Positions 1 through 56,094 of a stretch of DNA of 56,094 bases are shown here, one piece after another. Positions within the stretch are counted from its first letter, which is position 1, and every line of letters starts with the position of its first letter. The position numbers were made by a program, and so were the translations under genes. The notes under the pieces are model-generated. The model was not told the DNA's origin. It saw only the letters and a list, made by a program, of their open reading frames with translations, and ran no database searches. The stretch lies in contig CALMQS010000007.1 in assembly GCA_937871285.1 (NCBI GenBank), positions 1 to 56,094 on the forward strand, written 5' to 3'. This DNA comes from an uncultured Sphingobacteriales bacterium. GTDB taxonomy: Bacteria; Bacteroidota; Bacteroidia; Chitinophagales; Chitinophagaceae.

Positions 1-72
1 CAACCAGCCGTTTGAAAAAAGAATTATTCTATTTTTACCGGACAGCAATGATTTTAAATCTCAAATCATTTC

Positions 73-942
73 CTAATCCGGTAAATAAAAAGGAACGGTA
101 TAGCTGTAGAGATAGTCTATATTGCGGTTATGCGAAACAGCGGGCTCCCATTCCTTAACCGACTTTAGCAGCCTCACCACTTCCTCCTGCAATAATGTAT
201 TGGCTTCGTTGGTAAAATTAATATTGGTAAGCTTTCCTTCCCGGGTAATAAGAAATTCAAAAGCCACCTCTCCTTCAATACTTTTCTTTAAAGCATCTTT
301 AGGGTATAGTAAATTTTCTATGATGAATGCTTCAAAGTCGTAGGCGTTTTGGGGGCAGGGCTTTTTTTCTATCCTGCAATTACTCCCGGTAACATTACCT
401 GTAGTATCGTAGCAGGTAAGATCCTGTAATTTGTTATGGCTGTATACCTCTATGGTTGCCGGTTTGCCATTAGGATGATACCAGCGCCATTCACCATCAG
501 GCTCGCTGTTAATGTACACGCCTTCGGATTCAGGATTGCCGTTTGCATACCATGTTTTCCATACGCCTGTGCGGAACTGTTGTTGTATAATACCCGAGTC
601 GCTCATTTGCCCGTTTATATGCCAGCTCATAAAAACACTGTCTGCCGTATTATTATTAAAATACGTTAGCGCCCTGCGGTTTCCGTTTGAATAGTAAATG
701 CTGTATAAACCTTGTTTGATCTTTAATTTTTTGTCTGCAAAAAAGCCATGCATCAGCACATTGCCGTTGCTGTACATCGCAAATGCTTCCCAGCCATGCT
801 CATGTGCTGTCATTTTCCCAGGGTACACACTTTGCTTTTTGCCGGTAAGGGCAAGTTGTTCATCAAAATAGCATGCTATGGTATCCTGGGCATGACCATA
901 GTAAAACGATAAAATCAGCAATGAAAGCAGGCAAATCTTCAT
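73..942 (-). CDS. TonB C-terminal domain protein with MORN/YwqK-like repeats
   Basis: Secreted or periplasmic protein of about 289 residues. I start it at the ATG at 942 because this gives a clean signal peptide (MKICLLSLLILSF, ending near AQD); the upstream in-frame extension has no such feature. The middle carries repeats of the form W-x-x-Y-x-N-G-N-x-x-x-E-G, typical of MORN/YwqK-like proteins. The last ~90 residues (IEGEVAFEFLITREGKL, then VKEWEPA) match a TonB C-terminal domain, which in TonB contacts outer-membrane receptors. There is no N-terminal anchor beyond the signal peptide and no ExbB/ExbD nearby, so an energy-transducing role is not shown. Fairly sure of the domains, unsure of the function. 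Confidence 0.75.
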   Translation of the reverse strand: MKICLLSLLILSFYYGHAQDTIACYFDEQLALTGKKQSVYPGKMTAHEHGWEAFAMYSNGNVLMHGFFADKKLKIKQGLYSIYYSNGNRRALTYFNNNTADSVFMSWHINGQMSDSGIIQQQFRTGVWKTWYANGNPESEGVYINSEPDGEWRWYHPNGKPATIEVYSHNKLQDLTCYDTTGNVTGSNCRIEKKPCPQNAYDFEAFIIENLLYPKDALKKSIEGEVAFEFLITREGKLTNINFTNEANTLLQEEVVRLLKSVKEWEPAVSHNRNIDYLYSYTVPFYLPD

Positions 943-1175
943 GTTGTAAAAATATGTAAAATGAGAAGATAAAATGCGAAGGAAAAAGAACCGGTGAAAC
1001 ATAGACGGGTTAACCCGGCGGTATTTTATTTTCTTCAGCAGGCAACCTTTAATCCTTTAACTACGAAGTGTATACTATTCAGCGCTACTCCTTATTGGAA
1101 CGATAAGCCATCCTTTCATTTTTAAAACCTGATTTGTATATGTTGTACACAAAACGGGCTTCTAACCTTTTTGTT

Positions 1176-2051
1176 ATGAAGCGGGTGCGCAATGCCGGCA
1201 TGATTTTGATTGCATGTACGCTATTATCTGTTTCCTGCAGTAAGGATAATGAACCTGCGCCGCCCGCAGAAAAAAAGCCAACCATCCAGCTTGCTTCCAG
1301 CGCTGCTTTAGGCAGCTATCTTGCGGATACTTTAGGCTATACCCTCTATTATTTTTCTAATGATTTTGACGGGCAATCGCATTGTGCAGGCGGTTGCGCT
1401 GCGCTTTGGCCGATGTATTATGCCGGCGACAATCTTACACAGGCCAGCCTGGGAACGGGACTTGATATTGCAGATTTTTCCAGTATCACCACTCCTTCGG
1501 GAAAACAAACCACGTATAAAAGCTGGCCCTTATACTATTACGCTCCGGTAGAAGGCGGTTATAATGAACGTGAGGCGGTGGGTGAAACAAAAGGAGAAGC
1601 CTTTAACAATATATGGTTTGTAGCCAAGCCCGATTATAGCATTATGCTGGTAAACGCGCAACTCACAGGCCATGACGGTAAAACATACAAAAGCGATTAT
1701 ACGGAAGGCACCGGCAATACCCTCTATTTTTCCGATCCGCACGGCGTTACATTATATGGATTTTCCATAGATAGTTTTAATGTAAATAAATTTACCCGGG
1801 CCGACTTTTCCAATAACGCGGTGTGGCCTGTTTACGAAACAGACCAGGTGGTTGTTCCTTCTATACTGGATAAAACATTGTTTACGGCGATAGATGTATT
1901 TGGTAGGAATCAGCTTACCTATAAGGGCTGGCCGCTTTATTATTTTGGCGCCGATGATATGCAGCGGGGATCTAATAAAGGCGTTAGCTTTCCCGCGCCC
2001 GGCGTTTGGCCCGTAATGGTAAAAGATGCCCCGGAAGCTCCCCAGCCATAA
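1176..2051 (+). CDS. Secreted-repeat lipoprotein (COG4315-like)
   Basis: Lipoprotein of about 291 residues. The ATG at 1176 puts the signal peptide (MKRVRNAGMILIACTLLSV) directly before the lipobox Cys of SCSKD. The body carries two copies of the 'secreted repeat of unknown function': LGYTLYYFSNDFDGQSHCAG and NTLYFSDPHGVTLYGFSID, each followed by a segment ending KGWPLYYF or KSWPLYYY and by ALWPMY/GVWPVM motifs. The family is common in bacterial envelopes, sometimes near redox proteins, but has no firm biochemical role. The gene is convergent with the glycosidase gene that follows. Confidence 0.8.
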   Translation: MKRVRNAGMILIACTLLSVSCSKDNEPAPPAEKKPTIQLASSAALGSYLADTLGYTLYYFSNDFDGQSHCAGGCAALWPMYYAGDNLTQASLGTGLDIADFSSITTPSGKQTTYKSWPLYYYAPVEGGYNEREAVGETKGEAFNNIWFVAKPDYSIMLVNAQLTGHDGKTYKSDYTEGTGNTLYFSDPHGVTLYGFSIDSFNVNKFTRADFSNNAVWPVYETDQVVVPSILDKTLFTAIDVFGRNQLTYKGWPLYYFGADDMQRGSNKGVSFPAPGVWPVMVKDAPEAPQP

Positions 2052-2136
2052 TGCCTGTAAAGCCGCACGCACAAGGGTTATCGTCCTTTAGAAAAGAAGT
2101 GAGTATAATAAGGCCGGATAACTCTTGTTGTATATA

Positions 2137-3219
2137 TTATGCCGGGATGCTTTTAAGCAGCGCCAGTACTTTTTCATCCACCCTTCCAAAAAAGGAAATA
2201 CCGTCAGCGCCATTGGCTAATGCATGCTGAATGCCCTGCTTTAGTTCTTCTTCATTTTCAAAGTCGGGCAGGAATAACCCGGCATACAGCGGAAAGCGGC
2301 CGTGAAGCCCGCTAACCCCTTCTGCTACGGCATCGCCGATCCAGCTCACTTTTTCCCTGTAAAAGCCATGGTATATCATGGGGCAAATGCCATCCAAGTT
2401 CCAGTTCAGCCAATCCTGCCGCACAATACGTTTGGCAACTTCCGGTGTGGGGAAAACCGCTGCGGTAATCTTTTTTTTATGGGTATGGGCAACGGCAGAT
2501 AACCGGTTAACCACAGCCGTTATATTATCGTACCTGAATTTTCGCCACGAAAGACTTTGGTCAGGATATTGTATATCCAGCGGATCCATGCCATGCAATG
2601 CACTGAAATTATTCCGGCATACATTGCAATAACAAAAGTCGTATTCCGGTAACTCCCTGTTTTGTTCAATGCCGTATTTGCTCCACAGGTTAACGGGCAG
2701 TATCACATCGCAATAGCGGATATAATCCAAATGAATGCCATCCACATAGTCTTTTGCCAGCGTGTTGTTTACCTGCTCTTCTATGTAGGTTCTCACTTCT
2801 TCCCTCGACGGGCAAAGCCAGCGGTAATAATTTACGTAGGGAGGTTTATCAGCGCAGGAATCTCCATTCCTGTTTTTGGCATACCATTCCGGGTGGGCCT
2901 GCAACAATTCTTTTTCTCCCCTGTTCATGATCCACATCCACCGGTGTGCTTCTAATTTTTTACTTTTAGCGGTGCGGTAATGTTTTTCGCTGTCTGCTTC
3001 AAAAAAAATGCCCCTTATGCCCGCGTCATAGTATGCGGCATATTGTTGCTGGAGGTCTTCTTCCCTGTCTGCCGGGTTGGGGTTGATCCATACCCAGTGT
3101 TTGCGTTTTACTTTGCGCCTGCCTGCTGCCTGTGTTCCGGCGGCATAAGGCTGTATGGGCAGCGACAGGGTGGCTGCACCTGCAACCAGCGCTGACTTGA
3201 TGAATTTTCGTTTATTCAT
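2137..3219 (-). CDS. Family 10-like glycosyl hydrolase, Tat-type signal
   Basis: 360 residues. The N-terminus (MNKRKFIKSALVAGAATLSL) has a short basic stretch and hydrophobic core like the Tat-type leaders common on Bacteroidota glycosidases. The body reads as the glycosyl hydrolase-like 10 (GHL10/YngK) family: DAGIRGIFFEADS near residue 50, YVDGIHLDYIRY in the middle (the Asp-rich strand end of a TIM barrel), then LDGICPMIYHGFY and GADGISFFGRVDE near the C-terminus. These proteins act on peptidoglycan-like or other glycans; the substrate here is unknown. It follows the CBM9-like gene after a 5-nt gap on the same strand, so the two are probably co-transcribed and act on the same polymer. Confidence 0.82.
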   Translation of the reverse strand: MNKRKFIKSALVAGAATLSLPIQPYAAGTQAAGRRKVKRKHWVWINPNPADREEDLQQQYAAYYDAGIRGIFFEADSEKHYRTAKSKKLEAHRWMWIMNRGEKELLQAHPEWYAKNRNGDSCADKPPYVNYYRWLCPSREEVRTYIEEQVNNTLAKDYVDGIHLDYIRYCDVILPVNLWSKYGIEQNRELPEYDFCYCNVCRNNFSALHGMDPLDIQYPDQSLSWRKFRYDNITAVVNRLSAVAHTHKKKITAAVFPTPEVAKRIVRQDWLNWNLDGICPMIYHGFYREKVSWIGDAVAEGVSGLHGRFPLYAGLFLPDFENEEELKQGIQHALANGADGISFFGRVDEKVLALLKSIPA

Positions 3220-3224
3220 GATCG

Positions 3225-4334
3225 TTATCTTATGTGCGTGAGCCTGCCGTTTTGATCAATTTGCCAGCCCTCCCTGCCGGCATCGCAGGTAACGGTGGCG
3301 GTAAATTGCTTTTCCACCGCCGTTAATTGCAAGGTACATTCATTTCCGGGTTTAACGGTAATTACGGAGGGCAACTGAAGCTGTGAAAGGTTGTCTGCAT
3401 ACTTACCATGGCTTTGCCTGTATTGCTTTTGCTTGTAGTAGATTAGCCAGAGATATTTTTTAGCATCTTCCGATGGGGGTAAACCATATGCTTCTTTTTC
3501 TTTTTTAGCATCTTCTGCGGCAAACCACAGATAGCCCCATCGTTCGGGATAATGCATATTAATTACACCCTGCGGCGACCACACCCAATTGTGCTCCGGA
3601 AAGGGCTTGCCTGTAGCAGGGTTTATTTTTTTCTTATATTTTCCATCAACGATCTCGGTATCCCATTGCACTCTTGAAAAATTGATGCGCCACCGGTCGC
3701 CTGCTTTCACTTCAGGAGCGGCATTGTCTTTTTGTAAAGCACCAAAGGGTATAGCCATTTCAACCGTCCATTTTTTGTCTGTATCACCCGGGTTGTTAAG
3801 CGTTCCGTTAATATATACTGCAGATTGTAGTCCGCCGGCATTCCAGGCAGTAGATAAATGTCCCCCGTTGCGGTAGGGCCGTGAAAGAAAAAGGTCGAAG
3901 ATGGTATTGAGGGCATTCACTTCTATTTCAAAATAATCGTGTGTATCATCATCGGGGTCAATAAATATTTCAAAATCATTATCATGGTATATGATCTGGT
4001 CGTGCTGCGTAAGGGTTGCCCATATATGTGGCTCTTCCATTTCGGCTGCGATATACAAATGGGTGGTATTCCATAGCATTTTAAAACGGGTAGCGTGGGC
4101 GGGACGTGGTTTTGCATCTCCTTCAATATCCAAAAAATAAGCCGACCACGGCGCTTTTCCCCAGGCAGGCTCGTTCATCTTTCCATCAATACGTAAGCTG
4201 TCTTTAATTTGATATGCTGTGTAATGAAGGGGTGGGGTAAAAAGATGCGCATAGCCTTTAAATATATCCTGGGCTTTGCTTTGAATAACAATAAAGCAGG
4301 ATATGAATAAAATAAAGTATAAATTTTTTTTCAA
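3225..4334 (-). CDS. CBM9-like carbohydrate-binding protein, TTG start
   Basis: About 369 residues. The reading frame stays open upstream to 4415, but I choose the TTG at 4334: it gives a proper signal peptide ((L)KKNLYFILFISCF, ending near SKAQD), has an AGGGA about 9 nt upstream, and the longer version would run through the rpsT terminator at 4384-4416. The body shows the DOMON-like CBM9 pattern: IDGKMNEPAWGKAPW near residue 50, LYIAAEMEEPHIWA, then NDFEIFIDPDDD and FEIEVNALNT, with WTVEMAIPFGAL later. Proteins of this type bind glycans or deliver them to partner enzymes. It sits just upstream of the GHL10 gene and probably works with it. Confidence 0.78.
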   Translation of the reverse strand: MKKNLYFILFISCFIVIQSKAQDIFKGYAHLFTPPLHYTAYQIKDSLRIDGKMNEPAWGKAPWSAYFLDIEGDAKPRPAHATRFKMLWNTTHLYIAAEMEEPHIWATLTQHDQIIYHDNDFEIFIDPDDDTHDYFEIEVNALNTIFDLFLSRPYRNGGHLSTAWNAGGLQSAVYINGTLNNPGDTDKKWTVEMAIPFGALQKDNAAPEVKAGDRWRINFSRVQWDTEIVDGKYKKKINPATGKPFPEHNWVWSPQGVINMHYPERWGYLWFAAEDAKKEKEAYGLPPSEDAKKYLWLIYYKQKQYRQSHGKYADNLSQLQLPSVITVKPGNECTLQLTAVEKQFTATVTCDAGREGWQIDQNGRLTHIR

Positions 4335-4383
4335 GTCCGTAATTTCCCTGCAAGATACGTTTCCACAGCCCTCAGCGATACGC

Positions 4384-4416
4384 AAAAAAAATTGCATTCC
4401 TTTTACAGAATGCAAT
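4384..4416 (-). terminator. Intrinsic terminator of rpsT
   Basis: A 9-bp perfect stem (ATTGCATTC at 4391-4399 with GAATGCAAT at 4408-4416) and an 8-nt loop are followed on the minus strand by seven T (4390-4384). It lies 28 nt beyond the rpsT stop codon and ends that transcript. Its position argues against the longer N-terminus for the CBM9-like gene. Confidence 0.85.
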
Positions 4417-4444
4417 TCAACTATATGTTCAAACCAGTTAAGGC

Positions 4445-4699
4445 TTATGCCATCGCATTTACCCTTTTGGCCAATTTACTTTTAAGATTGGCAGCTTTAT
4501 TTTTATGTATAATGCCACGTTTAGCCAGCTTATCTATCATGCCTTCTACTGAGGGGATTGCTTCTTTTGCTTCCTTTTTATCGGTGATCACCTTTAGGTC
4601 GCGTATAGCATTACGGGTGGTTTTGCCATTGTACCGGTTCCTGTCCCTGCGTTTTGCGGCCTGGCGCATATCCTTTTTCGTAGCTTTATGATTAGCCAT
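4445..4699 (-). CDS. rpsT: 30S ribosomal protein S20
   Basis: 84 residues starting MANHKATKKDMRQAAK, the standard S20 start; ATG at 4699. The protein is small and Lys/Arg-rich, with the NRYNGKTTRNAIRDL and KRGIIHKNKAANLKSKLAK segments typical of S20, which binds the 5' domain of 16S rRNA during early 30S assembly. It is a monocistronic unit with its own promoter (4720-4751) and terminator (4384-4416). Extending the frame upstream to 4750 would place the promoter inside the gene, so the internal ATG is the real start. Confidence 0.97.
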   Translation of the reverse strand: MANHKATKKDMRQAAKRRDRNRYNGKTTRNAIRDLKVITDKKEAKEAIPSVEGMIDKLAKRGIIHKNKAANLKSKLAKRVNAMA

Positions 4700-4719
4700 T
4701 TTTAAAAAATTTTGGACGG

Positions 4720-4751
4720 CAAAGGTAGGCGGATATACAATCAAATCCAAA
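4720..4751 (-). promoter_or_regulatory. Bacteroidota-type promoter of rpsT
   Basis: On the minus strand TTTG (4751-4748) is followed by 20 nt and then TACCTTTG (4727-4720), an exact match to the Bacteroidota housekeeping consensus (-33 TTTG, -7 TAnnTTTG). Transcription should start a few bases downstream, leaving a 5' leader of roughly 15 nt before the rpsT ATG at 4699. Confidence 0.8.
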
Positions 4752-4958
4752 TTTTATATAGCAAAACGGCAATTTAGCAGCCTGTTTTTGCTCTATTTCC
4801 ATTTTTTGAAACCATAGAGAATGAAGGAAAATGAGACGGTATTATGTCAAACCTTAAAATTGCAGGATAAGCGTATAACTACCTGCTTTTGATCGTTGTT
4901 TAAGCGCTGATATCACCAAAATCACGTAGGTTTGTACCTGTTCTCAAAAGATAGCCTC

Positions 4959-7757
4959 ATGAAGGATTTTTCGTACATAACCAGTTCAGATCCCGCATAC
5001 ATAGAAAATTTATATAATAATTTCGTAAAAGACCCGGAGAGTGTAGATCCGGATTTTAAAAAATTTTTTGAAGGATTCGATTTTGCCATTGCCAATAGTA
5101 AGGACGCGGCAAACGGGAACGCCGCTTATGCAGTGGCAGATAAGCTTTCTGCACCTTATACTACAACCGATGGTGTAGACTGGAAAAAGGAATTAGGCGC
5201 TTACCGGCTTATTCTCGGCTACCGGAATAAAGGACATCTTATTGCCAACACCAATCCTATACGTAAACGTAAAGACAGGGGCGCTAATCTTAGCCTGGGT
5301 TTTTTTGGATTTAGCGAAGAGGATATGGATAAGAGCTTTTTCGCGGGTAATCTTATCGGCCTGGGCACTACTACTTTACGAAAAATATTAGAACATTTGC
5401 AGGCCTGCTATGCAGGCCATGTGGGTATAGAATTCAAGTACATCAGCGATCAGAAAAAAGTAGACTGGCTGACCACTGAAATGGAAAGAAACTTTATTCA
5501 GCCGTTTTCCCTCAAGCAAAAAGAAAGGATATTAGAGAAGATCAACCAGGCCGTGATGTTTGAGAAATTCCTTCACACGAAATATATAGGGCAAAAAAGA
5601 TTTTCGTTAGAAGGTGGCGAAACAACTATCCCGGCATTAGATGCCATTATTAATAAGGCCGCTGAATTTGACGTGCAGGAAGTAGTGATAGGAATGGCGC
5701 ACCGCGGCCGCCTGAACGTTTTGGCGAATATAATGGGTAAAACCTACGAGCAGATCTTTAGCGAGTTTGAAGGAACGGGTAAGGTTGACCAAACCATGGG
5801 TAGTGGCGATGTGAAATACCATCTTGGATTTGGGAGTGAAGTAAAAACACCCGGCGGCAGGCCGATGTACCTGAAGCTTATGCCCAATCCCTCACACTTG
5901 GAAGCCGTAGACCCCGTGGTGGTGGGGTTTGCAAGGGGAAGAGCTAATATTTTACATGAGGAAGAATATGAAAAAGTATTGCCGATCCTTATTCATGGCG
6001 ATGCATCTATTGCAGGACAGGGTATCGTATACGAGGTTTTACAGATGTGTAAGCTGGAAGGATATTATACCGGGGGCACTATTCATTTTGTAATTAACAA
6101 CCAGATAGGATTTACCACCGACTTTGACGATGCACGCAGCTCGGATTATTGTACTTCGCTCGCAGCTATGGTACAGGCGCCTGTATTGCATGTAAATGGC
6201 GATGATCCCGAGGCAGTGGTAAAGTGCGCCGAAATAGCGGCCCGTTATCGTAAAGCATTTCAATCGGATGTATTTATAGACATGGTGTGCTATCGTAAGC
6301 ACGGGCATAATGAAGGCGATGACCCTAAATTTACCCAGCCTACCCTGTATGCCTTAATTGACAAGCATCCCAACCCCAGGGAAGTGTATGTGAAATACCT
6401 GCTGGAACACGGGGAGCCGGAAGCGCAGGAGCTGGCGAAGGGTATGGAAAAAAAGTTCTGGGATGATTTGCAGGATCGCCTGGATGAAGTGAAACAAAAT
6501 CCATTGCCTTATACTTATCAGCAGCCAGACAAGTGGTGGAAGCAGTTAAGGAAAGCTACAGATGAGGATTTTGAACAGTCGCCGGTTACCGCTATCAGTG
6601 GTGAAAATTTTACCACCATTTTTAATGCGATGATGAAGTGGCCGGAAAATTTTACCCCGCTTCGCAAAGTGGAAAAGATCATCCATGAAAAAATAAAGCT
6701 GTTTGATAATGAGAAAAAATTAGACTGGGCTACAGGTGAGCTGCTGGCTTATGGCAGTATTTTGCTTGATGGTAAAGATGTGCGTATGAGCGGACAGGAC
6801 ATTTGCAGGGGTACCTTCTCACACCGTCATGCCGTTTTGCAGGATGAAAAAACAGATCAGCCTTACAACCGGCTTAGCGCCATACCCGGGGCCAAAGGAA
6901 AATACAGGATATTCAATTCTTTTTTAAGTGAATATGGGGTACTGGGGTTTGAGTATGGCTTCGGACTGGCAAACCCTAATGCGCTTGTAGTATGGGAAGC
7001 GCAGTTTGGCGATTTTTGTAATGTGGCGCAACCCATGATTGATCAGTTCATTTCATCGGGCGAGGAAAAATGGAACAGGATGAATGGGATAACCATGCTG
7101 TTACCCCACGGGTACGAGGGGCAGGGGCCGGAGCATAGTTCCGGCAGGATGGAAAGGTTTTTACAAATGTGCGCTGAATTGAATATGGTGGTTACCAATG
7201 TTACAATCGCTTCAAACTTCTTCCATGCATTGCGCAGGCAGGTGGCATGGCCTTTCCGGAAACCATTGATCAATTTTTCGCCTAAAGCCAACCTGCGTCA
7301 TACAGGCAGTTATTCATCTGTTGAGGAATTTACCAGCGGAAGGTTCAGGGAAGTAATTGATGATCCGTTTACGGACAATGCCGCAGGAGTAAAAAAAGTT
7401 ATTTTTTGTTCAGGTAAAATATATTTTGACCTTGCCGCAAAACAACAAAAAGACAACAGGAAAGATGTGGCGCTGGTAAGGGTAGAGCAGCTATATCCCC
7501 TGCCTTTCAAACAATTATCCGCCCTGTATGGCAGGTATAATAAAGCAATATGGTACTGGGTGCAGGAAGAGCCGCTGAATATGGGCGCCGCTTCTTTCCT
7601 GCAAATGAATCTTAATACCGGTTTGCGGCAATTGGGCCTGCCTGAAATGAATTATGGTGTGATCAGCAGGGAAAGCAGTGCCTCTCCCGCCACCGGTTTC
7701 AGCAAAATACATGCACAGGAACAGGGAGAAATTATTGAAACGGCATTTTCCATTTAA
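4959..7757 (+). CDS. sucA: 2-oxoglutarate dehydrogenase E1 component
   Basis: 932 residues, a normal length for the E1 subunit, which decarboxylates 2-oxoglutarate with thiamine diphosphate and passes the succinyl group to the lipoyl arms of E2. The ATG at 4959 gives the family N-terminus (MKDFSYITSSDPAYIENLY) that binds E2. Motifs in order: GMAHRGRLNVLANI around residue 246, the ThDP-binding HGDASIAGQGIVYE around 345, HFVINNQIGFTT, and the C-terminal HGYEGQGPEHSSGRMERF. A -7-like box TAGGTTTG lies at 4927-4934, though I find no well-spaced -33 element. It is followed 38 nt later by the E2 gene, the usual odhA-odhB operon. Confidence 0.96.
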   Translation: MKDFSYITSSDPAYIENLYNNFVKDPESVDPDFKKFFEGFDFAIANSKDAANGNAAYAVADKLSAPYTTTDGVDWKKELGAYRLILGYRNKGHLIANTNPIRKRKDRGANLSLGFFGFSEEDMDKSFFAGNLIGLGTTTLRKILEHLQACYAGHVGIEFKYISDQKKVDWLTTEMERNFIQPFSLKQKERILEKINQAVMFEKFLHTKYIGQKRFSLEGGETTIPALDAIINKAAEFDVQEVVIGMAHRGRLNVLANIMGKTYEQIFSEFEGTGKVDQTMGSGDVKYHLGFGSEVKTPGGRPMYLKLMPNPSHLEAVDPVVVGFARGRANILHEEEYEKVLPILIHGDASIAGQGIVYEVLQMCKLEGYYTGGTIHFVINNQIGFTTDFDDARSSDYCTSLAAMVQAPVLHVNGDDPEAVVKCAEIAARYRKAFQSDVFIDMVCYRKHGHNEGDDPKFTQPTLYALIDKHPNPREVYVKYLLEHGEPEAQELAKGMEKKFWDDLQDRLDEVKQNPLPYTYQQPDKWWKQLRKATDEDFEQSPVTAISGENFTTIFNAMMKWPENFTPLRKVEKIIHEKIKLFDNEKKLDWATGELLAYGSILLDGKDVRMSGQDICRGTFSHRHAVLQDEKTDQPYNRLSAIPGAKGKYRIFNSFLSEYGVLGFEYGFGLANPNALVVWEAQFGDFCNVAQPMIDQFISSGEEKWNRMNGITMLLPHGYEGQGPEHSSGRMERFLQMCAELNMVVTNVTIASNFFHALRRQVAWPFRKPLINFSPKANLRHTGSYSSVEEFTSGRFREVIDDPFTDNAAGVKKVIFCSGKIYFDLAAKQQKDNRKDVALVRVEQLYPLPFKQLSALYGRYNKAIWYWVQEEPLNMGAASFLQMNLNTGLRQLGLPEMNYGVISRESSASPATGFSKIHAQEQGEIIETAFSI

Positions 7758-7795
7758 CTTTATACCAAGGATAAATCAGCATAAACTGAAAAAAC

Positions 7796-9358
7796 ATGAT
7801 TGACATCAAGGTTCCGGCAGTAGGAGAATCTATAAGCGAAGTTACTTTATTAAAATGGGTAAAGCCCGATGGCGCGTATGTAGAGAGAGATGAAGTGATT
7901 GCGGAGCTGGAAAGTGAAAAGGCTACATTTGAGGTGAATGCTGAAAAAGCGGGGATATTAAAAACCGAGGCCAAAGAGGGCGATACCATTACGATCGGGT
8001 CGGTGCTGGCTACAATAGACGAACAGGCTGCTAAACCGGCGGATACAGCAGTTGTTGCTCCTTCAGCAAATGAAAAACCGGAAGAGAAAGGGGCACCTGC
8101 AGCTTCAAAACCGGTTGAAGAAGCCAAAGCTGCGGGCAAGGGAAAAATAGAAGTGAAAGTGCCTGTTGTGGGCGAATCTATAAGTGAGGTTACTTTATTG
8201 AAGTGGGCGAAAAGCAATGGCGATCTGGTTAGACGTGATGAAGTGATTGCGGAGTTGGAAAGCGAAAAAGCTACTTTTGAGCTCAATGCGGAAGAAGCGG
8301 GCCAACTGGCTACATCGGTAAAAGAAGGCGATACCATTAAAATAGGGGATGTTATAGCTGTTATTGATACAGATATTGCCGTACCCGCTGAACAAGCGGC
8401 CGCCCCGCAAAAAACTACTGTTGCGGAAGCAAAACCTGCCGCTCAGCCTGCAGCAACGCATGCTTCGGATGTAAAAGCCACCCCCGTGGCGGCTGCTATT
8501 ATAGCCGATAAAAAAATTGATCCTGCAACCATAACCGCCAGCGGAACTGCCGGCAGAATCGTAAAAGGCGATGTGCTGGCCGCTTTGGCCAATCCGGGCA
8601 AAAAAGCTTTCGATGGTCAGGAGCTGTTTACCCGTAACGTACGCACGCAAAAAATGACCAACCTGCGTAAAACGATCAGCAGGCGGCTGGTGGAATCAAA
8701 GAACACGACTGCTATGCTTACCACTTTTAATGAAGTGGATATGACCCGCATTATGGAGGCCAGGAAAGCATATAAGGATAAATTTAAGGAAACGCATGGG
8801 GTAGGTTTGGGCTTTATGAGCTTTTTTGCGAAGGCATGTGCTATCGCATTGTCTGAATGGCCGGCCGTAAACGCCAATTTAGACGGTGATGAGCTGGTAT
8901 ACCATGATTACGCGGATATCAGCATTGCTGTGAGCACGCCGCGCGGACTAACCGTTCCGGTTATACGAAATGTTGAAAGCCTGAGTATGGCCGATATAGA
9001 AAAAAAAGTGATAGAGCTGGCTAATAAGGCCCGCGACAATAAGTTAAGCATGGAAGAGCTGCAGGGCGGAACCTTTACCATTACCAACGGGGGTGTATTT
9101 GGTTCATTAATGAGCACTCCTATTATCAATTTGCCGCAGGCGGCCATACTGGGTATGCATAAAATACAGGAGCGCGCCATGGTTATAAACGGGCAGGTGG
9201 TTATAAAGCCCATGATGTATGTTGCACTGAGCTACGACCATCGCATTATTGACGGGAGAGAGTCGGTGAGCTTCCTGGTACGTGTAAAAGAACTGCTGGA
9301 GAGTCCGGAATTGCTGCTATTAGGCAAAGATCCCGTAAAAACATTGCTGGAATTATAA
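7796..9358 (+). CDS. sucB: 2-oxoglutarate dehydrogenase E2 with two lipoyl domains
   Basis: 520 residues; dihydrolipoyl succinyltransferase core of the 2-oxoglutarate dehydrogenase complex. Domains in order: lipoyl 1 (about 1-77, lipoyl Lys in ELESEKATF), an Ala/Pro linker, lipoyl 2 (about 119-195, second ELESEKATF), another Ala/Pro linker, a peripheral-subunit-binding domain (about 236-266, [15 protein letters not shown]), and the catalytic domain from about 290 with the HRIIDG active-site motif near 482-487. The two lipoyl domains are near copies ([12 protein letters not shown] occurs in both), so this is an internal duplication. Most SucB proteins have one lipoyl domain. It is downstream of sucA in the same operon. 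Confidence 0.95.
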
Positions 9359-9380
9359 AACTGTAAACCTGCTTCCTTAT

Positions 9381-10238
9381 ATGAACCCTAAATCACTACT
9401 GGTACTGCTGACCGGCATCCTTTTCTTTATTTCCTGCAGCAAAGAAGCATCTTTTGAAAAAAAGAGGGCCGACACTGACAACAAAGGCCCGCTGCTGGTA
9501 AAAGTAACGATGCAGCCTGCTGATGCTATGTATACCGGTGTAATTACGCTGACGTACGACAATAATAAAAAGCTGGCCAATATAAAAAGCAAGCTCGAAG
9601 GGGAAGTGGACGAACCTTATATAGAGCAGGAAATTGTTTACTCTCGAAACAGTAAAGGCGTTATAGAACGTTTGGTTCAAATTGAGGATATTTATGATAA
9701 GGACGGCAACCTCCTGCTGAAGGAAACTGCAACGCTGAACCTGCATTTTACCGGAAGCGGACAATACACGCATGGTATCCGAACTTTTTCAAACAGTGCC
9801 GGGGTAAGAGACAGTATTATTTACACATATAACAACAAAGAACGCATAGCACAGGTTAAAGTGCTCAGGAAAGCGTCCAATAGCAATGTGTACGCCGATG
9901 AGCAGGTTACCGGCTACACCTATGATGCAAAGGAAAATATTTCGCTGATGACGATCCAGTTTGCCGATTATGGTGTGCTGAACCCGCCTCAGGCTATCAG
10001 TTTTCAATACAATGATAAACTTTCACCTATGAACTTTGGTGATGAATCACTTTTAAACGGATTTATCATGGATGGATTTAACTCGCCCCATTGCCTCACG
10101 GGTATCAGCGATGTTACGGAGCCGGATAATTCCTGGAATATGAGCTACGAATACAATGATCTGAATAAGCCTGTAAAGGGTGTGTACCATAATCCCGTAA
10201 CGCAGGAAAAGATGAATTACGCCTATTTTTATCAATAA
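9381..10238 (+). CDS. Hypothetical lipoprotein with YD-like repeats
   Basis: 285 residues. The signal peptide MNPKSLLVLLTGILFF ends in a lipobox with Cys in ISCSKEA, so this is an envelope lipoprotein. The rest is beta-rich with repeated tyrosine-containing strands (YTYNNKERIAQVKVL, YTYDAKENISLM, YEYNDLNKPVKGV), resembling the YD-type repeats of Bacteroidota DUF4595-like lipoproteins. No catalytic motif is seen. It follows sucB by 22 nt and may be read through from that operon, although the function looks unrelated. Confidence 0.7.
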   Translation: MNPKSLLVLLTGILFFISCSKEASFEKKRADTDNKGPLLVKVTMQPADAMYTGVITLTYDNNKKLANIKSKLEGEVDEPYIEQEIVYSRNSKGVIERLVQIEDIYDKDGNLLLKETATLNLHFTGSGQYTHGIRTFSNSAGVRDSIIYTYNNKERIAQVKVLRKASNSNVYADEQVTGYTYDAKENISLMTIQFADYGVLNPPQAISFQYNDKLSPMNFGDESLLNGFIMDGFNSPHCLTGISDVTEPDNSWNMSYEYNDLNKPVKGVYHNPVTQEKMNYAYFYQ

Positions 10239-10274
10239 CCTTCTCTTTCGCATTTAATTATTCATTTTTGCAGG

Positions 10275-11522
10275 GTGAGCAGGTATCATTCTTATGTCAA
10301 CACTTCCGTTGAAATTGTCAGGCGCTATACCGGCGGTGAGCCACTGGCCGTATTCCTGGGATCTTTTTTTGCAGCCGGTAAAAAATACGGGTCAAAAGAC
10401 AGGAAGCAGATCAGCCATCTGTGCTATTGTTATTATCGTACGGGAAAAATGTTCCCGGCCAATATTCCCGCGGGCAGCGATACTTTACAGGGGTATATAT
10501 TAGCAGGGTTATTTTTATGCAGTTCGCAGCCAAATGAAATGCTGCAGCAGTTAAGCCCGGAATGGAATGAAAAGGTGCATCTTTCTATAGAAGAGAAATA
10601 TGAGATATTACATAAAAACCTTAATGGCACCAGTAGCCCATCATTCACCATTCACCCTTCACCATTCACCCCTCATTACTCACCGCTCCCTGTTTTTCCC
10701 TGGAAAGCAGCGTTGAGTGAAGGAATAGATCATTCCCTCTTTTGCCATTCTTTTTTTATGCAACCCGATCTGTTTATCCGTATCCGTGCCGGTTATAAGA
10801 CAGCAGTACAGCAAAAATTAGATGCTGCTAATATACCGTACCGGTTCATGAATGAATATTGCATTGCGCTTCAAAACAATACCAAATTAGATGCGGTAAT
10901 TGAAACCGGTAAAGAAGCCGTGATACAGGATTACAGCTCGCAGCAGGTAGCTGAATTCCTGAAGCCGTTGCGGGGAGATAAAAGGCTGAAGGTGTGGGAC
11001 TGCTGTGCGGCCAGCGGCGGAAAATCCATACTGGCAATGGATGTACTGAAAAACATAGAGCTTACGGTATCGGATATACGAAAATCCATGCTTGTCAACC
11101 TGGAAAAGCGTTTTGCCGCTGCCGGTATAAAATCGTACACTGCCAAAGTAATTGATCTCACTATTCACCCTTTATCCTTCACCCTTCACCACTTACTTTT
11201 TGATCTTATTATTTGCGATGCCCCCTGCTCCGGCAGCGGCACCTGGGCACGAACGCCTGAGCAACTGTATTTTTGGAAGGAAGAAAATATATTGCATTAT
11301 ACCACGCTTCAAAAAAAGATCCTTACTAATATTGTTCCATTTATAAAACCCGGCGGACACCTGTTGTATATTACCTGTTCGGTTTTTAAAGAGGAAAACG
11401 AAGCAATGGTAAATGAAATAAAAGAAAAGTTTAAGCTTCAGTTATTGAAGATGGAAGTGCTGAAAGGATATGATAAAAAGGCCGATACTTTATTTGCTGC
11501 ACTGTTAACCTTGCCCAAATAA
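10275..11522 (+). CDS. RsmB/NOP-family RNA (cytosine-5) methyltransferase with repeat-derived inserts
   Basis: 415 residues, GTG start. SAM-dependent m5C methyltransferase acting on rRNA or tRNA. Motifs: SAM-binding VWDCCAASGGKSILAMD (about residue 242), motif IV CDAPCSGSGTWARTPEQLY (Cys near 318), and motif VI with the catalytic Cys in YITCSVF near 369. The N-terminal half (NTSVEIVRRYTGGEP) matches the Bacteroidota branch of the family. Two stretches look inserted: SFTIHPSPFTPHYSP near residue 125 and TIHPLSFTLHHLL near 297. Both are encoded by 7-nt tandem repeats (10643-10691 and 11159-11200) like those in nearby intergenic DNA. The second lies just before motif IV, and 42 nt equals six heptamers and 14 codons. 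The enzyme may still work, since the reading frame and motifs are intact. Confidence 0.88.
   Translation: MSRYHSYVNTSVEIVRRYTGGEPLAVFLGSFFAAGKKYGSKDRKQISHLCYCYYRTGKMFPANIPAGSDTLQGYILAGLFLCSSQPNEMLQQLSPEWNEKVHLSIEEKYEILHKNLNGTSSPSFTIHPSPFTPHYSPLPVFPWKAALSEGIDHSLFCHSFFMQPDLFIRIRAGYKTAVQQKLDAANIPYRFMNEYCIALQNNTKLDAVIETGKEAVIQDYSSQQVAEFLKPLRGDKRLKVWDCCAASGGKSILAMDVLKNIELTVSDIRKSMLVNLEKRFAAAGIKSYTAKVIDLTIHPLSFTLHHLLFDLIICDAPCSGSGTWARTPEQLYFWKEENILHYTTLQKKILTNIVPFIKPGGHLLYITCSVFKEENEAMVNEIKEKFKLQLLKMEVLKGYDKKADTLFAALLTLPK
10643..10691 (+). repeat. Heptanucleotide repeat array inside the methyltransferase gene (first)
   Basis: Seven tandem 7-mers with consensus ATTCACC: ATTCACC, ATTCACC, CTTCACC, ATTCACC, CCTCATT, ACTCACC, GCTCCCT. 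They are translated in frame as a Pro/Ser/Thr/His-rich loop between the N-terminal and catalytic parts of the protein. Confidence 0.8.
11159..11200 (+). repeat. Heptanucleotide repeat array inside the methyltransferase gene (second)
   Basis: Six 7-mers (CACTATT, CACCCTT, TATCCTT, CACCCTT, CACCACT, TACTTTT), exactly 42 nt, so it adds 14 codons without a frameshift. It sits directly before the coding of motif IV (D-A-P-C-S-G). The sequence is related to the arrays at 10643 and 14563. Confidence 0.75.
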
Positions 11523-11705
11523 ATATCAAATTCGAAGAAGAAAATCCGAAATCCGAAAAAGCGCCAAGAACCAAATCACAAAAAACAAATAAATCTCAAA
11601 GGCAAAAATCCGAAGAAGCTGTCAGATCAGCTATGAGCAAAGAAGGAGTATTCATTCTGCTGTTAGTAGGGAAATCCCCTTGCAACCTGAACCCTGTAAC
11701 CTCCG
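11523..11705. repeat. Composite period-7 intergenic repeat, copy 1
   Basis: The 183 nt between the methyltransferase and protease genes is built largely from degenerate heptamers. From 11521, 7-nt phasing gives AAATATC, AAATTCG, AAGAAGA, AAATCCG, AAATCCG and so on to about 11618; the first two bases belong to the stop codon. A non-repetitive core (CAGATCAGCTATGAGC, AAAGAAGGAGTATTCAT) follows, then RACCYTG-like heptamers (CAACCTG, AACCCTG, TAACCTC). The same order of blocks recurs at 17230-17420. Confidence 0.65.
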
Positions 11706-13391
11706 CTACTTCATCAACCGCACGATGCGCTTGTTTCCTCCATCGGAGTAGCTGAGCCAGTAAATGCCCTGCGGCAGGTGGGCCAGGTTGTTGAATGCTA
11801 TAAATTGAATCACACCGGTTTGTGTATCCGTTGTTTTTGCAAGTATTTTCTTACCGGCGGTATTGTATAAAGAAAAAGAAGCTTTGCCATTTACTTTTGG
11901 TTTAAGCAATAGGGTAAAACTGCTGGTGAAAGGAACAGGGTATGCTTTCAGCCAGTCGTTGTTCAGTATGCGTTCGGCATTTTGCAATTGCCTTTTTCTG
12001 TCTAATATTTCGTATGCGATACGCATATTGGGAATGCCATAGCCCACGCGATCGTCCGGGTTGTTGTATTGATCGGCGCTTCTTTGCACGGCATCAAAAA
12101 TGACAGCATTGGTAAATTCCGGGAATGCCTGCCACAGGCAGGTGATCAAACCTGCCAGGTTGGGATTGGCAACGGAAGTACCGCTGGCGCTTGCTGGATT
12201 ACCATCTGTGCCGGCAATTACGGTTCCCCATCCCACGGAAGCAACATTGGGCTTTATTCTTCCATCATAAGCAGGTCCGTAACTTGAAAATCCCGCTACC
12301 TGTTTGTTGGCATTTACTGCACCAATAGCCAGCACGTGCTCACCATCTGCCGGAGCTATAATATAATGCCAGCTATCGGTGCCCGAATTACCCGCGCTGT
12401 TGGTAACGAATATTCCTTTTTTTACCGCCATTTCCGCGCCTCTTGTAATAATGGTGCTGTGCCCGTTCATGTCGGCGTACGTATGGTTTAAAGCGGGGTT
12501 GGTAAACGTATTGTATCCCAGCGAAGAGGTAATCAGGTCAACCCCGAGGCTATCGGCCCTTTCCGCCGCAGCCACCCAGTTCTGTTCTTCCACCGGGTAT
12601 TCCGTAGCCACATCTTCTGTTCTGAATAAATAAAAATTTGCTTTGGGCGCCGTGCCTACCAACAACCCGGGGCGGTTGGCGGCGATGGTAGAAAAACATA
12701 CCATTCCGTGCGAATGTTCCTCTGTTACGCTGCTTTTATTGGCAACAAAATCCCAGGTGCCCAATACCTGGTTATTCAGCCGTACGCTGTCGAATGCGGG
12801 GTTGGTATCGTAATGGTAAAAGCCCGCGTCTAAAATGGCAATGGTCATGCCTTCACCCCGGAAGCCCTTATTATGTAAGAATGCTCCTTCGTGTATATTA
12901 ACCTGCGCATACATATTACCGTAACTATAGTAATCGTTGCCACCCTGTACAATATGGCTCCTTTTTACCGGAAAAATCATTTCGCTGAATTTATCTTCTT
13001 CATCCTTTTCCCTGCCCGAAACCCTTGGTGCAATACCCGAAACAGCGTGTACAAAAGAAAAGCCGTTTATATTTTGTAATGCAGCCGGATCGGTGGTTTG
13101 TATTAATACCTGGTTCAGCCATTTGGAAACATTCAGTATACTCACGGTTCCGGCATTATAAATGCTGTCGAGATAAGCCGGGTTAACCGGAAGGTCTGAA
13201 CTGTCAATGGTAATCTGCTGTCTTGTTCTTCTTTCGACAGACTTGGCCGATAAATAGCCGGCAGGGTTATGAAGTGAATAAGGATTGTTGTTCTTATCTT
13301 TTAAAACAATGATATACCTCGAAGATTGTGCAGGAGCATCCTTTAGTACAAATGCCAGGAAAAAAATCAATAAAGGTGCTATTGTTTTCAT
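11706..13391 (-). CDS. Subtilisin-family (S8) serine protease with T9SS sorting domain
   Basis: About 561 residues. The ATG at 13391 gives a signal peptide (MKTIAPLLIFFLAFVL) cut near APAQS; the 33 nt upstream in frame add nothing. Catalytic triad: Asp188 in AILDAGF, His228 in HSHGMVCFSTIAANR, Ser406 in ASGTSVANPNLAG. The last ~80 residues (LKAYPVPFTSSF, then LPQGIYWLSYSDG, ending RIVRLMK) are a type A C-terminal sorting domain of the type IX secretion system, so the enzyme is exported and probably attached to the surface or released. It is preceded by a lipoprotein gene 19 nt away on the same strand, likely one transcript. Repeat DNA borders its 3' end. Confidence 0.93.
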   Translation of the reverse strand: MKTIAPLLIFFLAFVLKDAPAQSSRYIIVLKDKNNNPYSLHNPAGYLSAKSVERRTRQQITIDSSDLPVNPAYLDSIYNAGTVSILNVSKWLNQVLIQTTDPAALQNINGFSFVHAVSGIAPRVSGREKDEEDKFSEMIFPVKRSHIVQGGNDYYSYGNMYAQVNIHEGAFLHNKGFRGEGMTIAILDAGFYHYDTNPAFDSVRLNNQVLGTWDFVANKSSVTEEHSHGMVCFSTIAANRPGLLVGTAPKANFYLFRTEDVATEYPVEEQNWVAAAERADSLGVDLITSSLGYNTFTNPALNHTYADMNGHSTIITRGAEMAVKKGIFVTNSAGNSGTDSWHYIIAPADGEHVLAIGAVNANKQVAGFSSYGPAYDGRIKPNVASVGWGTVIAGTDGNPASASGTSVANPNLAGLITCLWQAFPEFTNAVIFDAVQRSADQYNNPDDRVGYGIPNMRIAYEILDRKRQLQNAERILNNDWLKAYPVPFTSSFTLLLKPKVNGKASFSLYNTAGKKILAKTTDTQTGVIQFIAFNNLAHLPQGIYWLSYSDGGNKRIVRLMK

Positions 13392-13410
13392 AGAACAGGA
13401 TTGATAATCC

Positions 13411-14271
13411 TTAGTTGTGTTCAATCATCTTTAGTTTAATACCATAGCCATCGTAGGAATAACGGCTGGCAATAGTATCGCATTTCATATAGCCATCAAG
13501 CGTTTCGGCAAGTAAATCGCAATCTACGTCATACGGGCAGGGTGTATCTGGTTGCCCTTCAACAATTACACGGCAATTGCCGAGGGTATTGTTTTTTTGA
13601 TAGAGCCAGTAAAAAAAATCTTTATAAATGAGGCCAATGTTTTTTCCATATACTTCCACGCTGTAGTTTTTTGAAGCCACATTGTTGGGAAACAGTTCCG
13701 GGTCGCCTGTAATTTCATCCGATTGTAATACGGTTACAGTATGCTCCACAGTTTTGTTGCCAATAAGATAAGGCTGCCCTACATTAATGTAATTATATTC
13801 CCACGATTTCAGGTAATCCAGGTCGCCATCAGCATTTATATAGCTATTGCCCTGCCAGAAATAGTTCTCCCTCACGGGAGATTTTAATTTTATAAAACGA
13901 AGATTGTTCTCAACGTATTCAATAGAATTAGGTAGTGGCGTTACCATAAATGTAGCAATATCTGTCCATGGCTTTAGCCCTGCAGAATCCCTGATCATTC
14001 TGCGAATGCGAAAAGCGGGGCGTTCCAGGTTATCCGTTATTTCGGCATCCACTATATCTTTTACCTGGTAGCTATGGATTTCTTTAGTGGTTTCGAAGTT
14101 GGTAAATATGGTAGAGTCTAATTGGTATACAATATATTTTCCTACCTGGATGGGATAGTAATCTATAACGGGCACTACGGTAAAAGCATCCGTTTCCCTT
14201 TTGCAAAACTGCAGGCTTAAAAAAAGAGGTATCGCCAGAACAAGAAAAAAATATTTATGGCTTTTGTGCAT
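13411..14271 (-). CDS. Hypothetical lipoprotein upstream of the S8 protease
   Basis: 286 residues from the ATG at 14271; a TTG two codons upstream is also in frame. The N-terminus MHKSHKYFFLVLAIPLFL ends at LSLQFCKRE, an acceptable Bacteroidota lipobox. The body is beta-rich (YYPIQVGKYIVYQLDSTIFTNFE) with a C-terminal cluster of Cys residues (PCPYDVDCDLLAETLDGYMKC) that could form disulfides in the periplasm. I do not recognise a named family. Co-orientation and 19-nt spacing to the secreted protease suggest a shared transcript. Confidence 0.7.
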   Translation of the reverse strand: MHKSHKYFFLVLAIPLFLSLQFCKRETDAFTVVPVIDYYPIQVGKYIVYQLDSTIFTNFETTKEIHSYQVKDIVDAEITDNLERPAFRIRRMIRDSAGLKPWTDIATFMVTPLPNSIEYVENNLRFIKLKSPVRENYFWQGNSYINADGDLDYLKSWEYNYINVGQPYLIGNKTVEHTVTVLQSDEITGDPELFPNNVASKNYSVEVYGKNIGLIYKDFFYWLYQKNNTLGNCRVIVEGQPDTPCPYDVDCDLLAETLDGYMKCDTIASRYSYDGYGIKLKMIEHN

Positions 14272-14336
14272 ACACAAAGATTAGAAAAAAGCTTTATTAC
14301 AGGCAATCCAAACAGGCATAAGGTTGCTTATACCCG

Positions 14337-14370
14337 TTAAAATTAAAAATCGGAAAGTTTCTTTCCGATT
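14337..14370 (-). terminator. Intrinsic terminator downstream of mnmA
   Basis: A perfect 10-bp stem (AATCGGAAAG at 14348-14357 with CTTTCCGATT at 14361-14370), a 3-nt loop, and on the minus strand a T-rich tail (TTTTTAATTTT). It lies about 240 nt beyond the mnmA stop, after the repeat arrays, so the arrays at 14476-14625 should be transcribed in the mnmA 3' UTR. Confidence 0.75.
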
Positions 14371-14475
14371 GCTAACGTTTTGACTATCTTTTTATTGCAG
14401 GGTGGCTATCAGCGGCCATCAGCAAAAAGCAAGCACAGGAGCTATCAGATAGAACTACCAACGATGGGTCGGGGG

Positions 14476-14510
14476 CTTTCACTTTTCACCATTCACTTTT
14501 TACCTCTTAC
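14476..14510. repeat. Heptanucleotide array, YWTTYAC type
   Basis: Five 7-mers in phase: CTTTCAC, TTTTCAC, CATTCAC, TTTTTAC, CTCTTAC. Flanking sequence on both sides (CTATCAG, GCCATCAG, AATCAGCTATC) shows a second degenerate heptamer type. It is part of the non-coding stretch between mnmA and the lipoprotein gene. Confidence 0.7.
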
Positions 14511-14562
14511 ATGTGCAATCAGCTATCCGTGAGCCAAAAACGACTAATGATGGGCCTGGCAC

Positions 14563-14625
14563 TTCTTACCACTCACCACTTACTACTTACCACTTACTAC
14601 TTACCACTCCCTACTCACCCCTCAT
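14563..14625. repeat. Heptanucleotide array that supplies the mnmA stop codon
   Basis: Nine uninterrupted 7-mers of consensus YACTYAC: TTCTTAC, CACTCAC, CACTTAC, TACTTAC, CACTTAC, TACTTAC, CACTCCC, TACTCAC, CCCTCAT. On the minus strand the last two units and one base encode the final residues M-R-G-E and the TAG stop of mnmA, so the array has replaced or grown into the 3' end of the gene. Confidence 0.85.
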
Positions 14626-15708
14626 GATCACTCCCCCGCCAATCACATCATCGCCTTCGTAAAATACGGCGCTTTGTCCCGGGGCAATACCTTTTACATG
14701 ATCATAAAAGCTAACCTGTATACCTTTTTCATGGTTATACAGCGCAGCAAGCGCGCCCTGGTCTTTATACCGGATTTTGGTTACGGCTTCCATCCCGTCG
14801 GTTATGCCGTTGTATTTTAACCAGTTGAGCTTGCCCACCAGCATTTCCTGCCGGTTCAGGTTGTTTTCATCACCCAAAACAACGGTATTGGTTTCCGGTA
14901 TAATTTGCGTAACATAGGCGGGCCTGCCCAATGCTATATCCAGTCCTTTGCGCTGTCCAATGGTATAAAAGGGGTATCCTTTATGCTGCCCTATGATTTT
15001 CCCGGTTGCATCTACAAAGTTGCCCCCGTTTACCCTTTCCTCCAGCCCGTTTACTCTTCTTTTCAGGAAGCCGCGGTAATCGTTATCCGGCACAAAGCAA
15101 ATTTCATAGCTTTCGCTTTTTTTAGCCAGTTCGGGATAGCCGTAGTCCAGCGCCATTTGCCTGATCTCCGTTTTACGGTATTTGCCCAGCGGCAGCATGG
15201 TACGGCTCAACAGATCCTGCTGCAGGCCCCACAGCACATAGCTCTGGTCTTTGGTTTCATCTGCGCCTTTGCTGATATAGTACCGCCCGTTGGAGTGCTG
15301 ATGAATATTACCATAATGACCTGTAGCAATAAATTCACAATCCAGGGCATCGGCCCTCTTTAAAAGGGCTCTCCATTTAATATGGGTATTACACATTACG
15401 CAGGGGTTGGGCGTGCGTCCGGCAAGGTATTCTTCCACGAAGTTTTCTATTACCGCATCGCCGAATTCGCTGCGGATATCGAGTATAAAATGCGGGAATC
15501 CATGTTCCACTGCTGCCATGCGGGCATCGTTAAAGCTATCCACATTGCAGCAGCCGGTTTCTTTTTTGCTGCTGCCTGCACTGGCATAATCCCATGTTTT
15601 CATGGTAATGCCCACAACTTCGTATCCTTCGTCGTGGAGCATAAGCGCTGTAACCGTACTGTCTATACCGCCGCTCATTGCCACCAGAACTTTTCCTTTA
15701 CGGCTCAT
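14611..15708 (-). CDS. mnmA: tRNA-specific 2-thiouridylase MnmA
   Basis: 365 residues. Transfers sulfur to uridine 34 in the anticodon of Lys, Glu and Gln tRNAs using ATP. Visible: PP-loop ATP site SGGIDST at residues 12-18, the catalytic Cys103 in NPCVMCN, and the persulfide partner Cys204 in SYEICFVPD, plus GHYGNI and the SYVLWGL segment; length is normal. The -7 box TATTTTTG on the minus strand (15736-15729) lies about 20 nt before the ATG, suggesting a short leader. The last four codons and stop are made of heptamer repeat DNA. The substrate tRNA-Lys(UUU) is encoded at 30162 in this window. Confidence 0.96.
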   Translation of the reverse strand: MSRKGKVLVAMSGGIDSTVTALMLHDEGYEVVGITMKTWDYASAGSSKKETGCCNVDSFNDARMAAVEHGFPHFILDIRSEFGDAVIENFVEEYLAGRTPNPCVMCNTHIKWRALLKRADALDCEFIATGHYGNIHQHSNGRYYISKGADETKDQSYVLWGLQQDLLSRTMLPLGKYRKTEIRQMALDYGYPELAKKSESYEICFVPDNDYRGFLKRRVNGLEERVNGGNFVDATGKIIGQHKGYPFYTIGQRKGLDIALGRPAYVTQIIPETNTVVLGDENNLNRQEMLVGKLNWLKYNGITDGMEAVTKIRYKDQGALAALYNHEKGIQVSFYDHVKGIAPGQSAVFYEGDDVIGGGVIMRGE

Positions 15709-15965
15709 AATAATTATAAATTAGCCTGCAAAAATACGGAAAAAGCGGCATAGCCGCCTTCGCGGGCTTTTGTTTGCTTTTGTTCCTGATTCTAATGCGT
15801 ATATTGTATTTTCCGCTGGAAAGAGGCATGGTATAGAATGACGCAAACGATTGATATGCTTCAAGTACATGCTGATAATAAACTGGTAATGCTAAACATG
15901 TATAATTTACAGGGCCTTTTATTTACTTAGCGGAAATATTTTAAATGAACCATTAAGTTTGTTAT

Positions 15966-17198
15966 ATGAAACATTACGCGACATTTATATTATTGATGAG
16001 CCTTTGCCTGGGCAGCTTTGCCCAAAACAGCAAAAAAGCCATTTTCGTTATCGTTGACGGCATATCCGCCGATGTAATTGAAAAATTGAACACACCCGCT
16101 TTGGATGCCATTGCCAAAGAAGGCGGTTATACGAGGGCGCATGTGGGCGGTGAAAAGGGCGGTTATTCGGAAACCCCTACCATTTCGGCAGTTGGTTATA
16201 ATAGTTTGCTCACCAGCACCTGGGTAAACAAGCACAATGTGTGGGATAACGATATTGCCGCTCCTAATTATAATTACTGGACCATCTTCCGTTTTTTTGA
16301 AACACAATATCCCCAAAAGAAAACAGCTATATTTTCCAGTTGGGAAGATAACCGTACCAAATTGGTGGGAGAAGGGCTGCCTGCTACCGGGAATATAAAA
16401 CTAGATTATCATTTCGACGGGCTGGAACTGGATACCGTAAATTATCCTCACGATAAGGGCAGGGATTTTATGCATCGTATAGACGAATCCGTTGTGAATA
16501 ACGCAGTGGAGCATATTAAAAAAGAAGCGCCTGATCTTTCCTGGGTATACTTGGAGTATACAGATGATATGGGACATATGTATGGTGACAGTGAACAGTT
16601 TTATAAAGCGGTGGCAATGATGGATGACCAGATAGGAAGACTGTGGCAGGCTATCCAATACCGCAAACAAAATTTTAAAGAAGACTGGGTGATCTACATT
16701 ACAACAGATCATGGGCGCGATGCACAGTCCGGGAAAAATCATGGGGGTCAGTCGGACAGGGAAAGAAGCACCTGGATTGTAACGAATGCCAAAGGATTGA
16801 ATCATTATTTTAAAACGGGCAACCCGGGTGTGGTAGATATCATGCCTTCCATTGCTGCATTTTTAAACATCTCCATACCCCGCGAACAGTTAATGGAAAT
16901 TGACGGCGTGGCTTTAACCGGAAAATTGTATGCCACCACCGCTGATATGTCGCTGCTGAACAATAAGCTGCGCATTACATGGAAGGCGCTTGAAAAGAAA
17001 GGAAACGCGAAGATCTGGCTGAGCACAACCAATCATTTTAAGGAAGGAGGAAAAGATGAATATACCTTACAGGCTACGGTGCCTTTGGCAAAGCAGGAAG
17101 CGGTAATAGATGTAAGCAAACTGCCTTCCTCTTTTTACAAAGTAGTGATTGAAACACCGGGTAATATGCTGAACAGGTGGGTAGCAGAGCGGAAGTGA
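15966..17198 (+). CDS. Alkaline phosphatase / type I phosphodiesterase superfamily enzyme
   Basis: 410 residues with a signal peptide (MKHYATFILLMSLCLGSFAQ), so periplasmic. AP-superfamily metal-site features: FVIVDGISADVIEKL near residue 30 (first Asp), the nucleophile region ETPTISAVGYNSLLTS near 75, DDMGHMYGD and YITTDHGRD further on, with the final metal-binding residues in KNHGGQSDRER. The family hydrolyses phosphomono- or diesters such as nucleotides; the exact substrate is not evident. It is the first of four phosphoester hydrolases between 16 and 28 kb. Confidence 0.88.
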   Translation: MKHYATFILLMSLCLGSFAQNSKKAIFVIVDGISADVIEKLNTPALDAIAKEGGYTRAHVGGEKGGYSETPTISAVGYNSLLTSTWVNKHNVWDNDIAAPNYNYWTIFRFFETQYPQKKTAIFSSWEDNRTKLVGEGLPATGNIKLDYHFDGLELDTVNYPHDKGRDFMHRIDESVVNNAVEHIKKEAPDLSWVYLEYTDDMGHMYGDSEQFYKAVAMMDDQIGRLWQAIQYRKQNFKEDWVIYITTDHGRDAQSGKNHGGQSDRERSTWIVTNAKGLNHYFKTGNPGVVDIMPSIAAFLNISIPREQLMEIDGVALTGKLYATTADMSLLNNKLRITWKALEKKGNAKIWLSTTNHFKEGGKDEYTLQATVPLAKQEAVIDVSKLPSSFYKVVIETPGNMLNRWVAERK

Positions 17199-17229
17199 GC
17201 GGTCGGTACGCGACGTAAAGAGCGTCAGA

Positions 17230-17420
17230 CCGCATCTGAAAAAGCACCAAAAGACAAATCACAAGAACCAAACAAAATCCAAATTTTAAATCCGAAGGTT
17301 CAAATCCGAAACTCGAAGGAGCAATCAGATTTGAGCTATGGGTAGTACAAAAGAAGGGGTATGCATACTATCATTAGTGATAAACTCACCTGATACCTGA
17401 CTGCTGATAGCCCAATTAAC
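17230..17420. repeat. Composite period-7 intergenic repeat, copy 2
   Basis: The 238-nt gap between the two phosphatase genes contains 7-nt phased units from 17256 (AAATCAC, AAGAACC, AAACAAA, then from 17275 AAATCCA, AATTTTA, AATCCGA, AGGTTCA, AATCCGA, AACTCGA). A core (CAATCAGATTTGAGCTATG, then AAAAGAAGGGGTATGCAT) and the heptamers CACCTGA, TACCTGA, CTGCTGA follow. The block order matches 11523-11705. Confidence 0.65.
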
Positions 17421-17436
17421 ACTTCAAATTTTTACC

Positions 17437-18252
17437 ATGCCGGACATCTCAAAACGAAAATTTATCTTTTTAGTTTTTCTTTTAGCAGCAGGCTCATGTA
17501 AAGTGCAGCGTGTGGCTTCTGTTCCTACTAATGCTGCAACACTGGTTACACAGGGCCCGTTATGGGGAGCGGTGTGGCAGCAAAGAGCTTCCGAATATAA
17601 AGCGCTGTGCTACCAGGCCTATAATACGGCAAGAATGCAGTTGGATATTTTATTGCAGCAGTCTTACAGCAAGCCCATAGCGTTAGTAACCGACATTGAC
17701 GAAACCATATTAGACAACAGTCCCTACCAGGTGCATATCGCCTTAAAGAATGAAGAGTACGCGGACGCTTCGTGGATGGAGTGGACAAAAAGAGTGGATT
17801 GCGATACCGTACCCGGCGCCTTATCTTTTTTTAAGTATGCTAAAAGCAGGGGCGTGGATGTATTTTATATTACCAACCGCCTGGAAGCTGAGCGGGATGC
17901 TACTTTAAAGGATATTCAGCGCTGGGGTTTCCCCGATGCGGTTAACAGCCACCTTACTTTTAAAACCACCACTTCCGGCAAGGAGCCACGCCGGCAAACC
18001 GTTGCGGATACACACGAGATCATTATGCTCTTTGGCGATAACCTCAGCGATTTCAGCGCAGTTTTTGATAAGCAGCCTACTGATACCCGCAATGCCGCCA
18101 CGCGTGATAATGCAGCCCTCTTCGGCACAAAGTTTATTGTACTGCCCAATGCCATGTATGGCGACTGGGAAGGGATGCTATACCAATATAAACACACACT
18201 TCCTCCTGCAACGAAAGACAGCATTATTATAAGTGACCTGAAAAAATATTAA
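17437..18252 (+). CDS. 5'-nucleotidase, lipoprotein e(P4) family acid phosphatase
   Basis: 271 residues. The signal peptide ends at a lipobox (LLAAGSC, Cys21). HAD-fold phosphatase of the e(P4)/class C type: TDIDETILDNS carries the two catalytic Asp (86 and 88), followed by the family segment MEWTKRVDCDTVPGAL, FYITNRLEAERDATL and the late acidic motif FGDNLSDF. Relatives are outer-membrane lipoproteins that dephosphorylate nucleotides such as NMN or AMP so that the nucleoside can be taken up. It lies between another phosphatase gene and the Sus-type locus, fitting a phosphate or nucleoside scavenging role. Confidence 0.92.
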   Translation: MPDISKRKFIFLVFLLAAGSCKVQRVASVPTNAATLVTQGPLWGAVWQQRASEYKALCYQAYNTARMQLDILLQQSYSKPIALVTDIDETILDNSPYQVHIALKNEEYADASWMEWTKRVDCDTVPGALSFFKYAKSRGVDVFYITNRLEAERDATLKDIQRWGFPDAVNSHLTFKTTTSGKEPRRQTVADTHEIIMLFGDNLSDFSAVFDKQPTDTRNAATRDNAALFGTKFIVLPNAMYGDWEGMLYQYKHTLPPATKDSIIISDLKKY

Positions 18253-18379
18253 AGGTTGCCAACCTCGCTGTTTACGAAATCGTTTGCGTTCGTATGTCTG
18301 CTTTATATATAATGTTTAAAGCAAAGATTTCCTGCCTGGGTTGATGCAGGTTGCGTAGAAAACAGTAATTTGTTTCCGC

Positions 18380-18943
18380 ATGCAAGACGAACTGCAATTA
18401 CAATACTGGGTTGAGCAGGTTGCCTTATTTAATGACCAGGCAGCATACGAAAAAATATTCCTTCATTTCAATGACGGACTATACCATCTTGCCCGTTCCT
18501 TTGTAAAAGATGAACAGGTTGCTGAAGAAATTGTTTCCGATACCTTTATTAACCTGTGGCGCAACCGTATGCGGCTGCTTGAAATAGAGAACCTGAAAGT
18601 GTACCTCTATGTGTCGGTGAAAAATCTCTCTATTAAATATCTCAGTCGCAATAAACCCCGGGTTGATTTTGATTTGAACAACATATTGTTGCAGCATGTG
18701 GCAGGCACAAGTCAGAATCCGGAGGATCTGATGGTTTCAAAAGAAGTGCTTAAATCCATACACGCGGCTATTGAAAACCTGCCGCCTAAATGCAGGCTTA
18801 TTTTTAAGCTGGTAAGAGAAGACGGGTTAAAGTATAAGGAAATTGCACAAATACTTAATATTTCTGTAAAAACGATTGATGCGCAAATGGCTATTGCCGG
18901 AAAACGCATTGTACAGTCGCTCAGCTTTCTCATCCGTAAATAA
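18380..18943 (+). CDS. ECF RNA polymerase sigma-70 factor (FecI/SigZ type)
   Basis: 187 residues. Region 2 is visible in LYHLARSFVKDEQVAEEIVSD with FINLWRNR; region 4 in LPPKCRLIFKLVREDGLKYKEIAQ followed by LNISVKTIDAQMAIAGK (helix-turn-helix). This is the Bacteroidota ECF type that sits next to a FecR anti-sigma and a SusC receptor with an STN domain, all present immediately downstream. It likely activates the SusCD operon when the receptor binds its ligand. Confidence 0.94.
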   Translation: MQDELQLQYWVEQVALFNDQAAYEKIFLHFNDGLYHLARSFVKDEQVAEEIVSDTFINLWRNRMRLLEIENLKVYLYVSVKNLSIKYLSRNKPRVDFDLNNILLQHVAGTSQNPEDLMVSKEVLKSIHAAIENLPPKCRLIFKLVREDGLKYKEIAQILNISVKTIDAQMAIAGKRIVQSLSFLIRK

Positions 18944-19022
18944 TTTTCTTTTTTTCCCGGTCCTTTTAGGGGATTTTTTTGATTTTAGGTTCTTTTAATC
19001 ATTCAAAAGAACCTTTACGTGA

Positions 19023-20138
19023 ATGTCGTATAATAAAATCTGGCAACTGGTTGCCCGCAAATTATCCGGTGAGGCATCCCTTGATGAGCTAAAAGAGTTG
19101 GAACACCTGTTACAGGAGTATCCTGAAATTGCCTATAAAGTGGATATCTACTGCCAATATTTCGACAATCCTTCCAGCCAGGTTTACCGCACAGACGAAG
19201 CAAAAAGAAGGTCGTTAGAACAGTTCCGGTTACAGTTTAACCGCGAATTTAATAATGAATCTGAAGCCGTTCCGTTGCCGCTAACGTATAATAGTGGTGC
19301 GGCTATGCACGGTATAAAAAAATGGATGGCGGTTGCTGCGGGTCTGATAACTATAGCGGCAACGGTTTTTTTTATGACCGGAAGGGAAAAGGGAAATGCA
19401 GGGATTGCGCAGCATAAGATAAATGAAGTAAATACCATGCCCGGAACGCGATCTAAAACGGTACTCCCCGATGGCACAATAGTATGGTTGAACAGTGATA
19501 GCCGGATTAGCTATAATGCTGATTTTGGTAAAAATGAAAGAGAAGTCACCCTTACCGGGGAAGCTTTTTTTGATGTAGCTCATAATGAGTCGGTTCCCAT
19601 GATTGTGCACGCTAAAACGGTTAGTATTCTTGTAAAAGGTACGGCGTTTAATGTACGCAGTTACCCCGGGAGCGATAAAGTGCAAACTTCCCTGCTGAGG
19701 GGTTCCATTGAATTAACGACTAAAGACCGTCCTGAGCAGAAAATACTCCTGAAACCCAATGAAAAAATAACCATTGATGTACAGGAAAATAGGCCTGCTG
19801 CGAACAATGATATACCGGCTCCGTCTGCAGGTACGTATAATGGGAATAAGAAAATATATCATATTGATTCACTGAAGCAAAGTACGCTGGCAGATGTAAT
19901 ACCGGAAGTGTCATGGATAGAAAACAGGCTGGTGTTCGATAATGAACCGTTTACAGATGTAATAGACAGAATGGAAAAATGGTACAATGTGGATATCATT
20001 CTCACCAACCAGCACCTGGGAGGAAAAAATTTTTCAGGTGTATTTGAAAAAGAAAACATTGCCGAGGCATTATCGGCGCTCCAGATCATTAATTATTTTG
20101 ATTTCGAAATAATGGGAAGAAACGTTATCATCAAATAA
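19023..20138 (+). CDS. FecR-family anti-sigma factor
   Basis: 371 residues. A short cytoplasmic N-terminal part (SYNKIWQLVARKLSGEASL, the typical anti-sigma start) is followed by one membrane helix (WMAVAAGLITIAATVFFM, about 101-118). The periplasmic FecR domain has the classic PDGTIVWLNSDSRISYNADF and VTLTGEAFFDVAHN stretches, and a DUF4974 C-terminal domain begins near VSWIENRLVFDNEPF. It holds the ECF sigma inactive and relays the signal from the SusC STN domain. It is 79 nt downstream of the sigma gene and 156 nt upstream of susC. Confidence 0.94.
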   Translation: MSYNKIWQLVARKLSGEASLDELKELEHLLQEYPEIAYKVDIYCQYFDNPSSQVYRTDEAKRRSLEQFRLQFNREFNNESEAVPLPLTYNSGAAMHGIKKWMAVAAGLITIAATVFFMTGREKGNAGIAQHKINEVNTMPGTRSKTVLPDGTIVWLNSDSRISYNADFGKNEREVTLTGEAFFDVAHNESVPMIVHAKTVSILVKGTAFNVRSYPGSDKVQTSLLRGSIELTTKDRPEQKILLKPNEKITIDVQENRPAANNDIPAPSAGTYNGNKKIYHIDSLKQSTLADVIPEVSWIENRLVFDNEPFTDVIDRMEKWYNVDIILTNQHLGGKNFSGVFEKENIAEALSALQIINYFDFEIMGRNVIIK

Positions 20139-20294
20139 ATTAATAACCAAAAAGGATATGCTTATGACATGAACCAATACCCCTCTCCATGAAAAAGAGA
20201 GATGCTGTTACATCTCCCTTTATTAGTTAAATCCGGTGCAGGTTTTCTTAACGCGATCACCTGTACCTATTATTAAACTTAAGAAAGTAAAATT

Positions 20295-23200
20295 ATGAAA
20301 AAATTGATTGTATCCCAATCAAATGGGGATACGTGTCCAAAATTTCACAAACTGCTTATTGTCATGAAATTAACTGCAATATTATTAATTGTAGTATGTC
20401 TCCAGGCCTCTGCAACCGGGTATTCTCAAAATGATGTGAGTATTTCGGTGAAAAATGTTGAATTGAAGAAGTTATTCAGTATGCTTCAGAAGAGCACGAC
20501 CTACCGGTTCCTGTATGAAGATAAGCAGTTGCCGGCAAACGTGAGGGTAGATGTAGCAGTGGAGAAGGTATCTATTCAAACCCTGCTGAATGACGTATTA
20601 CGCAATACCTCATTACATTACAGGGTACTGAACAACAACCTGGTAGTGCTGAGCAATGCTGCAGTAAATGAAATCATGAGCAGCATTATCAAAGGCCGGA
20701 TAACCGATGAAACAGGGCAGCCGTTACCGGGTGTAAGCATCCGTATCAAAGGCAGCACTTCGGGGGTATCTACAGGAGCTGATGGCACATTTACTATAGA
20801 AGCGCCGCTGAACAGCGTGCTGGAAATTTCATTCATTGGCTACCTGACGCAGGAATATACAATAAAGAAGGATGACACCATCAGTTTGCAACTGCTACCC
20901 GGCGATAAGAACTTAGACGAAGTAGTGGTGGTAGGTTTTGGTACGCAAAAGAAGGTAAACCTCACAGGGGCTGTTGATATGATCACCGCCAAGCAGCTCG
21001 AAAGCAGACCCTTAACCAGTTTGGGTGCCGGTTTGCAGGGTTTGATCCCTAATCTTAATATCTCTATTTCTAACGGGAGAGCAACGACCAGTCCGGCTTT
21101 TAATATTCGTGGTTTTACCAGCATTAATGGGGGAGAACCTTTAATTATTGTAGACAATGTGCCTTTCACTATGGACGAAGTATCCAGGCTCAACCCTAAC
21201 GATATTGAAAGCGTATCTGTGTTAAAAGATGCTGCGTCTGCTGCTATTTACGGGGCACGTGCATCTTTTGGAGTGGTGCTCATTTCCACTAAGACTGCGA
21301 AAGGAAATAAACTAAATGTAGCAGTAAATTCCTTTATGGCTATCAGAACGATCGGCAAGCTACCGGAATTGGTTACTGACCCTTACCTAGTGATGGAGAA
21401 TAAACATGAGGCAGGGCGTCCCCTTTATAACCTTTTCCCGGAGGCTGCACGTGCATACGCCAAGCAAAGGTCGGAGGATCCTTCATTACCCGCTGTAATA
21501 CTCAACCCCGCAAACCCCGACTACTGGTTATCTACCGGCTCTACCAATTGGTTGGACGAAGCTTATCACAAAACAGGTCCTACTTATAATACAAACCTGA
21601 GTGTTTCTAAACGCGCTGATAAAATGTCCTATTATTTATCGGCCGATTATTACAGGCAGGATGGTATGTTGAAATATGGCAACGACATTTATAACCGGTA
21701 CAATCTCCGGGGTAAAATTGATCTGAATATTACCCGGTGGCTCGACATCTCTAACAATACACTCATAACCAGCAGTGATTATGATGCACCGGTATTGATG
21801 GATGCTGATTTTTTCTGGAATGTAAACAGGCAGAGTTCTTTGGACGTTCCCAAAAACCCTGATGGTTCCTGGAGCTATGTCGGTGGTTCACTATTGGGAA
21901 GAATGCAGGAAGGCGGTCGTTCTAAAAACAGGCTGAATGAATTTCAGACTACTTTTTCTGCAAACATTTCATTGATCAAAGGCGTTTGGGATATCAAAGG
22001 CGATGCAACCATTAGAAGAGGTAGCGGGTTGACAAGGTCTTATGATATTCCTATTCCTTACAAAACCGGCCCTAATATCCCCGTGGCTTATACCGGTGCT
22101 ACTACTAGCTGGGCACAAAACAATACTTTAAGCAATCGGTACAATGTGTACAATGTATATACCAATTTTTATAAAAATATTGGCAATCATTTTGTACAGG
22201 GGCTGGTAGGTTATAACCAGGAGTATAGAATTGTTACGGATTATACCGCCAGAAGAAATAATATTATTTCTACTTCCTTACCATCCATAGGGCTCAGTAC
22301 AGGTACAATGACCCAAAATGAAACGATCACCGATTGGGCAATGCGCGGCGTTTTTTACCGCTTAGGCTATAATTATAAGGCACGTTATCTGCTTGAATTG
22401 AATGGACGCTATGATGGCTCATCGAGATTTCCGGGAGATAGACGTTGGGGTTTCTTTCCCAGCGCTTCCGCAGGTTGGGTAATATCGGACGAGGCGTTTT
22501 TTAAAGGCATAAATAAAGCCCTTTCTCTTGATATGTTTAAAATAAGGGCTTCATACGGAAGCCTGGGTAACCAAACTTTTAGTTATAGTAATACCTTCCC
22601 TTACTATGACTCTTATCCCTACCTGCCTATTTTACCTACCGGACAAGCCAACATCATATTGGGTTCTACCAAACCTACAATTGTGAGCAGCCCCAAACCT
22701 GTATCTGATAATTTTAGCTGGGAAAGCATTGCAAGTGTAAACTTTGGTGTAGACCTTTCCATGTTCAACAACCGGTTTAATGTAAACTTTGATAAGTATA
22801 CCCGGTATACAAGAGATATGCTGATACCCGGACAGGAACTTCCTGCTGTTTTTGGCGCTGACGCTCCTACTGAAAATAATGGCGATCTTAGAACCAAAGG
22901 CTGGGAATTACGCTTGAACTGGAGAGATAATACCATGCTGGCAGGTTCGCCATTCTGGTATAACCTCACCTTTACTTTAGCCGACAATCGTTCATGGATT
23001 ACAAAATATGATAACCCCACAAAATATCTTGGTAATACATATGGCAACTATTACGAAGGAAGAGAGATAGGTGAAATATGGGGGGCTGAAATTGCCGGTT
23101 ATTTTAAAGATGAGCAGGAAATAGCGAGTTCCCCCAACCAACGAGAATTTGGTGAAGACGATCAGGGGTATAATTTCTATCCCGGAGACCTGAAGTTCGT

Positions 23201-23792
23201 TGACCTGAATCATGACGGTAAGATTAATTATGGCGACAGAACCGTGGATAACCCCGGCGATATGCATATCGTTGGTAACAAGAGTGCCCGCTATCCCTAT
23301 GGCATTGATCTTTCTGCTGGTTGGCAGGGAATTGATTTGCGTGTTTTTATGCAGGGTATTGGTAAGAGAGACTGGTATCCCGGTAATTCAAATGTTTACT
23401 TCTGGGGCATTTACGCGCAACCCTGGACCAATGTAACCACGTTGAATCTGGATCACTGGACGCCTGAAAACCCCAATGCATATTTCCCTGCTGTACGGGC
23501 CTATACTGCAGAAGATGCATTATCGCCACTGGCAAAACCTAATAAAAGGTATATGCAGAATGGCGCTTATATGCGTGTTAAAAACGTAACAGTGGGTTAT
23601 GCTTTACCAGAGTCATTATTACAACGGTTAAAGCTGAGCAAAGTGCGTTTTTACTTTAGTGCAGAAAATATTTTTGAAATATCGCATCTGAAAGTAAAAC
23701 TGGACCCCGAATCATTGGGCGACGGTAGCAGGCCGCAGGCGGCATATCCGTTCCAGCGTACCTACTCTTTTGGTTTAAACCTGAATTTTTAA
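20295..23792 (+). CDS. SusC/RagA-family TonB-dependent outer-membrane receptor with STN domain
   Basis: 1165 residues. After a long N-terminus the signal peptide begins at about residue 24 (MKLTAILLIVVCLQAS). Next comes an STN/secretin-TonB signalling domain (about 48-112, VELKKLFSMLQKSTTYRF), a carboxypeptidase-regulatory-like domain (about 132-210, GRITDETGQPLPGVSIRIKG), then the plug with the TonB box region (LDEVVVVGFGTQKK, LTGAVDMI) and the long beta-barrel ending YSFGLNLNF. It imports a glycan or other large ligand through the outer membrane with TonB energy. The STN domain allows signalling to FecR, encoded just upstream. SusD partner follows 106 nt downstream. Confidence 0.96.
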   Translation: MKKLIVSQSNGDTCPKFHKLLIVMKLTAILLIVVCLQASATGYSQNDVSISVKNVELKKLFSMLQKSTTYRFLYEDKQLPANVRVDVAVEKVSIQTLLNDVLRNTSLHYRVLNNNLVVLSNAAVNEIMSSIIKGRITDETGQPLPGVSIRIKGSTSGVSTGADGTFTIEAPLNSVLEISFIGYLTQEYTIKKDDTISLQLLPGDKNLDEVVVVGFGTQKKVNLTGAVDMITAKQLESRPLTSLGAGLQGLIPNLNISISNGRATTSPAFNIRGFTSINGGEPLIIVDNVPFTMDEVSRLNPNDIESVSVLKDAASAAIYGARASFGVVLISTKTAKGNKLNVAVNSFMAIRTIGKLPELVTDPYLVMENKHEAGRPLYNLFPEAARAYAKQRSEDPSLPAVILNPANPDYWLSTGSTNWLDEAYHKTGPTYNTNLSVSKRADKMSYYLSADYYRQDGMLKYGNDIYNRYNLRGKIDLNITRWLDISNNTLITSSDYDAPVLMDADFFWNVNRQSSLDVPKNPDGSWSYVGGSLLGRMQEGGRSKNRLNEFQTTFSANISLIKGVWDIKGDATIRRGSGLTRSYDIPIPYKTGPNIPVAYTGATTSWAQNNTLSNRYNVYNVYTNFYKNIGNHFVQGLVGYNQEYRIVTDYTARRNNIISTSLPSIGLSTGTMTQNETITDWAMRGVFYRLGYNYKARYLLELNGRYDGSSRFPGDRRWGFFPSASAGWVISDEAFFKGINKALSLDMFKIRASYGSLGNQTFSYSNTFPYYDSYPYLPILPTGQANIILGSTKPTIVSSPKPVSDNFSWESIASVNFGVDLSMFNNRFNVNFDKYTRYTRDMLIPGQELPAVFGADAPTENNGDLRTKGWELRLNWRDNTMLAGSPFWYNLTFTLADNRSWITKYDNPTKYLGNTYGNYYEGREIGEIWGAEIAGYFKDEQEIASSPNQREFGEDDQGYNFYPGDLKFVDLNHDGKINYGDRTVDNPGDMHIVGNKSARYPYGIDLSAGWQGIDLRVFMQGIGKRDWYPGNSNVYFWGIYAQPWTNVTTLNLDHWTPENPNAYFPAVRAYTAEDALSPLAKPNKRYMQNGAYMRVKNVTVGYALPESLLQRLKLSKVRFYFSAENIFEISHLKVKLDPESLGDGSRPQAAYPFQRTYSFGLNLNF

Positions 23793-23898
23793 TGCACTAA
23801 TTTCTTTAAGATGAAACGGAGCAAAATACATATTTCTGATATAAAAAAATGTCTATGCGAAGTTCCATCAGACCAAATTCAAAAATAAAAATTAACTG

Positions 23899-25704
23899 AT
23901 GAAACGAATTTCATATATACTTTTAGTAGTCACTCTACTGGGTGTTTCGTGTAAAAAAGATTTTTTACAGCGCACACCCGCAACGGCTATTACCGGCAAC
24001 GATTTTTTTAATACGACGGCCGACCTGGAAACCTATACCAACGGGTTATATACGCAGCAACTTCGTGCAATATGGGCAGACGTAGAGGCGGCAGATAAAT
24101 TTTCAGATAACATCTCTATTTATACCGGCAGCAGCGAGATAGACAATCTTATTCGCGGAGGTGTAACACCAGGCAATACCAAGGGCTGGGACAGGGACAC
24201 CTGGGGTATTTTACGCAACATCAATTTTATGCTGGATAATGTTGGTAAAACAACAGGAGACCAGGCTGTCATAAACCATTATATTGGCGTGGCAAGATTT
24301 TTCAGGGCCAACTTTTACTATGGTATGGTAAAGCGTTATGGTGATGTGCCCTGGTACTCGCATGTGCTGGGTAATAAAGAGGAAGATATGTTGCAGAAGG
24401 CCAAGGATCCACGTGCTGTGGTGGTAGATTCCATAATGGCTGACCTGGAATATGCCGTTGCGAATGTATTACCTGCACATACCAACAATACTTATGTAAC
24501 CAAATGGAGTGCGTTAACATTGCTGGCAAGGGTTGCTTTACATGAAGGAACCTACCGCAAATACCATCATGAGTTGGGACTGGAATCTTCAGCGCAAACT
24601 TTTCTTCAGCGTGCTGTATCTGCCTCGCAGGAAATAATGGATAACGGTGGTTTTGACATTACCGGAACCGGGGCTGCCGGATACCGGGCGTTGTTCACGA
24701 GCAATGATCTCTCCGGGAATAAGGAAGTGATTTTTCTCCAGAAGAATAATAAAGAACAGGGCGTTGCCAATAACACACACGTTGTGTTAGACTGGCAATG
24801 GGCTTTAAGCTCCAGTTTGGCAAATGAGTTTTTAATGGCAGATGGTACACCGTTCACGTCTCAAAGTGGTTACGATACCAAAACTTTTGTAAACCTGTTT
24901 ACCGATCGTGATCCGCGTTTAGCCGAAACCGTTATGCCGCCAGGTTTCGTACTAACTCCGGGTGGTAATCCTTATCTTACCCGTCCTAGTTTTGGCGGTT
25001 ATCTGCAAATAAAGTTTTACCCGCGGGATGCGGCTTTGAGAGGCGGCTGGGTTTTAAACTATACAGATCTGGCCATTTTCAGGTATACGGAAGTGTTACT
25101 GACAAATGTTGAGGCAAAGGCGGAATCAGGAACGCTTAGCCAGGGAGACGTAGATGCAACTATAAACAAGCTTAGAACAAGAGTAGGAATGCCTGCATTG
25201 GATATGGCGGCTGCAAATGGTACGCCCGACACCTATCTTTCCGGTAAATATCCATTGGTTACCGGGGCAAATAAAGGCGTAATTCTTGAAATACGCAGGG
25301 AGCGCAGAGTAGAGCTGGCTTGTGAAGGCTTCCGGCTGGATGACCTGTACCGCTGGAAAGCAGGTTCACTTTTGGGGCAAAACACGGGTGGCATGTATGT
25401 GCCTGCGCTGGGTGGCTTGGATGTAACCGGTGATGGCGTGGCTGATATAGCTATTCTTCAATCCAAAGAGGATGAAAGTCCGATAGCTGGTTTGCCGGCC
25501 GATGTAAAAGAAAGAATTGTGAAATATTATCTTGCCGACGGAGCTTTTATTTTGTCTAACGGAACATCGGGTACTGTTATGTTTGCCAAGGACGTGGCAC
25601 AGCCCCGCAGTTTTATTGAACCTAAATATTACTATTTCCCAATTCCTGCTTCACAGATAACATTGAGCAATAAAAAATTAACTCAACCTGCCGGTTGGGA
25701 ATAA
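23899..25704 (+). CDS. SusD/RagB-family nutrient-binding lipoprotein
   Basis: 601 residues. The signal peptide MKRISYILLVVTLLGVS is followed by lipobox Cys18 (CKKDFLQ), so it is a surface-exposed outer-membrane lipoprotein. Characteristic SusD features are the helical N-terminal half (FFNTTADLETYTNGLY; FFRANFYYGMVKRYGDVPW), the TPR-like packing residues, and the C-terminal block IRRERRVELACEGFRLDDLYRWK. It forms the lid over the SusC channel and binds the substrate. The ligand cannot be read from sequence; the neighbouring GH16 suggests beta-glucan or a related polymer. Confidence 0.95.
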   Translation: MKRISYILLVVTLLGVSCKKDFLQRTPATAITGNDFFNTTADLETYTNGLYTQQLRAIWADVEAADKFSDNISIYTGSSEIDNLIRGGVTPGNTKGWDRDTWGILRNINFMLDNVGKTTGDQAVINHYIGVARFFRANFYYGMVKRYGDVPWYSHVLGNKEEDMLQKAKDPRAVVVDSIMADLEYAVANVLPAHTNNTYVTKWSALTLLARVALHEGTYRKYHHELGLESSAQTFLQRAVSASQEIMDNGGFDITGTGAAGYRALFTSNDLSGNKEVIFLQKNNKEQGVANNTHVVLDWQWALSSSLANEFLMADGTPFTSQSGYDTKTFVNLFTDRDPRLAETVMPPGFVLTPGGNPYLTRPSFGGYLQIKFYPRDAALRGGWVLNYTDLAIFRYTEVLLTNVEAKAESGTLSQGDVDATINKLRTRVGMPALDMAAANGTPDTYLSGKYPLVTGANKGVILEIRRERRVELACEGFRLDDLYRWKAGSLLGQNTGGMYVPALGGLDVTGDGVADIAILQSKEDESPIAGLPADVKERIVKYYLADGAFILSNGTSGTVMFAKDVAQPRSFIEPKYYYFPIPASQITLSNKKLTQPAGWE

Positions 25705-25774
25705 AAAAGTGTGAGACTACAAAATGCCGGTGAGATGCTCAGTTGTTTCACCGGTTTATTTTTTAACTGAAAAT

Positions 25775-26689
25775 ATGTTCATGAAAAGACGATTTTTTCT
25801 ACGCAATGCGTCGCTTGCAGCGGCAGGAGCAGCAGGTGTGTCCAATATACACGCAACAGCAGCCAGGGATACTAAAGATGAATTTAAAAAACCGGTACTT
25901 ACGGTTGCGCACATTACGGATGTGCATATCCGGCCGAATGACAATATTCCGCAACGGTTTAAGCAATGCCTTGAAGCGGTGAAAAAGCATAAGGTTGATT
26001 TCTTTTTGAATGGCGGAGATTCTATCCATGATGCTTCGTATGATAATGTAGAACGGGCAAGAGTAACCGAACAATGGGCGGTTTGGGATGAGTGCATGCA
26101 ATCGCTGAAAGGATATGAAGTATACAGTTGTATCGGCAATCATGATCCGTGGTGGTCGGCTCCGTCAAAAGAAGATGAAATGTATGGTATACCTTATACT
26201 GTAAAACGGTTAGGCATACCACATAACTATTACAGCTTTTCGAAAAAGAACTGGCATTTTATTATCCTCGATGGCAATTACAAGAGCATTACTTTAGGAG
26301 AAGAGCAAACGGAATGGTTAAAAAAGGAACTGGAGAAAGTTCCGCAAGGTGATTTCGTACTACTGATGTCGCATTATCCCATACTAACTGTTACGAGTAC
26401 CTGGGAAGGAGGGCAGCATAAAGATCATAAGGAGCTGAAGCAACTTTTTTATAAGCATAAAGACAAGGTGAGGGTTTGCTTAAGCGGTCACCAGCATTTG
26501 CTGGACAGGGCATGGTACAATGGCGTAAACTATTTTTGCAATGGTGCTATAAGTGGTTTCTGGTGGGGTAAGGGAAATGAAAAATCTGCACAACCTTATT
26601 ATTACCAGGAAACGCCACCCGGGTATGCAATCATTAAACTATATGAAAATGGAGCGGTGGAGAACGGGTACATATCCGTAAATATGTAG
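25775..26689 (+). CDS. Calcineurin-like metallophosphoesterase, Tat-type signal
   Basis: About 304 residues. Start at 25775 (M-F-M-K-R-R) or the ATG at 25781; both put a twin-arginine-like stretch (RRFFLRNASLAAAGAAG) at the N-terminus, while the upstream frame lacks a signal. All metal-binding motifs are in order: HITDVHI, NGGDSIHD, GNHDP, MSHYPI and SGHQHLLD. A binuclear-metal phosphoesterase, exported folded if the Tat signal is real. It follows susD by about 70 nt and is likely in the same transcript. Confidence 0.88.
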   Translation: MFMKRRFFLRNASLAAAGAAGVSNIHATAARDTKDEFKKPVLTVAHITDVHIRPNDNIPQRFKQCLEAVKKHKVDFFLNGGDSIHDASYDNVERARVTEQWAVWDECMQSLKGYEVYSCIGNHDPWWSAPSKEDEMYGIPYTVKRLGIPHNYYSFSKKNWHFIILDGNYKSITLGEEQTEWLKKELEKVPQGDFVLLMSHYPILTVTSTWEGGQHKDHKELKQLFYKHKDKVRVCLSGHQHLLDRAWYNGVNYFCNGAISGFWWGKGNEKSAQPYYYQETPPGYAIIKLYENGAVENGYISVNM

Positions 26690-26781
26690 GGTTTGGAGTT
26701 TAACAAATATATTCCTTTTTAAAAAAGTAACTATTATTGTAATAAATAGCCTTCCCAATTTAGAAATAGTTATAAAGGAAT

Positions 26782-27963
26782 ATGACAACACGACAATTAC
26801 GAAAGCACTACCTGTCTGTTATGGTAGTGTTTTGTTTACTTGCGGGTGCTTTTCGTGGTAATGCCCAGGAACAAATAAAAATTTCACATGGTCCGTATTT
26901 GCAGGCGATGACCGATTCGGGCGTGTCAATAGTATGGACAACCAATAAACCTGCCACTGCCTGGGTGGAGCTGGCGCCTGATGATAGCAGTCACTTTTAC
27001 CAGTCAGAGCGTCCGAAGTTTTTTTGTGCCGCTGATGGTTTGAAAAATGTAGGGACTGTTCATCAGGTAAACTTAAAGAACTTATTACCCAATACCCGTT
27101 ATCGTTACCGTGTGTATAGCCAGGAGGTTTTAAAGCATGAATTTGTATATGTTCACTACGGCAATGTAGCCGCAACGGCTGTGTACCGGAAACAGCCGCT
27201 TACGTTCACTACCCATGGGAAACCGGAACCGTTTGAATTTGCAGTAGTGGATGATATTCATGAACGGAATAATGTATTGAAGCAGTTGTTAAGCCAGGTT
27301 GATCTGCCCAACACCGGTTTTGTTGTTTTTAATGGAGATATGATCAATGCCTCCATGAGCGAAGAGCAGGTATTTGGCGGCTTTATGGACACGGCAACAG
27401 CCTTATTTGCCAGCGAAATACCCATGTATTACGCAAGAGGAAATCATGAAACCCGCGGACCTTTTGCTTCAAAATTCGCTGCATATTTTCCCGGTGTGGG
27501 CGGTCATTTGTATTATATGTTTACTAAGGGTAATGCTTGTTTTATAGTGCTGGATGGGGGAGAAGATAAGCCCGATTCTGATATTGAGTATAGCGGCATT
27601 ACTAACATGGATGAACACAGAACAGAACAGGCAGAATGGCTCGCCAATATGGTAAAAACAGATGCTTTTAAAAAAGCGAAGTATAAAATAGTGATCTGTC
27701 ATATACCTCCTGCCGATGGATGGCATGGCAACCGGGAGATCACAAAGAAATGGGTGCCCATTTTGAATAAAGCAGGTGTGCATGTTTTTATTGCTGCGCA
27801 TGAACATCGCCACCGCATCCAAAAGCCTTCTGAGTCCATAAAGTTTCCTGTTATAGTGAACTCCAATAATAATATTATTAAAGCAAGCATTTCGGAAAAG
27901 GAAGCACGCTTTCGTATTTTTGATACGGCAGGCAAGCTGGTTGATGAATTGATTATTCCCTAA
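26782..27963 (+). CDS. Purple acid phosphatase-like metallophosphoesterase
   Basis: 393 residues with a signal peptide ending near GNAQE. The N-terminal ~110 residues form a fibronectin III-like purple acid phosphatase domain (ISHGPYLQAMTDSGVSIVWTT; LLPNTRYRYRV). The catalytic domain follows with VVDDIHERN, FNGDMINAS, RGNHETRG, VICHIPPADGWHGN and AAHEHRHRI. The first metal motif is D-D-I-H rather than D-x-H in the usual spacing, but the set looks complete. Probably periplasmic, hydrolysing phosphate esters together with the preceding enzyme. Confidence 0.85.
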   Translation: MTTRQLRKHYLSVMVVFCLLAGAFRGNAQEQIKISHGPYLQAMTDSGVSIVWTTNKPATAWVELAPDDSSHFYQSERPKFFCAADGLKNVGTVHQVNLKNLLPNTRYRYRVYSQEVLKHEFVYVHYGNVAATAVYRKQPLTFTTHGKPEPFEFAVVDDIHERNNVLKQLLSQVDLPNTGFVVFNGDMINASMSEEQVFGGFMDTATALFASEIPMYYARGNHETRGPFASKFAAYFPGVGGHLYYMFTKGNACFIVLDGGEDKPDSDIEYSGITNMDEHRTEQAEWLANMVKTDAFKKAKYKIVICHIPPADGWHGNREITKKWVPILNKAGVHVFIAAHEHRHRIQKPSESIKFPVIVNSNNNIIKASISEKEARFRIFDTAGKLVDELIIP

Positions 27964-28038
27964 AGAAACATCAGATTATATACCTGCTATTGCTGATTTC
28001 AGTTAAAATAATCATTGATCACCAACAATATTCATTTG

Positions 28039-28833
28039 ATGAAGAATAAGAAATTTTTTCCGCTTTCATTTTTAGCGATCCTGCTGGTTTCCTGCGCCGG
28101 CACAAAATATACTCAAAAAATGGTGCTGAGTTGGGAAGAAAATTTCAACCAGCTTAATGGTTTCGATACAACCCGGTGGTCGAAAATACCAAGGGGAACC
28201 CCGGACTGGCAAAAGTATATGAGCCCTTTTGATTCCTGCTATGCCATGCGTGACGGTAAATTAATTTTGCGTGGTATCGTTAATAATAGCCTGCCCAACG
28301 ATACTGCCACGTATTTAACAGGCGGTGTATACACAAAAGATAAGGTGGGCTTTGGCTTTGGCCGACTGGAAATATATGCAAAGCTGAATGGAGCACGTGG
28401 TGCGTGGCCGGCTTTCTGGTTGTTATCGCAGGGCATGAAATGGCCGGATGGCGGCGAGATAGATATTATGGAAAGATTGAACTTTGATTCTATCGCTTAT
28501 CAAACGGTACATTCTCATTATACCTATAACCTGGAAATGAAGGAACCGAAGCAGGGAGCAACCGGGGTTATCAATCCCGATGACTTTAATAATTACGCTG
28601 TGGAGCTGCACCCGGACAGCTTAGTTTTTTTCATCAATAATAAAAGAACGTTCGCTTATCCCCGTATTCAAACAGACAAAGAAGGGCAATTTCCTTTTGA
28701 TCAGTATAAGTATTACCTGTTGCTGGATATGCAGTTGGGCGGCGGCTGGGTGGGTAGCGTTGATGCCGCAGATCTGCCTGTTGAAATGGAAATTGACTGG
28801 GTGAGGTTTTATGCTTTTAAGCAAAAGCATTAG
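28039..28833 (+). CDS. Glycoside hydrolase family 16 lipoprotein
   Basis: 264 residues from the ATG at 28039, which starts a lipoprotein signal (MKNKKFFPLSFLAILLVSC). The GH16 catalytic signature GGEIDIMERL contains the nucleophile Glu, assisting Asp and acid/base Glu. Upstream are the family strands GRLEIYAKLNGARGAWPAFWLL and downstream NDFNNYAVELHPDSLVFFINN-type strands (split here: DDFNNYAVEL; VFFINNKRTF). GH16 enzymes cut beta-1,3/1,4-glucans, carrageenan or agarose; the exact substrate is open. Last gene of the Sus-type locus, convergent with the DUF2905 gene 6 nt away. Confidence 0.93.
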   Translation: MKNKKFFPLSFLAILLVSCAGTKYTQKMVLSWEENFNQLNGFDTTRWSKIPRGTPDWQKYMSPFDSCYAMRDGKLILRGIVNNSLPNDTATYLTGGVYTKDKVGFGFGRLEIYAKLNGARGAWPAFWLLSQGMKWPDGGEIDIMERLNFDSIAYQTVHSHYTYNLEMKEPKQGATGVINPDDFNNYAVELHPDSLVFFINNKRTFAYPRIQTDKEGQFPFDQYKYYLLLDMQLGGGWVGSVDAADLPVEMEIDWVRFYAFKQKH

Positions 28834-28839
28834 GTTTTT

Positions 28840-29061
28840 CTACAATTTCCTAAACAGCCACAGGAGTAGCGAGAGCATGACACTAAACAGGATCATGGTA
28901 GTAATGGGGAAATAAAAACGGAAATTTTCTTTTTCAATACGGATGTCTCCCGGCAGGCGGCCGATCCAGTGCAGCCTGTCGTGAAAAAAGTAGATCACCA
29001 TGCCTGCAATGATAACCAGCACTCCTCCTGCAATGATGTATTTGCCCGTTTCAGCGTTCAT
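28840..29061 (-). CDS. DUF2905 family small membrane protein
   Basis: 73 residues with two hydrophobic helices (GKYIIAGGVLVIIAGMVIYF and ITTMILFSVMLSLLLWLF) around the conserved linker WIGRLPGDIRIE, which identifies DUF2905. Found widely in bacteria as a small inner-membrane protein of unknown role. Same strand as, and 64 nt downstream of, the SAM-hydrolase family gene. Confidence 0.9.
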   Translation of the reverse strand: MNAETGKYIIAGGVLVIIAGMVIYFFHDRLHWIGRLPGDIRIEKENFRFYFPITTMILFSVMLSLLLWLFRKL

Positions 29062-29125
29062 TGTATAAAATTAAAAAAAGTGAGTGATGCTGCCTGCAAC
29101 TGAAAAAAGAGAACCATTCCCTGAG

Positions 29126-29944
29126 CTACTCAAAAAATATGCGTATGGTTTGGTAAAACAAACGGTTTTGCAGATGTGCCGATTGTTTTTCGGCATAACC
29201 CTGCAGTCCCAGCAGCCCGGCAGCATTGCCTTTATTAATGGCTATTTCGAGATAGCCTGCGGCGTTAAACAGGGCCAGCTTTTCACCTTCCGGCACATCG
29301 GCATAGGTTTCGCTTATTTTATCAATTACTTCGTCTCTTTTAAAAGCAATGGTAAAGCGCCTGCCCTTTCTTTGTTCTTCAAAAGCTTCGCGGGTAATAT
29401 TGATCACCACGTTTTCAAAATGATCAATAAAAATTATTTGTCCCTCCATCCAGTTTTCGCCCAGCAGCGGGCGCAGCGGGTTTTTTTCCAGTATTTCTAT
29501 ATCCGGAATACCGATGGTATGAATGCTTTGCCCGTTGGCGATGGCTTGGATGCTTTTTCCAAAAACGCGGGTAATGTGCAGCGCGTTTTTGGTTATGGTT
29601 TTATCCAGGGGTAGTCCGATCACCAGTTCGGGCTTACCTTCTGCGATCATCGTGAGCAGCCCGTTATCGGCGCATAAAATGTATTGCCGGTTATGAAAAG
29701 CCAGGAGCAGGTGCTCATGCCTGTTTTCAAAAAGATTTACCAGCACGATATGAAACGTAAAGTCGGGAAAATTTTTAATGGCGTTGCGGCACAGGTAAGC
29801 TGCCCGCGGGTAGTTAAAAGGGGTAAGCTCATGGCTGATGTCTACCAGTGCGCACCCCGGTACGGCTTGCAACAATTGCCCTTTGATGGCTCCCGCCAGG
29901 TAATCCTTTTGTCCGATATCTGATGTAAGTGTTATTAAGGGCAT
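29126..29944 (-). CDS. SAM hydroxide adenosyltransferase family protein (DUF62)
   Basis: 272 residues from the ATG at 29944, where the family N-terminus begins (MPLITLTSDIGQKDYLAGAIKG). The conserved acidic N-terminal motif, the DISHELTPF segment, and LCADNGLLTMI and IDHFENVVINIT in the second domain are the hallmarks of the DUF62 family, which hydrolyses S-adenosylmethionine to adenosine and methionine; fluorinase and chlorinase are relatives. The halogenase-specific loop is not evident, so the hydroxide-using type is more likely. Confidence 0.9.
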   Translation of the reverse strand: MPLITLTSDIGQKDYLAGAIKGQLLQAVPGCALVDISHELTPFNYPRAAYLCRNAIKNFPDFTFHIVLVNLFENRHEHLLLAFHNRQYILCADNGLLTMIAEGKPELVIGLPLDKTITKNALHITRVFGKSIQAIANGQSIHTIGIPDIEILEKNPLRPLLGENWMEGQIIFIDHFENVVINITREAFEEQRKGRRFTIAFKRDEVIDKISETYADVPEGEKLALFNAAGYLEIAINKGNAAGLLGLQGYAEKQSAHLQNRLFYQTIRIFFE

Positions 29945-30085
29945 GTGCGTGATCAACAATGGTACAACTATATTCGTGCAAAAATAAGAGACTGTGCCCG
30001 TAATAAACATTGTTTAACGGAATGAACCTGGCGGATTGGTGTGCAAAAGCTGCCGTAAAGGAAAAAGCATTGATTTTTTTAAAAG

Positions 30086-30116
30086 TTTGGCAGAATGCCT
30101 TTTTCCCTTATTTTTG
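30086..30116 (+). promoter_or_regulatory. Promoter of tRNA-Lys
   Basis: TTTG at 30086-30089, 19-nt spacer, TATTTTTG at 30109-30116: an exact TTTG-N19-TAnnTTTG Bacteroidota promoter. The predicted start falls around 30123, about 40 nt before the mature 5' end of the tRNA. Confidence 0.85.
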
Positions 30117-30161
30117 CACTCCCAAAAAAGAAAGGGGTTTATCCTTGTTGTAAGGATAAAT

Positions 30162-30234
30162 GATTCCGTAGCTCAGCTGGTAGAGCAATACACTTTTAAT
30201 GTATGGGTCCTGGGTTCGAGTCCCAGCGGGATCA
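30162..30234 (+). tRNA. tRNA-Lys(UUU)
   Basis: A 73-nt cloverleaf. Acceptor GATTCCG pairs with CGGGATC (one T-G pair), the D arm is GCTCAGCTGGTAGAGC, and the anticodon stem ATACA/TGTAT closes the loop CTTTTAA, whose central TTT reads Lys codons. The T arm is CTGGG-TTCGAGT-CCCAG and the discriminator base is A. CCA is not encoded. It has its own promoter and terminator, and its 3' end borders a mobilizable-element module, as expected for a tRNA used as an integration site. Confidence 0.97.
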
Positions 30235-30247
30235 CTTAAATTGAAAT

Positions 30248-30279
30248 AGATCACTGAAAATCAGTGGTCTTTTCTTTTT
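30248..30279 (+). terminator. Terminator of tRNA-Lys
   Basis: A 10-bp stem (AGATCACTGA at 30248-30257 with TCAGTGGTCT at 30261-30270, one G-T pair), loop AAA, then TTTCTTTTT. It lies 13 nt beyond the tRNA 3' end. Confidence 0.88.
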
Positions 30280-30298
30280 AGTCGAATTTTTAGTCGAA
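30275..30298. repeat. 12-bp perfect tandem repeat beside the tRNA
   Basis: TTTTTAGTCGAA occurs twice head to tail (30275-30286 and 30287-30298), starting in the terminator T-run. Short direct repeats next to a tRNA 3' end are typical integrase arm- or core-binding sites; that role here is inference, and no integrase gene is visible. The rest of the 30299-30461 gap holds nothing I recognise. Confidence 0.6.
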
Positions 30299-30461
30299 GA
30301 ACTTACATCCATACTCTTACTTCTTCCTTCACTTTACCCCTGATAACATGTCTTTACAAAGGTACCTGAATTTTTACTTATGCTTATGAAATTGTCCTAA
30401 TGGATAAATACGGGTAGTATTATACCCTAAAAAGATGTACCTTACAATAAATTGATTTGTG

Positions 30462-31184
30462 ATGAAAGATACAGTGAAGAAGATACAATCCTTTATAACA
30501 TTCGAGCACCCCATTCATCTGGACTATATTACCCAGCAGTTTTCCAATACCCAGCAAAAATTTCAAAAAGTTGTGCCGGAATGGAGCATCAGCGCCACGC
30601 GGCAGAAACTGATAGCCGATTATTGGTTTATTTATGTGATCAGGCATTTTGCTATCATCTTAGGGTTACCTGCTTTGCTTTTTTATCTTATCCCCGGCAA
30701 TTTCGAACTGCAAAACTTACTGGGCGTTTTTATGGCGGGATTTTTAAGTTTCCCCGTTCTGTACCTGTTTGTTTATCGTCCCAGCTTTGGGGCTGCCTAT
30801 TTGCCACGGTTGGAGACTATCAAAGAAGCCTATGAGCGTAAAGAATTGGAACATCTGGAAAAATGCCGGAGATCACAACTTTCTAATCTTGCTCTTTGCC
30901 TGGTTTTTTATGTTTTTGATAAGGCTTGCAGTATGAATAAACTGCAGCCTAATGATCAGTATGCCGGGATTCTTATCAGGCTCTATGGCGTTGACCAGGG
31001 CAGTCTGAAGAAGAACCTTGAATTGATATTTTCAAATGCTGCCAAAAGAAAGTCCCTTACAGATCGTAAAATAACTGAAATCCGAAATAGGTTTTCAGAA
31101 GCGTATAACTTTTTTGAAGAAATGAATTTCCCCGAAGGTGTTTCTATTTTAAAACAACTTGAATCAAAGCTTACTTCGACTTAG
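30462..31184 (+). CDS. Hypothetical protein with two membrane helices
   Basis: 240 residues from the ATG at 30462; a GTG lies one codon upstream. Two adjacent hydrophobic helices (VIRHFAIILGLPALLFYLI, then LLGVFMAGFLSFPVLYLFVY) are followed by a soluble helical C-terminal half. That half contains LIRLYGVDQGSLKKNLELIF and a Lys/Arg-rich stretch. I recognise no characterised family. As the first gene after the tRNA in the mobile module it may be cargo or an accessory mobility gene. Confidence 0.65.
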   Translation: MKDTVKKIQSFITFEHPIHLDYITQQFSNTQQKFQKVVPEWSISATRQKLIADYWFIYVIRHFAIILGLPALLFYLIPGNFELQNLLGVFMAGFLSFPVLYLFVYRPSFGAAYLPRLETIKEAYERKELEHLEKCRRSQLSNLALCLVFYVFDKACSMNKLQPNDQYAGILIRLYGVDQGSLKKNLELIFSNAAKRKSLTDRKITEIRNRFSEAYNFFEEMNFPEGVSILKQLESKLTST

Positions 31185-31225
31185 CTAAAAAATTTCGGAC
31201 AATGAAAATTTTGTAATTTTAAAAT

Positions 31226-31540
31226 ATGGGAAGAGATGCACAAATACGGGATAAACCTCAATTGCCCAAACGTCTTTTTTGGGACTTTAAGTATGAACAG
31301 ATTGATTGGGTGGCCGGCTATCTTACTGTGATTGCAAGAGTCATCGAACGTGGAAGCAAAGAAGAATGGGAAGAAGTGATTCGCTTTTATGGGCGGGATC
31401 AGGTTGTTCATGCATTAAAATATGAGATAAAGTTCCTGGCAGATTATGCCATTAAGGAAGTGTGTGCCTATTTCTCTATCCCCAAAGAGAATCTGTTATG
31501 TTATACACGCAAACAGTCGAGACCGGGACACTGGATTTGA
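31226..31540 (+). CDS. DUF6922-like protein, probable antitoxin of the AbiEii pair
   Basis: 104 residues starting MGRDAQIRDKPQLPKRLFWD. The conserved LFWDFKYEQIDW start and the ERGSKEEWEEVIRFYGRDQV segment fit the small protein regularly found directly upstream of nucleotidyltransferase toxins in Bacteroidota (DUF6922). Its last 43 nt overlap the start of the toxin gene in another frame, which points to translational coupling. The antitoxin role is inferred from position. Confidence 0.75.
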   Translation: MGRDAQIRDKPQLPKRLFWDFKYEQIDWVAGYLTVIARVIERGSKEEWEEVIRFYGRDQVVHALKYEIKFLADYAIKEVCAYFSIPKENLLCYTRKQSRPGHWI

Positions 31541-32193
31541 TAAAAAAGTTAATGATTGATGAGGTGTTGTCTAAGTTTAACCTTGTTGGAGGCACAGCTC
31601 TTTCCTTAAATATGGGTCACAGAAAATCTGTAGATATTGATCTTTTTACAGACGCGGATTTTGATGCCCTTTACCTGGCCAATCACTTAGCAAAGACTTA
31701 TAACGCTACCATTTCTGGTGTTCTTACCAATGGCGTTTTTGCCTTTATTAACGATGTGAAAGTTGATTTGCTCGCACATCAATATCCAATATTAAATCCA
31801 ATAGAAATTAAAGAAGGCATACGAATGTTATCGCTGGAAGATATCGGGGCGATGAAACTAAATGCTATTCTGTATAACGGAACCCGTTTAAAGGATTTTG
31901 TTGACATATATGCGTTGGTTGAATATCTTCCATTGAATAAAATAACGGGGAATTTTATACGGAAATATCCTGAAGTAACCAGCCAAATGGCTCATAACGC
32001 ACTCCTTTATCACAATGATATAGATATGACAATGAAGATTGACTATATCAGTTGGGAGATTCCCTGGAAGGAAATTGCAGCCAGATTACATGATGCTGTT
32101 ACCAACGATCAAAAAATATTTCGGAAGAAAAATCTTCTTTCGCGCAAAACCATTTCACCCATTCCGAGAAGAAAAGGAGGGAGAAGGATATAA
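31498..32193 (+). CDS. AbiEii/AbiGii-type nucleotidyltransferase toxin
   Basis: 231 residues from the ATG at 31498, within the upstream gene. The nucleotidyltransferase core is FNLVGGTALSLNMGHRKSVD followed by IDLF: GG-[ST] plus the D-x-D metal-binding pair. IGAMKLNAILYNGTRLKDFV follows, with the conserved Lys and D-[FY] motif of the family. AbiEii-type enzymes modify tRNA or other acceptors with nucleotides and act as toxins in type IV toxin-antitoxin or abortive-infection systems. Cargo of the mobile module. The 158-nt gap after it holds no gene I can see. Confidence 0.85.
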   Translation: MLYTQTVETGTLDLIKKLMIDEVLSKFNLVGGTALSLNMGHRKSVDIDLFTDADFDALYLANHLAKTYNATISGVLTNGVFAFINDVKVDLLAHQYPILNPIEIKEGIRMLSLEDIGAMKLNAILYNGTRLKDFVDIYALVEYLPLNKITGNFIRKYPEVTSQMAHNALLYHNDIDMTMKIDYISWEIPWKEIAARLHDAVTNDQKIFRKKNLLSRKTISPIPRRKGGRRI

Positions 32194-32351
32194 CACTGGG
32201 CAGCAAGTGTTTAATTAAATGTTTCCCAACCTTTTATCATTTCTAAATTTCTATTCCTCCCATTTTCCCGGACTATTCTTCTAACCTTAAGTATACTTAG
32301 CTTCTTTCCCCTTGCATAAAGTTCCACTTTGCCTTCCTAAAATATAAGGCA

Positions 32352-32699
32352 ATGAAAGGATATGTGAACAATGCAGCTTCGCCAACCCCAATGTTATTTC
32401 CTTTTGAACCGGAACAATTCTGGTTATTCATGCGGCAGGTAATCCGGGAAGAAATAACAAACGTTGAAAAAATAAAGCCGGTAAACTCCCGCTATGATAC
32501 GCCCGGAATGACCTATAAACCTCTGTTTAAGATTTCAGAAGTCTGTCAGCTCTTCCAGGTCAGTAAGCCTACTATTTATGATTGGATACGTCACGGAAAG
32601 CTAAAACCTTACAAAATTCGTTCACGGGTTTATTTCCTGTGGCAGGATATCCAGCAGCTGTTACACCCGGCTTCCAGCGACAGTAATACTTCAATCTAA
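32352..32699 (+). CDS. Helix-turn-helix (excisionase/MerR-like) DNA-binding protein
   Basis: 115 residues; the ATG at 32352 is used, but MLFPFEPEQFWLF thirteen codons later also resembles the family start. The C-terminal half has the HTH_17 pattern FKISEVCQLFQVSKPTIYDW followed by IRHGKLKPYKIRSRVYFL. Proteins like this precede the primase-like gene in Bacteroidota mobilizable elements and control excision or mobilisation genes. Followed 38 nt later by the primase-like gene. Confidence 0.85.
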   Translation: MKGYVNNAASPTPMLFPFEPEQFWLFMRQVIREEITNVEKIKPVNSRYDTPGMTYKPLFKISEVCQLFQVSKPTIYDWIRHGKLKPYKIRSRVYFLWQDIQQLLHPASSDSNTSI

Positions 32700-32737
32700 A
32701 GAAACTTCTGATTACTTAACAGGGAAATTATTTCGTT

Positions 32738-33679
32738 ATGAACAAACTAACCGTAGCAGAAGCGAGGAAAATAGACATAGTAGATTATCTTTCTTCATTA
32801 GGTCTCCTGGGTACAAAAATACAGGGAGAAGATCATTGGTACTTCTCTCCTTTTCGCGATGAGCGAACTCCTTCTTTTAAAATTAACCGCAGGAGCAATA
32901 TCTGGTATGATCACAGTAGCGGAGACGGAGGAAACATTATTGATTTTGGGATTCTTTATCACCGCATAGATGTACGGGGATTCCTGGAACTATTAGCCAG
33001 GGACTACAGGCGAAACGATTTTTCTTTTCACCCGCAATTTAAAAAGGATGGTAATATTGGGTTAGTTGCGGGTGAAAAAGAAAATTTAGCCGATAGCAAA
33101 ATAGTAGTTACTGCCACCCGGCAGTTATCAGACAAAAGATTGCTTCACTACCTTAATGCAAGATCTATTTCTCCTGAACTTGCCAGTCAATTCTGTCAGG
33201 AAGTTGATTTTGCTCTTTATAAAAAGCAGCACACAGCCATCGGATTCCCTAATGGCAAAGGTGGTTATGAACTTCGCAGCAGTTATTTCAAGGGCAGCTC
33301 ATCGCCAAAAACTTTCCGGTTTGTTGACAACAGCAGTCAGGAATTACAGGTATTTGAAGGCTTTTTTGATTTCCTTTCCTGGTTTTCACATTTTAAAAAT
33401 GATCAGCTCGCCTGCAACTTTTTAGTGCTAAACTCACTTTCTTTTTTTCAAAAAGCAAAGCAAACGATGGAACAACATAGCTCCATAGGACTTTGGTTGA
33501 ATAGAGGAACCGCCGGGCAGGCGTGTACTATGCAGGCGCTTAAAAGTAATTCAGCCTATACAGATAAAAGCAATTTATACAAAGACTTTGACGATCTGAA
33601 TGAATGGCTCGTGCATCAAAATCAACAAAAACAATCAAAATTGAAAACGATAAAACCTACATATTATGGCAGACATTAA
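32738..33679 (+). CDS. CHC2/toprim primase-like protein of a mobilizable element
   Basis: 313 residues. The N-terminal region (about 14-75) follows the DnaG CHC2 zinc-binding fold (IVDYLSSLG, YFSPFRDERTPSFKI, WYDHSSGDGGNIIDF). The zinc-ligand cysteines are missing, so it may be a degenerate finger. The C-terminal half carries a toprim-like motif (ELQVFEGFFDFLSWF) with the conserved Glu. Such proteins are standard in Bacteroides-type mobilizable transposons and plasmids, where they are thought to prime replication of the transferred strand. The last 14 nt overlap the next gene. Confidence 0.85.
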   Translation: MNKLTVAEARKIDIVDYLSSLGLLGTKIQGEDHWYFSPFRDERTPSFKINRRSNIWYDHSSGDGGNIIDFGILYHRIDVRGFLELLARDYRRNDFSFHPQFKKDGNIGLVAGEKENLADSKIVVTATRQLSDKRLLHYLNARSISPELASQFCQEVDFALYKKQHTAIGFPNGKGGYELRSSYFKGSSSPKTFRFVDNSSQELQVFEGFFDFLSWFSHFKNDQLACNFLVLNSLSFFQKAKQTMEQHSSIGLWLNRGTAGQACTMQALKSNSAYTDKSNLYKDFDDLNEWLVHQNQQKQSKLKTIKPTYYGRH

Positions 33680-34034
33680 AAGACGGACGTTGACCCTTAT
33701 CAGTGGTAAGCAGATTAAACTATACGGAAACAGCATGGCTATTGGAAGTAGCCTGGAGGTTGGAGAAGGCGCAGCGCCTAATATTCTTTCTTTCATGGAG
33801 CAAAGCGAGGATGAAAAGCCCGACGGTACAATGTCGGATTTCACTGCTGAAATTAAACCAAAGAAAGCAAAATCTGTTTCCAAACCCGTTGCAACAGTGC
33901 TCAATCCACACCGGTTGACAGTGATGGAGATTTTGGAAATGGCAGATTTTAATATCCAGTTATGGATGCAATTGAAAGATAATATCCGGCGGTATGGTCT
34001 TGATAATCCGAAAATCTTTAACCGGGAAATGTAA
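33666..34034 (+). CDS. Hypothetical protein of the mobilization module
   Basis: 122 residues, overlapping the primase-like gene by 14 nt and so probably translationally coupled. An acidic/Lys-rich N-terminal half (FMEQSEDEKPDGTMSDF; KPKKAKSVSKPV) leads to a conserved-looking C-terminus, HRLTVMEILEMADFNIQLWM and LKDNIRRYGLDNP. I do not recognise a named domain. Position between primase and mob genes suggests a role in element maintenance. Confidence 0.65.
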   Translation: MADIKRRTLTLISGKQIKLYGNSMAIGSSLEVGEGAAPNILSFMEQSEDEKPDGTMSDFTAEIKPKKAKSVSKPVATVLNPHRLTVMEILEMADFNIQLWMQLKDNIRRYGLDNPKIFNREM

Positions 34035-34505
34035 CCGGAGCTGGTGAAAAGAAAAAATAATTACCCTTCAAATTTGCATCATCTGCCAGGATTTCAGGTT
34101 AGGTACCGGCAATTTAAAACTGGTAATTCCAAGCGCAGCTAAATAAACAACAGCCGGCAGGTTACCCGGAACGCAACCGGCAAGGTGTACCAAATGTTAC
34201 ACATTCGCAAATTAACCTGTTTGCCTCCGTAGTTGGCAACAGCAATTTAGAACCGGTTTAAAGCCGCATATCCGTTGGATGAGTGAATAATACCAATAGA
34301 ATTGATAAATCATCTATAACAAACGCTGAATGCACAATAACCGCTTTTCAGGCTGATGAATACAGGGGATGCTTTTTAAAGTTTCAGGTAGCCAGCTATG
34401 TTTTGGTAATACCAAAACGCCGGCTCCTTCATCCCGTTTTGAAGGCGGGATTTGGAGGAAGATTTTTTCATGCTATCGCATTCAAAAATCATGGAGGCAC
34501 AAAAT
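34035..34505. other. Non-coding stretch upstream of mobC, candidate oriT
   Basis: No convincing gene in these 471 nt. The first part has repeated ACCGGCAA-like words (near 34105 and 34177). The last 100 nt hold a perfect 8-bp inverted repeat (GTTTTGGT at 34400-34407, ACCAAAAC at 34411-34418) followed by a second stem-loop (CCTTCA at 34426-34431, TGAAGG at 34440-34445). Hairpins just upstream of mobC and relaxase genes are where transfer origins usually lie. I cannot point to the nic site. Confidence 0.45.
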
Positions 34506-34889
34506 ATGACACAGACAAATGAACAGCCAAAAAATAAAGGCGGACGCCCCGCCAAAAGCATTAAACGTAACCAGGTAGTGACGCTCAAATGTGCCAGCTA
34601 CGAACAGGCAAGGATCAGCGCCAATGCCAAAAAAGCCGGGCTTTCTGTATCAGAATTTCTCCGGGAAATGGGACTGAACGGACAGGTTGTCACCACCGAA
34701 AAAGCGTTGCCCGTAGAAATCTTAGCGCTCACTGGTACGCTCAACCACATGGCAGCAAACCTTAACCAAATCGCTAAAAAGCGAAATAGCGTAATTGAAG
34801 AATTGAATGCCGCTGAACGTGCAGGTCTTGAAATTCTTTCAAGGGAAGTAAAAGAAGTTGCACAGCTTATCAAAACTTATCTGCAATGA
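34506..34889 (+). CDS. mobC: MobC-type relaxosome accessory protein
   Basis: About 127 residues. I choose the ATG at 34506 because it has GGAGG eight bases upstream; ATGs at 34470 and 34491 are in frame. After KNKGGRPAKSIKRNQVVTLK, the ribbon-helix-helix-like part SYEQARISANAKKAGLSVSE with FLREMG and the C-terminal LTGTLNHMAANLNQIAKK match plasmid mobilization protein MobC, which binds oriT and assists the relaxase. It overlaps the relaxase gene by ATGA. Confidence 0.9.
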   Translation: MTQTNEQPKNKGGRPAKSIKRNQVVTLKCASYEQARISANAKKAGLSVSEFLREMGLNGQVVTTEKALPVEILALTGTLNHMAANLNQIAKKRNSVIEELNAAERAGLEILSREVKEVAQLIKTYLQ

Positions 34890-35935
34890 TCGGGAGTATA
34901 TCGCTGGGGGCTTCTTTCTTCCATTGTATCAGCTATTGCCTGGAAGATAAAAGAACATTAACGGAAGAACAGAAAATAAAGAAGTCATTGGAAGATGGTT
35001 TACAGCATAAGGACCGGGCAGAAGTACTGGCTTACAACAAATGCTTTGGCAACAAATACGAGCTGGCTGAACAGTTTAAAGAGGTTGCCCGATTAAGCAG
35101 GCGGGTAGAAAAGCCGGTACTGCATTTATCTTTAAGCCTCCCTCCCGGCGAACAATTAAACCGTAACCAACTGATTGAAGCCGGTCAGGAACTGGCAAAA
35201 GAATTTGGGGTGGACGATAATCAATATCTCATTATCCAGCATAAGGATACTAACAAACAGCATATTCATTTGGTGGCAAACCGGGTAGGTTATCAGGGTA
35301 AAGCAGCCAGCACCAGTAATAATTATTTGAAGATGGACAGGCTTTGCCGCCGGCTGGAAAAAAAGTACAGGCTGCAGCAAGTGCTTAGTGCAAAGCGGTT
35401 TTTGCCGAAGGAGCAAAAATTAACTCCAAGACATGACAGCCGGAAAGAGAAAATGAAAAATGATATACAGCAGTCGTTGAAGAAAGCAAAAAACTATGAT
35501 GATTTTGTAAAAAGAATGCAGGTATTGGGCTACCAAATCATAAAGGGCAGGGGTATCACTTTTATAGACGATAAAAAAGTAAGCGTTAAAGGCAGCGACC
35601 TGGGCTATTCATTGATGACAATAGAAAAACTGTTGCAGCGGAATCAAACGCAGGAATTGAAGCAGGAAAATATTTCTAAAGTTCAGGAACAGGAAATTAA
35701 AAAGCCATCTGCCAATCAACAAATTATTGCCACCAATGCCAGGCTTAGGAGAAGAATTACCGAAAAGCAGCATTCATCCTTCTTCGAGAAATCGCCATTG
35801 GAAGAATTACAAAAAGGCATTGGAGGTATTATATCAGAATTATTAAACCCAGGATATCCTGAAACGGATGAGATCAATCCCGAACTGTTAAAAGAAGCGC
35901 ACAGGAAAAAGAAACGGAAAAAACCAACATGGTAA
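34886..35935 (+). CDS. Relaxase/mobilization nuclease (HUH type)
   Basis: 349 residues. The relaxase cuts oriT with a catalytic Tyr and carries the strand into the recipient. Visible: an N-terminal block with the likely catalytic Tyr (GASFFHCISYCLEDKR), the strand HLSLSLPPGEQLNRNQ, and the HUH metal site in IIQHKDTNKQHIHLVANRV. The C-terminal third is Lys-rich (EAHRKKKRKKPTW). Start ATG overlaps the mobC stop by 4 nt. The length is typical for Bacteroidota MobB/MobA-like relaxases. Confidence 0.9.
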   Translation: MIGSISLGASFFHCISYCLEDKRTLTEEQKIKKSLEDGLQHKDRAEVLAYNKCFGNKYELAEQFKEVARLSRRVEKPVLHLSLSLPPGEQLNRNQLIEAGQELAKEFGVDDNQYLIIQHKDTNKQHIHLVANRVGYQGKAASTSNNYLKMDRLCRRLEKKYRLQQVLSAKRFLPKEQKLTPRHDSRKEKMKNDIQQSLKKAKNYDDFVKRMQVLGYQIIKGRGITFIDDKKVSVKGSDLGYSLMTIEKLLQRNQTQELKQENISKVQEQEIKKPSANQQIIATNARLRRRITEKQHSSFFEKSPLEELQKGIGGIISELLNPGYPETDEINPELLKEAHRKKKRKKPTW

Positions 35936-35962
35936 AGCTTTTACGAATAAAATAAGCAGATC

Positions 35963-36379
35963 ATGGATACGAATAACAATAAATTGAACAAAGAAGAAAA
36001 GGAAAATGTATTGCTGGTGCTCAATGAATTTTCACAGGAGTATAAGGTTAATGCCAAAGCAATAAGCATGCTTACAGCAAATGTAAAAGAATGCATTGCT
36101 AAAATAAACGAGTTTATTGAAGAATCAAAAAAGGAGTACAAGGGCGGTGAGGATCTTCAACAAATAGAACAGTTGAAAGAAAGGATAGATGAACTAAAAA
36201 ATTTGATCGTTACCCAGCCAACAGAGGTAAAGCAAGAGAAAAGGATTTTACTTTTCCCGGAACACGACACAAAAGAATATTACGGAACCGTTCTGCGATG
36301 GATACTATATATCATTATCGCGACTTATGGATTCTTTTTGTTGAAATATTTAATTGATCTGCTAAAGATTCAACAATGA
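35963..36379 (+). CDS. Hypothetical protein with coiled coil and C-terminal membrane helix
   Basis: 138 residues. A charged helical N-terminal half (about 1-90) with heptad-like spacing (LQQIEQLKERIDELKNLIV) is followed by a single membrane helix near the C-terminus (WILYIIIATYGFFLLKYLI). 27 nt downstream of the relaxase and in the same direction; such small tail-anchored proteins often follow relaxase genes in these elements. No family recognised. Confidence 0.7.
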   Translation: MDTNNNKLNKEEKENVLLVLNEFSQEYKVNAKAISMLTANVKECIAKINEFIEESKKEYKGGEDLQQIEQLKERIDELKNLIVTQPTEVKQEKRILLFPEHDTKEYYGTVLRWILYIIIATYGFFLLKYLIDLLKIQQ

Positions 36380-36813
36380 GAACTAACACTTACTTTGTAC
36401 CTTGGAACTAACGCTTTTTGTAAAATAACAATGAATGGCTTTTCTAAGATAGTCCATTTGCGTACACTATAGTTGTAACTAAAAAAAATGAAGTATAGAA
36501 TCCGAAATGATAGATATTGTCAAGTTCTCAATTGGAGTATTTTTGGCTATCGGCGGTTGGGTAACCAACAGCCGCGATAAAAAGTTTCGTTCCTGCTTTC
36601 ATAGTTTTAACCGATTGGATAAACTTCGATTTTATTCCCCTATATCAATAATTGCCAACTGAAATCAAGCAAAATACTTATTCTGTTTCTGTAGTTACCG
36701 TCCAAAGAATCTGTGTTCGTACAGTCCTACCTGAAGATGATAAAAGCTGCGCTGATGCTAATAACGTCAAGCCGCGCTTTCATGAAACTGATTGTTAGCG
36801 GTTCAGGCTTTTG
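36380..36813. other. 434-nt intergenic region after the mobilization genes
   Basis: No solid gene. A 51-codon frame at 36507-36662 (MIDIVKFSIGVFLAIGGWV, hydrophobic start) could be a tiny membrane peptide, but the evidence is weak. The end (GATGCTAATAACGTC through GATTGTTAGCGG, about 36755-36800) has a short inverted repeat (GCTAA/TTAGC) that superficially recalls a recombination site. It probably marks the junction between the mob module and the next segment. Confidence 0.3.
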
Positions 36814-37503
36814 TCAGTATATAAACGGTATCAACATTTTTGTGTGGTTTGCATAGTCGTCATAACCTTTGCCATATTTGCCTTTCAGATATTTGTCAAG
36901 TTTGGGTGCGTTGTAAAAAGCGAATAAACAAAAAAGAAAAATCGGAATACTCACCGCATACCAATTCCTTGTAATAATCGCATACGCTGTCACCCAAAGC
37001 ATATCGCCAAAGTAATTGATATGTCTGGAATATTTGAAGAATCCTTCAGTATAAATTCTTCCTTTGTTGTCAGGATTCTGTTTCCATTGGTTACGCAGGA
37101 TCTCTCCGCCTGTGTTCAACACACATCCGACAATAAACAGGATTATTCCAAATATGTCAATAAAGTCAATAGGTTTAGAAGTCGGCAAAGCAAATAAGGC
37201 AAACCCGACAAAATATAAAGCAAAGGCAAACGGCACACTAAAACTTTCTTCCCAGGGGATTGCTCTTTTCAGTAAAACCGTCATCATAAACGCAAATCGA
37301 AAAAATGTAATAACGCTAAATGTGAAAATGATCATTCGTCTGCCGGTAAATTCGATTGCATTGTGAATGTGTAAAGTGTTTTCAATCCAGGTTCCTCCCT
37401 CCCGGAAAAGTATCCAAAACGATAACCATAGTATTAGAATTTCAAGAACGTGAATAATCACTTTTTGAGGTATGCTTTTGCTGTGTTGTCCGTATAGCTT
37501 CAT
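36814..37503 (-). CDS. DUF1295-like / isoprenylcysteine methyltransferase-type membrane protein
   Basis: 229 residues with about six hydrophobic helices. The C-terminal part has the conserved pattern GFFKYSRHINYFGDMLWVT, then YLKGKYGKGYDDYANHTKML close to the end, matching DUF1295/ICMT-like membrane enzymes (steroid 5-alpha-reductase and methyltransferase fold). Substrate unknown. It faces opposite to the mob genes, so it is probably cargo or belongs to the segment after the element. Confidence 0.75.
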   Translation of the reverse strand: MKLYGQHSKSIPQKVIIHVLEILILWLSFWILFREGGTWIENTLHIHNAIEFTGRRMIIFTFSVITFFRFAFMMTVLLKRAIPWEESFSVPFAFALYFVGFALFALPTSKPIDFIDIFGIILFIVGCVLNTGGEILRNQWKQNPDNKGRIYTEGFFKYSRHINYFGDMLWVTAYAIITRNWYAVSIPIFLFCLFAFYNAPKLDKYLKGKYGKGYDDYANHTKMLIPFIY

Positions 37504-37692
37504 TGCAACTATCTTCTAAAGTTGTACTATGTCATTACTTGCAGAACCCTTCCTTTTGCCATATTCTACTTCGTGAATAGTAAATTTACAAAAATCGAAG
37601 TGCAAATTATACAGCATTTCGACCTTTATAATTATGAAATTCAGTTTCGGTTTAAATGACCGTCAGGGTAGCGCCGCTCCTTTTAGAGGAGA

Positions 37693-38301
37693 TCATAATG
37701 ATAACGGTCTATCGTTCTTTACACATTCACCCACATGCGTTACCTCCCTTACATCAATTAGATGCGCGGCTTCTACCAGCTTTATCAAATGGATGCATAC
37801 TGTTAGCGGGGCTGTTATAGCGGTAGTATCACTGTTCAGGGCATTCTCCACTACCTGCTCCCAGCACTGCAGCCAGTTACCGAGCGACCGGTAGCTGAAA
37901 AACTGCTGAAACACCCGGTAGGGATCACTATATTCTTTTTCAGACAGGCATCGCGGAAGCTCCTTCCACACATCAGCGCTAACATAATGGCTGCAATAGT
38001 ATTTTTTATGGAAGAGCTCTTCTTTTTTAATGGTAACCACGCTGTGCTTCTTATACCTCAAAGCATAAGCGGCTTTTATAAGCGAGCGGATGAGCTTGCT
38101 GTATAACAGCACATCGCCGGGCGGATATTCTTTGTACACGCCTGCCCCACTGGCATGGCATACCAGCTTTTTGATGAGCCTGCGAAAATGGTGCACATGC
38201 GCTTCGGCAAAGAAGTGGGCGATTACCTGGTAAGGGTCTGTAATGCATTCGCAGAGCCAGCATTGGGTTGTAAACGGGTCTTTGTGGTGTTTGGTTTTCA
38301 T
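37693..38301 (-). CDS. Uncharacterised protein, partner of the nuclease-like gene
   Basis: 202 residues, no signal peptide, no membrane helix. Rich in Cys and His (CWLCEC near residue 14-19, VHHFRRLIKKLVCH) with a helical middle (DVLLYSKLIRSLIKAAYAL) and a conserved-looking YKKHSVVTIKKEELFHKKYY segment. No family recognised. It starts 51 nt after the upstream BECR-like gene on the same strand, so the two are probably one transcript and it could be the immunity/antitoxin or a cofactor protein. The GC content is clearly higher than in the AT-rich DNA around it. The 189 nt downstream contain only a weak hairpin (GACCGT 37658, ACGGTC 37704). Confidence 0.6.
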   Translation of the reverse strand: MKTKHHKDPFTTQCWLCECITDPYQVIAHFFAEAHVHHFRRLIKKLVCHASGAGVYKEYPPGDVLLYSKLIRSLIKAAYALRYKKHSVVTIKKEELFHKKYYCSHYVSADVWKELPRCLSEKEYSDPYRVFQQFFSYRSLGNWLQCWEQVVENALNSDTTAITAPLTVCIHLIKLVEAAHLIDVREVTHVGECVKNDRPLSL

Positions 38302-38352
38302 CTTTTTATTTTTAGAGTGAGGCTTAGACAGACCTATAAGGTTTTAAAAACC

Positions 38353-38838
38353 TTACAGGGCTTGCTGTTGCGGCGGTATTACGCCGGGGAAGGCGGTGAT
38401 GATCTCCCCGCCTGTGCTGGTAATGACCGTAATGGTGGTTACGGTATTGCCCGAAGTATCGTGCCCGAGCGGCGTGCCGGTATCCAGTACCCGCTGCAGG
38501 TGAGGGCTGCACGGAACAGGCTCTGGCGGTTGCTGGCAGGCGTCTCTTATACAGGCTACAATTTGCGGTATAGGTATGGTAAACTTGCCGGTAAGCGGGT
38601 GACGCGGCACTTTGTAATAATGGCGTTCCAGTATATGCGCCAGGGCTTTGCTGCTTAGGTACGAGCCTTTGCGCAGCAGCTTTTTACGGTGCTTTACGGG
38701 CAGTTGCCATATAAGCCCCTCCTGCATTTGCTGCAGCCAGCTTTGGGTATCTGCCAGCAGGAACAGGGCTTGCAGCCATTGGGTTTCGTTAAAATGGATG
38801 TTGGCGCTTTGTGCAGGTGTGGCAACGGCGTTGTTCAT
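38353..38838 (-). CDS. Small protein resembling BECR-fold nuclease toxins
   Basis: 161 residues, no signal peptide. After a helical N-terminal half comes a pattern seen in barnase/EndoU/colicin-E5-like (BECR) toxin domains: a helix with SSKALAHILERHY (His and Arg-His), then KVPRHPLTGKFTIP, a second helix, and a run of beta strands closing with TTITVITSTGGEIITAFPG. His, Arg and the C-terminal T-A-F-P would be the catalytic candidates. The assignment rests on pattern recognition and is not certain. A long structured leader (38869-39000) precedes the ATG at 38838, and an uncharacterised partner gene follows. Confidence 0.6.
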   Translation of the reverse strand: MNNAVATPAQSANIHFNETQWLQALFLLADTQSWLQQMQEGLIWQLPVKHRKKLLRKGSYLSSKALAHILERHYYKVPRHPLTGKFTIPIPQIVACIRDACQQPPEPVPCSPHLQRVLDTGTPLGHDTSGNTVTTITVITSTGGEIITAFPGVIPPQQQAL

Positions 38839-38868
38839 AACAAAAAAGTTTTAGGCTGGCACCCGCAC

Positions 38869-39000
38869 AAAAAAGGCGTGGCGCTCAACTTACCGCTCCG
38901 AGGTACTGGTATACCCACACACGAATAAGAGAGCCCACGCCGTAACATGGGCATTCTGCTTATCATCTCGTGTGTTCAAAAATTACCAGTTTTCGGAACG
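38869..39000 (-). ncRNA. Structured leader RNA with terminator-like hairpin
   Basis: On the minus strand three stacked helices form a long hairpin: CGTTCCGA (39000-38993) with TCGGAGCG (38901-38894), ACTGGTA (38990-38984) with TACCAGT (38911-38905), and ACACACGA (38975-38968) with TCGTGTGT (38924-38917). The first helix needs a G-U pair on this strand and would be a C-A mismatch on the other, which supports minus-strand RNA. Its apical loop holds a smaller hairpin GCCCATG/CGTGGGC (38952-38946, 38939-38933). A fifth element, GGCGTGG-GCTC (38941-38931), can pair with GAGC-G-CCACGCC (38886-38875), followed at once by six T (38874-38869): a terminator that competes with the small hairpin and forms a pseudoknot with the long one. 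It ends 30 nt before the nuclease-like gene. Confidence 0.6.
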
Positions 39001-39082
39001 AGATTCAAAGCGAATTGCTTCAAATAATTTTATGAAGTAATCGCGAAAATATTATTTCAAAATAAAGATAAGTAATTATTTT

Positions 39083-39116
39083 AATTCACGGTCATTTATA
39101 ACCGTGAATTTTTTTT
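39083..39116 (+). promoter_or_regulatory. Perfect 10-bp inverted repeat: XRE operator or terminator
   Basis: AATTCACGGT (39083-39092) and ACCGTGAATT (39101-39110) are separated by 8 nt and followed by a T-run on the plus strand. As a hairpin it looks like an intrinsic terminator, but no gene ends upstream of it on that strand. It lies between the XRE regulator gene and the divergent leader RNA, where an operator would be expected. Both readings are possible. Confidence 0.6.
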
Positions 39117-39152
39117 AAAATAGTTGAACCTTGATTTACAAATTGGGAGGGA

Positions 39153-39395
39153 ATGGATAAAAATAGTATAGAGTTAATGAAGAATGCTTTTGGTAAAAAC
39201 TTGCAAAGAATAAGAACCACTAAGCGCAAATCATTGTTGGAGCTGTCATATAACTGCTCCATAGACGAAAGTAAAATCTCAAAAATTGAACATGGAAAAT
39301 TTGACATTAAAATGTCAACGATATTTGAATTAGCAAGAGGCTTGGAAATACATCCTAAAAAGCTGCTGGATTTTGAGTTTGATTTCGAGGATTGA
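39153..39395 (+). CDS. XRE-family transcriptional regulator
   Basis: 80 residues, a single HTH_3 domain: GKNLQRIRTTKRKSLLELSY, NCSIDESKISKIEHGKFDIK, TIFELARGLEIHPKKLLDF. This is the small XRE type that controls toxin-antitoxin or mobile-element genes. The ATG at 39153 has GGGAGG very close upstream. It is divergent from the leader RNA/nuclease-like operon, with an inverted repeat in between, and probably regulates that operon and itself. Confidence 0.9.
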   Translation: MDKNSIELMKNAFGKNLQRIRTTKRKSLLELSYNCSIDESKISKIEHGKFDIKMSTIFELARGLEIHPKKLLDFEFDFED

Positions 39396-39947
39396 ATTTT
39401 ATATTGTAAAAGGGTAAATATTGGCGATTATTCTTGTCTATACAGTAATTTATTTCATTCGCTATCCTGAGATAAAATCAATAGAGCACTCTACATTCAG
39501 CAATAGACCTAATGGATAACCAGAGGTTTCAATAATTGCCAATTTCGGTTTCATTTAAAATAAAATAATCTTCTATTAATATTGGCTTACCTGTTGTTCT
39601 TGAAAAAAAAGTCAATGAGTTCATTCAAGACACTAGTTAGATCCGGTGTTACATTCAATTATGACCACAGGATTTTATTTACAAAATCAATATCAATCGG
39701 CGGGTGTTTGTCCTGTCTGGTTTATTGTTCTTTTAATTGTATTGCATACAATAGATACCGATCAAGTAATTTTAAGTGCAAATGAGAATTATTGAGATGC
39801 CATTGGTCATATTGTTACACAAAGGAACATAAGGTGTAACGGAAACGGACATGCACAGCATCGTCATAAAAGATATATAATTGATTATTAATTACTTATC
39901 ATGTTGGCATAGTATGTGGCTGAAGTCCTCAGAGAATTTGAATATAT
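39396..39947. other. 552-nt AT-rich intergenic region
   Basis: I see no supported gene, RNA or repeat. A 67-codon frame at 39582-39785 has an erratic composition and no recognisable signal, and I consider it chance. The region separates the XRE cassette from the broken permease gene. Confidence 0.5.
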
Positions 39948-42347
39948 ATGTTTAAAAATTATTTCAAGGTAGCTTTCAGGGTGTTTAACAGGAACCGACT
40001 GATCACGTTTATTAATGTTTTTGGACTTGGTTTAGCTATGACCGTGGGAATGATGGTAATGATCAGGATGCAGGAGGATATGTCGTACGATAATTTTCAC
40101 CCGCAATCCGGGAGCATTTTAAGGATCATCAGTGCTTATTACAAAAAATCCGGGTAGCAGTGGCGAATGGCTACAACATCTTTGCCGCTCAGACAACAGA
40201 TCGAAGGTAATTTTAAAAACGTCCAGGCGGTAGCGAATGTCTATCCCGCATTGAGTGGCAAAATAAAAGTGGACGGTAAAGAATTTTACCTGAACGGAGC
40301 TTTCACAGAGCCTTCTTTTTTCGACATATTTGGATTTACATTTCACTCCGGCAATCCCTCAACAGCGCTAAAAGAACCCAATACCATAGTCATATCCCAA
40401 ACGGCTGCAAAAAAATATTTTGGAAATGAAAACCCACTTGGAAAATTACTTATGCTTGAGACCGGGGAGAATTTTATAGTTACAGGAGTACTGAACGCCC
40501 CGCCCTCAAAAACTCATTTTAATTATGAGGCATTTGCCTCCTGGGCCAGCGTAAAGCAGATGGAAGACAGAAAGACGCTGGCTGTGAAATCCTCAGACTG
40601 GTTTGCTTTGAATGCAGCATATACTTTTGTAAAAAACACCCCTCATGGAAACAAGAGCGGGATGGATCTGCAGCTTAAAAATCTTGCCACTGCGTTAAAT
40701 AAAAATAATACTGACGGTGAGGTTACATTTACTGCTCAGGAGTTTGATAAGATCAGTCCATCGGGTGAGATGTTAGGAAATGAAATGAACGGTGTAAGCC
40801 CCTGGGGAAAGATTATTGCTGAAATAATAATTGCCGCTGTCATTTTGCTGGCAGCCTGTTTCAATTATACCAATCTTACTGTTGCCAGGGCGCTGAGCCG
40901 GGCTAAAGAAGTAGGGATCAGGAAGATCGCCGGCGCAAGGCGTGTGCATGTTTTTGTTCAATACCTTATTGAAGCAATACTGTTATCAATGTTAGCACTT
41001 TGCCTTGCATGGATATTTTTGTCCTTGATCATAAGGTATGCTCCTTTCAATGATGAATATGAATTTATTCCTTCTGCTTTCCGGTATAATAGTCCGTTTG
41101 TGATGTACACAATTGCCTTTGGATTATTTGCTGGCTTGCTGGCGGGTATTGCACCGGCATGGATGCTTTCTGCATTTACACCTTTGCGGGTAATGAAAAA
41201 CCTGACCACAGCAAAGATCATGGGTAAAGTAAGTATTCAGAAAGCGCTGATCGTTTTTCAATACAGTCTTTCGCTTTTTATTATAATTTTTCTGCTGACT
41301 TTCTACCGGCAGTTTTCTTTTATGGGTAAAGCCGACAGGGGCTTTGCTAAAGACAATATTATGGTTGTACCGCTGAATGGTTTAAAGGCTGAACGCATTA
41401 TCCAGGAAATCAACAGCATTGCTGGTATACATTCTTCCGGTGCAATGTCTGCCGAAATCTCGAAAAAATTCAGTGGAATGAGCATGCCGGCATGGACAGA
41501 CGACCCTCAAAAGGCATTAAAACTGCAATACTATTTTGCTGATCCTGGCTTCATTCCTACCATGCAATTAAAAGTACTGGCAGGCAATAATTTCCCGGCA
41601 AGCGCCACACGACCTGCAATTGAAAATATTCTTATCAATGAGCAGGCTGCTATCGGCCTGGGGTTTAAAGATTATGAAAAAGCTATTGGCCAGCTTATAA
41701 GAATAAACGACACCACCCAAATGCGGATTACCGGTATTCTGAAAAACTTTAATTATGAAGACCCCGGCCGGCCTGTATTCCCGCTTGCATTCAGGACATT
41801 GCAGGATGCATATAATTATGTATACATTTCAATTGAAAATAATGCAGACAAGCAGGCGATTGCCCTGAAAGTAGCTTCAACATTGCAAACATCTCTTCAT
41901 TGCACTCCTATACTGACCTCCTGGCTTGATGAAGATTTGAAACGTGCTAATGATCAAACAGCAACAATATCGCTGTTGGGTTATCTTGCTTTTATTGCAA
42001 CAGCCATTGCTACGCTGGGACTGTTGGGCCTGGTTACTTATACGGTACAGGTAAAACGTAAAGAAATCAGCATACGGAAAATCATCGGAGCAACTGAAAA
42101 GCAACTTGCAAGCATGTTATCCGGAAGGTTTATAAAACTGATTTTTATTGCCGGCTTTATTGCTGTTCCGATTGGTTTTATGGCGGGGCATCTTTTCCTC
42201 CAAAACTTTGTGGAAAGAACTACTGACAGCTTGCTCTCAGCATTCCTCTGTTTTGCTTTTTTGCTTTGCATTGGGTTAACCACTATTATTTCCCAAACCT
42301 TAAGGGCAGCAGCAACAAATCCCGTAAAGGACTTGCACACTGAATAG
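39948..42347 (+). pseudogene. FtsX/MacB-type ABC transporter permease interrupted by an amber codon
   Basis: A full-length permease frame of about 798 codons with one in-frame TAG at 40155-40157. The first 69 codons give the N-terminal helix (MFKNYFKVAFRVFNRNRL) and the start of the MacB periplasmic domain. After the TAG the same frame continues (QWRMATTSLPLRQQIEG) through the periplasmic domain and two FtsX blocks (ARALSRAKEVGIRKIAGARR near 40890; YTVQVKRKEISIRKIIGATE near 42040). With the stop as a point mutation it is a pseudogene; an internal ATG at 40167 would give a 726-residue protein lacking the first membrane helix. The family exports peptides, drugs or lipoproteins. No ATPase gene is adjacent. 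Confidence 0.85.
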
Positions 42348-42561
42348 TAATAAGCAGTGTTGCACTATTTCGGAAACATTCGTATTACCCCATTATACAA
42401 AATCGGGGCTTAAGCCAATACGTGTGAGTAGTAATTCCGTTTTGCTTTCATACGGTATTAATTTTTATTCGATAATTGTACCAATTCATTCTGTTTGATT
42501 TTTAATTCGGGAACAGCTACCAATTAGCTGAAAAAGAACAAATCACTTTTGAATTATCGGG

Positions 42562-42600
42562 TTTGGCAGATAAAATATTAATCGTAATATTGCAATATTA
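42562..42600 (+). promoter_or_regulatory. arsR promoter with overlapping palindromic operator
   Basis: TTTG (42562-42565), 19-nt spacer and TAATATTG (42585-42592, one mismatch to TAnnTTTG) form a promoter. Its -7 box lies within the perfect 16-bp palindrome TAATATTGCAATATTA (42585-42600). A repressor bound there would block transcription directly, which fits ArsR encoded 13 nt downstream. Confidence 0.75.
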
Positions 42601-42613
42601 AAATATAATTAAA

Positions 42614-42940
42614 GTGGGAGCAAGCAAGGCAAATCATTTTACAAACAAACAAAATCAAATAGCTACAATCGCAAAGGCATTGGGGCATCCGGCAAGAGTT
42701 GCCATTATAGAGTATCTGTTAAAAGCGAATGAATGTATTTGTAGCGATATAGTAAACGAATTGCCATTGGCGCAACCAACTGTTTCACAGCATTTGAAAG
42801 AACTTAAAAATGCAGGACTGATAAAAGGTAGCATTGAGGGCAATGCAATTTGTTATTGCATTGATGAAAAAGCGTTCAATATACTGAAAGAATATTTTGC
42901 AAAAATTATTTTGACTGTAACTGATAAAAAATGCTGTTAA
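42614..42940 (+). CDS. arsR: ArsR-family arsenic-responsive repressor
   Basis: 108 residues, GTG start (GASKANHFTNKQNQIATIAK matches the family start). Winged helix: AKALGHPARVAIIEYLLK, LPLAQPTVSQHLKELKNAGL. The metalloid-sensing region is ECICSDIV in the DNA-binding helix area, plus a C-terminal KKCC. Apo-ArsR represses the operon; As(III) bound to the cysteines releases it. The operator palindrome lies just upstream, and arsM and arsC follow in the same direction. Confidence 0.93.
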   Translation: MGASKANHFTNKQNQIATIAKALGHPARVAIIEYLLKANECICSDIVNELPLAQPTVSQHLKELKNAGLIKGSIEGNAICYCIDEKAFNILKEYFAKIILTVTDKKCC

Positions 42941-42987
42941 GCGTTTTTATTTTTCATAATTGGAATAAAACAAAACAATTAAATAAA

Positions 42988-43827
42988 ATGAATACAGATA
43001 AAGAAATCAAAGAAATGGTAAAGCAGAAGTACAGTGAAATTGCTTTACAAAACAAAGAAACCAATAAATCATCCTGCTGCGGTTCGGGCTGTTGCTCAAC
43101 AGAAGTGTATAACATTATGAGCGATGATTACAACACTTTAGATGGTTACAATCCAGATGCAGATTTGGGCTTGGGCTGCGGGCTGCCGACACAATTTGCA
43201 AAAATAAAAAAGGGCGACACCGTAATTGATTTGGGAAGCGGTGCCGGTAATGACTGCTTTATTGCGAGAAACGAAACAGGTGAAGATGGCAGGGTGATCG
43301 GTATTGATTTTACGCCTGCAATGATTGGCAAAGCAAAAGCCAACGCCCAAAAATTAGGGTTTGCAAATGTTGAGTTCAGGCACGGTGATATTGAAAATAT
43401 CCCGGTTTCTTCAAATGTTGCGGACGTAATTGTAAGTAATTGTGTTTTAAATCTTGTTCCCGACAAAGACAAAGTTTTCAAAGATATCTTTCGAGTGTTA
43501 AAACAAGGCGGCCACTTTAGTATTTCGGATGTTGTTTTAATTGGTAATCTGCCCGAAGCGCTACGTAAAGATGCTGAAATGTATGCGGGTTGCGTTGCGG
43601 GTGCAATTCAAAAAAACGATTATTTGGAGCTCATAAAAACAAACGGTTTTTCAAATATTACCATTCAAAAGGAAAAACCAATTAACGTTCCGGACGATAT
43701 TTTGAAAAATTACCTGAACGAAGAAGAACTGCAAAACTTCAAATCGGGCAGCACAGGAATTTTTAGTATTACCGTTTATGCAGAAAAATCAAAATCCTGC
43801 GGTTGTGGAACAGAATGTTGCAGTTAA
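42988..43827 (+). CDS. arsM: Arsenite S-adenosylmethyltransferase
   Basis: 279 residues from the ATG at 42988 (MNTDKEIKEMVKQKYSEIA). SAM-binding motif VIDLGSGAGNDCFIARNE, then GIDFTPAMI; conserved Cys residues in SCCGSGCCS near 30, GLGCGLP near 66, and SNCVLNLV and YAGCVAGAI, the As(III)-binding set. A Cys-rich tail (SCGCGTECCS) closes the protein. It methylates arsenite to volatile or less retained species. Second gene of the ars operon, 47 nt after arsR. Confidence 0.94.
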   Translation: MNTDKEIKEMVKQKYSEIALQNKETNKSSCCGSGCCSTEVYNIMSDDYNTLDGYNPDADLGLGCGLPTQFAKIKKGDTVIDLGSGAGNDCFIARNETGEDGRVIGIDFTPAMIGKAKANAQKLGFANVEFRHGDIENIPVSSNVADVIVSNCVLNLVPDKDKVFKDIFRVLKQGGHFSISDVVLIGNLPEALRKDAEMYAGCVAGAIQKNDYLELIKTNGFSNITIQKEKPINVPDDILKNYLNEEELQNFKSGSTGIFSITVYAEKSKSCGCGTECCS

Positions 43828-43950
43828 TCGGTTTTGGACAAAATATCGTAACCCAATTGTTATAGCTACTTCTGTAATTGTGTTGCAACTTATTTTTGGG
43901 CTTGATCCAAAATTTTGCATTATCAATATTCTTTGTCTTTTTGTTTAAAT

Positions 43951-44370
43951 ATGACACATAAAAAAATATTAGTGCTTTGCACGGGCAACAGTTGCAGAAG
44001 CCAGATTGCACAAGGTTATTTGCAATATTTTGCAGGCGACAAAGCGAAGATTTATAGTGCAGGTGTAGAAACCCATGGCGTAAACCCCAAAGCCATTGCC
44101 ACGATGCAAGAAGATGGCATTGATATTTCAAATCACACTTCTAACAATATTGATAAATATCGCAACATTGCTTTTGACTTTGTCATTACAGTTTGCGACA
44201 ACGCTAAGGAACGCTGTCCTTTCTTTCCCACAACTGCAAAAAAGTTTCATCAAAATTTTCCAGACCCGACAAAAGCAACGGGCTCTGGCGAAGAAGTTAT
44301 GCAACAGTTTCGACAGGTACGGCGGCAAATAAAAGACTATTGTAGGCAGTTTGTAATGGAAAATTTGTAA
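43951..44370 (+). CDS. arsC: Arsenate reductase, low-molecular-weight phosphatase type
   Basis: 139 residues. The ATG at 43951 gives MTHKKILVLCTGNSCRSQIA, with the C-X5-R phosphatase-like loop (Cys10 to Arg16) that attacks arsenate. Further Cys in VITVCDNAKERCP provides the disulfide relay of the thioredoxin-linked class, and NFPDPTKATGS is the general-acid Asp loop. It converts As(V) to As(III), which ArsM next door can methylate. No ArsB or Acr3 pump follows. Confidence 0.93.
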   Translation: MTHKKILVLCTGNSCRSQIAQGYLQYFAGDKAKIYSAGVETHGVNPKAIATMQEDGIDISNHTSNNIDKYRNIAFDFVITVCDNAKERCPFFPTTAKKFHQNFPDPTKATGSGEEVMQQFRQVRRQIKDYCRQFVMENL

Positions 44371-44501
44371 CCTGCTGCTTTCAAGAAAATAAATTGATCC
44401 CCCGCAATTTCCTGGTGCAAAACTTTACATTCAGGTACAGGGTTAAAAAACAGGATATTTGCTTTCCCTAAGTCCTATAATTTTACCTCCTTGCATTAAA
44501 C

Positions 44502-45569
44502 CTAGCTTACACCTCCCATATTATTCTTTTCTAAGAAAATAGTTTGTGTAGGATAGGCAAAGTCTATTTTTTTATTTTCAAAAGACCTGTAAATGTTCAG
44601 CAGGACCTCCTGTTGCGTGTTCATATACTTGTTGTAATCGGAGGAGAGTATATAATATACAAATTCAAAGTTCAGGCTGAAATCGCCCATACTGGCAAAG
44701 TGTCCCCGGTCGTATATCACATCGTTTTTCTTTTCAATAATTTCTTTAACAAGCTGCGGTATGCTTTCCAGCGCATCTGCCGGGGTTTGATAGGTAACGC
44801 CGATACTGAACACTACCCTTCTTTTTTGCAAGCGCTTGTAGTTGTGCACACGGGAGTCCGTAAGGTCTTTATTGGAGCAGATAAGCTGCTCTCCGGATAA
44901 TGTTCTCAGCCGCGTGGTTTTTATACCGATATATTCTACCACACCCATTTTGTCGTCAATAATGATAAAATCACCGATCTCAAAAGGTCTGTCGAACAGG
45001 ATAACAAAATAGCTGAACAGGTCGCCCAGAATGGTTTGTGCTGCCAGCGCAATAGCAATACCTCCAATGCCGAGCCCGGCAATAATTGAGGTTACATCGT
45101 ACCCGAGATTGCTCAGCAGGAACACAATACCCAGTATCCATACAGCCACCTTAACAATTACCAGCAATCCCCTGGCCTGCTTTTGCTTCAGGTCGCCGTC
45201 TTCCTGCCTCTTTAAAATACCTAACACAAAGTATTGTATTACTTTAGTGATAAGCTGCAGCACAAAAAAAGTTACGATAAGCAGCAATGCAATGCGGATA
45301 ATATTGCGGATTTTCTCCGGAAAATCAAGATTATGGAGCAGCAGGTATATTACCAGGAAATAAGAAATGGGTATAACGGTTTTTTCAATGGCGGCTACTA
45401 TAAGATCATCTATTGAGGTTGCGGTTCGGAACGACCATTTTTTAAGCCATTGTAACGCAATTCTTTTAAAAATCTTGATCAATATAAACCCCAGCACAAT
45501 ACCTCCAATTGTAATTGCCCAGGAACGTAATGAGTTGCCTAAATAAATATTATCCCAAAAATCATTCAT
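44502..45569 (-). CDS. MscS-type mechanosensitive ion channel
   Basis: 355 residues. Several N-terminal membrane helices (WAITIGGIVLGFILIKIF; VIPISYFLVIYLLL; IALLLIVTFFVLQLI) lead into the pore helix GYDVTSIIAGLGIGGIAIAL followed by AAQTILGDLFSYFVILFDRP. The MscS beta domain contains FEIGDFIIIDDKMGVVEYIG and the C-terminal vestibule contains VFSIGVTYQTP. It opens under membrane tension to release solutes on osmotic downshift. Monocistronic. Confidence 0.94.
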   Translation of the reverse strand: MNDFWDNIYLGNSLRSWAITIGGIVLGFILIKIFKRIALQWLKKWSFRTATSIDDLIVAAIEKTVIPISYFLVIYLLLHNLDFPEKIRNIIRIALLLIVTFFVLQLITKVIQYFVLGILKRQEDGDLKQKQARGLLVIVKVAVWILGIVFLLSNLGYDVTSIIAGLGIGGIAIALAAQTILGDLFSYFVILFDRPFEIGDFIIIDDKMGVVEYIGIKTTRLRTLSGEQLICSNKDLTDSRVHNYKRLQKRRVVFSIGVTYQTPADALESIPQLVKEIIEKKNDVIYDRGHFASMGDFSLNFEFVYYILSSDYNKYMNTQQEVLLNIYRSFENKKIDFAYPTQTIFLEKNNMGGVS

Positions 45570-45889
45570 AACGTTTGGTTTTTGAATGTTAATAAATAAT
45601 AGTGAAATACTTCCAGCAATGTAGTATCCTGCAGCGTTTCTGAAGAGATTATGATAAACTCCTGAATAATGAACAGGCAGGAAGAATAGTTAGCGCTTAA
45701 TGCATTTGCTAAAACGGCATGCTATATTTTACTCGGTGTGTATTACTTGTAATACAGAAACGGCAAAGTTAATTAAAACATCGCACTTTTGCTGTTTTTG
45801 ACCGCAGATATCTCGTATTATGAATGTGTATGTTTGCAAAAAATATAATTTTGAACGTATATCGCATTGCAGCGTTAAATCATTTCCAG
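45570..45889. other. Intergenic region between mscS and the universal stress protein gene
   Basis: No gene seen in 320 nt between the divergent genes. The only clear signal is a -7 box TATGTTTG at 45829-45836 on the plus strand, with no well-spaced TTTG upstream. It would start the downstream transcript near 45843 and supports the ATG at 45890 as the gene start. Confidence 0.45.
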
Positions 45890-46705
45890 ATGAAAAAATA
45901 TCATATCCGTAAAATAGCTATTGCCACAAACTTTACGCCGGAAGCCGACCATGCACTGCAATATGCCGTGTTACTTGCCAAAAGGTATAATGCCAGCCTG
46001 GACATTATACATGCGGTTTCCCCGGCAGAATCAAAAAATAAAAAAGCAATATTTGTAAGTGCAGCCTATGAAAAGCTGAAAGAGCAAAAAGCAGAAATAC
46101 TTTCTAATCATGAGCTGGAAATAAAGCTATTTGCCAGGGTGAGTGAAGCAGACGTGTTCCTGCATAAATATTGCATTGAAAATAAAACAGACCTTTTAAT
46201 CATCGGGGTGCAGACGGGGGTGAAAAAGTATTTTGCTGCTACTAAGGCCTATAAGATCATTATGAAAGTTGAATGCCCTGTGCTATCTGTTCCGGTAAGC
46301 TTTACACAGCATCATTTTCATGGTATTTTGTTTCCTGTAAGGGATGTTGCCGGCGTGGAAGATAAAATTTTATATACAAAACCATTTATTGACAAAGAAG
46401 GAGCCGCGCTTTATATTGTGAATTTTGGCAAGATAGATACAGGAAAGATCAATGAAATTACCGGCATAGCGAAAAGCCAGGGGGTTGAATTCAACGTGAA
46501 AGATCTGCAAGATCCCGCTAAAAAAAATATTCCTGCACAGGTAATCGCTGTCGCCAAAGAGAATGGTAACGACCTTATTGTTATCAATGCCACATCAGAA
46601 AAAGAATGGTACGATATATTTGGAGAAAACTATACGGAATACATCCTGAAGGAGTCTAATATCGCCGTTGTATCCATAACGCATTTATTTGAGTCAAAAA
46701 GCTAA
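45890..46705 (+). CDS. Universal stress protein, two UspA domains
   Basis: 271 residues from the ATG at 45890 (MKKYHIRKIAIATNFTPEAD). Domain 1 (about 1-140) has IAIATNFTPEADHALQYAVL and LLIIGVQTGVKK; domain 2 (about 145-271) ends with DLIVINATSEKEWYDIFGEN and NIAVVSITHLF. The G-x2-G-x9-G ATP motif is not clear in either domain. A second, decayed copy of the last 22 codons lies at 52710-52778, suggesting there was once a tandem paralogue. Confidence 0.9.
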   Translation: MKKYHIRKIAIATNFTPEADHALQYAVLLAKRYNASLDIIHAVSPAESKNKKAIFVSAAYEKLKEQKAEILSNHELEIKLFARVSEADVFLHKYCIENKTDLLIIGVQTGVKKYFAATKAYKIIMKVECPVLSVPVSFTQHHFHGILFPVRDVAGVEDKILYTKPFIDKEGAALYIVNFGKIDTGKINEITGIAKSQGVEFNVKDLQDPAKKNIPAQVIAVAKENGNDLIVINATSEKEWYDIFGENYTEYILKESNIAVVSITHLFESKS

Positions 46706-46808
46706 GTGTTCGGGATTATTACTATGGCTTAGAGCAGTCTCTGTTGTAAAGGATAGTTAGGGCTAATGGAGTATAAACCTTATTTTGGTATATTCTATTT
46801 TCTCGATA

Positions 46809-47060
46809 TTAGAGATTTTCAATACCCCTATGACACCTTCCAATAGGAATAGATGTCCCATTCACTTCAACCGATTTTGCAGTATAAGATTCCAGCTTAC
46901 TAATTGAAATGATAAAAGAGCGGTGAATGTATTTAAAAATATGGTCTGGCAAAAGATATTCTATTTCATGTGTACTGATTCGAGATATGAATTTCTTATT
47001 ATAGTAACAACTTTTATGTACTCGCGTTGGCTTTCTATTCTGTAACAAGGTATGCATCAT
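46809..47060 (-). pseudogene. Fragment of a LytTR-type DNA-binding response regulator
   Basis: The C-terminal end of a LytTR domain is recognisable: HIFKYIHRSFIISISKLESY followed by VEVNGTSIPIGRC. This is the usual x-F-x-x-[IV]-H-[RK]-S-[FY]-I ... I-P-[IV]-[GS]-R pattern. The receiver domain and the first half of LytTR are missing and the upstream codons show no homology I recognise, so this is a remnant. It lies at the left edge of the segment between the USP gene and its duplicated C-terminus. Confidence 0.6.
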
Positions 47061-47203
47061 TAAAGCTGTCTTATAGTTTCAAAAAAGTACTTGTGCAACA
47101 TACTCCGCCATGCTTTAACTGCAATTGGTTCGTCATTTATTGTTTACATTTTATTTTAGACACCTATCTTGCTAAATTTATGTTTTTCGCTGCATATTTG
47201 CGT

Positions 47204-48328
47204 ATGAGTTATTTTTTTATTACTGGCATTTCTATTGCATTATTTCTAACAGCAATTCTGTTAACCAAAGAAAAAAAGTCAACATCTGATTTTATTCTTG
47301 CCGCACTGTTGTTTTTTGCAGCCCAAACTATTTTCAACACATTTTTAGTAGAAACGGGATTATATTTAACTTATCCGGATTTATTGGTTCTTGGTTTTTC
47401 CAGTCCAATAATAGTAAGCATATTTCTATATTTATACAGCAAGTACCAAACCAATAATATCCCGTTTCAATGGCGGGAACTTTGGCATTTCGTTCCTGCT
47501 GCAATCATCTTCCTGATTTATACCCGGTTTTTCTTTTTGAATCCTTCTCAAAAACTGGCTGTCATGCAATCTGGAGGGGATGGTTATGAATTTGAAAATT
47601 TGTTAAGAATAGCGGCAATTTATATTTCTGGTATTATTTATTGTATTTTGTCGCTCCGAATTTTATTTACGTACCGCAGAAATATCAAAAATGAGTTTTC
47701 AAACACAGAAAGGATTGAATTCAACTGGCTGGTATTTCTGATAATCGGTATGCTGGCAATATGGCTGATAATTTTGTTTTTACAAGACAACAAAATAATT
47801 TCTATATCGGCTACCATCTTTGTGATTTTGCTTGGTTATTTCGGTGTCACACAGGTGAACGTTTTTGGGCCAAAAGCTATTTCCAGTTCCAATGTAATTT
47901 TTGTAAATAACAAAAAGGAAGATAATAATGAACCTGATAAGCCGCCGCGCCAGGAAAAGTACCATTATTCTAATTTGAGCAGTGAAGAATCTTTACAGAT
48001 TCATGGGCAGTTATTGAAAATTTTGGAAGGCGAAAAACCATTTTTGAATCCGGAACTAACCTTGGCAGAACTGGCAAAGCATATTCCCACCCATCCCAAT
48101 AAATTATCCGAGGTTATCAATAAATACGAGCAAAAGAGTTTCTATGACCTCATTAACGAACGACGTATTCACGAGTTTTTTCGGCTCCTGAATATGCCCG
48201 AAAGCAAGCAATATACGCTTATGTCGCTTGCATATGATTGTGGCTTTAATTCCAAAGCCTCATTCAACCGAAATTTTAAGAAATATACCGGCAAAACACC
48301 AAGCGAGTACCAAAACAACCAAAAATAA
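47204..48328 (+). CDS. Membrane-bound AraC-family transcriptional regulator
   Basis: About 374 residues. The ATG at 47204 (MSYFFITGISIALFLTAILL) begins the first of about six to seven membrane helices; the upstream frame runs through the LytTR remnant region and is unlikely to be translated. The C-terminal ~110 residues are cytoplasmic and carry the AraC double HTH (LTLAELAKHIPTHPNKLSEV; LMSLAYDCGFNSKASFNRNF; KYTGKTPSEYQ). Such proteins couple a membrane sensor to transcription. It may control the following DUF4386/DUF6326 genes. Confidence 0.88.
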   Translation: MSYFFITGISIALFLTAILLTKEKKSTSDFILAALLFFAAQTIFNTFLVETGLYLTYPDLLVLGFSSPIIVSIFLYLYSKYQTNNIPFQWRELWHFVPAAIIFLIYTRFFFLNPSQKLAVMQSGGDGYEFENLLRIAAIYISGIIYCILSLRILFTYRRNIKNEFSNTERIEFNWLVFLIIGMLAIWLIILFLQDNKIISISATIFVILLGYFGVTQVNVFGPKAISSSNVIFVNNKKEDNNEPDKPPRQEKYHYSNLSSEESLQIHGQLLKILEGEKPFLNPELTLAELAKHIPTHPNKLSEVINKYEQKSFYDLINERRIHEFFRLLNMPESKQYTLMSLAYDCGFNSKASFNRNFKKYTGKTPSEYQNNQK

Positions 48329-48505
48329 CCCCAATGCCAACGGTATCAATCCTCATTTAATAAGTACCAATTCTCACAATTTGCTTATTATCAATGTTTA
48401 GTGACGGATAAGCCATACGTTTCAAAGTGGCCATTGAGGCCTTACAGTAATATTGCCAGACGATTTTTGCATTCTGTTTTTCAATCCTCTTTCAAGAAAA
48501 GAAAT

Positions 48506-49201
48506 ATGAATGCAAATAAAAATACAGCAGGTGCTGCAGGTTTAATTTATCTGGTTGTAATCAGTACAGGAATGTTCAGCCTGGCTTATGTTCCTCAAAA
48601 ACTTATAGACTGGAACAATAGCAGCGTAACATTCAATAATATTATTGCTTCATCTTCTTTATTCAGGTTTGGTATTTTCAGCAGCGTGGTTTGCTATACA
48701 GCGTTTATTTTTTTGCCATTTTTTTTGTACAAACTTTTAAGAGCGGTTAATGAATCGCATGCAAGGGCAATGGTGGTATTGGCATTATTAAGTGTGCCTT
48801 TGTCGTTTAATAATTTGCAACATAAATATGCTGCATTAACGCTCACTGGAAAAGAATCTTTTCTGCAAAATATTTCAATAGAAGACTTACAAAATAAACT
48901 GATGTTTTCTCTCCATCAGTATAACGGCGAGCTTTTGCTTGCAACGGTATTCTGGGGGCTTTGGCTTTTCCCTTTTGGTTTACTGGTGTACAAATCAGGA
49001 TTTATACCAAAATTATTTGGCGTTTTACTGATGTTTGGCTGCGTTGGCTATTTGATAAATTTCACCGGCAACAGCTTACTAGAAAATTACTCCAATATTG
49101 GGATAGGGAAATATGTGGGTATGCTGCCTGCAATTGCAGAAATAGGTATATGTTTTTGGCTGCTGTTTTACTGCTTAAAATCAAAAGAAGATGGAAAGTA
49201 A
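48506..49201 (+). CDS. DUF4386 family membrane protein
   Basis: 231 residues from the ATG at 48506 (MNANKNTAGAAGLIYLVVIS). About six hydrophobic helices with family features: the N-terminal AGLIYLVVISTGMFSLAYVP, the SLHQYNGELLLATVFWGLWL stretch and FPFGLLVYKSGFIPKLFGVL. Function unknown. The 177 nt before it hold no other gene. Its end overlaps the DUF6326 gene by 11 nt, so they are coupled. Confidence 0.85.
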   Translation: MNANKNTAGAAGLIYLVVISTGMFSLAYVPQKLIDWNNSSVTFNNIIASSSLFRFGIFSSVVCYTAFIFLPFFLYKLLRAVNESHARAMVVLALLSVPLSFNNLQHKYAALTLTGKESFLQNISIEDLQNKLMFSLHQYNGELLLATVFWGLWLFPFGLLVYKSGFIPKLFGVLLMFGCVGYLINFTGNSLLENYSNIGIGKYVGMLPAIAEIGICFWLLFYCLKSKEDGK

Positions 49202-49610
49202 AAAAAGCGAATACGAAGATTTTAAAATCAATACCAAAATGCTGCTCTCCGCACTTTGGACTTCCGTAATATTTCTTTATATCTATGGCGATTATTTCGA
49301 ACTCTACGTTCCCGGAAAAGTAGAAGGTTTGCTCAATGGACAAAACATGTTGAATACGCCTTACAAGCTGCTTTTTGCAACAATTAGCTTGGCACTTCCC
49401 TCACTGATGATTTTTCTTTCGCTCATGATAACGCCCAAATGGAATAGGATCTTAAATATTTCAATTGGCGCATTCCTGACCTTGTTCACTTTATTGGTAT
49501 GCGCTTCATCTCTTAGTGAATGGAGAATATTTTATGTGATGTTTGCCTTACTGGAAAGCATTATTACATCCATTATAATATGGAAGGCCTGGCGCTGGCC
49601 GATGAATTAA
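49191..49610 (+). CDS. DUF6326 family membrane protein
   Basis: 139 residues with about four hydrophobic helices. The N-terminal segment INTKMLLSALWTSVIFLYIY with GDYFELYVPGKVEGLL is the DUF6326 hallmark. Often found next to DUF4386 and membrane AraC regulators in Bacteroidota, as here. Role unknown. Starts inside the DUF4386 gene. Confidence 0.85.
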   Translation: MESKKSEYEDFKINTKMLLSALWTSVIFLYIYGDYFELYVPGKVEGLLNGQNMLNTPYKLLFATISLALPSLMIFLSLMITPKWNRILNISIGAFLTLFTLLVCASSLSEWRIFYVMFALLESIITSIIIWKAWRWPMN

Positions 49611-49696
49611 TGCTGCCGACTGATAAATACAATAAAGCAACCAATGAAATCCAAAACAATTACCTCCTTTATATAATATATATAAAACTTTAAAAA

Positions 49697-50074
49697 ATGA
49701 AACAACTTAAAATTTCTTTGCTCCTTGCATTCATCACTTTCGTTATAGTGTCATGTAAAAAATCAGACTCCGGGACGGGCAATTCTTATCCGAAACAAGT
49801 ATCTATTACTTATAAAGTAACGAGTACAACAATTAATTCTGCCGCACTCATTCAGTATAAAAATGAAAGTGGCGAGAATACGGATGTTCCAAATCCTGCT
49901 TTACCATATTCTAAAACAATTACAAGAACTGTAAATAAAAATGATGTTTTGTCATTAGCTTATGGTACGCATACGGATCAAACCGTTAAATTAGAAATTA
50001 TAGTAGACAATAATACTGTAAAATCTCAGGAGTTCCCATCTACTGCCGGTGCTATCATTTATACTTTTCAATAG
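49697..50074 (+). CDS. Small Ig-like lipoprotein (MmpS-like fold), copy 1
   Basis: 125 residues. Lipoprotein signal MKQLKISLLLAFITFVIVS with lipobox Cys20 (CKKSDSG). The mature part is all-beta (VSITYKVTSTTINSAALIQY, PNPALPYSKTITRTV, QTVKLEIIVDNNTVKSQEF), like the MmpS-type beta-sandwich. A paralogue of the same length lies 460 nt downstream. No function can be assigned. Confidence 0.8.
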   Translation: MKQLKISLLLAFITFVIVSCKKSDSGTGNSYPKQVSITYKVTSTTINSAALIQYKNESGENTDVPNPALPYSKTITRTVNKNDVLSLAYGTHTDQTVKLEIIVDNNTVKSQEFPSTAGAIIYTFQ

Positions 50075-50092
50075 TAATTTTTAAAAAATATC

Positions 50093-50462
50093 ATGAAGAA
50101 AAATTCAATAACCCTGCTGTTTATTATTTTGTTTTCTTGTGGAACTCTCTTTGCCCATAATGAAAAAAGAAATTTTTAATACCCAATAAACAATTATTAA
50201 AAATGCTATACTTCAGATTATAGTGATGATAAATTTACCTATGCCGAATTAGTTTTTCAAAGAGATCTTGGACAAGATAAATTTTGGGTGAGTGGAATCA
50301 ATGTTTCTAAAGAGATAAGAACTGCGGTTTCCGCCTCTAAATACAGGGATGAAGCAATAGAAATAATGGGGAAAAACGGCTGGGAGATGGTAAGTAGTCT
50401 TATCCGAAACTTCGATGGCGGGTTTGAAATCTTTTATTACTTCCAAAAAAAAATTAGCTAAT
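50093..50462 (+). pseudogene. Decayed gene for a small secreted protein
   Basis: The ATG at 50093 opens a good signal peptide (MKKNSITLLFIILFSCGTLF) but runs into TAA after 28 codons, with a second TAA seven codons later. The same frame then stays open for 86 codons (DDKFTYAELVFQRDLGQDKF; NGWEMVSSLIRNFDGGFEIF) to a stop at 50462. The second part resembles small Bacteroidota secreted proteins ending in a G-W-E-[ML]-V motif. Best explained as a pseudogene with two in-frame stops, possibly after a small deletion/insertion. It lies exactly between the two paralogous lipoproteins. Confidence 0.6.
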
Positions 50463-50533
50463 AAAAATTATACTCAAAATAATTGTCCTAACATATCATT
50501 ATAAAATAATTTATTATACAAATAATTTAAAAA

Positions 50534-50911
50534 ATGAAATTATTTAAACCGTCCCTTTTTATCGCATTCATCATGTTCCTTGCAACATCTTGCAAAAAAT
50601 CAGGTTCCGATATTGGTAATAACTATCCCAAACAAGTTAATATCACTTACAGGGTTAGCAGCACAGCAACCAATAGCCTGGTGTCAATTACTTATGATAA
50701 TGAAACTGGAGGGCAGACTACTGTTAACAATCCATCATTACCATTTACAAAAACCATCACAAAAACTGTAAATAAAAACAATATTATAACACTGGGGTAT
50801 TTTGTCAATCCAGATCAAACGGTAAAACTGGAAATATTAGTCAACAATGAGGTAGTAAAATCTCAGACATACAGCAATCCCAATTCTGCGATGTCATACA
50901 CTTTTCAATAA
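50534..50911 (+). CDS. Small Ig-like lipoprotein (MmpS-like fold), copy 2
   Basis: 125 residues, the same length as copy 1 and clearly paralogous (CKKSGSD lipobox region; NYPKQVNITYRVSSTATNSL; TKTITKTVNKNNIITLGYF; QTVKLEILVNNEVVKSQ). Roughly 60 percent of residues match by eye. The leaders upstream of both copies are also AT-rich and similar in style (TTTAAAAAATGAAA). Arisen by duplication with the decayed gene caught between. Confidence 0.8.
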   Translation: MKLFKPSLFIAFIMFLATSCKKSGSDIGNNYPKQVNITYRVSSTATNSLVSITYDNETGGQTTVNNPSLPFTKTITKTVNKNNIITLGYFVNPDQTVKLEILVNNEVVKSQTYSNPNSAMSYTFQ

Positions 50912-50948
50912 CAAAGAAAACTGATCATACCATTAAAAAATAGATAGC

Positions 50949-51983
50949 ATGAAAAACTTGTTCAAACTTTATTTCACTTTCGTCATCTTTTCAGTATTCT
51001 TTTTTTCCTGTACTAAGGAAAGGTATATTAATGAGCCTGGAAATCTGGTGCCAAAAACTGTAATGGAAGAGGCAACTCTTCCGGCAATATCTGTTAATGG
51101 AGCAAACTTGCACTCAGAAGCTTTTGGTCCAAAAGACAGTACATTAATTATATGTATTCATGGTGGTCCGGGTGGCGACTATCGATATATGCTCAATTGT
51201 AAAACACTTGCAACAAAAGGCTATCGGGTTGTTTTTTACGACCAGCGGGGCGCAGGTCTTTCTCAACGATTCCCCAAAATCTGGTATAAATCCCAGGGCA
51301 GCGATGCTATTAATAAAATTTTTTATGATGAATTAAAAGGCGTGATAGCGCATTACAGAACAACTGCTTCGCAAAAAGTAATCCTGTTAGGGCAATCCTG
51401 GGGAGCAATATTAGCTACTGGTTATACCGGCAAATATCCAACCGAGATAAATGGTTTAATTGTAGCGGAGCCGGGCGGATTAAAATGGGATGATGTGGTT
51501 GACTACGTTGCTGAATCAAGGTCGTTTAAGCTGTGGAGTGAAACCTTAAACGATGCTACATATATTGACCAGTTTATTGCCGGGAAAGAAGACCAGCACG
51601 AAATATTAGATTATAAAGCCAGTTTGATGGGCGCTACAAATGAAATAGTTGGTGATGTAGGTGCTGATTTAGGTAATAATGCACCGTCTTATGTGGCTTC
51701 AAGAAGTGGTGCCGTTGTGCTTGCTGCATCGTTTGAATTGGGGCAAGACACTAAGCCTGATTTTTCAGCCGGTATCAATAATTTTTCCACCAAAACATTT
51801 TTTATTTATAGCTCTAACAATAAAGCTTACCCGGACAGTTGGGCAACAAAAATTTCATCGGTTTATCCTAACAAAGAAATTTTTAAAGCACAGGGCGTGG
51901 GTCATTCGGGAATGATAGACCAGGTAAATTTCTGGACAACAACTATGGAACCTAAAATTATTTCTTACATACAATCATTATAA
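50949..51983 (+). CDS. Alpha/beta hydrolase lipoprotein (proline iminopeptidase-like)
   Basis: 344 residues. Lipobox in FFFSCTKE (Cys21). Alpha/beta hydrolase features: oxyanion motif HGGPGGDYRY, VVFYDQRGAGLSQRF, nucleophile elbow LLGQSWGAILATGY (Ser of G-Q-S-W-G), and the catalytic His in GVGHSGMID near the C-terminus. The HGGPG and DQRG motifs are typical of the prolyl aminopeptidase (S33) group. Surface or periplasmic peptidase/esterase; substrate unknown. Starts 38 nt after lipoprotein copy 2. Confidence 0.87.
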   Translation: MKNLFKLYFTFVIFSVFFFSCTKERYINEPGNLVPKTVMEEATLPAISVNGANLHSEAFGPKDSTLIICIHGGPGGDYRYMLNCKTLATKGYRVVFYDQRGAGLSQRFPKIWYKSQGSDAINKIFYDELKGVIAHYRTTASQKVILLGQSWGAILATGYTGKYPTEINGLIVAEPGGLKWDDVVDYVAESRSFKLWSETLNDATYIDQFIAGKEDQHEILDYKASLMGATNEIVGDVGADLGNNAPSYVASRSGAVVLAASFELGQDTKPDFSAGINNFSTKTFFIYSSNNKAYPDSWATKISSVYPNKEIFKAQGVGHSGMIDQVNFWTTTMEPKIISYIQSL

Positions 51984-51991
51984 CATCACAA

Positions 51992-52675
51992 ATGAAGACG
52001 ATTGCTCTTAAGTCAATTATAATAGTTGCTGCTTTCTCATTTTTTCAGAATAAAATAAATGCGCAGGTCATAAACTGGGAAAATATCTCTAAACAAAACA
52101 AGCATTTGTTGCATGCTAATGTGGGAGCAGAATATGGCGTAACAGCCGGTTTGGGGTATCATCACTTAATACCCATTAAAAAATTTCCACTATGGATTGG
52201 TGGCGAATTTTCTGTGCCGGCGGGAAATCAGTTGGCAGATGATTATAAGGCAAGGTTAGGTGCACAGATCAGGATCGCTATATTCAGTCATTTCCAGTTT
52301 TCAGCGAGGATACAGGGAATAGCCAGGCGCTACCAGAATCAGTCGGTCACACTTTTGAATTTCGGAAGTGATTTTGCCGGGACATTGGGTTATTATCGTA
52401 AACATTGGTTTGGGGGTATTGAAGTTGGTTTTGATAAAGCTATTGTTACACATTTTAAACACAGTGACTGGTACAAAGAAAATATCTATGACAACGTTCA
52501 GGATGGCTGGTATGAGCCTGCCACTGGCGGCAATTTTTACTATGGATTGCAGGGTGGCTATTCTATGAAAAAAATTGATATTACGCTCAAAGTCGGAAAG
52601 CTTTTACAACAGGATTTCAACTCACAGCCATTGCTTCCTTTTTATGGGCAATTGGGAGTGAATTTTAGATTTTAA
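51992..52675 (+). CDS. Hypothetical outer-membrane beta-barrel-like protein
   Basis: 227 residues with a signal peptide (MKTIALKSIIIVAAFSFFQN, cut near NAQ). The mature part alternates aromatic/hydrophobic beta strands (FPLWIGGEFSVPAGN, FQFSARIQGIARRYQ, YRKHWFGGIEVGF) and ends in Phe (LPFYGQLGVNFRF), as outer-membrane barrels do. No specific family recognised. 8 nt after the hydrolase gene, likely the same transcript. Confidence 0.72.
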   Translation: MKTIALKSIIIVAAFSFFQNKINAQVINWENISKQNKHLLHANVGAEYGVTAGLGYHHLIPIKKFPLWIGGEFSVPAGNQLADDYKARLGAQIRIAIFSHFQFSARIQGIARRYQNQSVTLLNFGSDFAGTLGYYRKHWFGGIEVGFDKAIVTHFKHSDWYKENIYDNVQDGWYEPATGGNFYYGLQGGYSMKKIDITLKVGKLLQQDFNSQPLLPFYGQLGVNFRF

Positions 52676-52709
52676 AACAGATGTACTATTGATACAATAA
52701 AATTATAGG

Positions 52710-52778
52710 GAATACATCCTGAAGGAATCTGACATTGCTGTTGTATCAATAATACATTTATTTGAGTCTAAAAACTGA
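52710..52778 (+). pseudogene. Remnant of a second universal stress protein gene (C-terminus only)
   Basis: The 69 nt encode EYILKESDIAVVSIIHLFES-K-N and a TGA stop, matching the end of the USP gene at 46637-46705 with 11 differences in 69 nt (84 percent identity), most at third codon positions. No start codon or upstream USP sequence remains. It marks the right edge of the intervening 6-kb segment and lies just before the DUF389 gene. Confidence 0.8.
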
Positions 52779-52811
52779 TTGTTAAGCCCCAACAGTCAGC
52801 TGCCTAGTTTT

Positions 52812-54098
52812 TTACCTCCTGATCAAAACAATATTTTTTGTTTTCAGCCTTTCTGCCAGCCAGGGCTTCAGCTTTTCTTCTTCAACATCCTCCGGAGCGC
52901 TATAAAGCAGTATACATTGTATCTGAACACTGTCCGTGTTCGGGAATTGCTCAATTTTTCCCAGCGATATATTTTTTATGGCAGGGAAAAGAATATTTAA
53001 TTCTTTGGTCAAGGTAGGATCATCCAGTTTGTACTTGTTTAATTCGCTTTTCAGATTATTGATCGCAATGTCTTTTTCGGAAAGCACATTTTCTTTTTTA
53101 TTGATCTCGTTTAATATCTCGGTCTTTAAATCTTCATCGTTTTGCCTGAATGTAAGTTCCGTATTGGCTGCACCCATATTGAAAAGTATCCGGTTATACG
53201 TCTCAATCTCCTTTTCGCTCAGCTTGCGGTTTAGTAGAGCAAGCTCTACTTTTTTGGGATCGCTTTTGTAATCAATTTTTTTGTAAATAACCATATTGCC
53301 GTTGCTCACAAATTCTGTGTTGATAAACTGCTCCACTATTTTGGTATATTTTTTTTCATTCCAGAGCGTGTATGCGAGGTAAAAGCTGGGAATGATCATG
53401 ATAAGGATCAGCGAAGTAATGCCTACCCTGATCTGCCTGCTATACCGTATGCTCTTAAAGCTTGCCGCCGGGTATTTCAGGTATTTCACCACGAAGAAAG
53501 TAGCGATACATATAAAGAAGCAGTTGATGGTATATAAATAAAATGCCCCGGCAAAATAAGGAAAGTTAAAGGTGGCGATCCCATAGCCGGCAGTGCACAG
53601 TGGAGGCATTAATGCTGTAGCGATAGCCACGCCCGGGATCGGGTTCCCTTTTTCAACCCGTGTTACGGCAATTACGCCTACCAGTCCTCCAAAGAAAGCA
53701 ATAAGCACATCGTAAATATTGGGTGAGGTCCTGGCTAAGATCTCCGATTGTACATCCTTAAAAGGGCTGAAATAAAAGTACAAAGCAGAGACTAATAAAC
53801 TTACCCCGGTAGCGATAACAAGGTTTTTCATAGACTTCTTCAATAACGGGAAGTCGTAAGTACCCAATGCAAAACCTGCGCCCACAATCGGACCCATCAA
53901 CGGGGAGATCAGCATGGCTCCGATGATAACGGCCGTGGAGTTAACATTCAGCCCGACAGAGGCAATAATGATGGCGCACGCTAATATCCAAAGATTAGAA
54001 CCGCGGAAGGAAATGTTGTTAAACACATTTTCCAGCACTTTCTTTTTATCTTCCTCCCCGTTGTGTAAGTTTATGAACTCAACTATTTTATTGCTCAT
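52812..54098 (-). CDS. DUF389 / TIGR00341 family membrane protein
   Basis: 428 residues. The N-terminal half holds about six membrane helices with the family signatures NSTAVIIGAMLISPLMGPIV, FGGLVGVIAVTR and PGVAIATALMPPLCTAGYGI. The C-terminal half is soluble with a coiled-coil-like stretch (KENVLSEKDIAINNLKSELN). Role unknown. Adjacent to nhaA on the same strand with a 72-nt gap, so the two may share a transcript. Confidence 0.92.
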   Translation of the reverse strand: MSNKIVEFINLHNGEEDKKKVLENVFNNISFRGSNLWILACAIIIASVGLNVNSTAVIIGAMLISPLMGPIVGAGFALGTYDFPLLKKSMKNLVIATGVSLLVSALYFYFSPFKDVQSEILARTSPNIYDVLIAFFGGLVGVIAVTRVEKGNPIPGVAIATALMPPLCTAGYGIATFNFPYFAGAFYLYTINCFFICIATFFVVKYLKYPAASFKSIRYSRQIRVGITSLILIMIIPSFYLAYTLWNEKKYTKIVEQFINTEFVSNGNMVIYKKIDYKSDPKKVELALLNRKLSEKEIETYNRILFNMGAANTELTFRQNDEDLKTEILNEINKKENVLSEKDIAINNLKSELNKYKLDDPTLTKELNILFPAIKNISLGKIEQFPNTDSVQIQCILLYSAPEDVEEEKLKPWLAERLKTKNIVLIRR

Positions 54099-54170
54099 AT
54101 TCGTGCTATAATATTAGATAGATGTTCTGAACTGAAAAGCAAGATAAATATCAATTCAGAAAAGACATAT

Positions 54171-55511
54171 TCAATTTTCATTATTGTTCTTACTTTGGCT
54201 TTTCAGAATCATATATCCCAAAATACCGCCGATAATAGATGCGGCAAAGATGCCGATCTTCGCTTGCACTTTATATGCTTCGTGCGAAAACGCAAGTTGT
54301 GTAACAAATAACGACATAGTGAATCCTATTGCACCTAAAAGCCCAAGCCCCAAAAGGCTTTTTAAGTTCATTCCTTTGGGAAAGGAAGCAATCCTGAGCT
54401 TCACACAGAGCCAGGTAAATAAAAATATCCCTGCTGTTTTGCCAATTAAAAGACCCAGCGCAACACCCAATGCTACATTTGTACTGAAGATCTCTTTTAT
54501 ATCAATGTCCAATAAGGAAACGCCGGCATTGGCCAAAGCAAAGATCGGAATGATAATAAAAGTTACCATCGGGTGCATGGAATGTTCCAGTATTTGTAAG
54601 GGTGGAATAGCTTTATCGGTATTGCTTTTCACTTCATCGAGAATATGCAACTGCTCATTGGTGAGGGTTGGTATCTTGCTGTTGGAATCCGCCTCTTGAA
54701 ACCGATCAAGATAATTTTTGATCTTCCGGATATAATCGTTCTCGCTTAGCTTCACATTGGCAGGAATCGTAAAGGCAGCCAGGACGGCCGCAATAGTGGC
54801 ATGAACGCCCGATAACAGGAACGCCGTCCAGACACCGCCGATACCGAAAATGGCGTAAAAAAGGATACTCCTTATACCTGCTTTATTGCCTAAATACATG
54901 ATCACCAGGAACCCGAATCCAAGCAGCAGGTTCAATACCGAAATATCTGACGTGTAAAAAAAGGCGATCACCAAAACAGCTCCCAGGTCATCTACAATGG
55001 CTAAAGCGGTAAGAAATACTTTTAAAGCCAGGGGAACTCGCTTACCCAGCAAATACAATACCCCCAGGGCAAAAGCAATATCTGTAGCCATCGGGATACC
55101 CCAGCCATGCTGCACTTCGCCGGAAGGATTAAAAGCAACATAGATAGCGGCGGGCACGAGCATACCGCCTATGGCAGCTGCAATGGGCAGCAACGCTTTT
55201 CTGGGGTTTGACAATTCCCCGGCTACTATTTCCCGTTTTAATTCAAGTCCTACCACAAAAAAGAAAACAGCCATCAGCCCATCGTTGATCCAATGGTGCA
55301 GGTCATATTCCAGGTAGGTTTTCCCGTCCCATTGAAAGCCGAACCTGTGCTCCAAAAAATGATGATAATCGTGCGCCCACGGAGAGTTGGCTAAAATCAA
55401 TGCTACAATCACACTCAGGCCCAGTACAAGTCCGCTGGACTTCTCATTCTGGATGAATTTTTGAATGGGATATACAACTTTGTCAATCTGGTACTTTTTT
55501 GAACGGCTCAT
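54171..55511 (-). CDS. nhaA: Na+/H+ antiporter NhaA
   Basis: 446 residues. Twelve-helix antiporter exchanging sodium for protons. Signatures: FVVGLELKREIVAGELSNP, ATDIAFALGVLYLLGKRVPL, and the ion-binding Asp pair in TALAIVDDLGAVLVIAFFY; YDLHHWINDGLMAVFF precedes them, all in the NhaA order. A soluble insertion between the halves (KNYLDRFQEADSNSKIPTL) makes it longer than the E. coli protein. A -7 box TACCTTTG lies at 55550-55543 on the minus strand, about 30 nt before the ATG. Confidence 0.96.
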   Translation of the reverse strand: MSRSKKYQIDKVVYPIQKFIQNEKSSGLVLGLSVIVALILANSPWAHDYHHFLEHRFGFQWDGKTYLEYDLHHWINDGLMAVFFFVVGLELKREIVAGELSNPRKALLPIAAAIGGMLVPAAIYVAFNPSGEVQHGWGIPMATDIAFALGVLYLLGKRVPLALKVFLTALAIVDDLGAVLVIAFFYTSDISVLNLLLGFGFLVIMYLGNKAGIRSILFYAIFGIGGVWTAFLLSGVHATIAAVLAAFTIPANVKLSENDYIRKIKNYLDRFQEADSNSKIPTLTNEQLHILDEVKSNTDKAIPPLQILEHSMHPMVTFIIIPIFALANAGVSLLDIDIKEIFSTNVALGVALGLLIGKTAGIFLFTWLCVKLRIASFPKGMNLKSLLGLGLLGAIGFTMSLFVTQLAFSHEAYKVQAKIGIFAASIIGGILGYMILKSQSKNNNEN

Positions 55512-56002
55512 GCTTATGATCGGTGTATAAATACGAAATAGACAAAGGTAATCTTTAAAAAAATTTAATGACTTCCAAATTGTGGTCGTTAAAAACGATC
55601 TTCATAGCCAGCTTGACAATTTTTTATTCTAATAGCTATAAAAGCTCTTTTCATTTCAATTAATGCTATTGAAGTAAATTCAATAGTGCAGTCAAATATT
55701 CTTATCTCCCCAATGCCATACGACTGTGATGAATAAAATACTAACAGCTATGAAATAAATGCTGCAGCATAAAAAGTACCTCGGACTGTTGCTTCGTAGG
55801 CTATGCTGATGGCACATGCCAAAAACCTTATTTATGTCATCTCCACCATTGTCGTTTATCATATTGTTTCATAAAGCGTATGTTTATTTTTGCTTTTGAA
55901 GCTGTAGTATTAACCCGAAGAATATATTATTTACCTGGCAGGGTAATGAAAGCAGTATTTTTATACCTTTGCAAAAAATTACAGCTCGTAAGTATTATTT
56001 GC
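55512..56002. other. Intergenic region before the last, partial gene
   Basis: No gene seen in about 490 nt of AT-rich sequence. Contains the nhaA -7 box (55543-55550, minus strand) and a second exact -7 box TACCTTTG at 55964-55971 on the plus strand, about 32 nt before the partial gene at the right edge. Confidence 0.45.
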
Positions 56003-56094
56003 TTGAAACAGTTATCTAAAATAGCGAGTGTTTTTGTAATGTTGATTATGCTTTTGAGCATAATGAAAACCTCTATTCTTTATACTGTTTATGA
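56003..56094 (+). CDS. Partial gene at the right edge, small secreted/membrane protein
   Basis: An open frame from a TTG at 56003 (or the ATG at 56039) runs off the end of the window. The 30 codons encode a basic start and one hydrophobic stretch (KQLSKIASVFVMLIMLLSIM), a signal peptide or membrane anchor. Preceded by a -7 box at 55964-55971. Too short to assign a family. Confidence 0.4.
   Translation, partial: MKQLSKIASVFVMLIMLLSIMKTSILYTVY

Follow-up and report, generated by a model that had tools for sequence, protein, structure and literature searches.

The question raised by this locus is whether a short, strongly self-complementary stretch ahead of a minus-strand gene acts as a regulatory RNA, and of what kind. 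The window, that is, the whole analysed stretch of 56,094 nucleotides from an uncultured Sphingobacteriales bacterium (contig CALMQS010000007.1), had been given a sequence-only reading, which saw in 38869-39000 five complementary segment pairs on the minus strand with the geometry of an attenuator, a riboswitch or an RNA antitoxin. The features concerned are as follows.

38867 to 39023, minus strand: leader RNA core, as matched by covariance model R1
39044 to 39051, minus strand: predicted -7 promoter box TATTTTCG, one mismatch to TAnnTTTG
38353 to 38838, minus strand: gene A, 161 aa, behind the leader, with a weak likeness to an RNase-toxin fold and no Pfam family
37693 to 38301, minus strand: gene B, 202 aa, predicted to be all-helical, no Pfam match

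The fold of the window's own leader was analyzed on the minus strand. The five segment pairs were all present: an outer helix (39000-38993/38901-38894), a second helix (38990-38984/38911-38905), a third helix (38975-38970/38922-38917), a small hairpin (38952-38946/38939-38933), and a terminator stem (38941-38935/38881-38875) followed by six T at 38874-38869. The fold was better than expected by chance (z -5.6), and none of 200 shuffled sequences folded equally well. The plus strand also folded well (z -5.1, 0/200 shuffles), so single-sequence folding left the strand undecided and relatives were needed. Among the aligned pair cells of 142 family representatives, G-U outnumbered A-C by 1100 to 221 on the minus-type strand (914 to 152 when helix P1 was excluded), and the longest downstream ORF lay on the strand of the RNA at 116 of 134 loci. 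On these two grounds the minus strand was taken as the working strand, in agreement with the sequence-only reading. The helix inventory of that reading was right in its five pairs and incomplete beyond them, since it had overlooked helices P0, P2, P7 and P8 and the terminator extension T2/T3.

Leader DNA alone matched many relatives, often distant from gene A. Thirty-five leaders, that of the window among them, went into covariance model R1, which matched the window leader with 171.2 bits. Under stricter filters, R1 had matches in 126 of the 294 genomes sampled from the family of the window, in 66 of 101 genera, with up to 9 matches per genome; these copy numbers are lower bounds because the 10 best first-look candidates were scored in each genome. 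In the phylum, 33 of 296 genomes were matched, belonging to several families of the class and, with weaker scores, to 5 genomes outside it. All 100 loci fetched from the family-search matches, which had been picked for having matches, fit R1. A pattern scan of species genomes gave 105 stretches, and among the 80 listed, 78 had titles of Bacteroidota, one was from a Chlorobiota MAG and one from an uncultured bacterium. The genome of the window itself carries a second copy (L079), upstream of an ECF sigma gene. Equal-scoring leaders were present in L238, L252, L307, and L309 (Chryseobacterium, Flavobacterium and an unclassified Bacteroidetes MAG), where the ORFs behind the leader have equal length and the same start (first 75 residues compared); this likeness of leader and ORF suggests recent horizontal transfer.

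From 243 model matches (53 + 100 + 90), 13 were removed, namely 11 at chance level, L088, which is cut by a contig end, and L065, whose 3' half has diverged. The remaining 230 gave 194 distinct copies after matches shorter than 150 nt were dropped, and 142 representatives at less than 88% identity. These representatives were aligned by plain MAFFT, independently of structure (alignment A6). Two leaders missed by R1 (L050 and L094) are absent from all family counts. At L065 (3974-4123), the leader has kept its 5' half and is followed by an ATPase gene and then by a gene that looks RloB-like by eye.

A scan of the window with Rfam 15 gave no gathering-level match at the leader and only tRNA elsewhere, and the best sub-threshold match at the leader region had an E-value of 0.3. 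Among the matches listed in the open-licence literature, no published description of this RNA was found. Judged from these searches, the leader is a predicted member of a new RNA family of Bacteroidota without an Rfam match.

Two sets of helices were recognized in the family. The predicted OFF set consists of a 5' fold (P0 and P2) and a terminator (T1-T3) with its T-run, which encloses P7.

39008 to 39018, minus strand: P0, 5' strand (own/foreign pairing)
38951 to 38961, minus strand: P0, 3' strand, overlapping the 5' strands of P5 and P6 (own/foreign pairing, branch events)
38999 to 39004, minus strand: P2, 5' strand (own/foreign pairing, branch events)
38965 to 38970, minus strand: P2, 3' strand (covariation)
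38977 to 38995, minus strand: P2x, the inner P2 hairpin (38995-38990/38982-38977), whose loop contains the P3 5' strand
38941-38935/38881-38875, 38934-38931/38886-38883 and 38929-38924/38894-38889, minus strand: terminator helices T1, T2 and T3
38924 to 38941, minus strand: shared middle strand, which is the 5' side of T1-T3 and also the 3' side of P6/P5
38875 to 38894, minus strand: 3' side of T1-T3 in OFF, also the 5' side of P8 in ON
38869 to 38874, minus strand: T-run of the terminator (read directly)
38902 to 38915, minus strand: P7 hairpin (38915-38912/38905-38902), inside the terminator loop

The predicted ON set consists of a long antiterminator hairpin (Pouter and P3-P6) and of P8 behind the terminator.

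38993 to 39000, minus strand: Pouter, 5' strand (own/foreign pairing, branch events)
38894 to 38901, minus strand: Pouter, 3' strand (covariation)
38984 to 38990, minus strand: P3, 5' strand, for which loop-to-loop pairing is possible in OFF (own/foreign pairing, branch events)
38905 to 38911, minus strand: P3, 3' strand, in or beside the P7 loop (covariation)
38970 to 38975, minus strand: P4, 5' strand (own/foreign pairing, branch events)
38917 to 38922, minus strand: P4, 3' strand (covariation)
38959 to 38964, minus strand: P5, 5' strand (weak covariation)
38924 to 38929, minus strand: P5, 3' strand, identical in position to the 5' strand of T3 (alignment)
38933 to 38952, minus strand: P6 hairpin, the small hairpin given above (fold and covariation)
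38855 to 38889, minus strand: P8 hairpin, with the T-run in its loop (fold, own/foreign pairing)

The data showed that both sets are conserved and covary across the family, as the earlier proposal of an attenuator geometry with a competing terminator would have it, and the covarying pairs that it had suggested looking for in homologues were found in large number. In alignment A6, 86.6% of the ON cells were paired and 31 of 38 pairs had changed on both sides (25 of 31 without P1); in the OFF set without P0, 90.3% of cells were paired and 20 of 30 pairs had changed on both sides. Cells with both-sided changes numbered 739 in ON against 226 after shuffling and 313 in OFF against 92, and in neither case did any of 500 shuffles reach as high. 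When the partner strands were slid by 1-3 columns, most of the covariation signal was gone in ON and OFF alike. Pairing was imperfect, at 88% of cells in Pouter, 80% in P4, and 71% in T2 across the 142 representatives, in which 92.8% and 88.6% of T1-T3 cells were paired. A T-run of at least 4 followed T1 in 117 of the 142 and was missing in 25.

The energy with which each strand pairs with its own partner was also compared with that for foreign partners, using 2000 permutations, which ignore relatedness. Pouter gave -5.54 kcal/mol with its own and -0.98 kcal/mol with foreign partners (z -41), followed by P4 (z -38), P3 (-30), P2 (-14.6), P7 (-11.3), T1 (-10.9), P6 (-9.0), P2x (-5.7), P1 (-3.9), T3 (-3.1), and P5 (-2.9), of which T3 and P5 are weak. 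P0 paired at -8.25 kcal/mol against -5.42 (z -16.1), with four control stretches at +2.0 to -0.5, and for P8, compared in 141 representatives, z was -14.8, against -1.0 for a control stretch further downstream.

Both-sided changes were then counted by parsimony on the branches of a FastTree tree with eight slid controls, helix by helix apart from P8 and P2x. The events (largest control in brackets) were 76 (9) for Pouter, 72 (4) for P3, 69 (12) for P4, 23 (7) for P2, 13 (3) for T1, 10 (3) for P7, 8 (1) for P6, 7 (1) for T2, 7 (1) for T3, 5 (2) for P0, and 4 (3) for P5. Thus compensatory events exceeded the largest slid control in all 11 state-specific helices of this test. P1 is unsupported, because its 5 events equal its largest control of 5. 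P5 appears to be backed mainly by conservation.

Conservation was highest in the strand common to both states (GGCGUGGGC 0.96, CUUAUU 0.94) and lowest in Pouter and P4, the arms used in one state (0.56-0.59). The 5' strand of P6 was 92% conserved despite its room to covary. A conserved two-state strand beside freely varying Pouter and P4 arms is the predicted signature of switching.

The two sets cannot stand together in full. P5/P6 and T3/T1 share bases, so the antiterminator and the terminator cannot coexist; P0 occupies the 5' strand of P5 together with an edge of P6 and is therefore incompatible with both; and P8 uses the 3' side of the terminator, which makes P8 and the terminator incompatible. 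P2 overlaps Pouter and P4 by a few bases, and its strands flank theirs directly with no linker, so that P2 and the full ON duplex should not coexist, a steric exclusion argued from strand geometry rather than from a 3D model. Folding was followed by length for a window transcript whose start was taken as 39037: the MFE structure had P2 at 75 nt and both P0 and P2 at 90-110 nt, and it showed the ON hairpin once the length reached about 140 nt. In constrained folds ON was the more stable in 112 of 142 representatives (median 6.0 kcal/mol) and OFF was equal or more stable in 30, so the default state may differ among copies.

We also analyzed what lies around the RNA. Among same-strand ORFs behind it at 139 loci, one cluster joined response-regulator-like with small ORFs and occurred at 31 loci; ECF sigma factors were present at 28, thioredoxin/TonB proteins at 26, gene-B relatives at 23, and gene A at 14, with others besides; this census was limited to the RNA's own strand, and the longest-ORF test at 134 loci covered both strands. 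A Pfam scan of 138 of the 177 downstream ORFs at these 139 loci, after removal of duplicates and with three each of A and B retained, matched Sigma70_r2 (27), Response_reg (16), Redoxin (15), TonB plug (8), HATPase_c (2), and SymE (2). One B-like protein behind the RNA (L222) has a HEPN domain. By eye, the genes that follow the RNA in Bacteroidales and in some of the Flavobacteriia seem to encode secreted or surface proteins. Across these sigma, regulator, thioredoxin/TonB, HEPN, toxin-like, and secreted genes, no shared metabolic pathway was seen.

Several further ORFs behind the RNA were noticed. Nucleotidyltransferase-like proteins, judged by eye, occur in L089 and L218. A family of ORFs of about 70-95 aa lies directly behind the RNA (L157, L153, L188, L198, and others), often preceding a response regulator, and the four members scanned had no Pfam match. 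In L133, L137, L150, L064, and L164, the small ORFs that separate the RNA from the gene after it form one cluster, and those of L133 and L137 have the C-terminus AKKPKNPV in common.

The longest same-strand ORF started within 400 nt behind the RNA at 114 of 133 loci, and within 70 nt at 58. Upstream, the longest ORF ran opposite to the RNA in 98 of the 128 cases that could be decided. With the downstream ORF on its own strand and the upstream ORF on the other, the RNA usually seems to begin its own predicted transcription unit. The -7 promoter consensus of Bacteroidota is given as TAnnTTTG in passages of PMC9723704. An exact TAnnTTTG was present within 60 nt upstream of 78 of the 142 representatives, against a mean of 6.9 (maximum 15) in 200 shuffles, and 68 of these 78 exact boxes lay 19-31 nt before the first position of the model.

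The leaders of gene-A relatives were examined in the same way. R1 matched 12 of the 15 fetched gene-A loci; of the others, L054 ends inside gene A, L062 is a gene piece only, and L050 is intact. Identity to the window in L049 and L055 is 53% for the leader and 93% for the first 300 nt of gene A, and these leaders still match R1 at 77 and 82 bits; in L063, gene A is disrupted and the leader is of the same type (79 bits). L050 has an intact gene A and a leader that R1 scored at 10.6 bits (E 1.4 with filters off). Read by hand, however, L050 5393-5223 (minus strand) has the same two-state layout: P2 (GUCUCG/CGAGAC), a 13-bp arm joining the P2 loop and a 3' strand, P6 (7 bp), and a T-run terminator (10 + 6 bp) whose 5' side is common to P6. 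The fold energies were -65.6 kcal/mol for ON and -62.3 kcal/mol for OFF, and the longest perfect inverted repeat (arms at least 40 apart) measured 14 nt, a length that none of 300 shuffles reached, their maximum being 11. The leaders of L050 and of L094, the latter a contig-end fragment, are 96.5% identical. The loss of the helices beside a retained gene A, which the sequence-only reading had named as telling against it, was thus not seen at the 12 loci, while L050 and L094 go unrecognized by R1. Because R1 missed the L050 layout, it undercounts the family. By this one case, judged by eye, gene A can apparently bear a leader nearly unrelated in sequence and of the same layout.

Three leader types occur with gene-A relatives, namely the window type, the 53%-identical type and the type unrecognized by R1; leaders seem to be exchanged while gene A stays. 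Within the genus, certain genomes contain the A/B unit (37693-39073), mostly with its leader, several times over, in copies whose DNA is roughly 83-92% identical and whose flanks differ. An 18-nt imperfect direct repeat (30390-30407 and 39502-39519, 89%), just after a tRNA-Lys, encloses primase, NikA-like, relaxase, and AbiEii-like genes together with the leader, A, and B; these repeats are possibly the ends of a mobilizable element, and short repeats of two copies often arise by chance. Some other leader copies lie near mobilization genes or on plasmids.

The leader thus holds an intrinsic terminator ahead of a gene and a conserved antiterminator that excludes it, with both sets covarying, and we consider it a probable transcription attenuator, predicted from sequence, with two conserved and likely mutually exclusive folds. 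The Bacillus trp and pyr leaders are intrinsic-terminator attenuators with an anti-antiterminator, an antiterminator, and a terminator. The present leader resembles such attenuators in its 5' UTR position, its competing helices, its T-run terminator, and an early 5' fold opposing the antiterminator. It differs from them as a family without an Rfam match that serves many unrelated genes, in the loop complementarity that links its 5' fold and its platform, in Pouter and P4 arms that are hypervariable yet mostly complementary, and in the P8 hairpin added on read-through. B. subtilis rplJL (PMC4538822) is another example of the intrinsic-terminator kind. The architecture predicted here is a variation on transcription attenuation, new in form. 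Like the orphan motif Flavo-1, as passages of PMC9723704 present it, the family is an orphan structured element of Bacteroidota; however, according to those passages Flavo-1 matches indistinctly sense or antisense, whereas this family lies on one strand and has no Rfam family at gathering score here.

What sets the switch may be of two kinds, each a special case of the attenuator. An RNA-binding protein or a partner RNA recognizing the P6/T1 strand or the loops is a possible trigger, though on balance a doubtful one: the P6 5' strand is conserved where it was free to covary and the loops of P2 and P7 are complementary, but the conservation of the middle strand is also accounted for by its two partners. 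Binding of a small molecule to the 5' domain as the trigger, in the manner of a metabolite or second-messenger riboswitch, seems rather unlikely. The 5' domain folds before the terminator platform, and, as with the c-di-GMP riboswitches, one RNA precedes diverse regulators. However, the internal loop of the P2 hairpin is made of the hypervariable 5' strands of Pouter and P4, unlike an aptamer pocket, and a pocket for a ligand at these arms is disfavoured; the leader family showed no recognizable conserved pocket, and the downstream genes lack the common pathway that is usual, though not universal, for riboswitches. The c-di-GMP riboswitches are one RNA class found ahead of many unrelated genes, regulators included, and the leader family resembles them in this; it differs in that its region has no Rfam match.

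Other readings were weighed as well. A single standing pseudoknot, or a short terminated RNA acting in trans, with the downstream gene incidental, is quite unlikely. P3 could pair loop to loop with P2 and P7 both formed, and termination is predicted to yield an RNA of about 160-190 nt; but T1/T3 and P6/P5, P0 and P5/P6, and P8 and the terminator compete for the same bases, and the closeness of the same-strand ORF to the RNA argues against an incidental gene. The competition between terminator and hairpin that the sequence-only reading had claimed stands, and two alternative states are the better reading of what it called a pseudoknot topology. An element working as DNA, such as a recombination site or a transposon end, would explain the inverted repeats and the copies near mobilization genes or on plasmids, but it is very improbable given the strand-specific G-U bias, the promoter boxes, the T-run, and the orientation of the downstream ORFs. 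Ribosome-mediated attenuation by a leader peptide would share the terminator/antiterminator layout; complete ATG ORFs of at least 6 codons, however, were present in the first 105 nt of 14 of 142 representatives, against 72 of 142 after one shuffle each, and this avoidance of short ATG-started ORFs leaves the peptide reading scarcely credible. We set aside as almost negligible the suggestion of an RNA antitoxin for gene A. A structured, terminator-bearing RNA that precedes a gene whose product has an RNase-like fold does recall the type III toxin-antitoxin RNAs, but no tandem-repeat array was found in 38300-39500, gene A has no Pfam family, and many copies precede non-toxin genes, among them sigma factors, response regulators, and TonB proteins.

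For the predicted attenuator, the following course is proposed. The P0 and P2 fold would arise first during transcription and sequester the 5' strands of the antiterminator. If some signal held this 5' fold, the middle strand would pair with the 3' side (T1-T3) and the polymerase would stop at the T-run; in this OFF state, a loop-to-loop kiss through P3 is a possible contact between the P2 and P7 hairpins. If the 5' fold were released, the 3' strands could invade through the complementarity of the P2 and P7 loops, with P3 nucleating a strand exchange that would spread into Pouter and P4 while P5/P6 closed. The long antiterminator so formed would block the terminator, and the read-through RNA would close P8. 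Recognition may take place at the conserved strand of P6.

More tentatively, and with somewhat more doubt than confidence, we suggest that Bacteroidota carry a phylum-wide set of uncatalogued RNA switches that may place sigma factors, response regulators, transporters, and toxin-like genes under one cellular signal, in which kissing hairpins would refold to a long duplex and the hypervariable arms would serve each copy as a private pairing code. The covariance model and the helix map make the signal and the refolding path directly testable. If the switch works as read here, it would offer a compact system, with two natural compensated folds, for following a co-transcriptional refolding path, and it would point to a signal sensed by RNA in many Bacteroidota.
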